Shown: one piece after another, positions 1 to 64,000 of the stretch
Layout: every line of letters starts with the position of its first letter
How positions within the stretch are numbered: position 1 is the stretch's first letter
Source: Sphingopyxis alaskensis RB2256
GTDB taxonomy: Bacteria > Pseudomonadota > Alphaproteobacteria > Sphingomonadales > Sphingomonadaceae
Assembly (NCBI RefSeq): GCF_000013985.1
Contig: NC_008048.1
Coordinates: forward strand, 2,666,001-2,730,000
Direction of reading: 5' to 3'
Length of the DNA: 64,000 nucleotides
Program-made: the position numbers and the translations under genes
The notes under the pieces: generated by a model
Database searches by the model: none
Told to the model about the DNA's origin: nothing
Seen by the model: only the letters and a program-made list of their open reading frames with translations

Positions 1-1
1 C

Positions 2-544
2 GTGGCCTTTTCGCATGGCGAACGAAGCGTTCGTCTCGTGAGGGGCCGGGTTAGACTGTCGGTCGCGCCGGGCGATGTGCCACTCCGGATCGAGGCCGGG
101 CGCGGCGAAGCGACGGCAAACGATGCGGAAATCGATCTGCGTCTCGCCGCATCGGGGAGAGTGGTCGCATCGCTGCGCCGCGGCGCAGCAGAGGTACGCG
201 CGGATGCAGACGTCGATCAGACCATGCCCCTCAAGGCGGGAAGCGCTCTCGCCTATGGACCCGGCAACCGGTTGGAACCTGTCGCGGCGCCGGCGGCCGT
301 CATTCAGCCAGACTGGACCGAAGGTTGGGCAGATTATCGATCGATCAAACTCGGCGCGCTCGTCGCGGAAGCCAATCGCTACGCTGCGGTGCCGATCGTG
401 ATCGACGAAAGCGCAACAGCCGCCCGCGAAGTGTCGGGCCGCTTCCACATCAGCCAGACCGACGCTTTCGCCGAGCGGATCGCCATATTGTTCGGTCTCG
501 CCGTCGAACGGAGGTCTGACGCCATCCACCTCCGCCGCCGATAA
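2..544 (+). CDS. FecR-family anti-sigma/sensor protein, C-terminal part (5' end outside window)
   Basis: The reading frame is open to the window edge, so only the C-terminal 180 or so residues are present. The sequence resembles the periplasmic part of FecR-type proteins: a beta-rich stretch (about residues 10-85) followed by a C-terminal STN/DUF4974-like segment (about 110-180, containing IKLGALVAEANRYA and VSGRFHIS). FecR proteins sit in the inner membrane and pass a signal from a TonB-dependent receptor to an ECF sigma factor. The next gene is exactly such a receptor with an N-terminal STN domain, and a lasso peptide isopeptidase follows, an arrangement typical of sphingomonad and Caulobacter lasso loci. 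The sigma factor is presumably just upstream of the window. Family assignment is fairly sure; the ligand is inferred. Confidence 0.75.
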   Translation: MAFSHGERSVRLVRGRVRLSVAPGDVPLRIEAGRGEATANDAEIDLRLAASGRVVASLRRGAAEVRADADVDQTMPLKAGSALAYGPGNRLEPVAAPAAVIQPDWTEGWADYRSIKLGALVAEANRYAAVPIVIDESATAAREVSGRFHISQTDAFAERIAILFGLAVERRSDAIHLRRR

Positions 545-554
545 ATTTTTTACC

Positions 555-572
555 GAGCGACTAAGGTCGCTC
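555..572 (+). terminator. Hairpin between fecR-like gene and TonB receptor gene
   Basis: Seven-base arms GAGCGAC and GTCGCTC enclose the loop TAAG, eleven bases after the FecR stop codon. There is no T-run on the + strand side, but a T-run lies just before the stem. It may be a weak terminator or a processing site separating the regulator from the receptor gene. Confidence 0.35.
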
Positions 573-643
573 CTATCTTCCCGTCATCGCACCCCCACTG
601 GCCGTCTGCCTGATGCACGGCCGAGAATATTGGGGGAGTGAAA

Positions 644-3175
644 ATGTCGATGAAATCCCGTTCGCTGGCCGCACTGCTCGTCGGCACAGCAGCCTTGCTT
701 TCGCCCGAAGGCGCGCAGGCCATGCAGGCGCCGCGCCAATCCTATGATATTCCGGCGCAGGATCTGGGCGACGCTCTGCGCCGTGCCGCCGCGCTCGCCG
801 ATATCGAGCTCTATGTCAGCGCGCAGGACATCGAAGGGAAGAGGGCGCCCGCCGTGCGGGGTCAGCTCACGCCGCGCGAAGCCATCGAGGCGCTTCTCGC
901 CGGCAGCGGCCTCACGGCGCGTTTCGAGAGCCGGTCGGTCATTATCCTGAGCGACGCCGCCGTTCCGGCCATCCCCGCGGGCGAGCCCGAAGTCATCATC
1001 GTCACCGGGTCGCGCATCGCGGGCGCTCCTGCCGCCGCGCCGGTTATCGACATCAGTGCCGAGGATATTCGCAACGCGGGTCATGCCGACCTCGGCGAGG
1101 TGGCGCGAAACCTGCCCCAGAATTTCGGCGGCGGGCAGAATCCCGGGATCGGGTCGGGTCAGGGCGTCGCGAACGAGAATGGAAACGTCAATGGGGCCTC
1201 GACCTTCAACCTCAGGGGGATAGGGCCGAGTGCAACGCTGACGCTGCTCAATGGCAATCGCTTTGCCTACAGCGGCACGCAAAGCGCCATCGACGTGAGT
1301 GCGATTCCGGCAGCGGCGGTCGAACGGATCGAGATCGTCACCGACGGCGCGTCGGCGATCTACGGCGCCGACGCGGTGGCGGGCGTGGTCAATATCCTGC
1401 TGCGCAAGGATTATGAAGGAATCACGACGAGTGCCCGGCTCGGCGGATCGACCGACGGGGGCAATTTTCAGCAGCAATATGGGCTGCTCGGGGGCGCAAA
1501 ATGGTCCGGTGGCGGCTTCCTTGCGGCCTATGACTATTTCGAGAATAGCGCGATCCTTGCGCGCAATCGCAGCTATGCAGCGAGCAGCAACCCCGCCTCG
1601 ACACTCTACCCGGAGCTCAAGCGGCATAGTTTTCTGCTGAGCGCTCATCAGCAGGTGGTTGCCGGCGTACAGTTGAAGACCGACGCGATCTACAAGCGCG
1701 GCGATATGACTTCGGTGCGCGGTCTTATCGTGGACCGTCCGATCACGACGCGCGGTACGATTGTCACCAATGAGTTCGAAACGTTCGGGATCGCCCCAAC
1801 GCTCGAGGCCGAGATCGGCGGCAGTTGGAACGCGCGTATCTCCGCTTTCTACGGCAGCGATGATACCTATGGCGAGACGCAGAATTTCACCAACGGTGTG
1901 GCGACGCGCCCCATTCGCATATTCAACAATCGCAGTGTCAGCGTCGAAGCCGGTGTGGAGGGCGCGATCTTCGCGCTACCCGCCGGCGATGTGCGGCTCG
2001 CCGCCGGCGGCGGCTGGCGTCGCAACCGGCTCGTCGCAGAGGTCAACGGCCGTGGTTTCACCGGACGCCGCGACAATCTCTATGCCTATGGCGAGCTCTT
2101 CCTGCCGCTGGCCAGCCCTGCACAGGACCTCGCCTTCCTGCACCGCGCGTCGATCACCGCAGCGCTGCGCTTCGAGGATTATTCGGATGCCGGGAGCATC
2201 GTGATTCCGAAGCTCGGCTTCGTCTATGCGCCGGCTGCGGAACTGAGCATCGGCCTGTCGTGGGGCCGGTCCTTCAAGATGCCGACGCTCAACCAGCAGT
2301 TCAGCGGCTACACGCCGGTGCTGCTGCCTGTGACCGGCTACGGTACGATGTTCCCGGCGGGTTCGACCTACATCTATCTCGGCGGCCGAAATCCGGACGT
2401 CGGTCCCGAGCGATCCGAGAATATCACCCTGAGCGCGACCTTCCGGCCGTCACCCCGGCTTCAGATCGTCACCAGCCTGTTCCGGATCGATTATCGCGAC
2501 AGGGTTGCGCCGCCCTTCGGCTCGCCGCTCGGAACGCTGAGCAATCCGCTCTACGCCGATTTCATCACCTTCAACCCGTCGGCCGTGTTGCAGGCCGAGG
2601 CGATCGCCGGCGCGGCCGATCCCCTCGGGAACGGAACGAGCGGCCCATATAGTCCTGCCACGGTGATTGCGATCATCGACGGCCGCGACCGGAATATCGC
2701 CGCGCAGCGCTATGAAGGCGCCGATCTGGCGATCCGCTACCGGGCTCCGCTTGGCAAGCAGACGGTGACGCTCACCGCCAATGCCACCTGGCTCGACAGC
2801 CGGCAGCGACTGCTACCCGGCCTTCCGAACATCGATCTGGCCGGCACGATATTCAATTCGCCGCACTTTCGCGCCAGGGGCGGCGCGACCTTCGGTGACG
2901 AGCGCTTCACACTGGCGGCCTTCGCCAATTTCACGGGCGGCGTAACCGATCGGCGGCGCGCCGTGCCGGTGAGTGTCTCACCCGTCACGATGTTCGATCT
3001 CTCCGCACGCGTGAAGCTTGGGCGCCTTGCCGAAATATCGGTCAATGCGCTCAATATCCTCAATGCCAAGCCGGATATGACTGCAGTCGCGTCCGCTAGC
3101 GACACGCCTTTCGATACTACCAACTATTCGGCTGTCGGGCGTTTCCTCGGCGTCACGATCAGCCGCGACTGGTGA
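644..3175 (+). CDS. TonB-dependent outer-membrane receptor with STN signalling domain
   Basis: About 843 residues. A signal peptide (residues 1-26, ending near GAQA) is followed by an STN domain (about 30-110, starting SYDIPAQDLGDALRRAA), a plug domain (about 120-260, TGSRIAG to a DGASAIYGADAVAGVVNI motif) and a long beta-barrel that ends in an aromatic residue (SRDW), as barrel proteins do. The ATG at 644 is chosen because GGGGGAG lies five bases upstream; a GTG at 638 and an ATG at 650 are alternatives. The STN domain implies signalling through the FecR protein upstream. The isopeptidase gene begins 11 bases after the stop, so the receptor probably imports the lasso peptide, or a metal-peptide complex, for the isopeptidase. 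Ligand assignment is inference from context. Confidence 0.9.
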   Translation: MSMKSRSLAALLVGTAALLSPEGAQAMQAPRQSYDIPAQDLGDALRRAAALADIELYVSAQDIEGKRAPAVRGQLTPREAIEALLAGSGLTARFESRSVIILSDAAVPAIPAGEPEVIIVTGSRIAGAPAAAPVIDISAEDIRNAGHADLGEVARNLPQNFGGGQNPGIGSGQGVANENGNVNGASTFNLRGIGPSATLTLLNGNRFAYSGTQSAIDVSAIPAAAVERIEIVTDGASAIYGADAVAGVVNILLRKDYEGITTSARLGGSTDGGNFQQQYGLLGGAKWSGGGFLAAYDYFENSAILARNRSYAASSNPASTLYPELKRHSFLLSAHQQVVAGVQLKTDAIYKRGDMTSVRGLIVDRPITTRGTIVTNEFETFGIAPTLEAEIGGSWNARISAFYGSDDTYGETQNFTNGVATRPIRIFNNRSVSVEAGVEGAIFALPAGDVRLAAGGGWRRNRLVAEVNGRGFTGRRDNLYAYGELFLPLASPAQDLAFLHRASITAALRFEDYSDAGSIVIPKLGFVYAPAAELSIGLSWGRSFKMPTLNQQFSGYTPVLLPVTGYGTMFPAGSTYIYLGGRNPDVGPERSENITLSATFRPSPRLQIVTSLFRIDYRDRVAPPFGSPLGTLSNPLYADFITFNPSAVLQAEAIAGAADPLGNGTSGPYSPATVIAIIDGRDRNIAAQRYEGADLAIRYRAPLGKQTVTLTANATWLDSRQRLLPGLPNIDLAGTIFNSPHFRARGGATFGDERFTLAAFANFTGGVTDRRRAVPVSVSPVTMFDLSARVKLGRLAEISVNALNILNAKPDMTAVASASDTPFDTTNYSAVGRFLGVTISRDW

Positions 3176-3186
3176 GGAGCGCCGAT

Positions 3187-5367
3187 ATGAAAATCGCACT
3201 CCGATCCGGCCTCCCGGCCGTGGCGCTCCTTGCCGCCGCGGCGCTCTCCCCTGCCGCGCAGGCAGGGGAGAGCAAGGGCAGGCCCTGGACGCTCGAGGAT
3301 ATCCTCACAGTTCCCGAAGTGAATGAAATCGCGCTGTCGGACAATGGCCGCCTCGCGATTTACGCTGCCGAGATTGCCGACCTCGATGCCGGAAAGCCGA
3401 GATCGCATATTCGCATCGTGGACGTCGAAACTGGTCGGACGAAGGAATTGCTGACGGTCGATACCATCAAGTCGCTGCGATCCGTCCCCGGGACACAAGA
3501 CTGGAGCGCTTTGGTAGACCTTGGCGAAGGCCAGCAACTCTACCGGATCGACACCGAGGGCAAGCTGCTGCCACTGATCGTGAACCCCAACCCCGTGCCG
3601 GTGGGAAAGGCCGACATGTCTTTCCCGCTCGGCGGCGGCATACGCCCCTCGCATATCGGTATCCTCGACTATGACTGGTCACCCGATGGCAAATGGCTTT
3701 GGTATTCACAGCTCAGGGCCAAGTCCGACGGACCTCGTGTCCGGTTCGATGAGGAAGTGACCGCCCTACTTGGCCGGAGACGGTCAACGATCGACGTCGA
3801 AGTCGACTTTTTTCTTCGGAATCCTGAGGGAGACACGACGAGGATCATGGCGCGCCCATCGACAGATCGCGTCGCCACCCGTGGTGGGGGGCGCGTTCTG
3901 TGGCGCGGCAATGAAGTCCAGTTTCGGATCGAGACGAGCGACGGCACTTTGGGCGGTGCCTTCGAATTCGTGGCGTGGAACCGCGTCAACAGGACGGTGC
4001 GCACGCTCGCGAAACAACGCGACTTGCTCAGCATGTCGATTCTCGTCGGCCCGCGCGGTGGGCAGCTTTCGACAAGCGGTCTGGGCAGCGATCGGGAGTT
4101 GATCGAGACCTCGGCAGAAGGTCGACCACACAGCTATGGTCGTGTCGCATTCGACATCGGCGATTCTCGTTCGGCTGGCTGGAAACGTAGCCGCGATGGC
4201 AAACGGGTGGTGATCGGGACCAGGGGGCTCGGCGACGCGCGCTATGGTCTCGCGCTCATCGATAAAACAGGGGTGCGTGAACTCCGCGCGGACGCGAGCC
4301 TTACGCGATGCGGCTTCGACGGCATGCTCCGGTCTGCCATTTGCGTCGAGGAAGGCATGTCCCGGCCGCCGCGCCTCGTTCGCGTGGATCTCGGCACAGA
4401 TAAGATCACAGACCTTGGTCCCATCTCACCAAGACATGAGGAGATCGAACCTCTTCAGACAATTGCACGCACCTTTGTCAGTCGCGACGGCTATTGGTCG
4501 AGCGGCTATGTCTTGCTCCCGCGCGGCCACCGTGCCGCCGACCGACACCCAGCGGTGGTCGTGACCCACGGCACCGATGCAGACGACCGCTTTGCCGAGC
4601 CCGCAAACCAGTGGAACTATCCAGTCCAGCTGCTTGCTGAACGCGGTTATGTGGTTCTTCTCCTCAACGACCCCTCACCCGGCCAGTCGAAGGATTTGAT
4701 GGACGCCATGCACGCCTGGCTACGCGGTAAAGGTCCCCCCGATCCTGAAACGGTTCAACAAAAACTCTGGCTGACCGGCGTGCACAGCTTCGAGGATGCC
4801 GTGACGGAACTTGCCGCCGAGGGGCTGATCGATCCGGCCCGCGTCGGCATCGCCGGCTACAGTCGCGGCTCCCAAATGGTCAACGTTACCGTGACCAACT
4901 CAAAAATGTTTCGCGCGGCCTCGAGCGGCGATGGCGGCTTTCTGGAACCCGCCGGCTATGCAACGGGGCGCTCCAGTTATGATGCGGTCTATGGCGGTGC
5001 CCCGCTCAGCGACAATATCGAACGCTGGCGCCGATTTGCGCCGTCGCTGAATGCCGACAAAGTCTGTGCCGCGGTGTTGCAGCAAGTGGCTTCGGCATCG
5101 CCGTCACAGATCGAACTGTTCGAGGCTTTGCGTGCGGCGGGCGTGGCAACCCAGATCAGCTACTATCCGGGAGCAACAGCGGCGTCCGACGAGACGCATG
5201 TCTTCTACCTGACAACCAACCGATTGCGCGCGATGCGCGAAAACATTGCGTGGTTCGACTATTGGCTGCTCGACAAGCGGGACGCCGATGCGCCTTTCCC
5301 AGATCATGTGGTGAAATGGGATCGCTTGAAGAAGAACTTGCCAGATCGCTGCGCCGCCGCGCCTTGA
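3187..5367 (+). CDS. Lasso peptide isopeptidase (S9 prolyl-oligopeptidase type)
   Basis: About 726 residues with a signal peptide ending near PAAQA, an N-terminal beta-propeller-like region (about 25-420) and a C-terminal alpha/beta-hydrolase domain. The nucleophile is visible in GYSRGSQ (Ser about 559) and the catalytic His in DETHVF (about 671). Enzymes of this family cut the isopeptide bond of a lasso peptide and open its ring; the isopeptidase of the sphingopyxin I locus is a characterised member. The ATG at 3187 is preferred because GAGGAG lies seven bases upstream. The gene is probably co-transcribed with the receptor and converges with the lasso operon, only 7 bases separating its stop from that of the last precursor. 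Periplasmic location is inferred from the signal peptide. Confidence 0.92.
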   Translation: MKIALRSGLPAVALLAAAALSPAAQAGESKGRPWTLEDILTVPEVNEIALSDNGRLAIYAAEIADLDAGKPRSHIRIVDVETGRTKELLTVDTIKSLRSVPGTQDWSALVDLGEGQQLYRIDTEGKLLPLIVNPNPVPVGKADMSFPLGGGIRPSHIGILDYDWSPDGKWLWYSQLRAKSDGPRVRFDEEVTALLGRRRSTIDVEVDFFLRNPEGDTTRIMARPSTDRVATRGGGRVLWRGNEVQFRIETSDGTLGGAFEFVAWNRVNRTVRTLAKQRDLLSMSILVGPRGGQLSTSGLGSDRELIETSAEGRPHSYGRVAFDIGDSRSAGWKRSRDGKRVVIGTRGLGDARYGLALIDKTGVRELRADASLTRCGFDGMLRSAICVEEGMSRPPRLVRVDLGTDKITDLGPISPRHEEIEPLQTIARTFVSRDGYWSSGYVLLPRGHRAADRHPAVVVTHGTDADDRFAEPANQWNYPVQLLAERGYVVLLLNDPSPGQSKDLMDAMHAWLRGKGPPDPETVQQKLWLTGVHSFEDAVTELAAEGLIDPARVGIAGYSRGSQMVNVTVTNSKMFRAASSGDGGFLEPAGYATGRSSYDAVYGGAPLSDNIERWRRFAPSLNADKVCAAVLQQVASASPSQIELFEALRAAGVATQISYYPGATAASDETHVFYLTTNRLRAMRENIAWFDYWLLDKRDADAPFPDHVVKWDRLKKNLPDRCAAAP

Positions 5368-5374
5368 TCCGTGC

Positions 5375-5518
5375 TCAATCGTATTCGCCGATTCCTGCGA
5401 AGGGTATGTAGCGCGAGCCGGTGTCTTCCTCGACGGGGCCGACCGGTTCCAAACCGCGCGTCTGCGCACTAATCGCACCAAGGTCCAAAAGCTCCAACTT
5501 GGCGTCTCTGTCTTCCAT
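5375..5518 (-). CDS. Lasso peptide precursor, second copy (distal gene of operon)
   Basis: A 47-residue ORF with a clear GGAGGAAG ribosome binding site. The leader (21 residues) contains LLDLGAISAQTR; the conserved Thr sits at position -2, so the core starts at Gly (GLEPVGPVEED...) and ends FAGIGEYD, 26 residues. Gly1 and Glu9 would form a nine-residue ring. Leader and ring closely match the precursor at 7992-8126 (LIDLGAISVETR / GIEPLGPVD), but the ring acid is Glu instead of Asp and the tail differs (SRYIPFAGIGEYD). It lies 58 bases after the macrocyclase gene, as the last gene of the operon, and nearly touches the convergent isopeptidase. Identification as a lasso precursor is firm; whether it matures and what it does are unknown. 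Confidence 0.9.
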   Translation of the reverse strand: MEDRDAKLELLDLGAISAQTRGLEPVGPVEEDTGSRYIPFAGIGEYD

Positions 5519-5576
5519 TGCTCTTCCTCCAAATTGCGGTTCGAATTGAACGCGCATCACATTCTTGTTCTCATGA

Positions 5577-7289
5577 TCAATTTCCCTCCCAATATCGGGC
5601 CCAATTCTCTGCGGCGACGAATGTGAGGATCCTGTCGATGCGATCCGTGCCGCGCCAGCTTGGGTCTTCGGGTGTGTCAAGAAGAGCAAGATCCAAGATC
5701 CCCGACTCCGCAAGGATCCCGCCGCGTAGGCGATCGTGGAGCGCAGATCGGTGGGCGCGATAGATCGACAGGTGAAAGTCGCCAGGTCCGCCCTTTTGTG
5801 TTCGCGCGGTGATCAACTCCGGTAAACATCCCTCGAATGCTTTTCTCGCCACAGCGCGATTCTGTCCTCCGGCGATCCAATCCCAAGTCGGGATCGCAAG
5901 ACAGGCTTCGATGATCGGCTGCGACATCAGCGGGGCAATGTGGGGAGGCATCGTCGCGCGCGGATAAAGCTCGATGCCCTTCTGCGCTCGCATCAGAAAT
6001 GCGGCGTGTACAGTCTTCCCCGGAAGAATGTCGTCAGGCGCATCGAGCCAGGGGTGGGAGGCGCCCTCCGCCCTGATCTTTCGTCCGACTTCCTTTCCCA
6101 GGCCCGCAAGATTGATGAGAGGACTATGCCGCCCTCGATTTCGTCGATAGCGGTCCCAGCCGTGCTTCAAGACTGTCTTGGTATCGGCTCCGGTCAACAG
6201 GGTGAGATCGTAAAGGGTGGACGCGAGGGATGGCCGCGGACCTTCGGCCAGAAGCCGATCAATAAAGGGCACAGCGCTTCGTACACCACAAAGGATGCCG
6301 TCGCCGCCATTGCCGGAAAAGAAGGCATCGACGGGTAGTTGGCCGAGCAAGCGCCGATGGATCGCCTCATTGGTCTGCTTGTAGAGCGGAGCAACGGGCC
6401 AAGGATGATGTGGCGCTGCCGAGACGGTGACGTCAATGTCTTGCAGCTCGCGATGCTCCTCGATCAGCAGCGTGCCGATCGACTCTGCAAGCGCCCGGGC
6501 GTACCTGCGCTCATCTCCATCGAAATCGGGGCTCACCAGATTCAGACAGGTCAGCCTCTTGGCCATATTCGCTGCCGAGGCCGCAACAATCGAGGAGTCG
6601 AGCCCGCCCGACACGCCGACCATGATCGAGGGGAAGCAGGTAGCCCACGCTCCGACGCAGTCCGCTATCGTGCGCCTCAATGCGTCAGCCATATCGTCGG
6701 CGCCAAGGCCGGAACTGGCGACATGATCCCAAGGCGACCAATATTGCTCGGTCCGTAATTCACCCTTGTCGATGACCAGGCATTCGCTGGCGATCAGTTC
6801 TTCGACGTCCGATACACATGTCCGTCGCCCCCGAAGATCGCCACCCGCCAGGATGCGAGCGATCTCATCGAGATTTGCCGAACCAGGGGCGGGGTTAGCG
6901 AGGTCAGTAATCGATCCTGCAAGCGTCACGCGGCCGCGATCGCGGCGGACATAGCAAGGAAGAAGTCCCGATGGATCGCGAAATATCCGTACCGCACCCC
7001 CTGGGTCGGCATGGACCATGACGTAACCGCCCCAATATTGCCTCAGCAGCCGTTGCGCATCATTGGCCGCAAGACCATCGCCCTCGCCGACTTCAAAAGC
7101 CTCGACCCGGCGGCTGGGTGGGCCTCTCGTAAAAAGATGACCGATGATGACGGTCCGAGGAGGCACTGCGATTGCCGGTTCGGCGGTCCATATCCTCACG
7201 CCAGATATTTCGAAAGTCGGCGGTCCCTGCTGCTCCGGAGCCTGACGGTTGGTCGACATCTCGACCTCAATTCGAAACCCGCCTTTCAT
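5577..7289 (-). CDS. Lasso peptide macrocyclase (C protein, asparagine synthase-like)
   Basis: About 570 residues. The C-terminal asparagine-synthase-type domain shows the ATP pyrophosphatase loop SGGLDSS (about residues 227-233). The N-terminal region resembles the glutaminase half of asparagine synthetase B but does not start with Cys, as is usual for lasso C proteins. The enzyme adenylates the side chain of Asp or Glu in the core and joins it to the alpha-amine of Gly1. The start at 7289 overlaps the stop of the B gene as TGATG, implying translational coupling; the frame stays open upstream to 7367 inside the B gene, and an ATG at 7259 is another option. Family assignment is confident from the motif and neighbours. 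Confidence 0.92.
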   Translation of the reverse strand: MKGGFRIEVEMSTNRQAPEQQGPPTFEISGVRIWTAEPAIAVPPRTVIIGHLFTRGPPSRRVEAFEVGEGDGLAANDAQRLLRQYWGGYVMVHADPGGAVRIFRDPSGLLPCYVRRDRGRVTLAGSITDLANPAPGSANLDEIARILAGGDLRGRRTCVSDVEELIASECLVIDKGELRTEQYWSPWDHVASSGLGADDMADALRRTIADCVGAWATCFPSIMVGVSGGLDSSIVAASAANMAKRLTCLNLVSPDFDGDERRYARALAESIGTLLIEEHRELQDIDVTVSAAPHHPWPVAPLYKQTNEAIHRRLLGQLPVDAFFSGNGGDGILCGVRSAVPFIDRLLAEGPRPSLASTLYDLTLLTGADTKTVLKHGWDRYRRNRGRHSPLINLAGLGKEVGRKIRAEGASHPWLDAPDDILPGKTVHAAFLMRAQKGIELYPRATMPPHIAPLMSQPIIEACLAIPTWDWIAGGQNRAVARKAFEGCLPELITARTQKGGPGDFHLSIYRAHRSALHDRLRGGILAESGILDLALLDTPEDPSWRGTDRIDRILTFVAAENWARYWEGN

Positions 7290-7930
7290 CAGACGGCGAA
7301 GATCGGTCGATAGTGGAGAACCATGTCCAAGGAGTCGGTCAGGACGGTATCGCCGACCTGAACCCAACTATGGGCGGCGAAGGGCATGGTGACGCCAAAC
7401 ACAAGCGAGGCTGCCACGCCGCGGCACCCAAGCATCCGTGCCATGGCAATGCCGCGCACGAGGCATTGGTCATCTGATGACATATAGCGCTTGGCGCGAA
7501 CGAACGCGGCGGCGATTTCGCGGCAATCGTCCGCACTGGATGGCGCCAGTCGATCCGACCTGCGTCCCAGGCCGGTTACAATATCGGAAAGAGACTTGTT
7601 TTGAAGATCGCGGCGGGCTCGTCGCTGCTCCCAGATACAGAATATTGTCGTCGCCATAGAAGCCTTGGCGGTCGGCTCATCAACGAGACTGCGCGCAGCC
7701 AGCGGTGGAAGGATTGCAGGCGCAGGTTTACCGGTTTCATCGTCGGCGAGAAGGCCGAGGTCACGCAGATGATGTTCATCCGCAGACGTCCCGCCACCGC
7801 TCAGCACTCGGCCAAACTGTTCCGCTGATTGATCGGTGAGAAGAAAATAGCGGTCGGCGGAGAGATCGAACAAGACGAAGCCACTGTCAAACTGACAGTA
7901 GTGCAGGCCCGATCGCAGCATGGCGGACAT
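7289..7930 (-). CDS. Lasso peptide B protein (RRE leader-binding domain fused to transglutaminase-like leader peptidase)
   Basis: About 213 residues from the ATG at 7930. The N-terminal 80 residues (LRSGLHYCQFDSGFVLFDL, DRYFLL) look like a RiPP recognition element. The C-terminal part carries the cysteine protease triad: Cys in SSDDQCLVRG (about 156), His in FAAHSWVQV (about 187) and a following Asp (LTDSLD). It binds the leader and cuts it off before ring closure. The start is uncertain: the frame extends to a GTG at 7981, but that codon lies inside the 7959-7984 hairpin, so the ATG at 7930 or 7921 is likelier; none has a strong ribosome binding site. Its stop overlaps the C gene start. Confidence 0.88.
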   Translation of the reverse strand: MSAMLRSGLHYCQFDSGFVLFDLSADRYFLLTDQSAEQFGRVLSGGGTSADEHHLRDLGLLADDETGKPAPAILPPLAARSLVDEPTAKASMATTIFCIWEQRRARRDLQNKSLSDIVTGLGRRSDRLAPSSADDCREIAAAFVRAKRYMSSDDQCLVRGIAMARMLGCRGVAASLVFGVTMPFAAHSWVQVGDTVLTDSLDMVLHYRPIFAV

Positions 7931-7958
7931 TTCGATAATTGCGCGGGGCAATGCGAAT

Positions 7959-7984
7959 GGCGTGCCGCATGCGAGCGGCACGCC
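7959..7984 (-). promoter_or_regulatory. Intergenic hairpin after first lasso precursor
   Basis: Perfect 10-base arms (GGCGTGCCGC / GCGGCACGCC) around a 6-base loop, 7 bases downstream of the precursor stop and before the B gene. Similar hairpins between the A gene and the processing genes are known from other proteobacterial lasso operons. The likely effect is to make much precursor mRNA and less mRNA for the enzymes, by partial termination or by protecting the upstream 3' end. There is no T-run. Confidence 0.7.
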
Positions 7985-7991
7985 ACCGCTT

Positions 7992-8126
7992 TCAGTCGTC
8001 GGCCGTGATGCCGCCGGCGAACAGATAATGTTCGCCCTGATCCTCGTCGACCGGTCCGAGCGGCTCGATACCGCGGGTTTCGACGCTGATGGCGCCGAGG
8101 TCGATCAGTTCGTTGAAGTCTTTCAT
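7992..8126 (-). CDS. Lasso peptide precursor, sphingopyxin I type
   Basis: A 44-residue ORF with a good ribosome binding site (GGAAGGAAG). The leader of 18 residues ends ISVETR, with the conserved Thr at -2. The 26-residue core starts GIEPLGPVDED and ends FAGGITADD; Gly1 to Asp9 would close a nine-residue ring. From memory the core equals sphingopyxin I of Sphingopyxis alaskensis; this should be confirmed by database comparison. It is the first gene of the lasso operon (precursor, hairpin, B, C, second precursor). The role of sphingopyxin is not established; the adjacent receptor and isopeptidase suggest a peptide that is taken back up and opened. Confidence 0.95.
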   Translation of the reverse strand: MKDFNELIDLGAISVETRGIEPLGPVDEDQGEHYLFAGGITADD

Positions 8127-8640
8127 TGCTTCTTCCTTCCCAATTCGCGACCAGAATGAGTCGCATTCAGGAAGTTATGCCTCGGGCAGAGTGGCATCCA
8201 TTTTATAATCCAATAATAATCGGATACCCATCAATCTCCCAAAAAAGTGACCGAGCCAAGGAAACGCACGTCGGGGCGCGCACCACTACCTTTAGCTTTC
8301 GCCTGGACATCCGTAGCGGAACCCGGTCACACACTTCAACAATTGCGAAGTGCGCGATTTCATCCCCGATCAACGGAACAATTAGCAATGACAACTGGAA
8401 CCGAAATTGGATGTTTCTGCGAACTGCATCGAGGTTCGATGGACAGGTCTCCAAGACAGGGCCTGCGATAGCCGCAGCCGCTTCCCATTCGTAGACGGCT
8501 TATGGTCGACCTTGCAGATTCATTCCGATGCCACGATCCCAAGTGGTGACATTATGGGGACAAAACCCATCAAAGGCCGCTTTGTCACCAAACGTCGCAG
8601 TGCGCCTGGAGGTCTAAGTCACTGGAAAATGTAGGAAAAC
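8127..8640. other. Gene-free region upstream of the lasso operon
   Basis: I see no convincing gene here. An A+T-rich patch at about 8200-8234 is the likely promoter region of the leftward lasso operon: read on the - strand there is a TTGATG element (8229-8234) and TGGATT/TTATAA-like elements at 8203-8211. The match to consensus is weak, so exact boxes are a guess. The remainder shows no repeats I can support. Confidence 0.3.
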
Positions 8641-8690
8641 TGGAGCGGGCGAAGGGATTCGAACCCTCGACCCCAACCTTGGCAAAGTTG
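8641..8690 (-). other. 3' half of tRNA-Gly(GCC): attachment site and left border of the island
   Basis: Read on the - strand, this holds a complete anticodon arm (CAACT, loop TTGCCAA with anticodon GCC, GGTTG), variable region, T-arm with GGTTCGAATCC, the 3' acceptor strand CGCCCGC, discriminator T and CCA. The 5' half (acceptor strand GCGGGCG and a normal D-arm) is absent; other sequence follows. One anticodon-stem pair is a T-G wobble. This is what integration into a tRNA gene leaves at the far border: a duplicated 3' part. The integrase starts 176 bases away. The intact tRNA-Gly should lie at the other end of the element, beyond 64000. Confidence 0.8.
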
Positions 8691-8865
8691 TGAAAGCCAT
8701 TTTCGGGTTTTCTCCAGGCTACGCCATTCTACTACTAATATACTGATATATATCTTGATTTCTGGAATTTCTTACGCTATCCTTGTCTAGAAAAACACGC
8801 CGATTTCCGAATGGCGTGGTCGCCCGGTGGTCGCCCAGAATGGGGTGCCTAACAAGGAGAAAGTG

Positions 8866-10257
8866 ATGGTTCAGGGCACCATTCTTCTGACCAAACGAGT
8901 CATCGACGCGGCCGTTTCAAAAGGGAAGCGCTACGACATCTGGGATAGCGAGATTCCCGGTTTCGGTCTCCGGGTGGGCGTGAGCGGGACAAAAACGTTC
9001 GTGCTCCGATACCGCGCTGAGGGCGGTGGACGCGGGGCGCCGAAGCGGCACGTCACGGTCGGACGCTTTGGTCCCCTCACTGTCGAGATGGCCCGGCGAC
9101 AGGCCAAGCAGCTCCTGGCCAAGGCAACCGTTGGCGAGGATCCGGCCAAGGCGCGAAACGACAAGCGCGGCGAGATGCGGATCAGCGAACTGATCGATCT
9201 CTATGAGAAGCAGGGCTGCTATATCCAGCGCGGGAAACGGCAGGGCGTGCCCATGAAGCCGCGGACCAAGCAATATACGCTTGCACGGCTGCGCCATCAT
9301 GTCGTCCCACTACTCGGCAATCGCCGTGTAACCGAAGTCAACACAGGCGACATCGAGCGCTTCTTCCGTGACGTAGAGACTGGAAAGACGGCGCGGGACG
9401 ACAAGATCGGCCCGCGCAAGCGCATTGTCGTGCGAGGCGGCGAAGGCGCCGCGCGCAAGGTATTTCGAGACCTGTCCGCCGTATTCAGTTTCGCGCGGCG
9501 CAGCGAGATCGTCACCCGCAACCCTTGCGAGACTGCGGCGGTCAAGAAAACCGACAACCACAAGGAACGCTTCCTCACGCTCGAGGAGGTCAAGCGCTTC
9601 GGCGAAGGCCTGCGCGAGCTGGAGAAGGACGGAACCAACCGCAAGGCGCTCGACATCATGCGCTTGTGGATGCTGACAGGATGCCGCCGCGAGGAGATTG
9701 CGAGCCTCAAATGGCAGGAGGTCGATTTCGAGCATGGCTGCCTGCGTTTCGGAGATAGCAAGACAGGCAAAGCGGTGCGGCCGATCGGTGCCGCTGCGAT
9801 CGCCGTGATCAAGACAATCGAGCAGACTGGGGATTCCGAGTTCGTTTTTCCCGCTGGGGAAGGTGATAGCTATTTCCGAGGCTACAAGACGCCGTGGAAG
9901 AAGGTCGTCGAGAAGGCTCGGCTACCCGGCGTGACGCCGCATACCTTACGGCATACGATGGGTTCGACGGCGATTTCGTCCGGCGAAGCGATGGCATTCA
10001 CTGGGGCGATCCTGGGACATACCAATCCGCGATCAACGGCCATCTATGCGCACGTCCAGCACAGCCCGGCCCGGCGCGCCGCCGATCGCGTAGCAGAACG
10101 GATCGCCGCAGCGCTTGCCGGCATGAGTGACTTGGAAGTCGATGCCCCGGCTCCCGACGAGGATGAGGAGCTACTCCGCAGAGTGGCCGAAACGCTGATG
10201 AAGGGCGGCGCGGAAGCCGACCGCCTGCGGGTCGTCATCAACGCGCTCGCACCCTGA
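8866..10257 (+). CDS. Tyrosine-recombinase integrase (P4/prophage type with DUF4102 domain)
   Basis: About 463 residues. The N-terminal Arm-binding domain (about 5-95) has the usual start (LTKRVIDAA, YDIWDSEIPGFGLRV). The catalytic domain shows Arg in TGCRREEI (about 274), HTLRH (His 359, Arg 362) and the nucleophile Tyr in STAIYAHVQ (about 394). The ATG at 8866 is preferred because AAGGAGA precedes it; a GTG at 8827 in frame is an alternative. Enzymes of this family insert genomic islands into the 3' ends of tRNA genes, which fits the tRNA-Gly fragment just upstream. It probably moved the whole metal island. The gene looks intact. Confidence 0.93.
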   Translation: MVQGTILLTKRVIDAAVSKGKRYDIWDSEIPGFGLRVGVSGTKTFVLRYRAEGGGRGAPKRHVTVGRFGPLTVEMARRQAKQLLAKATVGEDPAKARNDKRGEMRISELIDLYEKQGCYIQRGKRQGVPMKPRTKQYTLARLRHHVVPLLGNRRVTEVNTGDIERFFRDVETGKTARDDKIGPRKRIVVRGGEGAARKVFRDLSAVFSFARRSEIVTRNPCETAAVKKTDNHKERFLTLEEVKRFGEGLRELEKDGTNRKALDIMRLWMLTGCRREEIASLKWQEVDFEHGCLRFGDSKTGKAVRPIGAAAIAVIKTIEQTGDSEFVFPAGEGDSYFRGYKTPWKKVVEKARLPGVTPHTLRHTMGSTAISSGEAMAFTGAILGHTNPRSTAIYAHVQHSPARRAADRVAERIAAALAGMSDLEVDAPAPDEDEELLRRVAETLMKGGAEADRLRVVINALAP

Positions 10258-10492
10258 TTAGGCAGCGGGGGCTGATTATTCTTGTGCAGAACCGGTGCAG
10301 TGGGCTTTTGTGTGGGATCTGGCTGGCGCCGGCGAGCACGGCAGGAATGATGCTCAAGCTCTGAGGCGGAAAGGCTGCCGCAGCCACTCGTAAGCGGAAG
10401 CTCCACTTCGTGAGAATTTTCCACCCTCAGGCCCGCAAGCGGGCACTCAGCTAATGTCGTCGCCGAACATCGTTGGGCCGAGCGCGAAGCGT

Positions 10493-11442
10493 CTAGATGT
10501 TTGGTCCCGGCATTTGATGGTGCGGATTTAGGCTGAAACGTTCCGGTTCGTTTGTCCAGCATTTGCAGATGTATTCGTATGGGGTGAGGCCGCGCAGGGT
10601 CTTCAGGCGCCGGGCGTAGTTGTAGGCGTTGATGAAGTCGTGGAGGTGGGCGGTCAGCTGGGCATGGCTATCGTAATGGTAGCGCTTGACGGTGGCTTCC
10701 TTGATGGTCCGGTTCATTCGTTCGACCTGACCATTGGTCCAGGGATGCTTCACCTGGTCAACCGGTGCTCAATGTCGTGCTCGTCGCAGACCCGGTCGAA
10801 GATGTGATGGAAGGCGTATCTGTGGCGCGTCTGATTGGTGAACTGGATGCCGTTGTCGGTCAGCACGGTGTGGATGGCGTAAGGTACGGCAGCGATCAGA
10901 TTGCGCAGGAACTGGGCGGCGATCATCTTGCCGGCTTCCCGGTGCAGCTCGACGAAGGCGAACTTGCTGGTCCGGTCGATCGCCACGAACAGCCGCAGCT
11001 TGCCCTCGGCCGTCTGCACCTCGGCGATGTCGATATGGAAGTAGCCGATCGGATAGGTCTTGAACTTCCGCTTTGGTTCCTTGTCTCCCGTGATCTCGGG
11101 CAGCCGGCTGATCCCGTGGCGTTGCAGGCAGCGATGCAACGATGATCGGGTCAGCGACGGGATCGTCGCCTGCAGGGCATAAAGACAGTCATCCAGCGGC
11201 AGCAGCGTGTGCTTGCGAAAGGCAACGATGATCGCTTCCTCCTCGATGCTCAGCACTGTCGAATGCACATCGGTGGGACCGGTGGGCAAGTCCTTCACCG
11301 CCGTGCGCTGCTTCCACTTGGCGACGGTCTTCTGGTTGATGCCGTAGCGCTTGGCCAGAACCCTCAGGCTCTCTTGACTATGTTGTATCGCTCGACGGAC
11401 CGCCTCTGTCGTGCGGGCGCTCCCGTGTAAAATCTGGCCCAT
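10493..11442 (-). pseudogene. IS481-type transposase, frameshifted
   Basis: Two overlapping frames (11442-10750 and 10753-10493) together make a full-length IS481 transposase of about 316 residues. The first holds an N-terminal helix-turn-helix (VLAKRYGINQKTVAKWKQR) and the first two catalytic acids of the DDE domain (GYFHIDIAEV, VLTDNGIQFT). The second begins KHPWTNGQVERMNRTIKEA, which carries the third acid, Glu. The break falls between EHRLTR and KHPWTN and looks like loss of one base. Unless ribosomes shift frame here, no active enzyme is made. The stop codon TAG lies in the duplicated target TCTAGA, outside the element proper, a known habit of this family. Confidence 0.85.
10498..10523. 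repeat. Terminal inverted repeat of the IS481-type element, left
   Basis: Twenty-six bases starting TGTTTGGTCCCGG, identical in inverted form to 11473-11498. The 6-base target duplication TCTAGA lies immediately outside at 10492-10497. Confidence 0.92.
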
Positions 11443-11472
11443 AGTGCATCCTTCCAGGCTTGCGCGGATGAT

Positions 11473-11498
11473 GCACCATCAAATGCCGGGACCAAACA
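11473..11498. repeat. Terminal inverted repeat of the IS481-type element, right
   Basis: Inverted copy of 10498-10523, ending CCGGGACCAAACA. The target duplication TCTAGA follows at 11499-11504. Confidence 0.92.
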
Positions 11499-11601
11499 TC
11501 TAGATCGAGCATGGTTGCCTTCCGGGTGAGAGATCTTCGTTGCTATCGCACCGCCAGCGGCTGAAAGCGTCATTCCGGTTGCGACCGGGACAACGGCAGT
11601 C

Positions 11602-12345
11602 TCAGCGCTGGCAAACAGCGATGCTCGACAAATCCTTGGCCGGGTCGATGACGATGCCCGCAGACTTGCGCTCGGAATAGCGGTCGACGAGTTGCTCGGC
11701 GTGCGGCCGCAGCAGTACGGTGAACCGGACCAGCTCCTCCATCACATCCACGATCCGGTCATAATAGCTCGACGGCTTCATGCGCCCCGCCTCGTCGAAC
11801 TCCTGGAACGCCTTGGCCACGCTCGACTGGTTGGGAATGGTGAACATCCGCATCCAGCGGCCGAGCAAGCGCAGCGTGTTGACCGCGTTGAATGACTGCG
11901 ATCCACCCGACACCTGCATCACCGCCAGCGTCCGGCCCTGGGTCGGGCGAAGTCCCTTCATTTCAAGAGGGAGATGATCGATCTGCGTCTTCATGATGCC
12001 GGTGATCTGGCCGTGCCGCTCCGGGCTGCACCAGACCATGCCTTCGGACCACATCGCGTGCTCGCGCAGTTCGTGGACCGCCGGGTGATCGTCTCCCGCG
12101 ACCTGATCGGGCAGCGGTAGATCCTTGGGATCGAAGATACGCGTCTCGGCGCCGAAGAAGCGCAGCAGCCGTGCCGCCTCCTCAACCGCGAGGCGCGAAT
12201 AGGAACGCTCGCGCAAGCTGCCGTAGAGCAGCAGGATGCGCGGCGGCGGCGTGATCGCTCCGAGCCCGAAGGCCGGGTGCTCGTGGGCGAAACGCGGATC
12301 GAGATGGGGCAGATGGTCAGGGTGGGGAAGCGTATGCAACGACAT
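11602..12345 (-). CDS. arsH: ArsH, NADPH-dependent FMN reductase of arsenic resistance
   Basis: About 247 residues. A flavodoxin-like core starts with [18 protein letters not shown], the FMN phosphate-binding loop of ArsH, and continues with [23 protein letters not shown] and [15 protein letters not shown], all typical of the family. ArsH oxidises trivalent organoarsenicals (for example methylarsenite) to less toxic pentavalent forms and can also reduce quinones or metals. It is the last gene of the ars operon, 27 bases after acr3. Length and motifs are complete, and assignment is confident. Confidence 0.95.
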
Positions 12346-12372
12346 CGTCGAACTTTCGAAAATCTACAGGAA

Positions 12373-13464
12373 TTAGGCGAGGCTCGCTGGGCGGTTCTCG
12401 TACCAACTCCGGGTGCGCTTCACGATCGCCACGACCGAGAGCATCACCGGCACCTCCACCAGCACGCCGACCACAGTCGCGAGCGCCGCCCCCGAGTTGA
12501 GGCCAAACAGGCTGATGGCGGCGGCGACAGCCAACTCGAAAAAGTTCGAGGCGCCGATCAGCGCAGCCGGCGCGGCCACGCACCATGCGACGCCGAATCG
12601 TTTGCTCAGCCAGTAGGCAAGCCCTGCATTGAAATAGACCTGGACCAGGATCGGCACCGCGAGCAGAGCGATGACGAGTGGCCGGGCAAGGATCTGCTCG
12701 CCCTGAAAGCCGAACAGCAGCACCAGCGTGGTGAGCAGCGCCAGCAGCGAGACCGGACCGAGACGGTCGAGCAGTGTCTGCAGCGCGTCCGCACCGCCGC
12801 GGGCGAGAACCGCCCGCCGGATGACCTGCGCGACCATCACCGGCACTACGATATAGAGCGCGACGGAGAGCAGCAGCGTTTCCCACGGTACGGTGATCGA
12901 AGCGACCCCGAGCAAGAGGCCGACGATCGGCGCAAAGGCGAACACCATAATGAGGTCGTTCAAGGCAACCTGGCTGAGCGTGTAGTTGGGCTCGCCCTCG
13001 CAAAGGTTCGACCAGACGAACACCATCGCCGTGCAGGGCGCGGCCGCGAGCAGGATCAACCCGGCGATGTAGGAGGAAATCTCGCCCTGCGGCAGCAGCG
13101 GCGCGAACAACCAACCGATAAACAGCGTGCCGAGCAGCGCCATCGAGAAGGGCTTGACCGCCCAGTTGATGAACAGCGTGACGCCGACGCCCTTCCAGTG
13201 CTGCCTGACCGAGCCGAGTGCGCCGAAATCGATCTTCAAGAGCATCGGCACGATCATCAGCCAGATCAGCACCGCGACGACGAGATTGACGCGGGCGATC
13301 TCGGCCGAAGCGATCGTCGCGAACAGCGCCGGCAGCCATGATCCCAGCGCAATGCCGGCGACGATGCACAGTGCGACCCAAAGCGTCAGATAACGCTCGA
13401 AGAAGCCGATACCGGGTCGGTTCTGCGTTTCGGCAGGGGCAGCCGCAGCGATTCCGTCGCTCAT
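12373..13464 (-). CDS. acr3: Acr3 arsenite efflux permease
   Basis: About 363 residues with ten predicted membrane segments. The family Cys is in AAPCTAMVFVWSNL and the second half contains the conserved PAALIGASNFFELAVA segment, which identify Acr3 rather than ArsB. It exports arsenite, As(OH)3, across the inner membrane using the proton gradient. The ATG at 13464 is chosen because it overlaps the arsC stop as ATGA; the frame extends further upstream, but that part is in the arsC gene. Substrates may include antimonite. Assignment is confident. Confidence 0.95.
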   Translation of the reverse strand: MSDGIAAAAPAETQNRPGIGFFERYLTLWVALCIVAGIALGSWLPALFATIASAEIARVNLVVAVLIWLMIVPMLLKIDFGALGSVRQHWKGVGVTLFINWAVKPFSMALLGTLFIGWLFAPLLPQGEISSYIAGLILLAAAPCTAMVFVWSNLCEGEPNYTLSQVALNDLIMVFAFAPIVGLLLGVASITVPWETLLLSVALYIVVPVMVAQVIRRAVLARGGADALQTLLDRLGPVSLLALLTTLVLLFGFQGEQILARPLVIALLAVPILVQVYFNAGLAYWLSKRFGVAWCVAAPAALIGASNFFELAVAAAISLFGLNSGAALATVVGVLVEVPVMLSVVAIVKRTRSWYENRPASLA

Positions 13465-13892
13465 GCCGACACCCGGTTGCCCGCTTCGTCGATGACCTGT
13501 TCGCCGTCCTCCTTGGTGAAGGCACCTTGCTGCGGCGTCGGCAGGATGTCGAGCACCACTTCGGATGGACGGCACAGTCGCACGCCCAGGGGGCTCACGA
13601 CCAGCGGGCGGTTTATCAGGACCGGGTGCGCCATCATCGCGTCGATCAGCGCATCGTCGGTCAGTCTTTCGTCGCCGAGGCCGAGTTCGGCATAAGGCGT
13701 GCCTTTCTCGCGCAGCAGGGCGCGCGGCGTAAGCCCGGCACGCTCGATCAATTGCTCCAGCAAGGCGCGCGAGGGCGGCGTCTTCAGATACTCGACGACA
13801 TGCGGCTCGATGCCGGCGTTGCGGATCATTGCCAGCGTGTTGCGCGAGGTGCCGCACTCGGGATTGTGATAGATGATGATGTCAGAAGTCAC
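13461..13892 (-). CDS. arsC: ArsC arsenate reductase, glutaredoxin-dependent type
   Basis: About 143 residues with the ArsC signature IIYHNPECGTSRNTLAMIR near the N-terminus; the catalytic Cys is about residue 13. Arginines that bind arsenate are visible in the INRPLVV region and at RLCRPSE. The enzyme reduces arsenate to arsenite with glutathione and glutaredoxin, supplying the substrate of Acr3. The gene overlaps both neighbours by ATGA junctions. It is paired with a second, unrelated reductase encoded just upstream. Confidence 0.95.
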   Translation of the reverse strand: MTSDIIIYHNPECGTSRNTLAMIRNAGIEPHVVEYLKTPPSRALLEQLIERAGLTPRALLREKGTPYAELGLGDERLTDDALIDAMMAHPVLINRPLVVSPLGVRLCRPSEVVLDILPTPQQGAFTKEDGEQVIDEAGNRVSA

Positions 13893-14428
13893 GCGGAAGG
13901 CTCCGTATTGGTGTCGATGCTGGCGCGCGCCTGGTCCTTGCCGATCGCCTTGAGCCGGGTCTGCAGGCTCATCCGGTCGAGCCCTTCGAACGGCAGGTTG
14001 GTGAACAACGAGATGCGGTTGAACAGCATCCGGTAGGTATCGAAGAACGCCGCGTGCTGAACGGCTTCGTCATCCTCGATCACGGCCGGATCGGGTACGC
14101 CCCAGTTGGCGGTAATGGGCTGTCCCGGCCACACCGGGCAGGTCTCGTTCGCGGCATTGTCGCAGACGGTGAACACGAAATCGAGCGGCGGCGCATCCGG
14201 CCCGGCAAACTCGTTCCAGCTCTTTGAGCGGAACTGGCTCGTGTCGTGGTTGAGCCTTTCGAGCAGATGCAGGGTGAAGGGATGAACCTCGCCCTTGGGC
14301 TGGCTGCCGGCGCTGAACGCGCGGAAACGCCCACGGCCTTCGCGGTTCAGGATCGCCTCGGCAATAATCGAGCGCGCCGAATTGCCCGTGCAGAGGAACA
14401 GCACGTTCAAGAGGCGTTCCTCGGTCAT
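13889..14428 (-). CDS. arsC: Low-molecular-weight phosphatase-type arsenate reductase
   Basis: About 179 residues. The phosphatase loop CTGNSARS (NVLFLCTGNSARSIIAEA, residues about 8-25) and the later FVFTVCDNAANETCP segment match the arsenate reductase branch of the low-molecular-weight tyrosine phosphatase fold. Such enzymes reduce arsenate with thioredoxin or mycothiol-like thiols, or act as phosphatases. The ATG at 14428 overlaps the arsR stop as ATGA; an extension upstream runs through arsR and is not real. It provides a second route from arsenate to arsenite next to the ArsC-type enzyme. Function as an arsenate reductase is inferred from context and family. Confidence 0.9.
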   Translation of the reverse strand: MTEERLLNVLFLCTGNSARSIIAEAILNREGRGRFRAFSAGSQPKGEVHPFTLHLLERLNHDTSQFRSKSWNEFAGPDAPPLDFVFTVCDNAANETCPVWPGQPITANWGVPDPAVIEDDEAVQHAAFFDTYRMLFNRISLFTNLPFEGLDRMSLQTRLKAIGKDQARASIDTNTEPSA

Positions 14429-14778
14429 GCGCGTCCTTCCTTTCCACAGCGGCTCTTGAGTGCCACATCCGCGAGCGGCGCGCAGATTTCCGGCGCGCCG
14501 TTGCAGCAATCCTCCATCAGATATTCGAGCAGCGCGGTCATGTTCTCATAGCGGGCGGTGTAGATGATCGACCGCCCTTCGCGGCGGCTGTCGATCAGGC
14601 CGACATTCGAAAGGATGTTGAGGTTGGATGAGAGCGTGTTCGGCGGCACAGCGAGCCGGCGCGCGATCTCGCCGGCGGCGACGCCCTCGCGGCCAGCCTG
14701 AACGAGCAGGCGGAATATCGAAAGACGACCCGTGTGACCGAGGGCGGACAGGGCGGCGGCGGCGTTCTTCAGTTCCAT
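14425..14778 (-). CDS. arsR: ArsR-family arsenite-responsive repressor
   Basis: About 117 residues with a winged helix-turn-helix (IFRLLVQAGREGVAAGEIARRL...NTLSSNLNILSNVGLI). Cysteines that could bind As(III) lie at the C-terminal side: LMEDCCNGAPEICAPLAD. The vicinal Cys pair there, rather than in the classical ELCVCDL helix, matches the alphaproteobacterial type with a C-terminal site. It should repress the operon arsR, arsC (phosphatase type), arsC, acr3, arsH until arsenite binds. It is the first gene and overlaps the next by ATGA. Confidence 0.93.
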   Translation of the reverse strand: MELKNAAAALSALGHTGRLSIFRLLVQAGREGVAAGEIARRLAVPPNTLSSNLNILSNVGLIDSRREGRSIIYTARYENMTALLEYLMEDCCNGAPEICAPLADVALKSRCGKEGRA

Positions 14779-14866
14779 GGTTCGGCTGTAGCGGAAATGT
14801 CGAAGCGTGAGAATGCCCACCGGGATGTACGGAACGGTAGCCAAGCGCGTGGTAGGCACCATTTCG

Positions 14867-15235
14867 TCAGCCACGGCCGCGGACCTCGAACTGTCCCGAT
14901 GACCCCGCCGGAAACGACTGCTCGCATCCTTCGGCCGGCTGCGGCAGTGTGCAGTGGTATAGCGGACTCTTGAGCCGGATTGTGAGCGGCTTGTCGGGGG
15001 CTGCCCGATATGTGCAAGTGCCTCCGGTGGCCCGGTTGAGGTGCAGCCGACCGTCTTTAGGGCCATTGGCCTCACGGACAGCATTTTTTCCTCTGCGATC
15101 CTGATAGTCGCAGCGCACGGTCCATGCGCCATCGCCTTTCATGCGAACTTGTAGCACTTCGTCGGGGGGTTCCCACTGAGCGAGAGCAGGCGTGGCAAAA
15201 ATCAGAAACGCAATTGAGGCGATCGACCGTATCAT
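14867..15235 (-). CDS. Small secreted protein of unknown function
   Basis: About 122 residues. A signal peptide (MIRSIASIAFLIFATPALAQ) is followed by a mature domain with three or four Cys (WTVRCDYQD, GGTCTYR, YHCTLPQ, EGCEQSF), probably disulphide-bonded and periplasmic. The ATG at 15235 is chosen for GGAGG seven bases upstream; an in-frame upstream ATG at 15274 would mask the signal peptide. It lies between the ars operon and cueR-copA on the same strand, with 88 bases before the arsR start. I do not recognise a family; a periplasmic role in metal stress is a guess from position only. Confidence 0.7.
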   Translation of the reverse strand: MIRSIASIAFLIFATPALAQWEPPDEVLQVRMKGDGAWTVRCDYQDRRGKNAVREANGPKDGRLHLNRATGGTCTYRAAPDKPLTIRLKSPLYHCTLPQPAEGCEQSFPAGSSGQFEVRGRG

Positions 15236-15658
15236 TGGACATCCTCCGGCGCTCGAATCAATTCGATATTTCAACTAATCTGGAAATGAAGAATCCGCAA
15301 CACCTCAAAGGATGATTGCTATATGCTCCTGCCGAGAGACTGCTTCCTTCCCGCCCATGTTGAGCGCGGCGGCGGCCAGCATCGAGCATAGCGACATCTG
15401 GAAGATGCGCCGATCAATGGCGCATTGAACAGCGCAACAAGCGCCCCAAACGCCAGATATCTCGATGGCCGCCGCCCTTCCGCCGGAGCATGGCTGGCGC
15501 TCAAGCGATCTGATCTTCGAGCCGTTCCGCGGTGACGATCCAGATCGCGCGATTGATCGTGACTGTCCGCTCGTCTGCATGTCTTGCGAAGCTTCGCGCA
15601 CGCGCGTTGTGCATCGTCCTCCGAATGGCCATGGATCACATGGGCGGCCGCTCGGAGA
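15236..15658. other. Region without a supportable gene
   Basis: Open frames here lack ribosome binding sites and family features. On the - strand a frame downstream of cueR contains a short hydrophobic stretch (YLAFGALVALFNAPLIG), which might be a decayed membrane protein gene, but I cannot assign it. Confidence 0.3.
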
Positions 15659-16045
15659 TCATTCCTGAAGCCGGTCGATGATTGGGCAGTCGGGCCGATC
15701 ATCGCCGTGGCAATGCTTGGCCAGGGACAGCAATGTGCTCTGCATGGCCTGCAATGCCGCTGCCTTCTTCCCAAGTTCGGTGGCTCGTGCTTCCGCAAGT
15801 ATCTTGACTTCGGAACTCGCGCGGTTGCGGTCGGCCCAGAGATCGAGGAGGCTTCGGATCTCCTCGATCGGGAAACCCAGGTCGCGGGCATTGGCGATGA
15901 ATCGCAGGCGATGCACATCTGCATCGGAATAATCCCGATAGCCGCTCTCGCGTCGCGGTGGCGAAGGGATTAGGCCGATCTTCTCATAGTGGCGGATCAT
16001 CCGCTGCGAGACCCCGCTCGTTTCCGATGCTGCTCCGATATTCAT
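15659..16045 (-). CDS. cueR: CueR-type copper-responsive MerR regulator
   Basis: About 128 residues. The N-terminal winged helix ([25 protein letters not shown]) is of MerR type. The C-terminal metal loop is CHGDDRPDC, two Cys seven residues apart, and the position where divalent-metal sensors carry a Cys is Ser (NRASSEVK), the pattern of monovalent Cu(I)/Ag(I) sensors. It should activate the copA promoter at 18432-18462. Its ATG overlaps the copA stop (ATGA), so sensor and pump are made from one message with the pump first. Confidence 0.92.
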
Positions 16046-18405
16046 AGCGTTACCCGATTGAGTCTCAGCGCATTCATGACCACGCTCACCGATGACAACG
16101 CCATGGCGGCCGCCGCAAGGATCGGCGACAGCAGGATGCCGAAGAGGGGATAGAGCAGGCCAGCCGCAATCGGCACCCCGGCGGCATTGTAGATGAAGGC
16201 GAAGAACAGATTCTGCCGGATGTTGGACATGGTCGCCTCGCTCAGCCGCCGTGCCCGAGCAATCCCGTTCAAATCGCCCTTCAGCAGAGTGACGCCCGCG
16301 CTCTCGATGGCGACATCCGTGCCCGAACCCATGGCGATGCCAACATCCGCCGCGGCGAGGGCCGGCGCGTCATTCACGCCATCGCCAGCCATCGCGACGA
16401 CGCGTCCCGTGCGCTTCAATCGTTCGACCACGGCGCTCTTCTGATCCGGCAACACCTCGGCCTCCACTTCATCGATGCCGAGCCTGCGCGCCACAGCCTC
16501 GGCGGTCGTTCGATTGTCGCCCGTTAGCATGACGACTGCGATGCCTTCCGCGCGCAAGGTGGCGAGGGCTTCGGGTGTCGTCTCCTTGATGGGATCAGCG
16601 ATCGCCAGGATGCCCGCGCTCGCTCCGTCTACCGCGATGAAGATCGCTGTCGCGCCATCGCGACGCAGAGAGTCGGCCTGGTCGCTCAGAGCATCGGTGC
16701 CGACGCCGCTTTCCTCAAGGAAGCGCGCATTGCCAAGTGCAATCCGCTTGCCTTCGACCGTGCCAACGGCGCCCTTCCCGGTGGGCGAATCGAAGTCCGA
16801 GACTTCTGGCACCGCAATGTCCCGTTCCTGCGCAGCCGCGACGACCGCAAGCGCCAGCGGATGTTCGGAAGCACGCTCAACGCCAGCGGCGAGCCGCAGG
16901 ATCTCATTCTCGTCGAACCCTTCTGCGGCTACGATATTGGTTACTGACGGCTTGCCCTGGGTGAGCGTGCCCGTCTTATCGACCACAAGCGTATCGACCT
17001 TCTCTATCCGCTCAAGTGCTTCGGCATTCTTGATAAGTACGCCAAGACCCGCGCCGCGGCCCACACCCACCATGATCGACATCGGCGTGGCGAGGCCAAG
17101 CGCACAGGGGCAGGCAATGATGAGCACAGCCACCGCGGCGATCAGTCCATAGGCAAAGCGCGGTTCCGGCCCCCAAATACCCCACGCGACAAAGGCAATG
17201 ATTGCGACGAGTAGCACCCCCGGCACAAACCAGCCCGACACCTGGTCGGCCAGTCGCTGGATCGGCGCGCGCGAACGCTGTGCTTCGGCGACCATCTGGA
17301 CGATACGTGCGAGCATTGTGTCGCGGCCGACCTTCTCGGCGCGGACGACGAGCGCACCGCTCTGATTGAGCGTGCCGCCGATAACATGATCGCCGATCGA
17401 CTTGGTAACCGGCATCGATTCGCCCGTCACCATGGACTCATCGAGTGCCGAACGACCTTCCTCGACGATCGCATCGACCGGCACCTTCTCGCCCGGTCGG
17501 ACACGAAGGCGATCGTCGACGGCGATCAGGTCAAGCGACACCTCCTCATCGCTGCCGTCGCTGCGGATGCGTCGCGCCGTCTTCGGCGCAAGGTTGAGCA
17601 GCGCCCTGATTGCGCCCGAAGTTCGTTCACGCGCGCGCAGTTCCAGTACCTGTCCGAGCAACACCAGTACCGTAATGACCGCTGCCGCTTCGAAATAGAC
17701 CGCCACCGTCCCGTCGGAAGCGCGGAATGCCGACGGAAAAACGGCCGGTGCCGCCGTGGCGACGACGCTGTAGGCCCAGGCGACACCCGTGCCCATCGCG
17801 ATCAGAGTGAACATGTTGAGCTTGCGCGTCCGGACGGATGCCCATCCGCGTTCGAAAAACGGCCAGCCCGCCCAGAGCACCACCGGCGTGCCCAGAAGGA
17901 GCTGGATCCAGGTCGATGGCCTGGCGGACACAAGTTGATGGAGCGCGGGAAACAGATGTCCGCCCATTTCGAGAACAAGAATGGGCAGGCTGAGCGCGAG
18001 CCCGATCCAGAAACGGCGCGACATGTCCACGAGCTCCGGACTGGGGCCGGCGTCGGCGGTCACGGTCTCCGGTTCGAGCGCCATGCCGCAGATCGGGCAT
18101 GCGCCGGGATGATCCTGCCGGATCTCGGGATGCATCGGGCAGGTCCAGATCGCTCCATGAGGTACGTCCTCGGGCGCGACCCGGACGTCGGACAGCGTGC
18201 GCTCGGGATCGGCAACAAACTTGCTCCGGCATCCCGCGCTGCAGAAATGATAGGTGTGACCGGCGTGCACGGCGTGGTGCGGCGTGCGAGCGGGATCGAC
18301 CGACATTCCGCAAACCGGATCCTTTACGACCGCAGTGCCTTCCGCGTGATCGTGCGCGGCACAGCCGGCATGTCCATCGTGCGTCGTTTCTTTCGAATCG
18401 GTCAC
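16042..18405 (-). CDS. copA: CopA, P1B-1 copper-exporting ATPase with YHS and heavy-metal-binding N-terminus
   Basis: About 787 residues. The N-terminus is unusual in lacking an HMA ferredoxin-like domain. It carries a His-rich start, a YHS domain ([11 protein letters not shown]... [12 protein letters not shown], about 28-72) and a short heavy-metal-binding domain ([23 protein letters not shown], about 86-110). Transport motifs are complete: CPC in membrane segment 6, DKTGTLTQG phosphorylation site, [16 protein letters not shown], and the P1B-1 signatures YNAAGVP and [15 protein letters not shown]. It pumps Cu(I) out of the cytosol. A CueR-type promoter lies 27 bases upstream. Confidence 0.95.
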
Positions 18406-18431
18406 AGCCCTTCTCCTTATCGACGCAAGCC

Positions 18432-18462
18432 GATCTAGGGTCTGACATCATGTTAGGGTCAA
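18432..18462 (-). promoter_or_regulatory. CueR-type promoter of copA-cueR
   Basis: On the - strand: TTGACC (-35, 18457-18462), a 19-base spacer holding a CCCTAAC...GTCAGACCC-like imperfect dyad, then TAGATC (-10, 18432-18437). The long spacer is the hallmark of MerR-family activation. The copA ATG follows 26 bases after the -10 box. Confidence 0.8.
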
Positions 18463-18628
18463 GGCCTTTCAAACCGACAATGGAGGCGAGCGTTCCCGGC
18501 CATGCTACTAAGGTCAGGATCGCGACGATTTTTTAAGGGACTGACTCCAATCCTGCGTATCTTGAACTGAGCCCTTGCAGGCGAGGCGTAACAGGCAACT
18601 TGGGTCTGTTAGGCATGGGAGTGACGAA

Positions 18629-19075
18629 ATGAGATCCGCATCGCTGCTTGCCACTTTTCTCGCGCTGGGAATGCCGTCACTCGCGAGTGCTGCGGAGATC
18701 GTCGTACATCGTGATCCCGGCTGCGGCTGCTGCGAACAGTGGGCCGCACAGGTCCGCCAGCAGTTTGGACGACGTGTCACTATCGTCGATGATCAGAGGC
18801 GCACAGCGTTCCGCGAGGCCCAAGGTGTGCCGCCACATCTGGTCTCATGCCATACCGCGATCGTCGATGGCATGGTCTTCGAGGGACATGTGCCGATTTC
18901 CGACATGAAGCGCGCGCTAGCGCAGCGCTCGCGGGGCGTGAAGGGACTTGCGGTCGCGGGGATGCCCATCGGTGCGCCCGGCATGGAAGTTCCCGGGCAG
19001 CGCGCGCAATCCTTCAATGTTGTTGCATTCGGCTCCAGCGGGCAGAAGATCTTCGCTCGTTATGGCGGCCAGTGA
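18629..19075 (+). CDS. DUF411 secreted metal-binding protein
   Basis: About 148 residues. A signal peptide (LLATFLALGMPSLASAAE) precedes the DUF411 domain, which begins IVVHRDPGCGCCEQWAAQV with a CxCC metal site and continues VSCHTAIVDGMVFEGHVP and GLAVAGMPIGAPGME. DUF411 proteins, often named CopG-like, accompany copper and silver resistance genes. The ATG at 18629 directly precedes the signal peptide. The gene is divergent from copA and begins the rightward copper block. Role in periplasmic copper handling is inferred from family company; the biochemical activity is not established here. Confidence 0.9.
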   Translation: MRSASLLATFLALGMPSLASAAEIVVHRDPGCGCCEQWAAQVRQQFGRRVTIVDDQRRTAFREAQGVPPHLVSCHTAIVDGMVFEGHVPISDMKRALAQRSRGVKGLAVAGMPIGAPGMEVPGQRAQSFNVVAFGSSGQKIFARYGGQ

Positions 19076-19116
19076 AATTGTTGCGATGCTGCAAAGGATC
19101 GATTAGGTTCGAGGCT

Positions 19117-19479
19117 GTGAATCGTGTGCTTCAACTCCTTCTCCTGTTGGGAGCTGTGCTGGGCCTCTTCAGTCAGCAAGCTGCTTTTGCGGCGGGAACG
19201 CACATGACGGCGGCGCCCGCGGCGGTTTCCCAAATGAGCGCCGACTGCATGGAAATGATGGAGAAACAGCAGCCCGAGCCCGCGCAGAAACCCTGCAAGG
19301 GACTGACGCTCGACTGCATCGCTGCAATGGGCTGCGTTGTTCCCATCGTGCTCAAGGAGCCGGCGGCGCCTGTCTCAGCGCCCGAGCTTGTTTCCGCACT
19401 GGCCTTCTGGCCGGCGACGACGGTCCTGATTGGCAACAACCATCCACCTGAGCAACACCCACCCACTATCCTTGGCTGA
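19117..19479 (+). CDS. Small secreted four-cysteine protein, copper-block family B, copy 1
   Basis: About 120 residues from a GTG at 19117. A signal peptide (VLQLLLLLGAVLGLFSQQAAFA) is followed by a Met- and Cys-rich part (ADCMEMMEKQQ, KPCKGLTLDCIAAMGC) and a C-terminus ending PEQHPPTILG. The protein at 26826-27188 has the same length, the same cysteine pattern (DC..MM, PC..xTLxCxAxMGC) and the same PEQHPP ending, so the two are paralogues. Met/Cys content and location beside cusCBA suggest a copper-related periplasmic protein. The start codon is uncertain because no ATG is available in the right place. I know no named family. Confidence 0.72.
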   Translation: MNRVLQLLLLLGAVLGLFSQQAAFAAGTHMTAAPAAVSQMSADCMEMMEKQQPEPAQKPCKGLTLDCIAAMGCVVPIVLKEPAAPVSAPELVSALAFWPATTVLIGNNHPPEQHPPTILG

Positions 19480-19582
19480 TTATTGCCGGCCGTAACGGCG
19501 GTTGATCGCATTTGCCTCTGTGCATGTGCATCGCATGTCGCCCGCACGGCTATCTCGATGATTTAGCCAAAGGATATTCGTG

Positions 19583-19858
19583 ATGAAGACTCAGGTATTT
19601 TTCGCCGCGCTGGGCATGGCGCTTGCCCTGCCGCTCCCCGCTCTCGCCGCTGATGGCCATCAGCAAGGTGGCGCCGGCCATTATGAATGGCGCCAGGTTC
19701 CGCAATTCGGACCACGTGCCACCGGCCCGACGCAAAAGCGGGTCTGGGTGGCCGACAAGGCGCAGATGGCCGATTGCGACTGTGACATGATGAAGATGAG
19801 CCCCGATGATTGCATGAAGGGCATGCATCATATGGGCGCGAAGCCGTCGGCCGGGTAA
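19583..19858 (+). CDS. Small secreted Met/Cys/His-rich protein, copper-block family A, copy 1
   Basis: About 91 residues with a signal peptide (VFFAALGMALALPLPALAA). The mature part has the motif YEWRQVPQFGPRATGPTQKR followed by VWV, then a metal-binding tail rich in Asp, Cys, Met and His (DCDCDMMKMSPDDCMKGMHHM). The protein at 26390-26722 shares WRxxPQ(F/Y)GPRA....RVWV. AAAGGA eight bases before the ATG at 19583 supports the start. It precedes cusC by about 140 bases. A periplasmic copper-binding role is inferred from composition and neighbours. Confidence 0.78.
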   Translation: MKTQVFFAALGMALALPLPALAADGHQQGGAGHYEWRQVPQFGPRATGPTQKRVWVADKAQMADCDCDMMKMSPDDCMKGMHHMGAKPSAG

Positions 19859-19997
19859 GGCAAGCTTCCCTGGCCGATAGCGATAAATATGAAAGCCAGG
19901 CGCGTGGCGCCGGCGGAGCCATGGCGCTTCGCCGGCGCCACCATGCCTGACCGAGGTTCGCGCATCGGCCTGGTCACTTCCGATCAGGAGCATTTTC

Positions 19998-21224
19998 ATG
20001 CGATTCATCTTTGCGACCCTGCTCGCGATACTCCCGGCCGCTGCGCTGGCGGAGCCGCTCAGCTTCGACGAGGCTCTTCTCCGCGCAGCGAACAGCGCGC
20101 CGTTGCTAGAAGCGCGCGGAGAGCAAGTCCGCGCCCGGCAGTCAGCCGCAATCGCGGCCGGGCAGTTGCCCGACCCCAGGCTCGGGATCGGCCTCGACAA
20201 CTTCCCGGTATCGGGGCCACCCGCCTTCAGCCTCAGCCAAGAGAACATGACGATGGCGCGTGTGGGGATCGAGCAGGAGGTGCCGAACCTTGCCAAGCGG
20301 CACGCCCAGCAGAACCGGGCGGAGGCGGACATTACGGTAGCCCGGGCAAGGAGCGATGTGGACCTTCGCCGGATCAGGGTCGCCACCGCGCTTGCGTGGA
20401 TCGATGCCTATTATGCGCAGAAGCGCCTGGAGGCGATGGACGCGATATTGGAGCGCCTGCGGCGTCTGCCCGGCGTCGCGGTCTCGGCGGTGGCGGCGGG
20501 AACGGGGCGGCCGGCGCAGAGCCTCAACATCCGCCAATCGATTGCCGAGCTGTTCGAGGACCGCCGCAGCATGCTTGTCGCCGAAGCGGCCAAGGCGCGC
20601 GCCGAATTGGCGCGGTGGACGGGTGACCCCGACCCGCAACCCACCGGCCCGGCGCCGCATTTCGCAGTGTCGCGCGAAGCGTTGAGAGCGGCGCTCGCCC
20701 GTCACCCGGAGCTTGTCATGGCGGCCGCCACTGTCGACCAGGCCCTGGCGGACGTAGATGCCGCTCGAGCGGAAAAGCGGCCAGACTGGGGGTTCAACGT
20801 CGCCTTTCAACGCCGTGATCCGCAATTCGGGAACATGGTGTCGGTGGGCGCCACGATGACGCTGCCGCTTTTCCCCGGCCGCCGGCAGAATCCCCGCATC
20901 GAGGCGGCCGCCGCGGAAGCCGCCGCGGCACGCGCCGAACAGGAAGACGCGCTCCGGGCCCTGGAAGCGGAACTCGACGCGGGCCTTGCCGAGCATGCCA
21001 TGCATCACGAGCAATGGATGCGCTCGCGCGAGACGCTGCTGCCGCTCGCCCGGCGGGAAGCCGAACTCGAAACGGCAAGCTATGCCGCCGGGCGCGCCGG
21101 GCTGCTCGACGTGATCGAAGCCGAGGCGAGCCTCGCCCGGACAGAACTCGACGCACTCGACCGCGAGGCTGCTGTAGCCCGGCACGAAGCGCGCCTGACG
21201 TTGACCTACGGAGACGATCGATGA
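19998..21224 (+). CDS. cusC: CusC-like outer-membrane efflux protein (TolC family)
   Basis: About 408 residues with a signal peptide (MRFIFATLLAILPAAALAE) and the two long coiled-coil repeats of outer-membrane factors (about 20-210 and 220-400), rich in Ala, Arg and Glu. The start LSFDEALLRAANSAPLLEARG and the repeat GRAGLLDVIEAEASLARTELDAL are family-typical. It would form the trimeric outer-membrane channel of the pump completed by the next two genes. The stop overlaps the next start as ATGA. Assignment to the copper pump rests on the CusA and CusF features downstream. Confidence 0.9.
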   Translation: MRFIFATLLAILPAAALAEPLSFDEALLRAANSAPLLEARGEQVRARQSAAIAAGQLPDPRLGIGLDNFPVSGPPAFSLSQENMTMARVGIEQEVPNLAKRHAQQNRAEADITVARARSDVDLRRIRVATALAWIDAYYAQKRLEAMDAILERLRRLPGVAVSAVAAGTGRPAQSLNIRQSIAELFEDRRSMLVAEAAKARAELARWTGDPDPQPTGPAPHFAVSREALRAALARHPELVMAAATVDQALADVDAARAEKRPDWGFNVAFQRRDPQFGNMVSVGATMTLPLFPGRRQNPRIEAAAAEAAAARAEQEDALRALEAELDAGLAEHAMHHEQWMRSRETLLPLARREAELETASYAAGRAGLLDVIEAEASLARTELDALDREAAVARHEARLTLTYGDDR

Positions 21225-22693
21225 AGCACGCACTTTCCGCGCGGGCGCGGCTCCTTCTGGCCGCAGCGGCGATTGCCCTGGTCGGGGGTGCCGTTGGCTA
21301 TGGCGTGGCCAGCTTGAGCGGCACCGGGCCGGCAGCCGAGAGGACCGAAGGGGACCGCAAGGTGCTCTACTGGTATGACCCCATGTATCCCAACCAGCAT
21401 TTCGACAAGCCCGGCAAGTCGCCGTTCATGGATATGGAGCTCGTCCCCAAATATGCCGATGAGGCAACAAGCGAGGCAGGGGTGCGCATCGATCCGGCGC
21501 TCGTCCAGAATCTGGGCGTGCGCACGGCCGAGGTCCGCCGCGGCACGCTGGGCGGCGGCCTCTCGGCCACAGGCGTCATCGGCTATAACGAGCGCGAGAT
21601 AGCGATTGTCCAGCCGCGCGCCGGCGGCTTTGTCCAGCGGACCTATGGGCGGGCGCCCGATGACGTGATCGAAGCAGGCGCGCCGCTGGTCGATCTGCTT
21701 GTGCCGGACTGGGGCGGCGCACAGGCCGAGTTCCTGGCGGTGCTGCGCACGGGCGACAGGGCCCTGGCAAGCGCCGCGCGCCAAAGGCTGGTGCTGCTCG
21801 GCATGCCGCAATCCACCATTGCCGCCGTCGAACGCAGTGGCAGGCAGCGCAATGTCATTACCATCAACTCGCCGATTGGCGGGACGATCAAGTCGCTCGG
21901 CGTGCGGCAGGGTATGAGCGTGATGGCGGGGCAAACGCTCGCCGAAGTAAACGGGCTCGGCACGGTGTGGCTCGATGCCGCGGTCCCCGAAGCCATGGCG
22001 GGACGATTGCGGCCGGACATGCCGGTGACGGCGACGCTGGCAGCCTATCCGGGCGAGAGTTTTGCGGGCCGGATTCGGGCGATCCTGCCGCAGGCTGAAA
22101 CCGAAAGCCGGACCATCACCGCGCGCGTCGAGATCCCCAATCGCGGCGGGCGGCTGCGGCCAGGCATGTTCGCCACCGTCAGCTTCGCTGGCGAGCAGCG
22201 CCCCGCGCTGCTCGTACCCTCCGAGGCGCTGATCCGCACGGGCAAGCGCACGCTCGTCATGCTGGCGTTGGATAAGGGACGCTATCAGCCGGCCGAAGTC
22301 AGAACGGGAATGGAAGCGGACGGCCAAACCGAAGTGCTCGCCGGACTTGCCGAGGGTGAGAAGGTCGTCACCTCGGGCCAGTTCCTGATCGATTCCGAAG
22401 CCAGTCTTTCGGCAATGCAGGCGCGGCCGATCGCGGGTGGTTCGCCGCAGGCGCCGTCCAAGGCTCAGGGCCACAGGGCTATCGGCACAATCGAAAAGAT
22501 CGAGCCCGGCAGCGTGACGCTGAGGCATGGGCCGGTCCCGTCGGCGAGTTGGCCCGCAATGACGATGCGCTTCCGGCTTGCCGATCCTGCAACGGTGCGC
22601 GGGTTCAAACCCGGCGACAAGGTGAACTTCACCTTCGACCAGCCTGCGCAAGGCCCGACCGTCCGCTCGATCACGCGCGAGAACGGCCGATGA
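21221..22693 (+). CDS. cusB: CusB periplasmic adaptor with fused C-terminal CusF domain
   Basis: About 490 residues. After one membrane helix comes a heavy-metal-binding domain ([32 protein letters not shown]), then the membrane-fusion barrel-sandwich and beta-barrel domains ([35 protein letters not shown]). The last 75 residues form a CusF-like copper chaperone fold ([29 protein letters not shown]), so adaptor and chaperone are one chain. CusB links CusC and CusA and hands Cu(I)/Ag(I) to the pump; the fused CusF would deliver it locally. ATGA overlaps join it to both neighbours. Confidence 0.93.
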
Positions 22694-25600
22694 TCGCGCG
22701 GCTCATCCATTGGTCGGTCCAGAACCGCTTCTTCATATTGCTGGGCGCGCTGGCCTTGGTGTTCGCGGGGCTCTGGGCGGTGCGAACGACACCCATCGAC
22801 GCGCTGCCCGACCTGTCGGATACGCAGGTCATCATCCGGACCAGCTATCCGGGCCAGGCGCCGCGGATCGTCGAGGATCAGGTCACCTATCCGCTGACCA
22901 CCACCATGCTCTCGGTGCCGGGCGCGAAGACGGTGCGAGGTTACAGCTTCTTCGGCGACAGTTTCGTCTATGTGATCTTCGAGGATGGAACCGATCTCTA
23001 TTGGGCGCGCTCGCGCGTGCTCGAATATCTCAATCAGGTGCAGGGACGGCTCCCCGAGACCGCGCGGAGCGCGATCGGGCCGGATGCCACCGGCGTCGGC
23101 TGGATCTATGAATATGCGCTGGTCGACCGGACGGGAGGCCACGACCTTTCGCAGCTCCGAAGCCTGCAGGACTGGTTCCTTCGCTATGAGCTGAAGACCA
23201 TTCCGGGTGTCGCCGAGGTTGCGAGTGTCGGCGGCATGGTCAGGCAGTATCAGGTCGTCCTCGATCCGGTCAGGCTTGCCGCTTACGGCGTCACCCACGC
23301 CCAGGCGGTCGAAGCGATCCGCCGCGCCAATCAGGAAGCGGGCGGCTCGGTGCTCGAGTTGGCCGAGGCCGAATATATGGTTCGCGCCTCGGGCTATCTC
23401 AGATCGCTCGCCGATTTCCGCGCTATCCCGCTGCGCACCGCGTCGGGCGGCATCCCCGTTACCTTAGGCGATGTCGCAACAATCCAGCTCGGCCCTGAGA
23501 TGCGGCGCGGCATTGCCGACCTCAATGGCGAGGGCGAAGTGGCGGGCGGCATCATCGTGCTGCGTCAGGGCGCCGACGCCCGAAGCGCCATCATGGCGGT
23601 CGAGGCAAAGCTCGCCGAACTCAAGAAGGGCCTGCCCAAAGGCGTCGAAGTCGTCACCACCTATGACCGTTCGCAGCTCATCGACCATGCGGTCGAGAAT
23701 CTGACGCACAAGCTCATCGAGGAATTCATCGTCGTCGCGCTCGTCTGCGCGCTGTTCCTCTGGCACGTCCGCTCGGCGCTGGTCGCGATCGTCACCCTGC
23801 CGCTGGGCGTGCTCGCTGCCTTCGTCGTGATGCGGCTGCAGGGGATCAATGCGAACATCATGTCGCTGGGCGGCATTGCCATCGCCATCGGTGCGATGGT
23901 CGATGCCGCGATCGTGATGATCGAAAATGCCCATAAGAAGATCGAGCGCTGGGAGCACGATCATCCGGGCGAAGAGCTTCACGGCACGAAGCGATGGATA
24001 ACCATCACCGAGGCCGCGATGGAGGTCGGCCCGGCGCTGTTCTTCTCGCTGCTGATCATCACGCTGTCCTTCGTGCCGGTGTTCACGCTCCAAGCGCAGG
24101 AGGGGCGGCTGTTCGCGCCGCTAGCCTTCACCAAGACCTATGCGATGGCGGGTGCGGCGATCCTGTCGGTGACGCTGGTGCCGGTGCTGATGGGCTGGCT
24201 GATCCGGGGCAAGATCCCCTCCGAACAGGCCAATCCGATCAACCGGGGGCTGACCCGCGCCTATCGGCCGGCCATCGACTGGGTGCTGGCGCGCCCCAAG
24301 GCGACGCTGATCATCGCCGCGCTCGTATTTGCGACCACCGCCTGGCCGGTGGCGCGGCTTGGTGGGGAGTTCCTGCCGCCGATGGACGAAGGCGACCTGC
24401 TCTACATGCCCTCGGCGCTGCCCGGCCTGTCCGCAGCCAAGGCCTCCGAGCTGCTTCAGCAGACCGACCGGATGATCAAGAGGGTACCTGAGGTCGAAAG
24501 CGTGTTCGGCAAGGCGGGCCGCGCCGAGACCGCGACCGATCCCGCCCCGCTCGAAATGTTCGAGACGACGATCCACTTCAAGCCCAGGGATCAATGGCGC
24601 CCCGGCATGACACCCGAAAAGCTGGTGGAGGAGCTTGACGCCAAAGTGAAGGTGCCCGGCCTTGCCAACATCTGGATTCCGCCGATCCGCAACCGGATCG
24701 ACATGCTGGCGACCGGCATCAAGAGCCCGATCGGGGTGAAGGTCTCGGGGTCTGATCTGGCCGAGCTCGATCGCATTGCCCATGATGTTGAAACAGCGGC
24801 GAAGGCTGTCCCTGGCGTCAGCTCGGCGCTGGCCGAGCGGCTGACCGGCGGACGCTATGTCGATGTCGAGATCGACCGCTTGGCGGCCGCGCGCTTTGGA
24901 CTCAACATCGCCGACGTGCAGGAAATCGTCGCCGGCGCGATCGGCGGTGAAAATGTGGGCCAGACGGTTGAAGGGCTGGCCCGCTATCCGATCAATGTCC
25001 GCTACCCGCGCGAGATCCGTGACAGCCTCGAGAATTTGCAGGCGTTGCCGATCCTCACGCGCTCGGGGCAGCAGATCACGCTGGGTACGGTCGCGCTGCT
25101 GCGTATCAGCGACGGCCCACCGATGCTCAAGACGGAGAACGGCAGGCTATCGACCTGGGTCTATGTCGATGTGCGCGGGCGCGACCTTGCCTCGGTGGTC
25201 GGCGACATCCAGACCGCCATTGCCGGCCAGGTGAAGCTCTCGCCCGGGGTCTCGATCGCCTATTCGGGCCAGTTCGAATATCTGACACGCGCCATCGATC
25301 GGTTGAAGCTGGTCATCCCCGCGACGCTCGTAATCATCTTCGTGCTCTTGTTCCTGATCTTCGGGCGGTTCGATGAGGCGCTGCTGATCATGGCCACCTT
25401 GCCCTTCGCGCTGACGGGCGGGTTCTGGCTGCTCTATCTGCTCGGCTATCACCAATCGGTTGCTACGGGCGTCGGGTTCATCGCGCTGGCGGGCGTCGCT
25501 GCGGAATTCGGTGTGGTGATGCTGATCTATTTGAAGAGCACGCTCGAGGATCGCGGACCCGATCCGGATATGGCCCAGGTCGAGTCCGCAGTGCGCGAGG

Positions 25601-25833
25601 GCGCGCTGTTGCGGGTGCGGCCCAAGGCGATGACGGTGGCGGTGATCATCGCCGGTCTTCTGCCGGCCCTTGTCGGCGGCGGCGCCGGTTCGGAGGTGAT
25701 GAGCCGCATCGCCGCGCCGATGGTCGGCGGCATGCTCACCGCGCCGCTTCTGTCCATGTTCGTGATCCCGGCGGCCTATCTTCTCATGCGACAGCGGAAA
25801 GCAAAACCCAATCCGCAACCCGATCAACCCTGA
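22690..25833 (+). CDS. cusA: CusA, HME4-type RND copper/silver efflux pump
   Basis: About 1047 residues with twelve predicted membrane segments and two large periplasmic loops. The start ([20 protein letters not shown]...[15 protein letters not shown]) is typical. Segment 4 reads [21 protein letters not shown], the HME4 signature that marks Cu(I)/Ag(I) pumps and differs from the DFGLIVDGA of the two CzcA proteins in this window. It uses the proton gradient to drive monovalent copper or silver from the periplasm out through CusC. The first codon overlaps the cusB stop (ATGA). Confidence 0.95.
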
Positions 25834-25844
25834 AGGAGACGACA

Positions 25845-26255
25845 ATGAAACCTCTCATGCTCACGACCATGCTCGGCGTCACGGCCCTGCTCGCCGCCTG
25901 CGGCCAGAAGACAGAATCCGACGAGACAACAGCGGCGAATTCAGCCACCGAAGCTGCGCCCGACAAAGGCGAAATGGCAGGCAACATGTCCGGCGACATG
26001 GGCAATATGGCGATGCCCGCCGATAGCGGTGCAAAGATGGCGAAGGGCAATGGTACGGTGACGGCGATCGACAAGGCCGCAGGCACCGTCACCCTCGACC
26101 ACGGACCTATTCCGGAGGCCAAGTGGCCGGCCATGACGATGGCCTTCAAGGCCAGGCCCGAGCTGCTCGACAGCGTCAAGGTAGGCGACAAGGTCGCCTT
26201 CGATCTCGCGCTGAAAGACGGCAGCGGCGAGGTGACGGCCATCCAGAAGCAGTAG
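25845..26255 (+). CDS. cusF: CusF-like copper chaperone lipoprotein
   Basis: About 136 residues. A lipobox (TALLAACG) predicts an outer- or inner-membrane lipoprotein. A Met-rich linker (GEMAGNMSGDMGNMAMPA) precedes the CusF domain (GTVTAIDKAAGTVTLDHGPI, KWPAMTMAFKA), which has the Trp-Met copper site WPAMTM. It duplicates the CusF domain fused to CusB. It lies 11 bases after cusA with a ribosome binding site AAGGAGA. It would carry Cu(I) or Ag(I) to CusB in the periplasm. Confidence 0.93.
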   Translation: MKPLMLTTMLGVTALLAACGQKTESDETTAANSATEAAPDKGEMAGNMSGDMGNMAMPADSGAKMAKGNGTVTAIDKAAGTVTLDHGPIPEAKWPAMTMAFKARPELLDSVKVGDKVAFDLALKDGSGEVTAIQKQ

Positions 26256-26389
26256 ACAGTCGCTGGAGGCTTCGGGAGGAACCAGGAAAGCGCCTCCCGA
26301 AGAACTCCGAAAAGTTTGGAACAGGCAATGTTCGCCCGATCCATGATCCATGTCGAGGCCAAGTTACCACCTCGCCATCACATCATGAG

Positions 26390-26722
26390 TCAGCAGACAT
26401 CGCGCCCGTCGACCCAAACGCGGACCGGTCCCTGCAACGGCGCACGCGGACCATATTGCGGTCGCGCCCGCCACACATAGCGGCCGGTTTTGCCGGTGTA
26501 GGCAGGATCGCATTCCGGTCCGCCGACCCCTGCCATCTGCTCGCGCGGGTCGACGATCTTTTCGCAGACCCGACGCAGCGGCGCACGCGGGCCGGGAGCC
26601 TGGGACCACACGCATTTGCTGGCAGCCGGTTTCTCGACATCTGCCTGTGCCAATACCGGAACCGGGGCGGCGACGAGCATCGTGAATGCGGCCACCGACG
26701 CGCTGAATATCAAGGTCTTCAT
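26390..26722 (-). CDS. Small secreted protein, copper-block family A, copy 2
   Basis: About 110 residues with a signal peptide ending VPVLAQA. The mature part holds two related segments: KCVWSQAPGPRAPLRRVCEK and, later, RYVWRARPQYGPRAPLQGPV followed by RVWV, apparently an internal duplication. The second segment matches the single motif of the protein at 19583-19858. Unlike that copy it lacks the Met/His tail but has several Cys. AAGGAGAG precedes the ATG at 26722. It converges with cusF and follows the family B gene 26826-27188 on the same strand. Function unknown; context suggests copper. Confidence 0.75.
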   Translation of the reverse strand: MKTLIFSASVAAFTMLVAAPVPVLAQADVEKPAASKCVWSQAPGPRAPLRRVCEKIVDPREQMAGVGGPECDPAYTGKTGRYVWRARPQYGPRAPLQGPVRVWVDGRDVC

Positions 26723-26825
26723 GATTGCTCTCCTTGGACTGAAAGTGCCTCGGGCAAACCGGCCCCGAAGGGGTGGGCAGCGCGCGGCGCTGTCCAGCGT
26801 TCGGAAGCGTTCGCCTGACGAATTT

Positions 26826-27188
26826 TCAGGCCAAGGCGTTGGGTGGATGCTGTTCGGGCTGAGCCGATCGTCCATGTAGCGCCGGATAAAATGGCGAGAT
26901 GACAAGCAGATCCGTGCTCACCATTTCCGGAAGTGGCGATGAGCGGCTATCGAGCGCAAACAGGGGGAGACAACCCATGCCGGCCAGGCAAGCAAGCGTC
27001 ATCCGCTGGCAGGGCAGCGACTCCTCACCATCGCCTGGCATCATTCCGGCGCAGTCCATCGGCATCGTCGCTGGCGCGGTTGCGCTCATGGACGTTGCCA
27101 CAGCAGGACTTGCGGCGACTGTGACAATCTGTCCGAACAGGCCGAGTAAGACGCCTAAGATCAGCGCAAATTTTCGCGCTCGTCCCAT
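26826..27188 (-). CDS. Small secreted four-cysteine protein, copper-block family B, copy 2
   Basis: About 120 residues, the same length as the paralogue at 19117-19479. A signal peptide (FALILGVLLGLFGQIVTVAA) is followed by PMDCAGMM, LPCQRMTLACLAGMGC and the C-terminus PEQHPPNALA. The four cysteines and the PEQHPP ending match copy 1. The ATG at 27188 is chosen because the signal peptide follows directly; upstream codons in frame look non-coding. It is the first gene of a two-gene leftward unit with 26390-26722. Function unknown; probably a periplasmic metal-stress protein. Confidence 0.75.
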   Translation of the reverse strand: MGRARKFALILGVLLGLFGQIVTVAASPAVATSMSATAPATMPMDCAGMMPGDGEESLPCQRMTLACLAGMGCLPLFALDSRSSPLPEMVSTDLLVISPFYPALHGRSAQPEQHPPNALA

Positions 27189-27564
27189 ACAGACATTCTC
27201 TGCCTGTTGCTGAATCGAGTCAAGCTTGGGCGCCCGAACACCGGCTATTCCCAAGCCCGCGGGCCCGCCATAATCTGCGGGTTTGCTACCTTTGGAATGT
27301 CACTTCCGCGGTGAGACATCCACCAGTTCATGCGCTGCGTTCGATGACTTCGCGGCGCCCCGCCGCTCCTCCATGTCAGACATGCGGCCCATCGGCTCCA
27401 TGCAACGACCCCGCACGCCAAGGGTTAGAAGAGTGATCGAGCCTCCGCTAATCCGATTATTACGGAGGCAACTGCGCCACGACTGTCGGACGCTGAGGTG
27501 ACGATCGCTCTGATTATGGGCGCCATAGCAGCCCACAAAGCGGCTGCGATATAGGAGAGCGGCG
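27189..27564. other. Divergent intergenic region
   Basis: No gene is supported. It must carry promoters for the leftward small-protein pair and for the rightward 27565 gene. I see a GC-rich inverted sequence near 27250-27285 but no clear regulator site. Confidence 0.3.
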
Positions 27565-27768
27565 ATGCACGTCAATTGCATGGAAATGATGATGGGTGGC
27601 GGCGGCGGACTGATGATGATCGGGATGGGCCTGGTGTGGCTGCTCGTAGTCCTCGTGCTTATCCTCGCGGCTGCGGCGCTCGTGAAATATCTGCGGTCAG
27701 GACCGCGGATAACGAACACTCGCGCCGGGCCACCAGATAACGAATCAGGCACAACCCGTTCGCTCTGA
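27565..27768 (+). CDS. Small single-span membrane protein
   Basis: About 67 residues: MHVNCMEMMMGGGGGLMMIG is Met- and Gly-rich, followed by a hydrophobic helix (GLVWLLVVLVLILAAAALV) and a basic, polar tail. AGGAGAG lies eight bases before the ATG. The Met/Cys-rich N-terminus could bind copper, as in some short proteins of copper operons, but I do not recognise a defined family. It is 26 bases upstream of the large SDR-VKOR fusion gene and probably co-transcribed. Confidence 0.7.
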   Translation: MHVNCMEMMMGGGGGLMMIGMGLVWLLVVLVLILAAAALVKYLRSGPRITNTRAGPPDNESGTTRSL

Positions 27769-27794
27769 TCACCGGTCACGTGAGGAGGTGATCG

Positions 27795-30383
27795 ATGGCC
27801 AATGATGACATAGTCCTGATCACCGGCAGCAGCGGATATCTGGGCGCAGCGATCATTCGCAGGCTGGCCGGCAAATATACGCTGGTCGGCCTCGATCGTC
27901 CTGGGGGCCCGGCTCCGCCCTCCCCGGCGCATCAAATCGATCTCGATCTCGGCAGCGATAAGGCGGTGAGCGAGGCGCTTGATCAGGTCCGCGCCAGGTT
28001 CGGCGGCCGCATCGCTTCGGTGATCCATCTCGCCGCCTATTATGACGTCTCCGGCGAGCCGAACCCGCTTTACGAGAAGATCACCGTCCAGGGAACGCGC
28101 CGGCTGATCGAGGCGCTGAAGGCATTCGAGGTGGAGCAGTTCATCTTCGCCAGCACCATGCTCGTTCACCGGCCGACGGATATGCCGGACGAGCGGATCA
28201 ACGAGGAATGGCCGATCGATCCGCAGTGGGCCTATCCCGAGTCCAAGGTCCAGGCCGAGCAGCTGCTTCGCGAGAAGCATGGAGAAATCCCGGTCGTCCT
28301 TCTCCGCATCGCCGGCGTCTACGACGACATCGGTCATTCGCCGTTCATTGCCCAGCAGATCTCCCGCATCTACGAGCACCGTCTGTCCGCCCGCGTCTAT
28401 CCGGGGATGCTCTGCGCAAACCAGTCCTTCGTGCACCTCGACGATCTCACCGACGCGGTCGTCCGGCTGATCGACCGCCGCCGGGACCTCCCGCCCGAGC
28501 TGCCGCTGCTGGTCGGCGAGCCGGACGCACTCGGCTATGAAGAGGTGCAGGACATCATCGGCTGCGCCCTCCACGGGGAGGAATGGACTACGATCCGCAT
28601 TCCGCAACCGGTCGCCAAGGCCGGTGTCTGGCTCCAGGAGGAAGTCCTTGGCGGGGACAGCTTCATCAAGCCGTGGATGGTCGAGGCCAGCAATGACCAT
28701 TACATCCTCGACATTGCGCGCGCTCAGTCCCTGCTCGACTGGCAGCCGCGCCATTCGCTGCGGGACACGCTGCCAAAGATGGTCGCGGCACTGAAGCGCG
28801 ATCCCACCGGCTGGTATAAGGAGAACAAGCTCAACCCGGCGCTGGTCGCCTGGTATGGGCAGCGTCCCGCCGCGGCCGACAAGCATCGCGCGCATGGCGG
28901 TGCGCCCCGCGCGGACGAGAGCAAGGATTCCAAGGGCGGCCACGGCGCCATGCCGGCAGGCCACGATCACATGGCGATGATGGAAGCGGACGCGAAAAAA
29001 CTCCGTTGGGTCTTCTACGCGACTATCGGCCTCGGGCTTTGGCTGGCGGCGAGCCCTTTCGTCTATGACGCAATCACTACTGCAAACGTCGGCGACGCCG
29101 TCCGATGGGTGACGGTCGATCGCGGATTGCCCACCGTCGAATCCCGCGCGGCAGCGCTCAGGATCAGCGACATCGCCAGCGGCCTCCTCATCGCGCTGTT
29201 CGGCGCTCTTTCGCTCTCGAAACGCAGCGCATGGTGGGCGCAATGGGCCAGCACCTTCGTCGGCCTGTGGCTGCTGTTTGCGCCGATGATCTTCTGGACG
29301 CCGAGCGGAGCGCAATATCTCAACGACACGCTCATCGGTTCCGCCGTCATAGCCTTTTCGGTCCTCGTGCCGATGATGCCGGGAATGAGCATGGAAGGGA
29401 TGATGGATCCCAAATCCATACCGCCCGGCTGGACCTACTCTCCCTCGACTTTCGCCCAGCGCCTGCCGATCGCCTATCTCGGCCTCATCGGCCTGCTCAT
29501 TTCGCGCGTTCTCACGGCTTATCAGCTCGGGCATATCAACAGCGCGTGGGAGCCATTTTTCGCCGGCGCGCCGACCGATCCGAGGAACGGAGCCGAAGAG
29601 ATCATAACCTCGGACGTGTCGAAGGCCTGGCCGATCCCGGATGCGGGCCTTGGCGCGATCAGCTATCTGCTCGAAATCCTGATGGCGGTGATGGGCGGCC
29701 GCGACCGGTGGCGAACCATGCCGTGGATGGTGACCTTCTTCGGCATCCTGGTGATCCCGTTGGGCGTGGTCAGCATCTATTTCATCATCATCCAGCCGAT
29801 CCTGATCGGCACCTGGTGCACGCTCTGCCTCATTGCCGCGCTTGCCATGCTCATCATGATCCCGTTCGCGCTCGACGAGGTGATCGCCATGGGCCAGTTC
29901 CTCTATTGGGCGAAGTGCCGCGGCAAGCCGCTTATCCGCACGTTCTTCAAAGGCGATGCAGTCGAGGGCGGACAGGAGGATCGTTCGGACGCGCTGAGCA
30001 GTCCGAACGCCTTCTGGAGCGACGCATCACGTGGGATCACACTGCCTTGGACGCTCGCCGCAAGCATTGCGATCGGCCTGTTCCTGATGTTCACGCGGCT
30101 GGCCTTTGGCACCAGTGGCGCGATGGCCAACAGCGATCACCTCATCGGCGCGCTGACGATAACGGTCGCGGTCATCGCCACGGCGGAAGTCGCCCGTGTG
30201 CTCCGGCTGATCAATGCTGGATTCGGCCTGTGGCTGATTGTGGCGCCGTTCCTGCTGGAGGGTGCAGGCGCATCTGCAACCGTCGCCAGCATCGTGCTCG
30301 GCATCGCGCTGATCGCCCTCAGCCTTCCCAAGGGCAAGCGCAGCGAGGAGCATTATGCCGGCTGGGACCGGTTCGTGCTTTAG
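27795..30383 (+). CDS. Fusion protein: SDR epimerase/dehydratase domain + SPW-repeat membrane domains + VKOR-like domain
   Basis: About 862 residues. Residues 1-345 are an extended short-chain dehydrogenase/epimerase with the NAD motif TGSSGYLG (10-17) and YxxxK (Tyr147, Lys151). A His-rich linker follows (about 363-396). The C-terminal half is membrane-embedded: SPW-type segments (LAASPFVYD about 420, FAPMIFW about 495) surround a VKOR-like part with CTLC (Cys675, Cys678), and a last SPW-like segment (IVAPFLLEG) ends the chain. The second, loop Cys pair of classical VKOR is not evident. The catalytic idea, a cytosolic NAD enzyme tied to a membrane thiol/quinone redox unit, is inferred. The reading frame is continuous with no sign of an error. 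Confidence 0.88.
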   Translation: MANDDIVLITGSSGYLGAAIIRRLAGKYTLVGLDRPGGPAPPSPAHQIDLDLGSDKAVSEALDQVRARFGGRIASVIHLAAYYDVSGEPNPLYEKITVQGTRRLIEALKAFEVEQFIFASTMLVHRPTDMPDERINEEWPIDPQWAYPESKVQAEQLLREKHGEIPVVLLRIAGVYDDIGHSPFIAQQISRIYEHRLSARVYPGMLCANQSFVHLDDLTDAVVRLIDRRRDLPPELPLLVGEPDALGYEEVQDIIGCALHGEEWTTIRIPQPVAKAGVWLQEEVLGGDSFIKPWMVEASNDHYILDIARAQSLLDWQPRHSLRDTLPKMVAALKRDPTGWYKENKLNPALVAWYGQRPAAADKHRAHGGAPRADESKDSKGGHGAMPAGHDHMAMMEADAKKLRWVFYATIGLGLWLAASPFVYDAITTANVGDAVRWVTVDRGLPTVESRAAALRISDIASGLLIALFGALSLSKRSAWWAQWASTFVGLWLLFAPMIFWTPSGAQYLNDTLIGSAVIAFSVLVPMMPGMSMEGMMDPKSIPPGWTYSPSTFAQRLPIAYLGLIGLLISRVLTAYQLGHINSAWEPFFAGAPTDPRNGAEEIITSDVSKAWPIPDAGLGAISYLLEILMAVMGGRDRWRTMPWMVTFFGILVIPLGVVSIYFIIIQPILIGTWCTLCLIAALAMLIMIPFALDEVIAMGQFLYWAKCRGKPLIRTFFKGDAVEGGQEDRSDALSSPNAFWSDASRGITLPWTLAASIAIGLFLMFTRLAFGTSGAMANSDHLIGALTITVAVIATAEVARVLRLINAGFGLWLIVAPFLLEGAGASATVASIVLGIALIALSLPKGKRSEEHYAGWDRFVL

Positions 30384-30452
30384 AGGTCTTGGCCGCGTGG
30401 CCGGGCGTTTGCCGCTCGGAGACCGGGGCCGAACAGGATTGGGAGAACTGCA

Positions 30453-31739
30453 ATGTCCCGGATTCCGCGTGACAAAAGCCTGGACTCGACGATCGCCCTG
30501 ATGGGTGATCCCTACAGATTTATTTCGAACCGGTGTCGACGCTACCGATCGGACCTGTTCGAAACGCGGCTTCTGCTGCGGAAGACCATCTGTATGACGG
30601 GGCCTGAAGCGGCCCGGCTGTTCTACGACCAGAGCCGCTTCGCGCGCCACGGCGCCATGCCTAAGGCGATTCAGAAGACACTGCTCGGAGTGGGTGGCGT
30701 ACAGGGCCTCGACGAGGGAGCTCACCGGCACCGCAAGCAGATGTTCATGTCGCTGATGACACCCGAGGGGATTGAAAAGCTCGTGCGGCTGACCTCGGCG
30801 GAGTGGCAGATCCGCGTGCGCAAATGGGCGTCAATGAACGCGGTCGTGCTCTATCCGGAGCTTCACGCGCTTCTTACGCGCGCGGCATGCGCTTGGGCCG
30901 GCGTGCCGCTGGCGGATTCAGAGGTCGAGCCGCGAACCCGGCAGGTCACCGCACTGTTTGACCATGCGGGTTCGATTGGACTTAGGCATCTCTGGTCGCG
31001 GAGGGCCCGGAAACGGGCCGACAGCTGGGCGGCGGATATTGTCGAACAGATCCGAAGCGGTCGCCTCCGCGCGCCCGAACACTCGGCCGCCCACGTCGTT
31101 GCGTGGCATCGGGATTTCAGTGGTGCGCTGCTGACCCCCCAAGTGGCTGCTGTCGAACTGATCAATGTGATCAGACCGACGGTTGCCGTCTCGGTCTACA
31201 TGATCTTTGTCGCACATGCACTGCACACACATCCCCAAGTTCGAGAGAAGCTTCAGGCAGGCGACGAGGACTATGCTGAATGCTTCGTCCAGGAGGTTCG
31301 CCGGTACTATCCTTTCTTCCCGGCAGTCGCTGCACAGACGCGGCTGGCTTTTGAATGGAACGGATACCAATTCCCCGCAGGTCGCCGAATTCTCCTCGAT
31401 CTGTACGGTACAAACCAGGATCCCCGAACCTGGGAAAGGCCGGAGGACTTCGAGCCCGAGCGGTTCGGTCGACGGGATGGCAGCCCGTTCAATTTCATCC
31501 CGCAGGGTGGCGGCGACCACTACTTCGATCATCGCTGTCCTGGCGAATGGATCGCGATCGAGCTCATGAAGCTGACTGCGGATTTCCTCACGCGACGCAT
31601 GAGCTACGAGGTGCCGGGACAAGACCTGAGGATCGAATGGTCGCGGCTGCCCGCGCTGCCGCGAAGCCGCTTCGTGCTCAGTAATGTTAGAGAATGCCAA
31701 GAACTGCACCTTCAGCGGACGCGCTGGCGCCGCCGGTGA
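30453..31739 (+). CDS. Cytochrome P450 of CYP152 (fatty acid peroxygenase) type
   Basis: About 428 residues. The heme loop reads FIPQGGGDHYFDHRCPGEW with Cys about 362. In the I-helix the usual acid-alcohol pair is replaced by Arg-Pro (VIRPTVAV, Arg241-Pro242), the diagnostic feature of CYP152 enzymes, which use H2O2 and the substrate carboxylate instead of NADPH and redox partners. Typical products are alpha- or beta-hydroxy fatty acids or terminal alkenes. GGAGAA precedes the ATG. It follows the SDR-VKOR fusion by 69 bases and may be in its operon; a role in membrane lipid change or peroxide use under metal stress is a guess. Confidence 0.9.
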   Translation: MSRIPRDKSLDSTIALMGDPYRFISNRCRRYRSDLFETRLLLRKTICMTGPEAARLFYDQSRFARHGAMPKAIQKTLLGVGGVQGLDEGAHRHRKQMFMSLMTPEGIEKLVRLTSAEWQIRVRKWASMNAVVLYPELHALLTRAACAWAGVPLADSEVEPRTRQVTALFDHAGSIGLRHLWSRRARKRADSWAADIVEQIRSGRLRAPEHSAAHVVAWHRDFSGALLTPQVAAVELINVIRPTVAVSVYMIFVAHALHTHPQVREKLQAGDEDYAECFVQEVRRYYPFFPAVAAQTRLAFEWNGYQFPAGRRILLDLYGTNQDPRTWERPEDFEPERFGRRDGSPFNFIPQGGGDHYFDHRCPGEWIAIELMKLTADFLTRRMSYEVPGQDLRIEWSRLPALPRSRFVLSNVRECQELHLQRTRWRRR

Positions 31740-31806
31740 TGGGTATGCCGCAAGCCCAATGCCGCTGGCTATTCAACGGTCCATACGGGAAAACTGCAGA
31801 TCAGTC

Positions 31807-32352
31807 TCACAAGCTGGTGCTCAATCTTACAATAACAAGTCCGATCGTCCAGCCATAGATGCTTATCGTCGGAATGATGGTGGCCACGATGCCGAACGCT
31901 CGCGCACCGGCGCCACGGCGATATCCTCGCAGAAAGGTGATCCGTCCAATCGCGAACAGGAAGACGGCAGCGGGGATCAACGCCAACGACTGGCCGCTGA
32001 TCAAGGTTGCAAGCGCCAGATGAGCGCCGACGGCGGCCACCGCCTGCTCGAGCGTGTTCTGGAGGAAGGCCACCTGGACGGCGATCGCTGGGCTGGGTGG
32101 CGCAAAGGCCGATCCCGGATTGTCGACGGCAGAATGAAAGCGTCCCCTGGACACCATCCTGACTCCGATAACGATCCAGACAAGAACGAAGAGGTCTGCC
32201 TGAAGCGCAAACGCGATGCGTTCGGCAAGACCGGTCGGAAGGGCGAACAGGCGCGGCAACAGGAGGTAGCTGCCGGCAAGCACCAGCGCGCAAAAGGCGA
32301 TGGCCGCAGTGGCTCGTCGGATGATCTTGCGTTGCTCGGCCGCCAAGTTCAT
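31807..32352 (-). CDS. MAPEG-family membrane protein
   Basis: About 181 residues with four predicted membrane helices. The signature region AFLQNTLEQAVAAVGAHLAL and the RITFLRGYRRG segment match the MAPEG family, whose members include glutathione transferases and related proteins. A catalytic role, for example glutathione-dependent detoxification, is possible but not shown. It follows the MerR gene by 15 bases on the same strand, so it is probably in a regulator-MAPEG unit. The end is close to the convergent P450 gene. Confidence 0.8.
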   Translation of the reverse strand: MNLAAEQRKIIRRATAAIAFCALVLAGSYLLLPRLFALPTGLAERIAFALQADLFVLVWIVIGVRMVSRGRFHSAVDNPGSAFAPPSPAIAVQVAFLQNTLEQAVAAVGAHLALATLISGQSLALIPAAVFLFAIGRITFLRGYRRGAGARAFGIVATIIPTISIYGWTIGLVIVRLSTSL

Positions 32353-32367
32353 CGCCTTCTCCCTGGA

Positions 32368-32787
32368 TCAGGCCTCGACCGACAGTTCTGCGCCAGCAAT
32401 CGCTTCGATCACGCGGCAATCGGCCGCGCGGCCGCCCTCACAGGAAACAGCGACCTCGGCGAGCGCATCACGCAGCGTCTCAAGCTGTGCGATGCGCATG
32501 GCGATGTCCCGAAGATGGCGGCGTGCAATTGCCGCCGCCTCGGCACAGTCGCGTTCCGGTTCGTCGGCAAGTGCCAGGAGTGAGCGGACCTCCTCGACCG
32601 AGAAGCCAAGGCCACGACCGTGCCGGATGAAGGCGAGGCGGCGCACGTCCGCTGTGCCATAGGTTCGTCGTCCCGAGGCGGTACGCATGGCCCGCGGGAG
32701 GAGGCCGATCTCCTCATAGAAGCGGATCGTGTTGACCTTGGTTCCGGTCTGCCGCGCCAGATCACCGATCGCCAGCCGCTTGATCAT
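32368..32787 (-). CDS. MerR-family heavy-metal regulator (CadR/PbrR-like)
   Basis: About 139 residues. A MerR winged helix (RLAIGDLARQTGTKVNTIRFYEEIGLL) is followed by a dimer helix with Cys (PERDCAEA) and a metal loop CEGGRAADC, two Cys seven residues apart; three Cys in these places mark sensors of divalent metals such as Pb, Cd or Zn. Its probable targets are the two promoters with nearly identical dyads at 32793-32823 and 33539-33569, driving a methyltransferase and the CDF-pbrT pair. The presence of a PbrT-like gene suggests lead; the metal is inferred. Confidence 0.88.
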   Translation of the reverse strand: MIKRLAIGDLARQTGTKVNTIRFYEEIGLLPRAMRTASGRRTYGTADVRRLAFIRHGRGLGFSVEEVRSLLALADEPERDCAEAAAIARRHLRDIAMRIAQLETLRDALAEVAVSCEGGRAADCRVIEAIAGAELSVEA

Positions 32788-32792
32788 GCCTC

Positions 32793-32823
32793 TTGATCCT
32801 CCAGTTACTGGAGATTGTATAGC
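32793..32823 (+). promoter_or_regulatory. MerR-type promoter of the methyltransferase gene
   Basis: TTGATC (-35, 32793-32798), a 19-base spacer with the perfect dyad CTCCAGTTACTGGAG, and TATAGC (-10, 32818-32823). The ATG of the methyltransferase lies at 32830, six bases after the -10 box, so the transcript would start at or beside the ATG and lack a leader. Confidence 0.88.
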
Positions 32824-32829
32824 CTATGC

Positions 32830-33516
32830 ATGTCCCGGACCGAAAGGCCAGCATCGCCAGATGTGCGTTTCACGCCCGCCCTCGGGCGAGCCGGACTGAC
32901 CGGCGCCTATGATTTCGCGATCAAGCTGCTGACCCGCGAGCGGCTGTGGCGAACCGCGCTCCTCGAGCAATTGGCGCCGCGCAACGGCGAGACGATCCTT
33001 GATGTTGGCTGCGGCACGGGCAGCTTTGCGCTTCTGATGAAATGTCGGGCGCCGGGTGCCCGGATCATAGGGCTGGATCCTGATCCGGACGTTCTTCATC
33101 GCGCCGAAGCCAAGGCGAGAAAGGCGGGCGTGGAGATCGAGTGGCGGCAAGGCTTTGCAAGTGATGCCGCCACTTTGGGCGTGCGCTTCGACAAGACGGT
33201 CTCCAGCCTTGTGTTTCACCAGGTATCGATCGTTGGAAAGCGAAGTGGGATTGCGGCAATGGCCGAAGCCCTGAAGCCTGGCGGGGAACTTCACATCGCC
33301 GATTACGCGGCGCAAACATCGCCACTGATGCGGTCGCTGTTCCGGCTGACTGTGCAGCGCCTCGACGGCCTCGCCGACACCCAGCCCAACGCCGATGGCG
33401 CTATCGAGGCCATTCTGGCCGACTTGGCGCGCGCGCCGGTGGTCCCCCGGCGGGTGATTTCGACCCCCACCGGCGCGATCAGCCTGTTCCACTTCAAGGC
33501 ACCCAAAAGCATATAA
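32830..33516 (+). CDS. Class I SAM-dependent methyltransferase
   Basis: About 228 residues with motif I ILDVGCGTGSFALLMK (about residues 56-71) and the acidic loop IIGLDPDPDVLHRAEAKA. The fold resembles UbiE/COQ5-type or generic methyltransferases; there is no triple-Cys pattern as in arsenite methyltransferase ArsM. It is under a MerR-type promoter next to a metal sensor, so a metal- or lipid-modifying role is conceivable, but the substrate is unknown. The ATG at 32830 is the first in frame after the promoter; there is no ribosome binding site, which fits a leaderless message. Confidence 0.85.
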   Translation: MSRTERPASPDVRFTPALGRAGLTGAYDFAIKLLTRERLWRTALLEQLAPRNGETILDVGCGTGSFALLMKCRAPGARIIGLDPDPDVLHRAEAKARKAGVEIEWRQGFASDAATLGVRFDKTVSSLVFHQVSIVGKRSGIAAMAEALKPGGELHIADYAAQTSPLMRSLFRLTVQRLDGLADTQPNADGAIEAILADLARAPVVPRRVISTPTGAISLFHFKAPKSI

Positions 33517-33538
33517 CGCGAACCATTTGCAGAAATGC

Positions 33539-33569
33539 TTGCTTCTACAGTTACTGGAGGTTGTAGAAG
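33539..33569 (+). promoter_or_regulatory. MerR-type promoter of the CDF-pbrT genes
   Basis: TTGCTT (-35, 33539-33544), a 19-base spacer with CTACAGTTACTGGAG, and TAGAAG (-10, 33564-33569). The central CAGTTACTGGAG is identical to that at 32793-32823, so the same MerR protein should act on both. The CDF ATG at 33576 begins six bases after the -10 box: again a likely leaderless transcript. Confidence 0.85.
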
Positions 33570-33575
33570 CGGCGA

Positions 33576-34220
33576 ATGGTAGACTCGGATGAAGCAGGCG
33601 GCTGCGGCTGCACCGGAGACAGCGCGCGGGCGGAAAAGGATCCGGCCTACCGGCGTGCGCTGTGGATCGTCGTGCTCCTCAATCTCGGTTTCGGCGCCTG
33701 CGAGATCGTCGGCGGGTTCATTGCCGACAGCCAAGCGCTCAAGGCCGACGCGCTCGACTTCATGGGCGACGGGACGATCACGTTAGTCGGCCTGATTGCG
33801 CTCGGCTGGACTGCGGCGGCGCGCGCACGGATTGCGCTCGTTCAGGGAATATTCCTCCTCACGTTGGGTCTCGGCGTGATCGCTGTGGCGCTCTGGCGCG
33901 CCTTGACTGCTGTCGCGCCCGAAGCCGACTTGATGGGCGGCATCGGCGTCGCTGCGCTTGTCGTCAATGTCGCATCGGCCTTCGTCTTGTCGCGCTTCCG
34001 TGAAGGGGACGCAAATGTGCGCGCGGTCTGGCTGTTCAGCCGCAACGATGCGCTCGCCAATGTTGCCGTGATCGTCGCGGCAGCGCTCGTCGCCTGGACA
34101 GGGAGCGCCTGGCCCGATCTGACGGTTGCCGCCGTGATCGCGGCCCTCTTCCTCCACTCCGCCTATGAAATCCTCCGCGGCGCGCGTACCGAGCTGCGCG
34201 AGTTGACGCAGACGGCTTGA
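33576..34220 (+). CDS. Short CDF-family cation transporter
   Basis: About 214 residues. A cytosolic N-terminus with Cys (GGCGCTGD) is followed by about six membrane helices. Conserved CDF positions are visible in SQALKADALDFMGD (Asp-x3-Asp) and FSRNDALANVAV (Asn-Asp instead of the usual His-x3-Asp), which suggests an altered metal site. The C-terminal cytosolic domain of larger CDF proteins is missing. It is a paralogue of 47165-47815. Located before the pbrT-like gene, 17 bases apart, it probably exports divalent ions such as Pb, Zn or Cd. Metal specificity is inferred. Confidence 0.88.
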   Translation: MVDSDEAGGCGCTGDSARAEKDPAYRRALWIVVLLNLGFGACEIVGGFIADSQALKADALDFMGDGTITLVGLIALGWTAAARARIALVQGIFLLTLGLGVIAVALWRALTAVAPEADLMGGIGVAALVVNVASAFVLSRFREGDANVRAVWLFSRNDALANVAVIVAAALVAWTGSAWPDLTVAAVIAALFLHSAYEILRGARTELRELTQTA

Positions 34221-34237
34221 TCTTTGGAGTTCACTGC

Positions 34238-36181
34238 GTGGTCCTGCTTTTCCGTCTTCGCCTGTTCACTCTTCTTCTTGTAGCGCTGGGCGGCATCATG
34301 CTCTCTCCGGTAGCTGCGCGAGCACAAGGCGGCGAGGTTCAGACCGTTTGGCGGCTTCTCGACTATGTGGCTGTCGACTATGCCGGAGCAGTGTCGGGCG
34401 GCCGCGTCACGAGCACGACTGAATATGCCGAGATGACCGAATTCTCGGCGACGATCCGGACCGGCATCGCGGCCCTTCCTTCGAAGCCCGGACGGGCCAG
34501 GCTGATCGGCGAGGCACAGGGGCTTGAGGCCGCCATCGCTTCAAAGGCAGCGCCGGAAGTGGTGGCGCAGAAGGCGCGAGCTTTGGCGAGCGATCTGCTG
34601 GCCGCCTATCCGGTGCCACTTGCGCCCGCCAAGGCGCCCGATCCTGCACGCGGCAGGGCGCTCTACGCCGAGAATTGCGCGAGCTGCCACGGCGCCAAGG
34701 GCGACGGCCGCGGTCCGCAGGCGGTTGGAATGGATCCGCCGCCGATCGCCTTCACCGACGCTGAGCGTGGGCGCAAACGCAGCCTGTTCGCGCTCTATCA
34801 GGTGATCGACCAAGGGCTCGACGGCACGGCCATGCAGAGCTTTGCGCATCTGCCATCGGAAGACCGCTGGGCGCTTGCAGCCTATGTCGGTGGTTTCGCG
34901 TTCAAGGACGCGGCGGCGGGCGAGCGCATGTGGAAGAGCAACGCCGCCCTGCGCCAGCGCTTCCCCGATCTCCAGGCCTTCACCAGCATGACGCCGGAGG
35001 AACTCGGCCGCGCTATAGGGCAGAATAAGGCGGATGCCGTCATCGCCTATCTGCGGGCGAAACCGCAGGAGCTGAGCGCGCCGACGCCCGCATCGCTGGC
35101 GGTCGCGCGGGAAAGGCTCGCGCAGAGCCTTGCCGCCTATCGCGCGGGCGACAGGCGCAACGCCGAGCGGCTTGCACTCTCGGCCTATCTCGATGGGTTC
35201 GAGCCGGTGGAGCCGATCCTCACTGCCCGCGACGCGACGCTGATGGCGCGCATCGAGGGCGCGATGGGCGAGTTCCGGACCGCGATCGGTCGCGGTGAGC
35301 CGGCTGAGGTACTCGCCGACAAGGCCGCCGTGATCGATGGTCTGTTCGCAGACGCAGAGACCGTGCTGTCGCCCGATGCGGCGAGCGACGTCTCGACCTT
35401 CATCGGCGCGCTCACCATTTTGCTGCGCGAAGGGCTCGAGGCGCTGCTGATCGTCGTCGCGATGATCGCCTTTCTCCGCAAGGCCGACCGGCCGGAAGTT
35501 CTGCCCTTTGTCCATGGCGGATGGATCGCCGCGCTCGTTGCGGGCGGCGCGACCTGGGCGGTTGCGACCTATGCGATCTCGATCAGCGGCGCGAGCCGCG
35601 AACTCACCGAAGGGTTCGGTTCACTCTTCGCGGCGGTGGTGCTGGTTTCGGTCGGCATCTGGATGCACGGCAAGTCGCATGCCGAAAGCTGGCAACGCTA
35701 TATCCGCGAAGCGCTCGGCAAGGCATTGTCGCGCCGCTCGGCCTGGTTCCTGTTCGGACTCGCCTTTCTCGTCGTCTATCGAGAGGCGTTCGAGACGATC
35801 CTGTTCTTCGCGGCGCTGGCGGCGCAAGGGCGCGGCAGCGTCATCGCGGCAGGTGCTGCAACCGCGGTCGCGGTGCTCGCCGTGGTTGCCTGGGCAATGC
35901 TGCGTTACAGCCGCTCGCTGCCAATCGGGAAGTTCTTCGGCTACAGCTCGGTGCTCATCGCCATCCTAGCAGTGGTGCTCGCCGGCAAGGGTACGGCCGC
36001 GCTCCAGGAGGCCGGGCTCATCGATATCACGCCGGTCGCGCATGTGCCGAGGCTCTCGATGCTCGGCATCTTCCCGTCATTGCAACCGCTGCTGCTCCAG
36101 CTTCTCGCGCTCGCGATCCTGTGTGTTGGCTTCTGGTATAACGGGCGAAGGCATGCAGCAGGCACGGCCGCGGCTGAGTAG
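34238..36181 (+). CDS. pbrT: PbrT-like fusion of cytochrome c and FTR1 iron/lead permease
   Basis: About 647 residues from the GTG at 34238, supported by TTGGAG eight bases upstream; a TTG at 34217 is less likely. A signal peptide is followed by a cytochrome c domain with heme site CASCH (about 145), an extra helical domain (about 200-380) and a seven-helix FTR1 permease with the two metal motifs REGLE (LLREGLEALLIV) and REAFE (VYREAFETILFF). This build matches PbrT of lead resistance and related EfeU-like iron permeases. It would take up Pb(II) or Fe. Together with the CDF exporter and PbrR-like regulator it suggests a lead module. Metal assignment is inferred. Confidence 0.88.
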   Translation: MVLLFRLRLFTLLLVALGGIMLSPVAARAQGGEVQTVWRLLDYVAVDYAGAVSGGRVTSTTEYAEMTEFSATIRTGIAALPSKPGRARLIGEAQGLEAAIASKAAPEVVAQKARALASDLLAAYPVPLAPAKAPDPARGRALYAENCASCHGAKGDGRGPQAVGMDPPPIAFTDAERGRKRSLFALYQVIDQGLDGTAMQSFAHLPSEDRWALAAYVGGFAFKDAAAGERMWKSNAALRQRFPDLQAFTSMTPEELGRAIGQNKADAVIAYLRAKPQELSAPTPASLAVARERLAQSLAAYRAGDRRNAERLALSAYLDGFEPVEPILTARDATLMARIEGAMGEFRTAIGRGEPAEVLADKAAVIDGLFADAETVLSPDAASDVSTFIGALTILLREGLEALLIVVAMIAFLRKADRPEVLPFVHGGWIAALVAGGATWAVATYAISISGASRELTEGFGSLFAAVVLVSVGIWMHGKSHAESWQRYIREALGKALSRRSAWFLFGLAFLVVYREAFETILFFAALAAQGRGSVIAAGAATAVAVLAVVAWAMLRYSRSLPIGKFFGYSSVLIAILAVVLAGKGTAALQEAGLIDITPVAHVPRLSMLGIFPSLQPLLLQLLALAILCVGFWYNGRRHAAGTAAAE

Positions 36182-36208
36182 AAGCATCTTGTGATGGCAC
36201 CGTGTCGC

Positions 36209-36616
36209 TCAACCAGCGTCCGCAGAAAGCGTCTCGATCAAGGGGCATCCAGCATGCTCGCCCGCATCACACGCTCGCACGACTCCATGAAGAACCTCTT
36301 CCATCCGCCGCAGATCGAGGAGCCGTGCGCGCACGCTTGCGAGATGCGCGGCAGCGATACCGCGCGCATTCGCGCATGATACCTCGCCTGCAGCGGCAAT
36401 CCCGATAAGTGCGCTGATCTCTTCGAGCGTAAAGCCGAGCTCGCGCGCACGGCGGATGAACCGCAGCCGCCTGATATCGGCCGTATCATAGCTGCGATAG
36501 CGACCCCGCCGGCTCGCCCTTGGCGTAAGGCCGATCCGCTCATAATAGCGAATCGTCTCGATGTTGCAGCCAGTCTGGCGCGACAGCTCGCCAATTGCGA
36601 TCGTCTCTCCGATCAC
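36209..36616 (-). CDS. merR: MerR-family regulator (mercury/divalent metal type)
   Basis: About 135 residues. The winged helix (IAIGELSRQTGCNIETIRYYERIGLT) is followed by Cys81 (EVSCANA), Cys116 and Cys124 (RACDAGEHAGCPLI), a three-Cys set like mercury and lead sensors. It is divergent from a MerT-like gene, with a perfect MerR-type promoter between them at 36642-36672, so it is likely mercury-responsive. Spacing of the last two Cys is seven residues, one shorter than in classical MerR, so another thiophilic metal remains possible. Confidence 0.85.
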   Translation of the reverse strand: MIGETIAIGELSRQTGCNIETIRYYERIGLTPRASRRGRYRSYDTADIRRLRFIRRARELGFTLEEISALIGIAAAGEVSCANARGIAAAHLASVRARLLDLRRMEEVLHGVVRACDAGEHAGCPLIETLSADAG

Positions 36617-36641
36617 GCGCGCCTCCTCCGAAAATAATAGC

Positions 36642-36672
36642 TTGAGTCTGTAGCTACTACAGACGGTATGAC
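36642..36672 (+). promoter_or_regulatory. MerR-type promoter of the merT-like gene
   Basis: TTGAGT (-35, 36642-36647), 19-base spacer with the dyad CTGTAGCTACTACAG, TATGAC (-10, 36667-36672). It is a classical mer-type arrangement, and the start of transcription is expected at about 36679. Confidence 0.88.
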
Positions 36673-36678
36673 CTCCTC

Positions 36679-36702
36679 ATGGAAGATTCAAGGAGTCGTT
36701 GA
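36679..36702 (+). CDS. Possible seven-codon leader ORF before merT-like gene
   Basis: ATG at 36679, the expected transcription start, opens a seven-codon frame (MEDSRSR) whose stop overlaps the merT-like start as TGATG. It may simply be chance, but a leaderless short ORF coupled to the main gene could couple translation of the transporter to the first ribosome. AAGGAGT inside it also serves as ribosome binding site for the main gene. Confidence 0.3.
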   Translation: MEDSRSR

Positions 36703-37064
36703 TGCGGAGCGGTTCACGAGGCGGAGCGGGAACAAAGGGAGCAGTCCTGTTGACGCTTGGAGGTGTTACGGCCGCCTTTGGCGTGGCTGCTTGCTGCGCC
36801 TTGCCTATCCTGTTGACGACAGCGGGGATTAGTGCCGCCTGGCTCGGCGGAATTTCGATGGCGACGGGTCCTTATCGCGATCTTCTGCTGTGGCTGAGCG
36901 CGCTCAGCCTCGCCGGAGGCACGCTCCTGCTCTGGCGGATGCAACGTTCTGCCGACTCTTGTGATTCAGAACGTGCCTGCACCCCGGTGTGGCTGCGCTT
37001 GATCCTCTTCATCGGCCTAATCGCCGGCGCAGTCCTGCTTTGGCTCGGCTATTCCTATGTCTGA
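36702..37064 (+). CDS. merT: MerT-like mercuric ion transporter
   Basis: About 120 residues with three hydrophobic segments. The first contains the vicinal Cys pair of MerT (FGVAACCALPILLTTAGISA), which takes Hg(II) through the membrane; a second Cys pair may be SADSCDSERACTP on the cytosolic loop. A third helix (LILFIGLIAGAVLLWLGYSYV) ends the protein. It is divergent from merR and overlaps the next gene by eight bases. No merP and no merA are found in the window, so mercury reduction would need an enzyme elsewhere, or the protein transports another metal. Confidence 0.85.
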   Translation: MRSGSRGGAGTKGAVLLTLGGVTAAFGVAACCALPILLTTAGISAAWLGGISMATGPYRDLLLWLSALSLAGGTLLLWRMQRSADSCDSERACTPVWLRLILFIGLIAGAVLLWLGYSYV

Positions 37065-37389
37065 GCAGGCGCCCCAGCTCGAATCGACGCTCACCTGCCC
37101 GCACTGCGGCTTCGTAGAAACAGAGATCATGCCGACCAACGCATGCCAATATTTCTACGACTGCGCCGGTTGCGGAGCGGTCCTCCGGCCGAAGCATGGT
37201 GATTGCTGCGTCTTCTGTTCATTCGGCAGCATTCCTTGCCCACCGGTCCAGCTTGAAGGCAAGAACGCGGCCTGCTGCGGGGATGCGGCGGCGCCTTTCT
37301 TGAACCGTTTGGCGGCGGAGTTAAACTCATCCGGTTGTCGTTCATGCCGCCGTTCTGATCATCAGAGCAGAGGGCATACCACCTCCTAG
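37057..37389 (+). CDS. Small Cys-rich protein of mer-type loci (GDCCVFCSFG motif)
   Basis: About 110 residues. The first 75 are Cys-rich: TCPHCGFVETEIMPTNACQY, YDCAGCGAVLRPKHGDCCVF, then CSFGSIPCPP and NAACCGD. Short proteins with the GDCCVFCSFGSxPCPP motif often follow merT-like genes. It is cytosolic by appearance and may bind Hg(II) or Zn. The start overlaps the merT-like gene by eight bases, which argues for coupled expression. The C-terminal 30 residues look less conserved. Function is unknown; I infer a metal-buffer role. Confidence 0.8.
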   Translation: MSEQAPQLESTLTCPHCGFVETEIMPTNACQYFYDCAGCGAVLRPKHGDCCVFCSFGSIPCPPVQLEGKNAACCGDAAAPFLNRLAAELNSSGCRSCRRSDHQSRGHTTS

Positions 37390-37482
37390 TCTGAGGCGCC
37401 CATCCGCCGGTGGCACCTACCGCAGCTTGCTCCGCCATGCCGGAGCACAGACCCTATCGTGACGGAAAAGCGAGCCGCATAT

Positions 37483-38294
37483 CTAATTTGCCAAAAGCCA
37501 GTTCACATCGGTTCTCAGCAGTTCCTCGGTGGCGCCACCGACTATCCGCTCTTTCCACCGGCCTTGGGCGCGAGCGCCTGCCACCAGCAGGCCATAGCCC
37601 TCGCGTCGGGCGACCTCGGTCATCGATGCAGCCGCACCTTTGCCATTGTCGGGAATGTGGTCGTGTTGTGCGTTCATATCGCGGGCGCAAAGATAACGCT
37701 GCACGGCGCTGAGGCACTCCGGTGACGCTTCGTCGCCCACGCCTGCGATCAGGATGGTTTCGGCCCGCCGCAGGAAGGGCAAGGCTGCCCGCAAGGCGCA
37801 GCGCGACTCCCGGCAATCCTTCCAACCGAGCAGCACGCGTCGAAAGGCCTCTCGCGAGGTTGCAGTACCCAAGCGAAGAATGGAAGTGCCTGTGGCGGCA
37901 GCGAGATCGACGGGATCGGCCTGCGCCACATCGCCCTCCCTCGGCAAACTCATGATGATGAGGTCGGCCAGCAAGCCGTGCTCGCGCAGGACGACGGCAG
38001 GATCAGCAATGCTGTCGCACCAATCGGTCGTGACTGAGGAGCCTTGCGCCAAGCGATCGAATGTTGCTCGCGAAGCGCGATCGCTTGACGCATTTCTTCT
38101 TCCCGAGCCATCGATTGAAAAGGACCGCGGACGAGGGCATCAGCGAAGGACATGCCCGTAGGCCACGCTGGGCAAACGGCCACGAGGGAGCCCTTGTGCT
38201 CGTTGGCAATTTGCAATGCCGCGTCGAGACGTTGCTCGATGGGGCCATCAGGGGTTGCGTCCACAACGAGGCTGCGCACTATCTCCGCGGTCAT
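37483..38294 (-). pseudogene. UspA-family universal stress protein, frameshifted
   Basis: Two frames together resemble the intact UspA-like gene 47981-48784. The N-terminal part (38294 down to about 38060: MTAEIVRSLVVDATPDGPIE ... SLVAVCPAWP) and the C-terminal part (about 38072 to 37483: TDWCDSIADPAVVLREHGLL ... LLGWKDCRESRCALRAALPF ... VGGATEELLRTDVNWLLAN) meet around 38060-38075, where a one-base change shifts the frame. The C-terminal part keeps the G-x2-G-x9-G(S/T) nucleotide-like segment. Each piece might still be translated, but the usual two-domain protein is not made. A sequencing error at this site cannot be excluded. Confidence 0.75.
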
Positions 38295-38600
38295 TTTCTT
38301 CCCTCCTTTTCTCGGCTGATATTAGTTTTACTGATAACGGCGTTCGATCGCTCTGCTGGTTGCAGAATGGCGTTGCCGATGCTTTTCCAGTAGACAAAAC
38401 TGGCGGCGACCCTCTCCACATCTATGTTGCAGAATGACTATTCTGACCTTGGCGAAATCATGCGCAATATTGGCAGGATTCGATGTCCGCGTTCGACAAC
38501 TAGCCGTCGACTAATAAATGCATGATACACCAGCACATCAAGCCAAAATCAGCAAATGAATCCTTTTCTGAATTGGTTGGCGTGCTATAGGGCGCCCGCC
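38295..38600. other. Promoter region before first czc system
   Basis: About 300 bases without a gene. The 11-base sequence GTTGCAGAATG occurs twice in direct orientation (38359-38369 and 38426-38436). A TATAGG element at 38586-38591 sits ten bases before the ATG at 38601, so transcription may begin close to the start codon; the -35 is poor. Confidence 0.35.
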
Positions 38601-38936
38601 ATGGGACGCTTCCTCGCCTTGATCCTGACGTGCCTCGTCTCGCTGTCGCTGACCGCGGGCACTGCTGCGCGCGCGGCCGAGCCCATCAGATGCGTGGGTT
38701 CAGATGCTGCGGCACACCTCGGCTATACCGATGACGTTCGCGATCAAGTTCCGTCTGAAGATGACAAGGCGGCAGCGCACCATCACGGCAGCTGCCAGGG
38801 TGAACAAGTAGGCGAGCCCGAGAAGGAAGGATTCGCCACCCAAGCGCATCTGCGCACAGCGCCGCCCTTGCTTCCGAATGCGCAGGCTCGCGTCTCGAGC
38901 GCGCCCGATCCAACTCACCGACCTCCAAAGGCATGA
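38601..38936 (+). CDS. Small secreted protein preceding czcC (copy 1)
   Basis: About 111 residues: signal peptide (FLALILTCLVSLSLTAGTAARA) then a short mature part with Cys and His (AAHHHGSCQGE) and a C-terminus ending THRPPKA. The protein at 50403-50738 has the same length, the same position before a czcC gene, a similar AEP start of the mature part, an HG-C-G segment and a FRPPIA ending, so they are probably paralogues. A periplasmic metal-binding role (His cluster) is inferred. The start at 38601 directly precedes the signal peptide; no ribosome binding site is seen, and an upstream ATG at 38556 is in frame. Confidence 0.7.
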   Translation: MGRFLALILTCLVSLSLTAGTAARAAEPIRCVGSDAAAHLGYTDDVRDQVPSEDDKAAAHHHGSCQGEQVGEPEKEGFATQAHLRTAPPLLPNAQARVSSAPDPTHRPPKA

Positions 38937-38995
38937 CGATTCCAGCCTAGTCCCATCCGTGGGACTCCCCCGGAATTATCAGGAGTCTTTCGATC

Positions 38996-40297
38996 ATGCA
39001 CCGATTGCTCGCGGCCCTGCTGGCCGCGACCGCTTGCGCGACCATCGCGCAGGCCCAAACCTCGTCGCCGGTTGATACCGGGGCCGCTCAGCCACAAAGC
39101 ACGTCGCCCGCCCTAATGGGCCCGGCTTTCACGGTCGATCGCGCACTCGAGCTTGCCGGCGTCGTCTCGCCAGCGCTCGAAGCCGCCTCGGCGGACATTC
39201 GCGCTGCCGAAGCGGGACGGCGCGTCGCGGGGCTCCGGCCCAATCCCAGCGTCACGGTCGAAGCTGAAAACGTCGCTGGTTCCGGCCCGTACCGTGGCAC
39301 GCAGAGCCTGGAAGCGACCACATCGCTTACGCTGCCGATCGAACTCGGCGGCAAGCGATCGGCTCGGATCGCCGTCGCGGACGCTCGAACCGACCGGGCC
39401 ACCATACAGGCCACGATCGCACAAGCCGATCTCCGGCTGAACGTCATTCGCGCCTACGCGGAGGCCGCCTCGGCGGAACGTCGGCTCATCACCGCCCACG
39501 ATCAGGCCCGTATCGCAAATGAAACCCTGCGCGCCGCGCAGGTCCGCGTGCAGGCGGGCCGCGCGTCGCCGATCGAAGCTGAGCGAGCGAACGTAGCACG
39601 GGTCAATGCCGACGCTGCGCTAACGCGGGAAGAACGGGCTGTCGAAGTCGCGCGGTTCACCCTGTCGCGTATTATAGGCCAACCCATCGCGGGGCCGCTC
39701 GACACGGACTGGTTCTCCCGCGTGCCCGCGACCTATGGCCCCCTCCGGCCAATCGACAGCACGGGCACGCTCATGATGGCGGCGGCCAATGCCGACTTCG
39801 CTATCGCCGACGCCGGCGTGCGCCTCGCGCGCTCGCAGCGCGTGCCCGACCTGACGCTTGGGGCCGGCGCGCGCCGGCTCGAGCAGACCAATGACACGGC
39901 GGCGATTTTCAGCCTGTCGATCCCGATCCCGATGTTCAACAACGGCCGGGCCGCGTTGAGCCAAGCTACCGCCGAACGGCAGAGCGCGGACGCGCGGCGA
40001 CGCCTCACGGCGCTCGATGTGGATCAGGCCATTGCACGCGCGCAAGCCGATGCCGCCAACGCCGCCACAAATGCGGCGGCGGCCAGTGGACCCGCGCTCG
40101 CGGCGGCCGAAGAAGCCGCCCGCATCGCCCGCATCGGCTATCGGGAGGGCAAGTTCAGCCAGCTCGATCTACTCGATGCCGAACGCACGCTAGCCGGAAC
40201 GCGAGCGGCGGCGATCGACGCTCTGCTCTCCTACCACATCGCCCAGGCGCAGCTTGAGCGGCTTACCGCCCGCGCGCCGGTCACACAGGGGGAATGA
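38996..40297 (+). CDS. czcC: CzcC-like outer-membrane efflux protein
   Basis: About 433 residues with signal peptide (LLAALLAATACATIAQA) and the outer-membrane factor repeats: RALELAGVVSPALEAASADI, TTSLTLPIELGGKRSARIAV and GKFSQLDLLDAERTLAGTRA. The sequence LPIELGGKR is typical of CzcC rather than TolC. It would form the outer-membrane channel for the czcB-czcA pump that follows. The stop is three bases before the czcB start. Confidence 0.92.
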   Translation: MHRLLAALLAATACATIAQAQTSSPVDTGAAQPQSTSPALMGPAFTVDRALELAGVVSPALEAASADIRAAEAGRRVAGLRPNPSVTVEAENVAGSGPYRGTQSLEATTSLTLPIELGGKRSARIAVADARTDRATIQATIAQADLRLNVIRAYAEAASAERRLITAHDQARIANETLRAAQVRVQAGRASPIEAERANVARVNADAALTREERAVEVARFTLSRIIGQPIAGPLDTDWFSRVPATYGPLRPIDSTGTLMMAAANADFAIADAGVRLARSQRVPDLTLGAGARRLEQTNDTAAIFSLSIPIPMFNNGRAALSQATAERQSADARRRLTALDVDQAIARAQADAANAATNAAAASGPALAAAEEAARIARIGYREGKFSQLDLLDAERTLAGTRAAAIDALLSYHIAQAQLERLTARAPVTQGE

Positions 40298-40299
40298 CA

Positions 40300-41469
40300 A
40301 TGAAGACCCGTTACATAGCGGCCTTGCCGCTGACATTCGCCGCACTCCTTATGGTTGGATGTTCCGGCGGCGATCAACCCGCCGACAATGCGCAGAACGC
40401 CGCTACGGCCGAAAAAGGCGCCGCGCCCGAGGCGGGCGGCCATGCCGAAGAAGAAGGCGAGATCGAACTTAGCGCGGATCAGATTCGCAAAGCTGGCATC
40501 GAAATGGTGCGCGTTATCCGCAGCGGCGGCGGCGCGCTCACGCTGCCGGCGACGATCGAAGGCGACCCCCAAGGGATGCAGGTTGTGTCCGCCGCGATCG
40601 GCGGGCGTGTCGTGTCGCTAACGCGCAATCTCGGCCAGTTGGTCGGGCGCGGGCAAACTCTGGCGATCATCGAAAGCCGCGAGGCGGCGACGCTCAACGC
40701 GGAGATCGAGGCGGCGCGGGCAAGGCTGGCGCTCGCCGAAAGCAACCTTCGCCGCGAACAGCGCTTGTTCAACGAGCGCGTCTCACCGGAACAGGATCTG
40801 ATCGCCGCGCGCACCGCAGCGACCGAAGCGCGAATCGCCCTGCGCCTCGCACAGCAACAGGTGTCAGCCGCCGGCGGCGGTGGCGGCGCGCTCAATCGCA
40901 TCGCGATCAATGCTCCCCTTTCGGGCCAGGTCGTCGCGCGCAGCGTGACCCTGGGCCAGACCGTCGCCGCCGACGCCGAACTGTTCCGCGTCGCCAATCT
41001 TGGACGGGTCGCGGTTACGCTGGCACTTTCGCCGGCCGACGCCGGCAAAGTGCTGCCCGGCTCGCAAATCGAAGTCGTCGCGGGCGATCGGCGATCGGTT
41101 GCGCGCGTCGATTTCGTGTCGCCCATTCTCGATGAAGCCACGCGCCTCGCCACGGTCATCGCGGTCATCGACAACCGCGCCGGCCAATGGCGCGTCGGTG
41201 AGCCGGTCACGACCTCAATCCAGCTTCCCGGCAGCGGCTCAGCCGCGCTGCTCGTGCCGCAAAGTGCGGTTCAGACGGTCGAGGGCCGCTCCACCGTGTT
41301 CGTCCGCACCGAACACGGCTTCAAGGCCACGCCTGTCACGCTCGGGAGCCCCAACGGGGACAATGTGGTCGTGACGTCGGGGCTCAAGGGCGATGAACAG
41401 CTCGCCGGGCCGAACAGCTTCACCCTCAAGGCCGAGCTTGGAAAAGGCGAAGCGGAGCACGGGCACTGA
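40300..41469 (+). CDS. czcB: CzcB-like periplasmic adaptor (lipoprotein)
   Basis: About 389 residues. A lipobox (ALLMVGCSGG) predicts lipid anchoring. The mature part begins with a His/Glu-rich segment (GGHAEEEGEIEL), then adaptor domains (RVVSLTRNLGQLVGRGQTLA, SGQVVARSVTLGQTVAADAE). It connects CzcC to CzcA. The ATG at 40300 has AGGGGGA seven bases upstream; an ATG at 40294 overlapping the czcC stop is an alternative. Ends in a Glu/His tail (EAEHGH), which may bind metal. Confidence 0.92.
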   Translation: MKTRYIAALPLTFAALLMVGCSGGDQPADNAQNAATAEKGAAPEAGGHAEEEGEIELSADQIRKAGIEMVRVIRSGGGALTLPATIEGDPQGMQVVSAAIGGRVVSLTRNLGQLVGRGQTLAIIESREAATLNAEIEAARARLALAESNLRREQRLFNERVSPEQDLIAARTAATEARIALRLAQQQVSAAGGGGGALNRIAINAPLSGQVVARSVTLGQTVAADAELFRVANLGRVAVTLALSPADAGKVLPGSQIEVVAGDRRSVARVDFVSPILDEATRLATVIAVIDNRAGQWRVGEPVTTSIQLPGSGSAALLVPQSAVQTVEGRSTVFVRTEHGFKATPVTLGSPNGDNVVVTSGLKGDEQLAGPNSFTLKAELGKGEAEHGH

Positions 41470-41470
41470 C

Positions 41471-44400
41471 ATGATCGACCGTATCGTCACATTTTCCGTC
41501 GAGCGCCGCTGGTTCGTCCTGCTCATGACGCTCATCGCCGCGGTCATCGGAGGCTGGGCGATCTCGCGCCTGCCGATCGACGCCGTTCCCGACATCACCA
41601 ACAACCAGGTGCAGGTGAACATCACCGCGCCCGCCCTCTCGCCCGAGCTGGTCGAGAAGCAAATCGCCTTCCCGATCGAAACCGCTCTCGCGGGCGTTCC
41701 TGGCCTCGAATATACCCGTTCACTGAGCCGCAACGGGTTCGCTCAGGTCACGGCTGTCTTCACGGATTCGACCGACATATATTTTGCGCGCCAGCAAGTG
41801 GCGGAGCGGCTGCGTGTCGCCGAAGAAAGCCTGCCTGACGGGGCGGTCCCGACGATGGGGCCGATCGCGACGGGCCTCGGCGAAGTCTATATGTGGACGG
41901 TCCATTTCCAGCACCGCAAGGAAGATACCCATAGGCCGGGCGAGCCCGGTATGCAGCCTGACGGCAGCTACATCACGCCAGAGGGCGACCGGCTTGTCAG
42001 CGAGGCCGATCAGGCGACCTATCTTCGGACCGCACAGGACTGGATTGTCGCGCCGCTCCTGAAAAACACGCCGGGCCTTGCCGGCGTCGACTCGATCGGC
42101 GGCTATGTGAAGCAGTTTCAGGTGATCCCCGACGTCCAGCGGCTTGCTGCACTTGGGCTGAACCTGACCGATCTCGCCCGCGCTCTCGAAGAGAATAACG
42201 TGGGCGTCGGCGCGGGCGTGGTCGATCGCGGCGGCGAGGGTCTTGCTGTGCGCTCCGACGCGCGCATTCGCAATGTCGGCGAGCTGGCCAGCACTGTCAT
42301 CGCGACCCGCGAAGGCACGCCGATCCGGCTCGACCAGGTGGCGCAAGTCCGCCTCGGACAAGCGATCCGCTACGGCTCCGCGTCGGAGAACGGCAAAGAG
42401 GTCGTCGTCGGCACCGCCATCATGCGGATCGGTGAAAACAGCCGCACCGTTGCCTCGGCGGTCGCGGAGCGGCTTGATGAAATCAACGCCTCGCTGCCAG
42501 CCGACGTCGTGATTCAGCCGGTGCTAGACCGCACCGCGCTTGTAAACTCCACTATCAAGACGGTAGCAAAGAACCTCACCGAAGGCGCGCTGCTCGTCAT
42601 CGTCGTGCTGTTCGTGTTGCTTGGCAATTTCCGGGCAGCGCTGATCGCGGCGCTGGTAATTCCGATCACCATGGCAATGACTAGCTTCGGCATGTTGCGC
42701 GGCGGCGTCTCGGCCAATCTGATGAGCCTCGGCGCGCTGGACTTCGGCCTGATCGTCGACGGCGCGGTCATCATCGTCGAGAATGCGCTGCGACGCATCG
42801 CTGAGCGGCAACATCATTACGGCCGCACCCTCGCACTCGACGAGCGGCTGTCGGTCGTAGCTCATGCCGCCCGCGAAATGATCCGCCCGTCCGTGTTCGG
42901 GCAGGCGATCATCATCCTCGTCTATGTGCCCTTGCTCACGCTCACTGGCGTCGAGGGCAAGACCTTCACGCCGATGGCGCTGACGGTCATTATGGCGCTC
43001 GTCTTTGCCTTCATCCTGTCGCTGACCTTCGTGCCGGCCGTGCTCGCGATCTGGCTGTCGAAGCCGGTCGAAGAGAAGGAAGGGCGGATCATGACCTGGC
43101 TCAAGCACAAGTACGAGCCGGGCCTTGACCGCGCGATGAAGCGACCAACGCTCACAATGGGCGTGGGTATCGGCGCCTTCCTTGCCGCCATCCTGACCTT
43201 CTCGTTCCTGGGCCAAGAGTTCTTGCCCCAGCTTGATGAAGGCGACCTGACCGCCCAGGTGCTCCGCGTACCGGGAACGTCAATCGATCAGAGTCAGGCA
43301 ATGCAGTCGCGGATCGAGCGGGAACTCGGCAAGCTGCCCGAGGTGCGGTTCGTTTTCTCAAAGACCGGCACGGCGGAACTTGCCGCCGATCCCATGCCCC
43401 CCAACATCTCCGACACCTTCATCATCATTAAGCCGCGCGATGAGTGGCCGGACTCGGGGCTCAGCAAGGCCGGCTTGGTGGCGAAAGTCGAGAAGACGCT
43501 TGAAAGTCTGCCGGGCGGCGCCTTCGAGATCACCCAGCCCATCCAGATGCGCTTCAACGAGCTGATCGCCGGCGTGAGGGGCGACATCGCGGTCAAGGTG
43601 TTCGGCGACGACACAGACGCGATGAACGCGACGGCCAACGCCATCGCGGCTGTCCTGCGCAAGACGGAAGGTGCCGTCGATGTTCGGGTGGAACAGACCG
43701 AAGGCCTGCCGATGCTTGACATTCGGCCGCGCCGCGACATCATGTCGAGGCTCGGCATCACCGCGCAGACCGTGCAGGACACCATCTCAGCCGCGATCGG
43801 CGGACGGGACGCCGGCATGATCTTCGAAGGAGATCGGCGCTTCGCCATCACCATCCGCCTGTCGGATGTGGCGCGCGCCAATCTGCAAACTCTCGGCCAG
43901 GTGCCGGTGCCGCTGCCGAATGGCGGGTTCGTGCCGCTGCAAAGCGTCGCCGACATTGGCGTGACCGATGGCCCCAACCAGATCAGCCGCGAAAATGGCA
44001 AGCGGCGGGTCGTCGTGCAGGCGAACGTGCGCGGTCGTGACGTGGCGGGCGTGGTTGCGGACGCGCAGGCCGCTATCGCGAGCGAGGTGCGTCTCTCCAC
44101 CGGGCAATATCTCGATTGGGGCGGCCAGTTCGAGAACCTGCAATCGGCGAGCGAGCGGCTGATGCTCGTGGTTCCGGCCTGTTTCGCGCTCATCATCCTT
44201 CTGCTCTACGGGGCCTTGGGAAGCATGCGCGATGCAGCGATCGTCTTCACCGGCGTGCCGTTGGCGCTGGTGGGCGGCGTGCTTGCCTTGTTCCTGCGGG
44301 GCATGCCCTTCTCGATCTCCGCGGCGGTCGGCTTCATTGCCCTGTCCGGCATTGCGGTCTTGAATGGACTCGTCATGGTCACATCGATTCAGGAGCTGAT

Positions 44401-44707
44401 GGCCCGAGGCATGGAGCGCGCGAAAGCCGCCCGTGAAGGCGCCATGATGCGTTTGCGCCCCGTGGTCATGACGGCGCTGGTCGCGTCACTCGGATTCGTG
44501 CCGATGGCGATCGCCTCGGGTGCTGGCGCCGAAGTTCAAAAGCCGCTGGCGACGGTGGTCATCGGGGGGCTCATCTCGGCGACCCTGCTGACGCTGTTCC
44601 TGCTGCCGACGCTCTACGCGCGCTACGGGCGCAGGGAGACGGATATTCCGCCGCCGGACAAGCGGTCCGACCCGGGATTGTCCAATCTCGTCAAGGCTTC
44701 CCTGTGA
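41471..44707 (+). CDS. czcA: CzcA-type HME-RND divalent metal efflux pump, first copy
   Basis: About 1078 residues with twelve membrane helices. The start MIDRIVTFSVERRWFVLLMT and TNNQVQVNITAPALSPELVE are typical. Membrane segment 4 reads LDFGLIVDGAVIIVENALRR, the HME1/2 signature (DFG-x3-DGA-x3-VEN) of Zn/Co/Cd/Ni pumps. It expels divalent cations with the proton gradient through CzcB-CzcC. One base separates it from czcB. The metal is not determinable from sequence alone. Confidence 0.95.
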   Translation: MIDRIVTFSVERRWFVLLMTLIAAVIGGWAISRLPIDAVPDITNNQVQVNITAPALSPELVEKQIAFPIETALAGVPGLEYTRSLSRNGFAQVTAVFTDSTDIYFARQQVAERLRVAEESLPDGAVPTMGPIATGLGEVYMWTVHFQHRKEDTHRPGEPGMQPDGSYITPEGDRLVSEADQATYLRTAQDWIVAPLLKNTPGLAGVDSIGGYVKQFQVIPDVQRLAALGLNLTDLARALEENNVGVGAGVVDRGGEGLAVRSDARIRNVGELASTVIATREGTPIRLDQVAQVRLGQAIRYGSASENGKEVVVGTAIMRIGENSRTVASAVAERLDEINASLPADVVIQPVLDRTALVNSTIKTVAKNLTEGALLVIVVLFVLLGNFRAALIAALVIPITMAMTSFGMLRGGVSANLMSLGALDFGLIVDGAVIIVENALRRIAERQHHYGRTLALDERLSVVAHAAREMIRPSVFGQAIIILVYVPLLTLTGVEGKTFTPMALTVIMALVFAFILSLTFVPAVLAIWLSKPVEEKEGRIMTWLKHKYEPGLDRAMKRPTLTMGVGIGAFLAAILTFSFLGQEFLPQLDEGDLTAQVLRVPGTSIDQSQAMQSRIERELGKLPEVRFVFSKTGTAELAADPMPPNISDTFIIIKPRDEWPDSGLSKAGLVAKVEKTLESLPGGAFEITQPIQMRFNELIAGVRGDIAVKVFGDDTDAMNATANAIAAVLRKTEGAVDVRVEQTEGLPMLDIRPRRDIMSRLGITAQTVQDTISAAIGGRDAGMIFEGDRRFAITIRLSDVARANLQTLGQVPVPLPNGGFVPLQSVADIGVTDGPNQISRENGKRRVVVQANVRGRDVAGVVADAQAAIASEVRLSTGQYLDWGGQFENLQSASERLMLVVPACFALIILLLYGALGSMRDAAIVFTGVPLALVGGVLALFLRGMPFSISAAVGFIALSGIAVLNGLVMVTSIQELMARGMERAKAAREGAMMRLRPVVMTALVASLGFVPMAIASGAGAEVQKPLATVVIGGLISATLLTLFLLPTLYARYGRRETDIPPPDKRSDPGLSNLVKASL

Positions 44708-44750
44708 GTTTCTGGTGGCCGCCCTATCGGCAGCAGACATCCTGGTAAGA

Positions 44751-44773
44751 GGCGGACGGCTTTGCCGTCCGCC
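44751..44773 (+). terminator. Strong hairpin after czcA (first system)
   Basis: A perfect 10-base stem (GGCGGACGGC / GCCGTCCGCC) with loop TTT, 43 bases after the czcA stop. The T-run of a typical Rho-independent terminator is missing, so it may stabilise the message end instead. Confidence 0.6.
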
Positions 44774-45473
44774 GCATCAGACACCAGCGAAAAGGCAACC
44801 TGACCACGGAGGAAAACACCCTTTCTATATAACCTCCTTTGACGCTTTCACACGTGCCGATGATTCGCGCTATTTGCCCTCGGCGAGCGCGGCATATGGC
44901 GGAAATGCCAGAGATGGAGAACTTCCACCGCTTTGCAATGTAGTCTGTGGCGGGTCGCCTTGGGGTGGGCAAAGGTATGGCGGTATTCTCGCGCCAAGTC
45001 GACGGGCGCCACCCGGCGACCGGACTGCAGGACGCTGAGAATCTCTGGTTGCTCACACCTCGGATCTGGCGACCTGGAACGGCGGGACACGCATTCTTGC
45101 TCTAGCGCCCGTTCAGGCTTCGCCCAGTTCGGTAAACGCGGCTCACTGATCGATATCGAGGAGAGCTGGCTTCACCCACGGGGTCGATGTAGCCCGCAAC
45201 TATGTATCGCCGCCCTACTCGACAGCAAAGATCCGATCAGGGTGCTCGGACGCCTCGCGAGGCCGTTGATCGAACAGCGCGCGGGAGATCGCGACGACCA
45301 TGGTCCAAATGTCGTTTACAGTTACGGAGGATCGCTGCGTGGCCGAATGCTGCTGCCTACGGGGACGCCGACAACTGTTTGCGGTGTGCCAATGTCCAGC
45401 TCGACGCGCCGGACTCGGCGATGCGAAGGGGCAGTTTCACTGTTCCTAACGTGCACTCGGCGTTCAAAAGCAA

Positions 45474-45517
45474 TTTTTCATATAAGCTTCGGCCCTTTTT
45501 CATATAAGCTTCGGCCC
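45474..45517. repeat. Tandem duplication of 22 bases
   Basis: Two perfect adjacent copies (45474-45495 and 45496-45517) beginning TTTTTCATATAAGCTTCGG. It lies 34 bases before the ATG of the secreted His-rich protein and includes an A+T-rich CATATAA element, so it may duplicate promoter sequence. Confidence 0.85.
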
Positions 45518-45550
45518 TTCCAGAGGGGCGGCATTCAAAACGAGAACGCG

Positions 45551-45856
45551 ATGCGCAAGATCATATGGACCGGCCTGGCCGCGTTGACGATCGCGGTTCC
45601 GACGTCGGCGATGGCCCAACATCACGATGACGGATATCGTGGCGGTTACGGTGACGAGGTCTTGGACGACCGCGGCCATGGATATCGGGAGCCGGAGCCC
45701 TATTACCGCCATTCGGACCGTTACGCCTATGCTTATCCGGCGTATCCGGCACACCGATACGAGCGGCCTTACCGGTATGATAGTCACCGATATGACCGTC
45801 ACGATCGGCCGCGCCACCACCGCGAACGACATCATCGTTCGCGCCGGCATCATTGA
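45551..45856 (+). CDS. Secreted His/Tyr/Arg-rich protein
   Basis: About 101 residues. A signal peptide (IIWTGLAALTIAVPTSAMA) is followed by a low-complexity mature part made mostly of His, Tyr, Arg and Asp (for example QHHDDGYRGGYGDEVLDDRG, RYERPYRYDSHRYDRHDRPR and a terminal HHRERHHRSRRHH). Such composition fits a periplasmic metal-binding buffer for Ni, Zn or Cu, similar in style to RcnB-like or other His-rich proteins, though I see no defined domain. It stands alone, converging with the HAD gene. Confidence 0.7.
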   Translation: MRKIIWTGLAALTIAVPTSAMAQHHDDGYRGGYGDEVLDDRGHGYREPEPYYRHSDRYAYAYPAYPAHRYERPYRYDSHRYDRHDRPRHHRERHHRSRRHH

Positions 45857-45882
45857 TGCAGATTTCGGGGAATGCGGGGCGG

Positions 45883-46626
45883 TCAGGCGAGGCAAGCGAC
45901 GATTGCCGCAATTACGCTAAGGGTTTCTTGCGGATCGCGAACGGAAATCGTATCGAGACCCAACTGCTCGGCGGGATAGTCGTTTCCGCCCGGGAAGATG
46001 GCGTCGCCCACGAACAGCATCGCATCGAGTGGAATGCCGCTTTCGCGGCTCAGGCGTTTGAGGCCATAGGCCTTGTCTACGCCCTTTCGGGTGATGTCGA
46101 TCGACGTGGTCCCGCCCAGCTTGATCGAAAAGTTCGGCAGGCGTTGACTTAGCTCGGCCTGGATTGCCTTGCGCTTGGCAAAGTCTGGATCCCATTGCTC
46201 CTTGGCGTCCAGGGGCGCCTGCTGTCCCAGCGCGGAGAAGGTTATCTGACTCCCACGATCCTCGATCCGCTCGCCCCAACTCCGCTCCGCCTGGAAGCCG
46301 GTTGCTTTCAGCGCCGCATCGAAGGCGTCGAGAATTGCCTTCTTTTCCTCGTTGCTGAAAAGCTCGGCGTAAGCCCGCCGCCACGCCCCGTCATAACGAT
46401 AGAGCTTGGTTCCGGTGGTCGGCAGTAGCCACAACTTGCCACGATCCGCTCTTGCAGGGAGTCGGCTTGCAACCTGCTTGTCGAATTGCGGCCAATCCCC
46501 GCCCGAGATAATCGCGACCTCGGCGACGGCCAGCAGGTCTGCGAGTGCTTGTCTCATCCGTTCGTCCAGCGGTTGCTTGCTTTCGGCAAGTGTGCCGTCA
46601 AGATCGAAGGCAATCAGAGCCTTCAT
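45883..46626 (-). CDS. HAD-superfamily phosphatase, phosphomannomutase-like (HAD-IIB)
   Basis: About 247 residues. Motif I is FDLDGTLAESKQP (Asp nucleophile about residue 8), motif II IISGGDWPQ, and motif IV is seen in MLFVGDAIFPGGNDYP. The cap and the KGVDKAYGLKRL segment match the eukaryote-type phosphomannomutase/sucrose-phosphatase branch of HAD enzymes. It may act on mannose phosphates or another sugar phosphate. The ATG at 46626 is used; the frame could start two codons earlier with GTG. It has no obvious link to metal resistance and may be cargo. Confidence 0.85.
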   Translation of the reverse strand: MKALIAFDLDGTLAESKQPLDERMRQALADLLAVAEVAIISGGDWPQFDKQVASRLPARADRGKLWLLPTTGTKLYRYDGAWRRAYAELFSNEEKKAILDAFDAALKATGFQAERSWGERIEDRGSQITFSALGQQAPLDAKEQWDPDFAKRKAIQAELSQRLPNFSIKLGGTTSIDITRKGVDKAYGLKRLSRESGIPLDAMLFVGDAIFPGGNDYPAEQLGLDTISVRDPQETLSVIAAIVACLA

Positions 46627-46671
46627 GACCACAGCTCCAATATGGCGATCGGGGTATCTCGTCCGCCGTGC

Positions 46672-47097
46672 TCAAATATCGGGCGGCCGCCTTCCTGCGA
46701 TCGGAGCAAGCGCCTCCAATATGCGGCACTGACCGATCGTGCCGCCTTCGCATGACGCGACCAGCGCGGCGATCTCTCGGCGCAGAACGGCAAGATCGGC
46801 AAGCTTACGATCGATTTCCCCAAGATGTGTCGAGGCAATTGCGTCGATCGTTGCACAATCGCGGGATTCATCGCCCGCCAGCGACAACAGCGCCCGGACC
46901 TGATCGATAGAAAAGCCCAGATCGCGCGTCCGGCGAATGAAGGAAAGACGCGCAACGTCATTCTCGCCATAAGCACGATAGTTGCCTCGGGTCCGCTTCG
47001 GCAGCGCGAGCAGACCGATCTTCTCGTAATATCGGACAGTTTCGACTTTGGTTCCCGTTCGCCGTCCGAGTTCTCCGATCGTGAGTGCCGCAGTCAT
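46672..47097 (-). CDS. MerR-family heavy-metal regulator (second CadR/PbrR-like)
   Basis: About 141 residues: winged helix (LTIGELGRRTGTKVETVRYYEKIGLL), Cys in SRDCATID, and metal loop CEGGTIGQC with two Cys seven residues apart, close to the protein at 32368-32787. It is divergent from the CDF gene 47165 with a MerR-type promoter at 47102-47132. It probably senses a divalent metal such as Zn, Cd or Pb. It is transcribed toward the HAD gene, 45 bases away. Confidence 0.88.
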   Translation of the reverse strand: MTAALTIGELGRRTGTKVETVRYYEKIGLLALPKRTRGNYRAYGENDVARLSFIRRTRDLGFSIDQVRALLSLAGDESRDCATIDAIASTHLGEIDRKLADLAVLRREIAALVASCEGGTIGQCRILEALAPIAGRRPPDI

Positions 47098-47101
47098 CCC
47101 C

Positions 47102-47132
47102 TTGACCTTGTAGCTGCTTCAGGGTGCATATG
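47102..47132 (+). promoter_or_regulatory. MerR-type promoter of CDF gene 47165
   Basis: TTGACC (-35, 47102-47107), 19-base spacer with TTGTAGCTGCTTCAGGGTG, CATATG (-10, 47127-47132). Unlike the 32.8-33.6 kb promoters, a leader of about 25 bases with a GAGGAGG ribosome binding site follows. Confidence 0.8.
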
Positions 47133-47164
47133 GGAAGCCGAATCGAAAGAATCGAGGAGGCAAT

Positions 47165-47815
47165 ATGGCTGGATGCGATGACTGTTGCGCGGCGACCAAT
47201 GCATCTAACGACCGTCGCTGGCGCCGCGCCTTATGGATCGCGCTTGGGATCAACGCCGGCATGTTCGCGGGCGAGATGGTGGCCGGCCTTGCCGCAAACT
47301 CGCAGGCGCTGCAGGCCGACGCGCTCGATTTCTTCGGCGACGCCGCCAATTATGCGATCAGCCTCGGGGTTGCCGGCATGGCACTCGTCTGGCGTGCTCG
47401 CGCTGCGCTCGTCAAGGGTGCGACTCTCGGGCTTCTCGGCCTTTACGTGCTGGTTACAACTATTTGGGCAGTGTGGAGCGGAGCTCTGCCTGAGGCCGAA
47501 TGGATGGGTGGCGTCGGTCTTCTGGCGCTCGTCGCCAATGGCGCAGTGGCTTTGATGCTATACCGCTTTCGGGCGGGCGACGCCAATATGCGCTCGGTCT
47601 GGATCTGCTCGCGCAATGACGCGATTGGCAATCTCGCCGTCGTCCTCGCTGCCGCCGGCGTGTTCGGCACCGGCACCGCTTGGCCCGATTTGATCGTCGC
47701 GGGAATCATGGCGGCGCTGGGCATCAGCGGCGGCGTCCAAATCGTGCGACAGGCCAGAGCCGAACTCGGCCGCTCTCGGACCGTGACAATGCAACAAGGC
47801 AGGCAGCTCATGTGA
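47165..47815 (+). CDS. Short CDF-family cation transporter (paralogue of 33576 gene)
   Basis: About 216 residues. The N-terminus is Cys-rich (AGCDDCCAATN), followed by about six membrane helices. CDF positions appear as SQALQADALDFFGD and ICSRNDAIGNLAVV: again Asn-Asp in place of His-x3-Asp. The cytosolic C-terminal domain is missing. GAGGAGG precedes the ATG. It is under a MerR-type promoter with the divergent regulator, so it forms a two-gene metal switch that exports a divalent metal. Specificity is inferred. Confidence 0.88.
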   Translation: MAGCDDCCAATNASNDRRWRRALWIALGINAGMFAGEMVAGLAANSQALQADALDFFGDAANYAISLGVAGMALVWRARAALVKGATLGLLGLYVLVTTIWAVWSGALPEAEWMGGVGLLALVANGAVALMLYRFRAGDANMRSVWICSRNDAIGNLAVVLAAAGVFGTGTAWPDLIVAGIMAALGISGGVQIVRQARAELGRSRTVTMQQGRQLM

Positions 47816-47980
47816 ATAGCGGCTCAAATTGAGAAAAGCGTTGGGCGCCGATCGGCACCCGGAAGACGATAGGCGGGCTTTGGTCAGACGCACACGTTCA
47901 CCGGGACGAGCAAGGAAACTCCGAAAGCGCGCTCAAGTCGTAGCTGCAAGATAAAAGCCACTCGATTGCGGATTCTGACC

Positions 47981-48784
47981 TCAATGTGCCAGGAACCAGG
48001 ACATTTCCCTGCTTTTCAGAATTTCTCTGGTGACGCCGCCGAGGATCCGTTCGACGGTCGGGCCGTGGCTATAGACACCGGCGACTATGAGGTTCGCACC
48101 CTCGCGTTCCGCGTAATCCAGCAGCTCCGCACACACATCTTCTCGAGAACGAGGGAGATGCCTATGGTCGGCTTTCACTTGGTGATGACGCAGATGCCGC
48201 GCCACTGCCTCAAGCCTCTCGGCGGACACCTCGTCCCCGACACCGACAACCGCCACGCTCTTGGCGCGTTCAAGCAGTGGGAGCGCATCATGCAACGCGC
48301 GACGGGCCTGTGAACAGTCCTTCCATGCTATCAGCACATTTGGGAAGCCGCCGTTTGCGGCCTGTCGCCCAAGGCGCAGAACCGGAGTACCTGAGCGACG
48401 CGCGAGATCGGCTGGATCCGACAGGACACAGGCGTCAGCCTCTGACGAACTTGTGATCAGCAGATCGGCGGTCAGGAGATGGTCGCGCATGGCTCCGGTG
48501 GGTTCATTGATGCCTGAGCACCACTCGACCTCTTCCGGGCTTGCTGCAAACACCTCCTCGAATGCACTCCGGGCAGCAGACAAAGCATCTTCCATTGCTC
48601 GGGTCTGCTCCTGAACGGACAAAGCGTTGGGAGCCAGCGCCTGCGTCATCGACAGATGGGGCCAGGCGTAGGAAACCACCGAAAGGTTTGCGCCGAACTC
48701 TCGGGCCATGGCGCGAGACTGATCAAGTGTTTGGTAAATGTCGCTGCGAGGGCATGCATCGACAACGATGTCGCGATAGGTCAT
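47981..48784 (-). CDS. UspA-family two-domain universal stress protein
   Basis: About 267 residues from the ATG at 48784; longer upstream frame is not convincing. Two UspA-like halves are visible: an N-terminal one (DIVVDACPRSDIYQTLDQSR) and a C-terminal one (NVLIAWKDCSQARRALHDAL, VAVVGVGDEVSAERLEA, NLIVAGVYSHGPTVERILGG, then VTREIL). The G-x2-x-(S)HGP...GG segment could bind nucleotide. It belongs to the same branch as the frameshifted gene 37483-38294. Stress proteins of this kind are common near metal and oxygen-stress genes; function is not defined. Confidence 0.88.
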   Translation of the reverse strand: MTYRDIVVDACPRSDIYQTLDQSRAMAREFGANLSVVSYAWPHLSMTQALAPNALSVQEQTRAMEDALSAARSAFEEVFAASPEEVEWCSGINEPTGAMRDHLLTADLLITSSSEADACVLSDPADLARRSGTPVLRLGRQAANGGFPNVLIAWKDCSQARRALHDALPLLERAKSVAVVGVGDEVSAERLEAVARHLRHHQVKADHRHLPRSREDVCAELLDYAEREGANLIVAGVYSHGPTVERILGGVTREILKSREMSWFLAH

Positions 48785-49027
48785 GGTACAACTCTTATTC
48801 CTCAAAATTGCGCACCCAGCCTGAACCTGCTTAACTGATCGCACTCTGCCTTGGGATACCTTGCGCAACGGGAGGCAGAGCCAATTCAGCCGGATTATGC
48901 CGGGGACCATCTCGGCTCGCATCGATAAGGCGTCGATAGCAGCTGCCCCGACCACCGACGGCGGCTTGAATGCGCTTTGTCGAGCTAGGCTCGCCATAAT
49001 CCTGTCGGGAGCAGCTGCCCCGGATGG

Positions 49028-49654
49028 TCAAGCCTGCTTACTACCATGCACCGTCCCTTCCTCGTCATGGACGTCCATATGCGCGTCGCGCAGAATTTCG
49101 ATGCCTCCATAGAGGGCGATGCCGGCAACCGCGACGCCGACGATAAGGTCCGGCCAGTTCGTGCCGGTGAGCATCACAACGATTCCCGCGAGGAGAACTC
49201 CACCGTTGGACACGAAATCGTTGAAGCTGAAGGTCGTTGCTGCACGCAGGTTCACATCCTTGTCCTTAAGCCTGCTGAGCAGATGGAGTGAGAGAAGGTT
49301 CACTCCGCCGGCGATGGCGGCCATCCCCATCATCGTGATACCACCAGGCTCGGAGCCTTGGAGGAACCGGCGGACAGCATCGACAATCACCCCGCCTGCG
49401 AAGATCAGAAGCGCGACTCCCGAAAAGCGCGCAGCGCCGCGCTTCCACTGGCGCGAGCGGGTGAACGCGAGCAGGCTCAGTGCATAAACGATTGCGTCCG
49501 AGGAGTTGTCTACTCCGTTGGCGAACAGTGCATTGGAGTCCGCCACATAGCCAGTGGCGAAGAAGCCCGCGGCAATTGCTACGTTCAGCCAAAGAACGAT
49601 CCACAACGTCCGCCGCTTGTCGGCGGCGCTAGGATCAACGTCCAGCTCGCCCAT
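49028..49654 (-). CDS. CDF-like cation transporter, divergent third copy
   Basis: About 208 residues and about six membrane helices. The segment ALFANGVDNSSDAIVYALSL keeps an Asp-x3-Asp metal motif, and TFSFNDFVSNGGVLLAG is the counterpart of SRNDAxxN in the other two copies. There is no Cys-rich N-terminus and no large C-terminal domain; a His-containing tail (DAHMDVHDEE) may bind metal. It is separated from the UspA gene by 243 bases and reads the same way. Export of a divalent cation is inferred from the family. Confidence 0.82.
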   Translation of the reverse strand: MGELDVDPSAADKRRTLWIVLWLNVAIAAGFFATGYVADSNALFANGVDNSSDAIVYALSLLAFTRSRQWKRGAARFSGVALLIFAGGVIVDAVRRFLQGSEPGGITMMGMAAIAGGVNLLSLHLLSRLKDKDVNLRAATTFSFNDFVSNGGVLLAGIVVMLTGTNWPDLIVGVAVAGIALYGGIEILRDAHMDVHDEEGTVHGSKQA

Positions 49655-50289
49655 AAGGCGATCTCCCGAGGTCCGCGATCTCGTCTGTCTCCGCCACCTT
49701 TACCATAGCGCGCTCCAAACCTATTGCTTCACGTAACCTGCTGCAGTTCACCTAGTTCCTCCGGCCTGACATTCCAGCCGACGCGAGTCCGCCATCGTGG
49801 CGCCGACCTCGCTCGGTCTCATTGAGGTGAACCGCCCGGCGCGCGATTGCACGCAGGACGAACCAAGTGGCATCGGCCGGCGTGAAGAAGTCGGATGAAA
49901 GCGATCACCTTTTGAGTTTTGGACTCAGCGGATCCCCCAGTCTGGATTCCGTCACCACCAATCCAGAAAGGCGACGCGCGCTTGCCATCAGAACCGGTGG
50001 CGTCCTAGCGGGCTGCGCAACACTACAAATAGCAAGGCCGTCATCGATACGCCGATAGGCGATCGACCGAGCGGCCGACGAATCCGCATTACAGAACGAG
50101 GGGCAGGTTTACTCGAGATAGGTGACGATCCGAGACGTCTCTACGGCTGGCTAAGTGCGCTTTTCTACCATACATGCAGTCGCAGATCGTTTTGCAATAT
50201 GACTCGATTGTTATCATTGCCTCTCGCCCTGACGTAAACAGACAATTAAATGTAAATTCTTTATAAGAAACCCCTGTGAGCGGCTATGA

Positions 50290-50313
50290 TGCAAGGTATA
50301 ACATAACCTTGCA
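50290..50313. promoter_or_regulatory. Inverted repeat operator candidate
   Basis: Perfect 8-base arms TGCAAGGT and ACCTTGCA around an 8-base A+T spacer (ATAACATA). The geometry suits a dimeric DNA-binding protein. It lies 90 bases before the ATG of the small protein at 50403. Confidence 0.6.
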
Positions 50314-50342
50314 GCCTGTAACATCTGCCCACCGGCCGAATT

Positions 50343-50358
50343 AATCCGGCGCCGGATT
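50343..50358. promoter_or_regulatory. Perfect 16-base palindrome
   Basis: AATCCGGCGCCGGATT reads the same on both strands. It lies 44 bases before the ATG at 50403, where it could be an operator or an RNA hairpin in the leader. Confidence 0.45.
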
Positions 50359-50402
50359 TATCCTCTTCCCTTTCAACTCGAGAGAGGCTAGACGATCGAG
50401 CG

Positions 50403-50738
50403 ATGAAAGGGTGGCTCTCCATAGTTCTCAGTCTGTTCCTCGCCTTCGGCGTGACGGCGGGAGCGATGGCGCATGCGGCTGAGCCGGGCGTGGGCAAGAG
50501 CGAAATTGCATCGATAGACGCATGCGGGGGCTTTTCGAAGAAGAGCGACGACAGCCAATCCGATCCTTCGAAGATGTCGGTGAAATTTCACGGCTGTCAC
50601 GGCCATCACATCGGAATTCCGGTGGCGTCCGCACCCGAAATCGAGCGCATAGCTCCCGTCCGATTCGTGCCGCTACGAAACCGTGCAGGTCTTGCTCCCC
50701 CGACCCATTCCGACACTTTCCGGCCTCCGATCGCCTGA
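50403..50738 (+). CDS. Small secreted protein preceding czcC (copy 2)
   Basis: About 111 residues with signal peptide (WLSIVLSLFLAFGVTAGAMAHA) and mature part containing KFHGCHGHHIGIP, a His/Cys cluster, ending SDTFRPPIA. Length, location and ending agree with the protein at 38601-38936. GAGAGAGG lies upstream. It is 63 bases before the czcC start. A periplasmic metal chaperone or sensor role is inferred from the His cluster. Confidence 0.72.
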   Translation: MKGWLSIVLSLFLAFGVTAGAMAHAAEPGVGKSEIASIDACGGFSKKSDDSQSDPSKMSVKFHGCHGHHIGIPVASAPEIERIAPVRFVPLRNRAGLAPPTHSDTFRPPIA

Positions 50739-50801
50739 CAGCTGAAGTTTCGCCTGGCCAAGCCGGGCGTGCGCCTTCGGTTTGTCAGGAGTTCTTCGTA
50801 C

Positions 50802-52109
50802 ATGCATCCTATGTTTGCGCCCGCCATGGCTGCGGCGCTCGTGGCTATATCGGTCACGCCCGCTGCGGCGCAGGTGGACAATCGGCCAGTTGCCGGCCCT
50901 ATGGCACCATCGGCGCCGCCCGAGGTCCGCACCGGGCCCTTACCCGCGGTGCTAACACTCCCTCAGGCGCTTGAGGAAGCCGAAGCCCGCTCTCCAGCTC
51001 TGGTCGCGGCTCGCGCCGATGTCGAAGCCGCGCGCGGGCGTCTGCGCCAGGCACGCTTCCGGTACAATCCGACCCTAAATGTCGAGGTCGAAAATTTTGC
51101 CGGAACGGGTCCCTATTCGGGCTTCAACGGCACCGAAACGACGGTCTCGGTCAATCAGAGGCTCGACATCGGCGGCAGGCGAAGAGCGCGGATGACGCTT
51201 GCCGAGGCCGAACTTGCTGCACAGGAATACCGCTTCGCGATCGCCCGTGCCGAACTTGGCCGACAAGTCCGCGATCTCTTCGCATTCGGTATAGCCGCGC
51301 GCGACAACCTGGCGCTTGCGCGGGAAAATGAGGGGCGCGCGCGCGAGCTATCGCGGATTGCGCGCGAACTTGTCGACGCGGGGAAGGAGCCTCCTCTGCG
51401 GGGGATGCGAGCCGACGCGGCGCTTGCCCAGGCGACAGCGGCGCTTCGGGCGGCCGAGGCTGATGAAGTGAATGCTCGTCGCTCGCTCGCGGCGCTCTTC
51501 GGCGTAGACACACCGCCGGCCGAGCTGAGCGGTAGCGACCTGCTGGCACCGCCCCGGAACGTCGATGCAATGGCGACGCTCGACGTTCGACTTGCCGAAG
51601 CCGAGCGGGTCATTGCTGATGCGCAATTGCGCCAGGCCCGCGCGGAGGGTCGACTCGATCCGTCCGTCGGCGTGGGAGTGCGCCAGTTGCGCGAAACCGG
51701 AGACCGGGCGCTGATTGCCAGCCTTTCGGTGCCGCTGCCGGTTTTCGATCGCAACCAAGGCAACATCGCGGCGGCGCGGTCAGAAATTCAGTCGGCCGAA
51801 GCGCGGCGCAACCGTGTTCTCGCCAACACGCAGGCGGAAATCGCCAACGCGCGCGCGGCATTGGCAGCCGCCGAGGCACGCGTCATAGCGCTTGAAGGCA
51901 GCGGCATTGGGCAGGCGCGCGAAGCATTGCGGCTTGCGCAGCTATCGTATCGGGCCGGCAAATCCTCATTGATCGAGCTGCTCGATGCTCAGCAGGCTTA
52001 TGCTTCGACCCAGGCTGAGCTCATCGCGGCGCGACGGGCGCGGGCCGAAGCTCAGGCCACGCTGGCGCGCCAGGCTGCGGCGGCGAGCGATGTGGATATG
52101 GGACAATGA
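50802..52109 (+). CDS. czcC: CzcC-like outer-membrane efflux protein, second system
   Basis: About 435 residues. Signal peptide (AMAAALVAISVTPAAAQ), then the outer-membrane factor repeats (LTLPQALEEAEARSPALVAA, VSVNQRLDIGGRRRARMTLA, GKSSLIELLDAQQAYAST). The ATG at 50802 is chosen with AGGAG about ten bases upstream; the longer frame from 50769 would disturb the signal peptide. It supplies the channel for the czcB-czcA pair downstream. The stop overlaps a small ORF at 52106. Confidence 0.92.
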   Translation: MHPMFAPAMAAALVAISVTPAAAQVDNRPVAGPMAPSAPPEVRTGPLPAVLTLPQALEEAEARSPALVAARADVEAARGRLRQARFRYNPTLNVEVENFAGTGPYSGFNGTETTVSVNQRLDIGGRRRARMTLAEAELAAQEYRFAIARAELGRQVRDLFAFGIAARDNLALARENEGRARELSRIARELVDAGKEPPLRGMRADAALAQATAALRAAEADEVNARRSLAALFGVDTPPAELSGSDLLAPPRNVDAMATLDVRLAEAERVIADAQLRQARAEGRLDPSVGVGVRQLRETGDRALIASLSVPLPVFDRNQGNIAAARSEIQSAEARRNRVLANTQAEIANARAALAAAEARVIALEGSGIGQAREALRLAQLSYRAGKSSLIELLDAQQAYASTQAELIAARRARAEAQATLARQAAAASDVDMGQ

Positions 52110-52264
52110 GCCGGTTTGTCTCGATGGACGGCAACCTCAAGTTGCGCGCCGCGCCCGACGCAACGGTCGGCGCGATAGCGCTTTCCTCAGCCTTTGCCTC
52201 ACGGTCCGCAGCGGCGCGCAAGCTGCTGCAGCCAGCCCACACGATATTCGGAGATGTTGAATGA
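52106..52264 (+). CDS. Small ORF wedged between czcC and czcB by ATGA overlaps
   Basis: A 52-residue frame (start MSRFVSMDGNLKLRAAPD, end LQPAHTIFGDVE). Its ATG overlaps the czcC stop and its stop overlaps the czcB ATG, both as ATGA. That double coupling is the main support; composition (Ala-rich, no membrane segment) gives no family. It could encode a small accessory protein or merely be a translated bridge that keeps ribosomes moving between czcC and czcB. Confidence 0.5.
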   Translation: MSRFVSMDGNLKLRAAPDATVGAIALSSAFASRSAAARKLLQPAHTIFGDVE

Positions 52265-53418
52265 TCACACAGGACAAACGCCTTCTTGGCGGCGTGGCTG
52301 GCGCGGTGCTGCTCGCGGCCGTCGGCGGCTTCTCGGTTGCCCGCTGCACCGCAGATCCGGCTGCCGAGACCCGAAATGCCGATAAGGCAGAAGAAGCGGA
52401 AGCTCACACTGATAACCTTGCGATCACTGCCGATGCGATCCGTGCAGCAGAGATCGCCGTAGAAGCGGTGCGGGCTGGCGGGCTCGGATCCGAAATCCTC
52501 GCGCAGGGCACGGTCACCGCGACACCGGCGGGTGAAGCGATCGTCACGGCCCGCGCCGGCGGCGCCGTCACGCGCGTTCTCAAGCGCCTGGGCGATCCGG
52601 TACGTGCCGGAGAGACGCTGGCCATCGTGCAAAGCCGAGACGCCGCCCAGATCGCCGCGGACCGAACGGCAGCCGAGGCGCGCTCGGTTCTGGCCCAGCG
52701 CACACTAGCTCGGGAGCGCCATCTCTACGAGCAGAAGGTCACCGCCCGTGCCGATTATGAGCAGGCGCAGGCAGAGGCCGCAGCCGCTACGGCCGAAGCG
52801 CGAAGAGCCCAGGTTGCGGCCAGTGCTGCGAACGTCACACGCGATGGCAGCGGTGCGATCGTGGCCAGCCCGATCTCCGGGCGGGTGACGGCGGAAAGCG
52901 TCAGCCTTGGCGCGTTCGTGCAACCGGAGACGGAGTTGTTCCGCATTGCGGACCCGTCCAAAGTACAGGTCGAGGCTGCCGTCGGTCCAATTGACGCACA
53001 GCGGCTTGCTCCCGGCGACCGGGCCATCGTCGAGCTGCCCGATGGCCGAACTCTAGACGCTCGTGTGCGTGCCGTTACGCCTGGTCTCGGCGGCGAGACC
53101 CGTTCGGCCACGGCTGTGCTCGATGTCCAGGCAAGTCTGCAGCCTGGGCTTGCCGTACGCGTCCGGCTGCTGCCGAGCCGTGGTGAAGTGTCGGATGCAA
53201 TCGTCATATCGGAGGATGCGCTTCAATCCCTCGAAGGACGAGATATTGTTTTCGTGCGAACCAATCAGGGCTTCCGCGCGCAAAAGGTGACAATCGGCCG
53301 CCGCAGCGCCGGCCGCGTCGAGATTATCTCAGGCCTGAAGGCAGGCGAGATGATCGCAACCCAAAATGCATTCCTGCTCAAGGCCGAGCTCGGCAAGGGC
53401 GCGGGCGAGGAGGAATAA
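52261..53418 (+). CDS. czcB: CzcB-like periplasmic adaptor, second system
   Basis: About 385 residues. One N-terminal helix (LLGGVAGAVLLAAVGGFSVA), an acidic segment (KAEEAEAHTDNL), then adaptor domains (AGGAVTRVLKRLGDPVRAGE, SPISGRVTAESVSLGAFVQP). It joins CzcC and CzcA. It differs from the first CzcB in lacking a lipobox at the helix end (VARCTAD might serve). The ATG overlaps the small ORF stop. Confidence 0.92.
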   Translation: MITQDKRLLGGVAGAVLLAAVGGFSVARCTADPAAETRNADKAEEAEAHTDNLAITADAIRAAEIAVEAVRAGGLGSEILAQGTVTATPAGEAIVTARAGGAVTRVLKRLGDPVRAGETLAIVQSRDAAQIAADRTAAEARSVLAQRTLARERHLYEQKVTARADYEQAQAEAAAATAEARRAQVAASAANVTRDGSGAIVASPISGRVTAESVSLGAFVQPETELFRIADPSKVQVEAAVGPIDAQRLAPGDRAIVELPDGRTLDARVRAVTPGLGGETRSATAVLDVQASLQPGLAVRVRLLPSRGEVSDAIVISEDALQSLEGRDIVFVRTNQGFRAQKVTIGRRSAGRVEIISGLKAGEMIATQNAFLLKAELGKGAGEEE

Positions 53419-53421
53419 ACC

Positions 53422-56400
53422 GTGATTGCAAGTCTCATTGCGCTCGCCGTCCGCGCACGCTGGGCGATCCTGTTCATCTTCCTCGCGGTCGCCGGCCTCG
53501 GCATCTGGCAGCTGACGAAGCTTCCGATTGACGCGGTGCCGGACATCACCAGCAACCAGGTGCAGATCAACACGGTCGATCCCCGCCTGTCGCCGGTCGA
53601 GATCGAAAAGCTTGTCACTTACCCGGTTGAAATTTCCCTCGCCGGCATTCCCGGGCTCGAGACGACACGATCCCTATCGCGCAATGGGTTCAGCCAGGTC
53701 ACCGCCATATTTTCGGAGTCCACCGATCTGTATTTTGCGCGGCAGCAGGTTGGCGAAAGGCTGAGGCAGGCCACCGAGAACCTGCCTGACGGCGTGCAGC
53801 CGCAGATCGGGCCGGTGACGACCGGTCTCGGCGAGATCGTCATGTATACGGTCGGTTACGCCAATCCCGACGGCAAGGGCGCGAAGAAGGTCGCCGGACA
53901 GCCCGGTTGGCAGCCCGATGGCAGCTATCTCACTCCGGAAGGCGACCTGCTCACCGACGAGGTTGCAAAGGCCGGCTACCTGCGAACCGTGCAGGACTGG
54001 ATCGTCAGCCCGCAGTTGAAGGCGGTGCCGGGCGTCGCGGGTGTCGACTCGATCGGTGGTTACGCGAAAACCTTCGTCGTCGAACCCGATCCGACCAAGC
54101 TGACCAGCTTCGGAATTTCCTACAGCGAGCTCGGCGAGGCGCTGGAAAAGGCCAATCTTGCCGTTGGCGCCAACTTTTTCAACCGCGGCGGCGAAGCATA
54201 CCTTGTCCGCGTCGATGCACGGGCGCGTTCCGTCGACGAGATCCGCAATGCGGTCGCAGCCACGCGCGGCGGCGTTCCGATCACCGTCGGCCAGATCGCC
54301 AACGTCAAGATCGGCGGCGATCTGCGCACGGGCGCGGGCAGCATGAACGGCAAGGAGGCGGTGATCGGCACTGTCCTCATGCTCATCAACGAGAACAGCC
54401 GTATCGTCGCGCAGGATGTTTCGGCCAAGCTCGATCAGGTTTCGAAAACGCTGCCGCCGGGCATCGAAGTCAAGGTCGTGCTTGACCGCGCCAAGCTGGT
54501 CAATGCGACGGTGGGGACGGTCGAACGCAACCTGACCGAGGGTGCGCTGCTGGTCGCGGCTTCGCTGTTTCTGCTGCTCGGCAACTGGCGCGCGGCCATT
54601 ATTGCTACCCTCGTCATCCCGTTTTCGTTCCTCATGATGGCGATGGGGATGAACGCGTTTCGCGTGCCGGGCAATCTGATGAGCCTTGGCGCATTGGACT
54701 TCGGCCTGATCGTCGATGGCGCCGTCATCATTATCGAGAACTGTCTGGCGCGACTGGCGCATCGTCAGGAGCACGAAGGACGGCTGCTGACGCTTCGAGA
54801 ACGTCTCGAAGAGACGATGCATGCCTCGCAGGAGATGATCAAACCGACCGTGTTCGGCCAGGTGATCATCCTCCTCTCTTTCGCACCGCTTCTGATGTTC
54901 ACGGGGGTCGAGGGCAAGACCTTCTCGCCCATGGCGATCACCATCATGCTGGCGCTTGTCTCCGCGTTCATCCTCTCGATTACGCTGGTGCCCGCGCTGG
55001 TGGCGCTCCTCATTCGCGGGCGTGTTGCCGAGAAGGAGGTGTGGCTGATCCGCAAGAGCAAGGATCGGTATCTGCCGCTGCTCGACAAGGCGCTCGCGCG
55101 GCCGCGGCCGTTCATTCTCGGCGGTTTCGCCTTCTTCCTGGCGGCAGGACCGGCGTTTGCCCTTCTCGGCTCGGAATTCATTCCTCAGCTTGACGAAAAG
55201 AACCTGGCGCTCGCCTCGACACGCGTGCCCTCGGTGAGCCTCGAACAGTCCCTGGCGATGCAGCGCAAGGTCGAGGAAGCGGTGGCGAAGCTTCCTGAAG
55301 TGGAGCTCATGTTCTCCAAGACCGGCACCGCCGAGGTCGCCACCGACCCGATGCCGCAGAACGTTTCCGACGGCTTCGTCATCCTGAAGCCGCAGGACCA
55401 ATGGCCGGCAGGCGTCGAGACCAAGGCTGACGTGATCGAGCGCATCGAAAAGGCCGCCGGCGGCCAGCTTGGTCAGCTCTACGAGGTCAGCCAGCCCATC
55501 GAGCTGCGCTTCAACGAGCTGATCTCCGGCGTGCGCGGCGACGTTGCGATCAAGCTCTATGGCGATGATCTCGACAAGATGTCGCAGACCGCCAACGAGA
55601 TGGTGCGGGTGCTGCAGGCAATTCCCGGCGCGAGCAGCGTGAAGGCCGACCAGGTCGGCGGCGCGCCGGTGCTCGACGTGAAGCTCGACCGGGCGATGAT
55701 CGCGCGTTACGGGCTGACCGTCCAGGAGGTCGCCGATACGGTCGCCGCGGCACTGGGCGGGCGAGAATCGGGACTGCTCTACGAAGGCGATCGGCGCTTC
55801 GACATCACGGTGCGCGTGCCGGATGCAACCCGGGTCAATCTTGACGACATCCGCTCGCTCCCGGTGCTCCTGCCCGAAGAACCCGGAGAGATCCGCCGCC
55901 AGGTTCCGCTCGCGCAAGTGGCGCAGATCCGGTTCACCGAAGGACTCAATGAAATAAGACGCGAGAACGGCAAGCGCCGCGTCGTCGTCCAGTTGAACCT
56001 GGAAGGGCGCGATGCAGGCTCGTTCGTCCAGGAAGCGCAGGCGAAGATCGCGCAGGTGAAGCTGCCTGCCGGCTACTATCTGGAATGGGGCGGGCAGTTC
56101 GAGAATCTGCAGGCCGCGTCGCAGCGGTTGTCGATCGTCGTGCCTTTGTGCTTCGTGGGCATTTTCGTGCTCCTCTATATGGCCTTGGGAGGGTTCGGCC
56201 GGGCGGCTGCGGTCTTCCTGGCGGTGCCGCTCGGATTGGCCGGCGGCGTGTTCACGCTCGCACTGACCGGCATCAACTTTTCCGTCTCGGCGGCGGTGGG
56301 GTTCATCGTGCTGGCGGGCGTCGCGGTGCTGAACGGCCTCGTCGTGATGACTGCGATCCGCGAACGCATCGAGCAAGGGCTGCCGCTTGCCGAGGCCATC

Positions 56401-56667
56401 CGCGACGGGATGGCCGAGAAAATGCGGGCCGTCATAATGACCGGCTTTGTCCCGGCAATCGGCTTCGTGCCGATGGCGCTTGCCCATGGAACCGGCGCTG
56501 AAGTCCAGAAGCCGCTCGCCACCACGGTGATCGGTGGCCTCATCGCCGCAACGATCCTGACCCTTCTGGTCCTGCCGGCGATCGCGAAAGTTGTGCTCGG
56601 TGCAACCGAAGGAAGGCGCCGCAAGCGCGAAGAACAAGTCGAGCCGACCACACCCGAGCCGGCGTGA
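53422..56667 (+). CDS. czcA: CzcA-type HME-RND divalent metal efflux pump, second copy
   Basis: About 1081 residues, starting at a GTG three bases after czcB. Twelve membrane helices; the signature in segment 4 is LDFGLIVDGAVIIIENCLAR, again the HME1/2 type. Similar in layout to the copy at 41471-44707 but clearly diverged (for example an Ile instead of Val and Cys after the EN). The metal may be Zn, Cd, Co or Ni. It is followed by a DUF190 gene with 11 bases between. Confidence 0.95.
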   Translation: MIASLIALAVRARWAILFIFLAVAGLGIWQLTKLPIDAVPDITSNQVQINTVDPRLSPVEIEKLVTYPVEISLAGIPGLETTRSLSRNGFSQVTAIFSESTDLYFARQQVGERLRQATENLPDGVQPQIGPVTTGLGEIVMYTVGYANPDGKGAKKVAGQPGWQPDGSYLTPEGDLLTDEVAKAGYLRTVQDWIVSPQLKAVPGVAGVDSIGGYAKTFVVEPDPTKLTSFGISYSELGEALEKANLAVGANFFNRGGEAYLVRVDARARSVDEIRNAVAATRGGVPITVGQIANVKIGGDLRTGAGSMNGKEAVIGTVLMLINENSRIVAQDVSAKLDQVSKTLPPGIEVKVVLDRAKLVNATVGTVERNLTEGALLVAASLFLLLGNWRAAIIATLVIPFSFLMMAMGMNAFRVPGNLMSLGALDFGLIVDGAVIIIENCLARLAHRQEHEGRLLTLRERLEETMHASQEMIKPTVFGQVIILLSFAPLLMFTGVEGKTFSPMAITIMLALVSAFILSITLVPALVALLIRGRVAEKEVWLIRKSKDRYLPLLDKALARPRPFILGGFAFFLAAGPAFALLGSEFIPQLDEKNLALASTRVPSVSLEQSLAMQRKVEEAVAKLPEVELMFSKTGTAEVATDPMPQNVSDGFVILKPQDQWPAGVETKADVIERIEKAAGGQLGQLYEVSQPIELRFNELISGVRGDVAIKLYGDDLDKMSQTANEMVRVLQAIPGASSVKADQVGGAPVLDVKLDRAMIARYGLTVQEVADTVAAALGGRESGLLYEGDRRFDITVRVPDATRVNLDDIRSLPVLLPEEPGEIRRQVPLAQVAQIRFTEGLNEIRRENGKRRVVVQLNLEGRDAGSFVQEAQAKIAQVKLPAGYYLEWGGQFENLQAASQRLSIVVPLCFVGIFVLLYMALGGFGRAAAVFLAVPLGLAGGVFTLALTGINFSVSAAVGFIVLAGVAVLNGLVVMTAIRERIEQGLPLAEAIRDGMAEKMRAVIMTGFVPAIGFVPMALAHGTGAEVQKPLATTVIGGLIAATILTLLVLPAIAKVVLGATEGRRRKREEQVEPTTPEPA

Positions 56668-56678
56668 AGGAGAAGATC

Positions 56679-57023
56679 ATGACTGAGCCAATCAAGCTGC
56701 TGCGGATCTACACCGACGAGGGCGCCTATCTTGGCGATCGCCGGGTGTTCGAAGTCATTTCATCCCGGGCGAGGGACGCGGGCCTGGCCGGCGTCACGGT
56801 GCTGGAGGCGCGGTTGGGGTTCGGCCGCTCGGCGCACATGCACCGGCGCCATGTCTTCGAAAACGACCGGGCGCTCCTCATTGAGATCGTCGACGAGGAA
56901 ACGAAGCTGAGAAGCTTCGCTTTTGCGCTCGACGACATCCCCGACATCGGACTGATGACACTGGAGCCGGTGGAAATTCTTGGCGGGAAGGCCAAGCAGG
57001 GACTGCCGGGTACAAATCCGTGA
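56679..57023 (+). CDS. DUF190 (PII-like) protein
   Basis: About 114 residues with the DUF190 pattern: LLRIYTDEGAYLGDRRVFEV at the start and GFGRSAHMHRRHVFENDRAL in the middle. DUF190 proteins have a PII-like fold and often sit next to transporters such as CzcA or CrcB, so they may bind small ligands and tune transport. The ATG at 56679 has AAGGAGA five bases upstream. It is in the czcA transcript. Confidence 0.85.
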   Translation: MTEPIKLLRIYTDEGAYLGDRRVFEVISSRARDAGLAGVTVLEARLGFGRSAHMHRRHVFENDRALLIEIVDEETKLRSFAFALDDIPDIGLMTLEPVEILGGKAKQGLPGTNP

Positions 57024-57155
57024 CCGGCATCGGCTCCCCACCCCAATCGCACGAACCTGCAAGCCTCGCGCATCGAAGGCGGCACTGCCTTCGAGCGTCT
57101 GACATGGCGGCCGGCGCAACACGGGCGGCTTCCAGCTCTCGTGGGATGACCAGCA

Positions 57156-57623
57156 ATGTTTACGGTAGAGAACTCGATTTCATTGTCTGCACCTTTGGCG
57201 CGGGTGTGGCGGGTGCTGGTCGACGTCGACCGCTATCGCGACTGGCGTCCGAGCGTCGGGCTCGAGAGCGACCCGGCCGATCCGAAAAGGCTCCTTTACA
57301 CCTATTGGCGACCGGGCTGGGCGGACCCTGTCATTTCGGCCGACGCGAGGGTCGTTCGCCTCGAACGGCCCTGCCGCTTCGCCTGGCGCGTGGGCATCAA
57401 AGGGCTGCTCCAGATCGAGGAAGGGTTCTATCTGGAGAAGTCGCCGGAAGGTACCCGACTTACGCACCGACTGTCCTGTTGGGGCATCGGCTCGTGGTTA
57501 GGCTTTGTCATGAGGCCGTTCTTGCGGCGTCGGCTGGTCAGGACCGGGGGTTCGCTGGCGCGTCATCTACGGCGCGGCACGGTGATATCGCGCTACACCC
57601 AGCGAAATGCCCGCCCCCTATAA
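57156..57623 (+). CDS. SRPBCC-fold protein
   Basis: About 155 residues resembling polyketide cyclase/SRPBCC proteins (FTVENSISLSAPLARVWRVL at the start, EEGFYLEKSPEGTRLTHRLS near the middle). The fold binds hydrophobic ligands. It is similar to 63383-63862, which lies at the far side of the next transporter group. Function in a metal locus is unexplained. ATG at 57156; an upstream GGGATGA may serve as ribosome binding site. Confidence 0.8.
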   Translation: MFTVENSISLSAPLARVWRVLVDVDRYRDWRPSVGLESDPADPKRLLYTYWRPGWADPVISADARVVRLERPCRFAWRVGIKGLLQIEEGFYLEKSPEGTRLTHRLSCWGIGSWLGFVMRPFLRRRLVRTGGSLARHLRRGTVISRYTQRNARPL

Positions 57624-57814
57624 GCGCTGACTCCTGCTCCCGAACATCTCGGGATCAGACGAGTGGTTCGCTTGGCGAAGACCGATCCGGGCCTTTTTGT
57701 TTGCGCCGAGGTCGGCGACATGAGGTGCGGGCGTTCGACGCGCCCGCACCTCACCATCAGCGAGAACCAACAACGGCACCCTCGGGGCGGGCCTGATGGG
57801 CGAGGAGAGCGGCG

Positions 57815-60307
57815 ATGAAAGATAAAGTGCGCCTCGATATTCCGCTTCTGCTCCCGGAAATCGAAGATGAGGCCGACCGCTGCATCGGCAGGCTCACCAT
57901 GGAATTGCAAGGCCGAACGGGCATCCAGGAAGCGCACGTCGTCGCCGGCCACGACGACACACCCGCCCAACTCTGCATTCATTATGATCCGGACATCGTA
58001 CCGCTTGAGCGCGTGCGCGAGATCGCCAAAGGCGCCGGCGCAGCACTCACCGAAAAATATCAGCATATCCACTGGTCCGTCGACGGGCTGAGCCACGCCC
58101 GCAAGGCGCGCACGGTTGCCGATCGGCTTCGAAACCTGCCGGGGGTCGTCGAAGCCGAGGCCAGTGCGGCTGGGGCCATCAGTGTCGAATTCAGCAGATC
58201 CGAGGCGACCGAAGACGATCTTCGCAAAGCCCTGGCAGATATGGGCGTCCGGCAGCGGCCGGAACCAGCCCTGGCTTCGCAACTGCCCGCGAAGAAAGCT
58301 CATGCGGATGAGCGTGACGACCACGACCACGGCGAAGGGGAGCATGAGCATGCGCATGGCGGAATCTTCGGCGCCAATACCGAGCTGATCTTCGCGCTGA
58401 TTTGCGGCGGAGCGCTCGCAACCGGGTTTGCGATCGAGAAGCTGACGGCGGCACCAGCTTGGATTCCCCTCGCTTGCTATCTCGCTGCCTACGTGTTCGG
58501 CGGATGGTTCACACTTCGCGAAGCGATCGAGAATCTCCGGCTGAAGCGTTTCGAGATCGACACGCTGATGCTTGTCGCAGCAGCCGGGGCAGCTGCCCTC
58601 GGCGCCTGGGCCGAGGGGGCGCTTCTTCTGTTTCTGTTCAGCCTCGGACATGCGCTCGAGCACTATGCCATGGGCCGGGCAAAACGCGCAATCGAGGCCT
58701 TGGCCGAGCTGGCTCCACGCACCGCCGTGGTTCGACGCGGTGACGGGACTCTGAGCGAAGTTGCTGTCGAAGAGCTGGTCATTGGCGATATTGTCATCGT
58801 GAAGCCCAATGAGCGCCTGGCGGCGGACGGGTTCGTCGTCGTTGGACGATCCAGCGTCAATCAGGCGCCCGTAACCGGCGAAAGTGTCCCCGTCGACAAG
58901 GAGCCAGTCCCGGACCGGGCGCAAGCAGCAGCTCAGCCTGACAAGGTGTCTGCGCAGCACCGCGTCTTCGCCGGCACCATCAACGGGCCGGGAGCGATCG
59001 AAATCGCCGTGACGCGCCTTGCTGCCGACACCACGCTGGCCAAAGTGGTCAAGATGGTGAGCGAAGCCGAGACGCAGAAATCGCCAACCCAGCGCTTCAC
59101 CGACCGTTTCGAGCGCGTGTTCGTGCCCTCCGTCCTCGCACTGGTGGTCGTTCTGCTGTTCGCCGGGGTCGTCATCGACGAGCCGTTCCGCGACAGCTTC
59201 TACCGCGCGATGGCCGTACTTGTTGCTGCCAGCCCCTGCGCACTCGCCATCGCCACGCCCAGCGCGGTACTGTCGGGTGTGGCCCGCGCCGCGCGCGGCG
59301 GCGTGTTGATCAAGGGCGGCGGACCGCTTGAGACGTTGGGCGCGCTGAATGCGCTGGCGTTCGACAAGACCGGCACGCTCACCGAGGGGCGTCCTCGGAT
59401 CACCGACGTGGTGCCGGCGGCCGGCGTGGACAACGCCAAGCTCATGACGATTGCGGTGGCCGTCGAAAGGCTCAGCGATCACCCGCTTGCTGAAGCCATT
59501 GCACGCGACGGTGAGCAATTCCTCGACGGCCAGCCGGTGCCGGCGGCAGCCGATCTCATCAGCCTCACGGGCCGCGGGGTGCAGGCGCGGGTCGATGGCG
59601 AGAAGGTGCTGATCGGCAAAGCCGAGATGTTCGGTCAGGGTGGCTTCGCGCCGCTTTCCGCGGAAACGGCGCAGACGATCGAGCGCCTGCGCGGCCAGGG
59701 GCGCACGACCATGGCCGTGCGCCTTGGTGAGCGCGATCTTGGTGCGATCGGTCTCATGGACACGCCGCGTGCGGCCGCAAAAGACGCGATCGCTCGCCTC
59801 AAGGCGCTTGGCATCCAGCGCATGGTCATGATGTCCGGCGACAATCAGCGGGTGGCCACGGCGGTCGCCGCCGAAGTCGGCATCGACGAAGCCTGGGGTG
59901 ACCTGATGCCCGAGGACAAGGTCGAGGCGATCAAGAAGCTTCGCGCCGAGATGCCCGTCGCGATGGTTGGGGACGGTGTCAATGATGCGCCCGCGATCGC
60001 TAATGCGACCGTGGGCATCGCCATGGGCGCGGCAGGATCCGACGTCGCGCTCGAAACCGCCGATGTCGCGCTGATGGCCGACGATCTCGCGCATCTGCCG
60101 TTCGCCGTGGGCCTCAGCCGCAGCACCCGCTGGATCATCCGGCAGAACCTGGTCGTCAGCCTGGGGGTGGTCGCCCTGCTGGTGCCGGCGACGATACTGG
60201 GCCTCGGGATAGGTCCGGCGGTCGTGGCTCACGAAGGCTCGACGCTGCTCGTGGTTTTCAATGCGCTTCGGCTGCTGGCCTATCGGGACAACGGGGGTGC
60301 CCAATGA
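57815..60307 (+). CDS. P1B-4-type metal-transporting ATPase with His-rich N-terminus
   Basis: About 830 residues. The N-terminus holds two HMA-like segments without CxxC (IPLLLPEIEDEADRCIG, SHARKARTVADRLRNLPGVV) and a His/Asp/Glu-rich linker (DERDDHDHGEGEHEHAHGG). Core motifs: SPC in membrane segment 6 (ASPCALAIATPS), [28 protein letters not shown], and HEGST in the last segment pair. SPC plus HEGxT marks the P1B-4 class (CzcP/CoaT/PfeT-like), which exports Zn, Cd, Co or Fe(II). It overlaps the following TolC gene by ATGA. Confidence 0.92.
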   Translation: MKDKVRLDIPLLLPEIEDEADRCIGRLTMELQGRTGIQEAHVVAGHDDTPAQLCIHYDPDIVPLERVREIAKGAGAALTEKYQHIHWSVDGLSHARKARTVADRLRNLPGVVEAEASAAGAISVEFSRSEATEDDLRKALADMGVRQRPEPALASQLPAKKAHADERDDHDHGEGEHEHAHGGIFGANTELIFALICGGALATGFAIEKLTAAPAWIPLACYLAAYVFGGWFTLREAIENLRLKRFEIDTLMLVAAAGAAALGAWAEGALLLFLFSLGHALEHYAMGRAKRAIEALAELAPRTAVVRRGDGTLSEVAVEELVIGDIVIVKPNERLAADGFVVVGRSSVNQAPVTGESVPVDKEPVPDRAQAAAQPDKVSAQHRVFAGTINGPGAIEIAVTRLAADTTLAKVVKMVSEAETQKSPTQRFTDRFERVFVPSVLALVVVLLFAGVVIDEPFRDSFYRAMAVLVAASPCALAIATPSAVLSGVARAARGGVLIKGGGPLETLGALNALAFDKTGTLTEGRPRITDVVPAAGVDNAKLMTIAVAVERLSDHPLAEAIARDGEQFLDGQPVPAAADLISLTGRGVQARVDGEKVLIGKAEMFGQGGFAPLSAETAQTIERLRGQGRTTMAVRLGERDLGAIGLMDTPRAAAKDAIARLKALGIQRMVMMSGDNQRVATAVAAEVGIDEAWGDLMPEDKVEAIKKLRAEMPVAMVGDGVNDAPAIANATVGIAMGAAGSDVALETADVALMADDLAHLPFAVGLSRSTRWIIRQNLVVSLGVVALLVPATILGLGIGPAVVAHEGSTLLVVFNALRLLAYRDNGGAQ

Positions 60308-61797
60308 GCAATCGCTTCCCGACATGGATCTTTGCCGTACTGCCCTTGCTCGCGAGCAGCGCCGCCCATGGCGAGACCTTGCGGCAGGCATTGATCTATG
60401 CCTATCGCACCAACCCGAGCCTGACGGCGGCAAGGGCAGGCCTCCGGGCGACCGATGAAGGCGTGCCCATCGCCAAGGCCGCCGGACGCCCGACACTGAG
60501 CGCGACCGCTGACTATCAGGAATTTGTTGTGCGATCCGCCAACAGTTTCTCCGCTCCCTTGCGGGCGGCTAATGCAAACGCGAACCTGTCGTTTCCCCTC
60601 TACCAGGGCGGCCGCGTCAAGAATTCGATTCGCGCCGCCGATGCCCGCGTGGAATCCGGGCGGGCGAATTTGCGCTTCACGGAAGCCGATGTCTTCACGG
60701 CCATCGTCTCGGTCTACATGGATGTCATGCGTGACGACGCGATCGTCGGACTCAACCGCCAGAACGTCGCCGTCCTCGAGACGAACCTCCAGGCTTCACG
60801 AGACCGCTTCGAAGTGGGAGACCTGACCCGTACCGATGTCGCCCAGTCCGAGGCGCGTCTCGCAGTGGCGCGAGGGCAGCTGGAGACGGCGCTGGCGCAG
60901 CTCGACACCAGCCTTGAGAATTATCTCCGCTTCGTCGGTTTGCCGGCGCGCGATCTCGAGCAGCCGCCGGCGTTGCCAGGCCTACCCAAGTCGCCCGCCG
61001 AGGCTGTGGCGATTGCCATCGAGAACAACCCTCAGCTCCTCGCAGCCAAGGCCGATGCGAGAGCCGCACGCTACGACGTCCGCGTGGCGGGCGCATCGCG
61101 CCTGCCTACGCTCTCGGTGGTGGGCAATGGCGGCTATAACAATTATCTGGGCACGCTCACCAGCACTCTTCCGGGGCGCGTGTTCCAGCAGGCGCAGACC
61201 ACGGCGACGGTCGGACTATCCGCAACGATCCCGCTTTACCAGGGCGGCCTCCCTGCGGCGCAAGTGCGACGCGCCACCGCGATCGAGAGCCAGGCGCTCG
61301 AGCAGATCATATTCATCGAGCGCCGCGTCGTCGCGGAAGCGCGCGCCGCCTATTCGCGCTATCAGGCGACCCAGGCCGTGATCCAATCATCGAAAGCGGC
61401 GATCGCGGCAAATGAGCTGGCCCTCGAAGGTGTACGGGCCGAGAACAGCGTTGGCACACGCAATGTCCTCGACGTGCTCAACGCCGAACAGGAGCTTCTC
61501 AACAGCCGCGTGCAGCTCGTGACCGCCGAGCGCGACGCCTATGTCGCAGGCTTCACGCTTCTCGCGGCAATGGGCCGAGCCGAAGCGCGCGATCTCAACC
61601 TCTTTGGCGGCACGTTGTTTGAGCCGGGCTTCAGCCGCAAGGCGCCGTCCGGCCGCCTGCCCTCCGAAATGGATTTCGATTCTGCTCCTGACAGCAACAT
61701 CGAATTTGTCCCGGCGACACCAGTTCAATTCCTCGAAGGGGGTATGCGGCCGGCGCCACGGGAGCCGCTCGCATCCAATACGGGAGCCAGACCATGA
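60304..61797 (+). CDS. TolC-family outer-membrane protein
   Basis: About 497 residues with signal peptide (WIFAVLPLLASSAAHG) and the TolC-type repeats (LRQALIYAYRTNPSLTAARA, ATVGLSATIPLYQGGLPAAQ, NVLDVLNAEQELLNSRVQLV). It resembles classical type I/RND TolC more than CzcC, with an extra C-terminal tail (about 440-497). It is translationally coupled to a P1B-4 ATPase (ATGA), which has no periplasmic adaptor of its own, so it may serve a pump elsewhere in the island or drain the periplasm generally. Confidence 0.9.
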   Translation: MSNRFPTWIFAVLPLLASSAAHGETLRQALIYAYRTNPSLTAARAGLRATDEGVPIAKAAGRPTLSATADYQEFVVRSANSFSAPLRAANANANLSFPLYQGGRVKNSIRAADARVESGRANLRFTEADVFTAIVSVYMDVMRDDAIVGLNRQNVAVLETNLQASRDRFEVGDLTRTDVAQSEARLAVARGQLETALAQLDTSLENYLRFVGLPARDLEQPPALPGLPKSPAEAVAIAIENNPQLLAAKADARAARYDVRVAGASRLPTLSVVGNGGYNNYLGTLTSTLPGRVFQQAQTTATVGLSATIPLYQGGLPAAQVRRATAIESQALEQIIFIERRVVAEARAAYSRYQATQAVIQSSKAAIAANELALEGVRAENSVGTRNVLDVLNAEQELLNSRVQLVTAERDAYVAGFTLLAAMGRAEARDLNLFGGTLFEPGFSRKAPSGRLPSEMDFDSAPDSNIEFVPATPVQFLEGGMRPAPREPLASNTGARP

Positions 61798-62006
61798 AGA
61801 ATTCTGCCTCGTCCATCACGGCTCGGCCTGAGACGCGATTGGGGGAATGCACGAGTGCTGTCAAACAGCTCAAGGTCTCTCTGAAGACAGTCACTCGGAT
61901 CCTTGTTCGCTGGATCATGCCGATGATGCTGCAAACCGCCGCCATGATCGCATCAATGGCGGCAGCCTCCCAGAGGCCGGCCCACCGACGGAACCGCAAA
62001 CTTTGA
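61794..62006 (+). CDS. Small basic ORF coupled to TolC stop
   Basis: A 70-residue frame starting at ATGA overlap with the tolC-like stop. It contains a Met-rich, partly hydrophobic stretch (VRWIMPMMLQTAAMIASMAA) and ends with basic residues. It may be a small membrane protein, or only a coupled frame. The czcD gene begins 36 bases later. No family is recognised. Confidence 0.45.
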   Translation: MKNSASSITARPETRLGECTSAVKQLKVSLKTVTRILVRWIMPMMLQTAAMIASMAAASQRPAHRRNRKL

Positions 62007-62042
62007 TGGAGTAAGCCGCTGATCCGTAAAAGGAGACGATCC

Positions 62043-62981
62043 ATGTCCGACGAGCTGGACAAACCGGGGACCGAAAAGCCCAACATTGCGGCACCGCCGG
62101 CGCATGATCACGGCAAAAATGCGAACAGCAGGAGGCTGCTGCTCGCTCTCATCCTGACCGGTACCTTCCTGGTCGCAGAGGTCGTCGGTTCGTTCGTCTT
62201 CAACAGTCTCGCGCTCCTTTCGGACGCTGGGCACATGCTGACCGATGTCGCAGCGCTGATCATCGCGCTGATGGCGATCCGCATCGGAGCGCGACCGGCC
62301 GACGATCAGCGAACTTTTGGCTACAGACGCTTCGAGATCCTGGCGGCCGCCTTCAACGCGCTCATGCTGTTCGCAGTCGCCATCTATGTCCTCGTTGAGG
62401 CACTCAACCGGTTCCGCGATCCTGAGCCGGTCCAGTCCACGGGCATGCTGGTTGTCGCCGTGGCCGGTCTCGCCATCAATCTGATTTCCATGCGGCTGTT
62501 GAGCTCGGGCAAGGAGCAGAGCCTCAACCTCAAAGGTGCCTATCTCGAGGTATGGGCAGACATGCTCGGCTCGATCGGGGTCATTGCCGGGGCCATAGCC
62601 ATTCGTTTCACGGGCGCTACCTGGATCGATCCCGTCGTCGCCGTCGGCATTGGCCTCTGGGTGCTCCCCCGGACGTGGATTTTGCTGCGCGATACGGCCA
62701 ACGTTCTGCTGGAGGGCGTGCCGCGCGGCATGTCGCTGGACGAGGTGCGCAGGGCGATCAGTGAGGTCTCGGGCGTGCAAAGTGCCCACGATCTTCACGT
62801 CTGGTCGATCACGACCGGCAATGTCAGCTGCTCCGTCCACATCGTGGTGGAGGACATCGCGCAAGCAGAGCCGACACGGACCCGCGTCGCACAAATGCTC
62901 GCGCAAGCCTTTCAAATCGGTCACGCGACCATTCAGACCGAGAGTAAGCAGTGCGCTGAGGCGCGTTCCACGCACAGCTGA
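62043..62981 (+). CDS. czcD: CzcD-type CDF zinc/cadmium/cobalt exporter
   Basis: About 312 residues: six membrane helices and a C-terminal cytosolic domain. The first metal-site pair is DAGHMLTD (His-x3-Asp) and the second in YLEVWADMLGS (Glu/Asp), as in CzcD. A His patch at the N-terminus (PAHDHGKN) may bind metal. AAAGGAGA precedes the ATG. It exports Zn, Cd or Co to the periplasm, from which Czc-RND pumps take them out. It is full length, unlike the three short CDF proteins. Confidence 0.94.
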   Translation: MSDELDKPGTEKPNIAAPPAHDHGKNANSRRLLLALILTGTFLVAEVVGSFVFNSLALLSDAGHMLTDVAALIIALMAIRIGARPADDQRTFGYRRFEILAAAFNALMLFAVAIYVLVEALNRFRDPEPVQSTGMLVVAVAGLAINLISMRLLSSGKEQSLNLKGAYLEVWADMLGSIGVIAGAIAIRFTGATWIDPVVAVGIGLWVLPRTWILLRDTANVLLEGVPRGMSLDEVRRAISEVSGVQSAHDLHVWSITTGNVSCSVHIVVEDIAQAEPTRTRVAQMLAQAFQIGHATIQTESKQCAEARSTHS

Positions 62982-63043
62982 CGGACAATGCATTTCGCCC
63001 CACTTGAAGGCTCAGATCTTCAAGCAACCGAGAGGAGGCCATC

Positions 63044-63340
63044 ATGAGTTCAGCCGCAGATACAGGACAAGGCATGCTCTGCCCGGTTTGCAAAGTCACG
63101 CTGTCGATCTCCGAGCGACAGGGCGTCGAGATCGATTTCTGTCCGCAATGCCGCGGCGTGTGGCTCGATCGCGGGGAGCTCGACAAGATCATCGAGCGCT
63201 CCGAAACCGCCATGCCGCCGCAGCCGCGCGACCAAAGTCGGGAGGGTTCCCAGCCATGGGGGCACCAAGACGACCGTCACCGTTCGGGCCACCATGGATA
63301 CAAGCGCAGGCGCGGCTTTCTTTCGGACCTGTTCGACTGA
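63044..63340 (+). CDS. zf-TFIIB zinc-ribbon protein
   Basis: About 98 residues: LCPVCKVTL and DFCPQCRGVWLDRGELDKI form the paired CxxC zinc ribbon of zf-TFIIB (COG3809-like) proteins. The C-terminal half is His/Arg-rich (PWGHQDDRHRSGHHGYKRRR). GAGGAGG precedes the ATG. It may bind Zn and sense or buffer it; role inferred from family and neighbour czcD. Confidence 0.85.
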   Translation: MSSAADTGQGMLCPVCKVTLSISERQGVEIDFCPQCRGVWLDRGELDKIIERSETAMPPQPRDQSREGSQPWGHQDDRHRSGHHGYKRRRGFLSDLFD

Positions 63341-63382
63341 TCAGACGTGAACCGCCGCACGACGGCGGGACGGGGAATGAGC

Positions 63383-63862
63383 ATGTTTCTCGAAGAGAAT
63401 GACACGATCCTGCATGCCGCACCGCCGAAGGTCTGGGCCGCGCTCACCCGTTTTGACGCCTATGAACGGTGGAATCCCTTCGTCCGGATCTCCGGCCCGC
63501 TCGAGCAGGGCGCCCTCGTCGCCTATTCCTTCAGAATGAAATCGAACAAGCCGCGGTTTTTTACCATTGATGCCCGCATCACAGCGCTAGAGCCCCAAAG
63601 GTGTGTGACCTTCCGCTTCGGATTTGGCGGACTGATGTCGTTCGAGGAGAGCTATTGCGTTGAGCCCGTCCCCGTCGGATCGCGAATGGTTCACAGCTTT
63701 CGTTGCACCGGCCTGCTCTCCGGGCTGAAGCTGAGGCGGATGCGGCAAAACTTCAGCAAGATGCTCGAGATCACCGACCGGCTGTTTCAGCGGCACCTCA
63801 CGCCTGCGCGGCCTCCCTTGCCCAAGAAACGTCCGAGGAAGGGATTTCGGCCTAATGCCTGA
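63383..63862 (+). CDS. SRPBCC-fold protein, second copy
   Basis: About 159 residues starting MFLEENDTILHAAPPKVWAA, which lines up with MFTVENSISLSAPLARVWRV of 57156-57623. The middle shares FxFEESYCVEPVPVGSRMVH-like SRPBCC features. The ATG at 63383 is chosen for that alignment and for GGGGA seven bases upstream. Function unknown; it closes the CzcD group. A basic C-terminus (PKKRPRKGFRPNA) is unusual. Confidence 0.8.
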   Translation: MFLEENDTILHAAPPKVWAALTRFDAYERWNPFVRISGPLEQGALVAYSFRMKSNKPRFFTIDARITALEPQRCVTFRFGFGGLMSFEESYCVEPVPVGSRMVHSFRCTGLLSGLKLRRMRQNFSKMLEITDRLFQRHLTPARPPLPKKRPRKGFRPNA

Positions 63863-64000
63863 CGGTCCGCAAGTTTGGTCCCCGCAAGCCATCTGCGGGA
63901 GAAAGGCACCCGCAAGACGGTGCCAGCTTCCCTTGCGGCGCGGGCCACGCCGTGGGCGCGCGCCCCCGCGCCCACGGCGACACTCTGGCACAAGAGGTTT
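63863..64000. other. GC-rich end with inverted repeats
   Basis: No gene is supported in these 138 bases. They hold hairpins including 63950-63977. They probably belong to a terminator or a repeat at the end of the czcD group. Confidence 0.4.
63950..63977. repeat. 11-base inverted repeat
   Basis: Arms CCGTGGGCGCG and CGCGCCCACGG around a 6-base loop. No T-run follows. It may be a terminator or a mobile-element end; no other supporting sign is in the window. Confidence 0.5.

Follow-up and report, generated by a model that had tools for sequence, protein, structure and literature searches.

Sphingopyxin I is encoded in a well-studied lasso peptide cluster of Sphingopyxis alaskensis RB2256, and a short open reading frame lies at the far end of its operon, between the macrocyclase and isopeptidase genes. 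This raises the question of whether the short gene, A2, encodes a second lasso precursor that shares the enzymes of the first precursor, A1. The locus was analysed in a window of 64,000 nucleotides, which is the whole stretch of DNA studied here. Genomes and loci of relatives are designated by G and L numbers, respectively. The comparisons reported below make it likely that A2 truly encodes such a precursor, closes the sphingopyxin I operon as its final cistron and gives a Glu9-ringed peptide by way of the same leader peptidase (B) and macrocyclase (C).

The sphingopyxin I cluster

The genes A1, B, C and A2 are located on the minus strand (Table 1). A FecR-like gene, on the plus strand like the isopeptidase gene (E) and the gene for the TonB-dependent receptor, points at A1-B-C-A2. 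A gene for an ECF sigma factor is positioned ahead of the FecR-like gene, just beyond the window. Heterologous production of sphingopyxin I, as described in passages of PMC7549694, and the solved structure of the peptide indicate that B and C work on A1. The review PMC9266682 reports that, of 24 lasso peptides offered to the isopeptidase of this cluster, sphingopyxin I alone was opened, so that its action on a product of A2 cannot be assumed.

Table 1 Features of the sphingopyxin I cluster, with positions counted from the first nucleotide of the window
Feature	Position	Strand	Remarks
TonB-dependent receptor of the cluster	638..3175	+	
E, sphingopyxin I isopeptidase	3187..5367	+	PDB 5jrk/5jrl match over full length; convergent with A2
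A2, second lasso precursor gene (probable)	5375..5518	-	47 codons; reading frame, A1 homology and profile match
A2 core GLEPVGPVEEDTGSRYIPFAGIGEYD	5378..5455	-	26 residues; predicted lasso mass if untrimmed 2748.2918 Da
Glu9 codon of A2	5429..5431	-	Sole acid among core positions 7-9; conserved in the G030 orthologue
A2 leader	5456..5518	-	Residues 1-21; LLDLG motif, Thr at -2
A2 Shine-Dalgarno GGAGGA	5525..5530	-	Six bases ahead of ATG; kept in L035
Predicted hairpin, A2 5' region	5535..5556	-	Not seen in the fold predicted for the G030 orthologue
C, lasso macrocyclase (Asn_synthase family)	5577..7289	-	ATG overlaps the B stop codon; start chosen by reading
B, leader peptidase	7289..7981	-	C-terminal lasso B2 / Transglut_core3 domain; start codon uncertain
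A1, sphingopyxin I precursor	7992..8126	-	First 21 core residues = PDB 5jqf
Hairpin GCGAC-TCATTCTG-GTCGC, A1 5' region	8147..8164	-	
Tandem operator-like repeat GATTATTATTGGATTATAAAA upstream of A1	8201..8221	-	Sole match in the window

Location and expression signals of A2

The initial annotation had placed a second precursor related to A1, with 47 codons, downstream of the macrocyclase gene and next to the isopeptidase gene. The reading frame, the Shine-Dalgarno sequence, the homology to A1 and the profile match all agreed with this assignment. Translation starts at the ATG at 5518 and ends at the stop codon in 5375-5377, giving a product of 47 amino acids with the leader MEDRDAKLELLDLGAISAQTR and the core GLEPVGPVEEDTGSRYIPFAGIGEYD. 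The position was borne out as well: A2 starts 58 nt past the stop codon of C, and its end is 7 nt from the stop of the convergent isopeptidase gene. An in-frame start further upstream (MRVQFEPQFGGRAMEDRD...) was not favoured because the Shine-Dalgarno sequence fits the inner ATG and the added residues are less conserved, with 5 of 13 identical to G030 by our own count.

No sigma-70-like promoter was found near A2 by a scan that covers one promoter type and is weak evidence on this point. The scan reported no terminator between C and A2 or past A2, and no second copy of the operator-like repeat was present in the window besides that of A1. The single operator copy at A1 is consistent with A2 being read from the operon promoter, in which case A2 would be co-transcribed with A1, B and C.

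Relation of A2 to lasso peptide precursors

A search of the S. alaskensis genome (3,373,713 bases on two contigs) matched A2 to A1 at 63% over residues 9-43 (E = 2.6e-10). A hidden Markov model (HMM) was built from 87 precursors lying upstream of C, with A2 excluded. It recovered A2 with E = 1.2e-7 among 20,945 ORFs from 98 locus rows; the best unrelated ORF in this set reached E = 1.7, and four of the 98 rows were without any match. Matches downstream of C at E < 0.001 occurred in seven rows, all of which held either A2 itself (five rows, one MAG twice) or the precursors of Sphingomonas L075 and L083.

Residues important for lasso precursors are present in A2. The penultimate leader residue is Thr (...AQTR ahead of Gly1), which is kept in G030, and a conserved Thr at this position of lasso precursors is described in passages of PMC12670498. 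The core begins with a small residue, Gly1. According to PMC11006600, the ring acid, an Asp or a Glu, occupies position 7, 8 or 9 of the core; positions 7 and 8 of the A2 core are Pro and Val and position 9 is Glu. A2 also lies beside lasso B and C genes, with B upstream of C. Sequence, position and orthologue thus give good support to the earlier description of a lasso precursor in which Glu9 alone, among positions 7-9, could serve as ring acid. The gene had also been called easily missed, and its scores lie slightly under the cut-offs of both family models: A2 reached 27 bits with NCBIfam NF033522 (benenodin family lasso peptide; cut-off 33) and 26.2 bits with Pfam PF24178 (Subterisin; gathering cut-off 27), whereas A1 scored 34.5 and 37.8 bits, respectively.

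A2 is short and adjoins a convergent gene, as a chance ORF within the C/E spacer might, but its match to A1, its recognition by an independent HMM and the existence of an orthologue with 68% identity leave this reading with a negligible probability, and it was rejected.

Distribution of downstream precursors

The comparison with other Sphingopyxis loci suggested in the initial annotation detected A2 proper, in the order A-B-C-A, in 4 of 80 Sphingopyxis genomes: S. alaskensis, G041, G053 and G030. Its DNA is identical in the first three, and the G030 copy has 68% protein identity. Some match to the A2 query at E ≤ 0.01 was obtained in 23 of the 80 genomes. The A-B-C-A order was also found in two Sphingomonas loci (L075 and L083). 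A family-wide sample of 89 loci, partly overlapping the first sample of 98 rows, contained 73 loci with an upstream precursor (E < 0.01), none of which had a credible downstream one too. The precursor-B-C-precursor order had been judged unusual. Its rarity stands, in the Sphingopyxis genomes as in the family-wide loci, but the order is not unique, as the two Sphingomonas loci share the layout.

L226 and L229 held a precursor-like ORF downstream of C only, with none upstream by this HMM. Both were left out of the A-B-C-A count because their C proteins are distant. A downstream match in L178 (E = 4.9, 1307 nt off) was taken as chance, and a regular-expression candidate in L103 was dropped for want of HMM support. 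L051, which has a stop codon within the supplied stretch, was taken out of the C alignment for that reason. With A2 as the query against 397 family genomes, three matches at E ≤ 0.001 were returned, namely S. alaskensis itself and A1-type genes in G046 and G037. The Sphingomonas downstream precursor as the query matched none of the 397, a set without a positive control, so that this negative carries no weight. Decaying lasso clusters were observed in the genus (L036 at about 9233, L037 and L043), with a C gene cut short in G046 and partial C matches in G027 and G037.

Origin of A2 and selective constraint

The distance between the stops of C and E separates loci with and without a downstream precursor. 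Of 88 partly redundant locus rows (10 of the 98 had no measurable gap), 81 lacked a downstream precursor and showed a distance between -142 and +80 nt; the remaining seven, at 198-215 nt, were exactly those that had one. A2 occupies a gap of about 210 nt. As the C and E stops abut, overlap or nearly meet where the precursor is absent, A2 looks like a gain. Besides its orthologue, the nearest relative of A2 is A1 of its own cluster, by a narrow margin (score 120 versus 116 for the next), and the Sphingomonas downstream precursor is nearest to the A1 genes of L075 and L083 (89 and 88 versus 79). These own-locus relationships suggest duplication within each cluster. A2 was probably duplicated from A1 into the C/isopeptidase junction, and the pattern suggests that the Sphingomonas downstream precursors were a separate gain.

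Since three of the four A2 genes share one DNA sequence, selection on A2 could be estimated from a single informative comparison, S. alaskensis with G030. The two genes differ at 31 nucleotides without a gap, and 15 of 47 residues are changed. The nucleotide divergence of A2 was 21.5%, against 12.4% for B and 9.6% for C, making A2 the fastest-evolving gene compared. The dN/dS ratio was 0.50 for A2, 0.31 for B, 0.13 for C, 0.16 for E and 0 for A1, which showed no amino-acid change. The bias of the A2 changes towards third codon positions was modest (15 of 31). In a neutral simulation with 31 changes, 20.0 ± 2.1 amino-acid changes were expected versus the 15 seen (P(≤15) = 0.017, or P = 0.0076 with no stop codon). 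Constraint on A2 therefore appears weak rather than absent. The downstream precursor of Sphingomonas is constrained, with dN 0.055 and dS 0.62 from the IELG motif on, and its core differs in 1 of 22 residues between L075 and L083.

Weak constraint bears on whether A2 is instead a duplicate in the course of being lost, weakly expressed or unprocessed and with no product of its own. A gene of this kind might be expected to evolve fast and to be missing from most of the relatives searched, as A2 is, and such clusters do decay, as the truncated C of G046 illustrates. The G030 orthologue nevertheless retains the frame without an indel, the Shine-Dalgarno sequence and the residues T-2, G1, P4, G6, V8, E9, E10 and D11, so that neither lineage has lost the residues critical for processing, and amino-acid changes were fewer than in the neutral simulation. 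With a dN/dS of 0.50, the loss of A2 in progress keeps some probability, but it is unlikely.

Predicted product and ring acid

If A2 is a functional second precursor, its processing would follow that of A1. The A2 leader keeps the LxLG...T-x motif, by which it would be recognised by B. B would then cleave off the 21-residue leader, and C would link Gly1 to Glu9, giving a 9-residue ring and a 17-residue tail. Since mature sphingopyxin I in the solved structure comprises 21 of the 26 encoded residues (PDB 5jqf), the end of the A2 tail may be trimmed too. The masses predicted for lasso forms of A2 shortened to 22 and 21 residues are 2284.1375 and 2171.0534 Da, and the untrimmed form would give [M+2H]2+ at 1375.1532. 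A threaded peptide of this kind would be a second natural product of the cluster.

The replacement of Asp9 by Glu9, the core and the differing tail matched the earlier description of A2. Among 95 distinct precursors, Glu9 without an acid at positions 7-8 was found only in the two A2 orthologues, by a pattern that missed the Glu9 precursor of L058. Precursors with Asp and with Glu occurred under one C in three of the 12 loci that have multiple precursors upstream: L058 encodes D9 and E9, and L093 and L096 each encode D8, D8 and E8. L121 and L122 contain the same sequences. As these three loci combine Asp and Glu beside one C, the exchange of the ring acid is uncommon but not new in kind. The mixed loci also bear on the idea that C, preferring Asp9, closes the ring of B-cleaved A2 inefficiently or never, so that the peptide stays linear and competes with sphingopyxin I production or regulates it. 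In favour of this idea, Glu9 makes the ring one methylene longer; with mixed precursors beside a single C in L058, L093 and L096, and with Glu9 conserved in G030, this explanation is very improbable.

Upstream regions of the precursor genes

A hairpin with a perfect stem was found upstream of first precursor genes, its end lying some 20 nt ahead of the ATG. Of 77 distinct upstream regions, 63 (82%) gave a stem score of at least 9; the corresponding shares were 11% for shuffled sequences and 8% and 12% for the two neighbouring windows. The hairpin was found again in 36 of 48 new upstream regions versus 4 and 15 of 48 control windows. The stems vary (GCGAC, GCCGC, GCTGC, GTCATGG), with four pair types at each of five pair positions; as stems were picked for complementarity and the loci are related, the controls carry weight and the pair types do not. 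Rfam gave no gathering-level match anywhere in the window. Alternatively, the element could be a dyad bound by a protein on DNA. The 5' region of A2 showed no significant similarity to that of A1 outside the Shine-Dalgarno sequence (p = 0.49; G030 p = 0.009). Tandem repeats of the GATTATAA type were observed upstream of both lasso operons of the genome (8201-8221 on the minus strand; L243 6464-6493) and are a candidate operator. By eye, repeats of this type were present upstream of many related precursor genes.

A wider picture can be drawn from these sequences. Duplicated precursors might repeatedly settle at the C/isopeptidase junction and there, freed from constraint, diversify in ring acid, tail and perhaps receptor, one enzyme set thereby yielding two signals. 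The first precursor gene of the operon would carry a 5' hairpin whose stem covaries, together with a tandem operator belonging to a regulatory type not yet described, and A2 would retain no more than a decaying version of this hairpin. This picture is tentative and, as a whole, rather doubtful.

Genome context

A second lasso cluster was detected in the genome at C2:2743832-2746387, with its own C. Its precursor is a 98% match to one from L092, which we take to be sphingopyxin II. The second cluster (L243, C2:2740000-2752000) is located about 70 kb off, beside genes for the conjugation proteins TrbL/VirB6, TrbI and CagX (Pfam), and may ride on a conjugative element, as these adjoining genes suggest. 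Near the sphingopyxin I cluster, a 3' piece of tRNA-Gly(GCC) was found at about 8641-8690, beside a phage-type integrase gene (Pfam PF00589; 8827-10257) and about 515 bp upstream of A1. L033 and L035 have an intact tRNA-Gly at an equal distance, so an element was probably inserted at this site in this genome. Further copies of the tRNA-Gly piece are present elsewhere in the genome. A weak Rfam match to tmRNA at 8651-8701 most plausibly reflects the 3' part of tRNA-Gly.

Significance and comparison with known systems

A2 is real and probably works as the second lasso precursor of this well-studied cluster, at a position that is unusual but recurrent. It extends an already known type of system in a fairly modest way and may have been described earlier. 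The passages of the sphingopyxin literature and of PMC11006600 that were covered contained no description of A2. Passages of PMC6092494 remark that deletion of extra precursors may have raised yields in some Hegemann 2013 clusters, which are not named there; extra precursors were thus already known in some of these clusters. A natural pair of Asp9 and Glu9 substrates in one operon offers a ready test of how strict the macrocyclase and the isopeptidase are towards ring acid and tail. It is useful as such because the structures of the peptide and the isopeptidase are solved and the isopeptidase is reported to be narrow. Precursors at the far end of an operon can escape searches that apply HMM cut-offs or are confined to the region upstream of B.

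A2 resembles sphingopyxin I (A1) in its operon, leader motif, Gly1, acid at position 9, encoded core of 26 residues, and B and C. It differs in its location downstream of C, in Glu9 instead of Asp9 and in the tail, IPFAGIGEYD versus LFAGGITADD. The sphingopyxin II cluster likewise contains a lasso precursor with the same operator-like repeats upstream, but has its own C and a different core. The loci of Sphingomonas pituitosa (L083) and an uncultured Sphingomonas (L075) share the precursor-B-C-precursor order with the second precursor at the C/isopeptidase junction, whereas their downstream core is different and carries Asp8. In the caulosegnin cluster, all precursors are located upstream of B, unlike A2. 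Caulosegnins I-III are like the A2 system in having several precursors per enzyme set, and the processing of three precursors by the same enzymes, described in passages of PMC13352647, is a precedent for A2.
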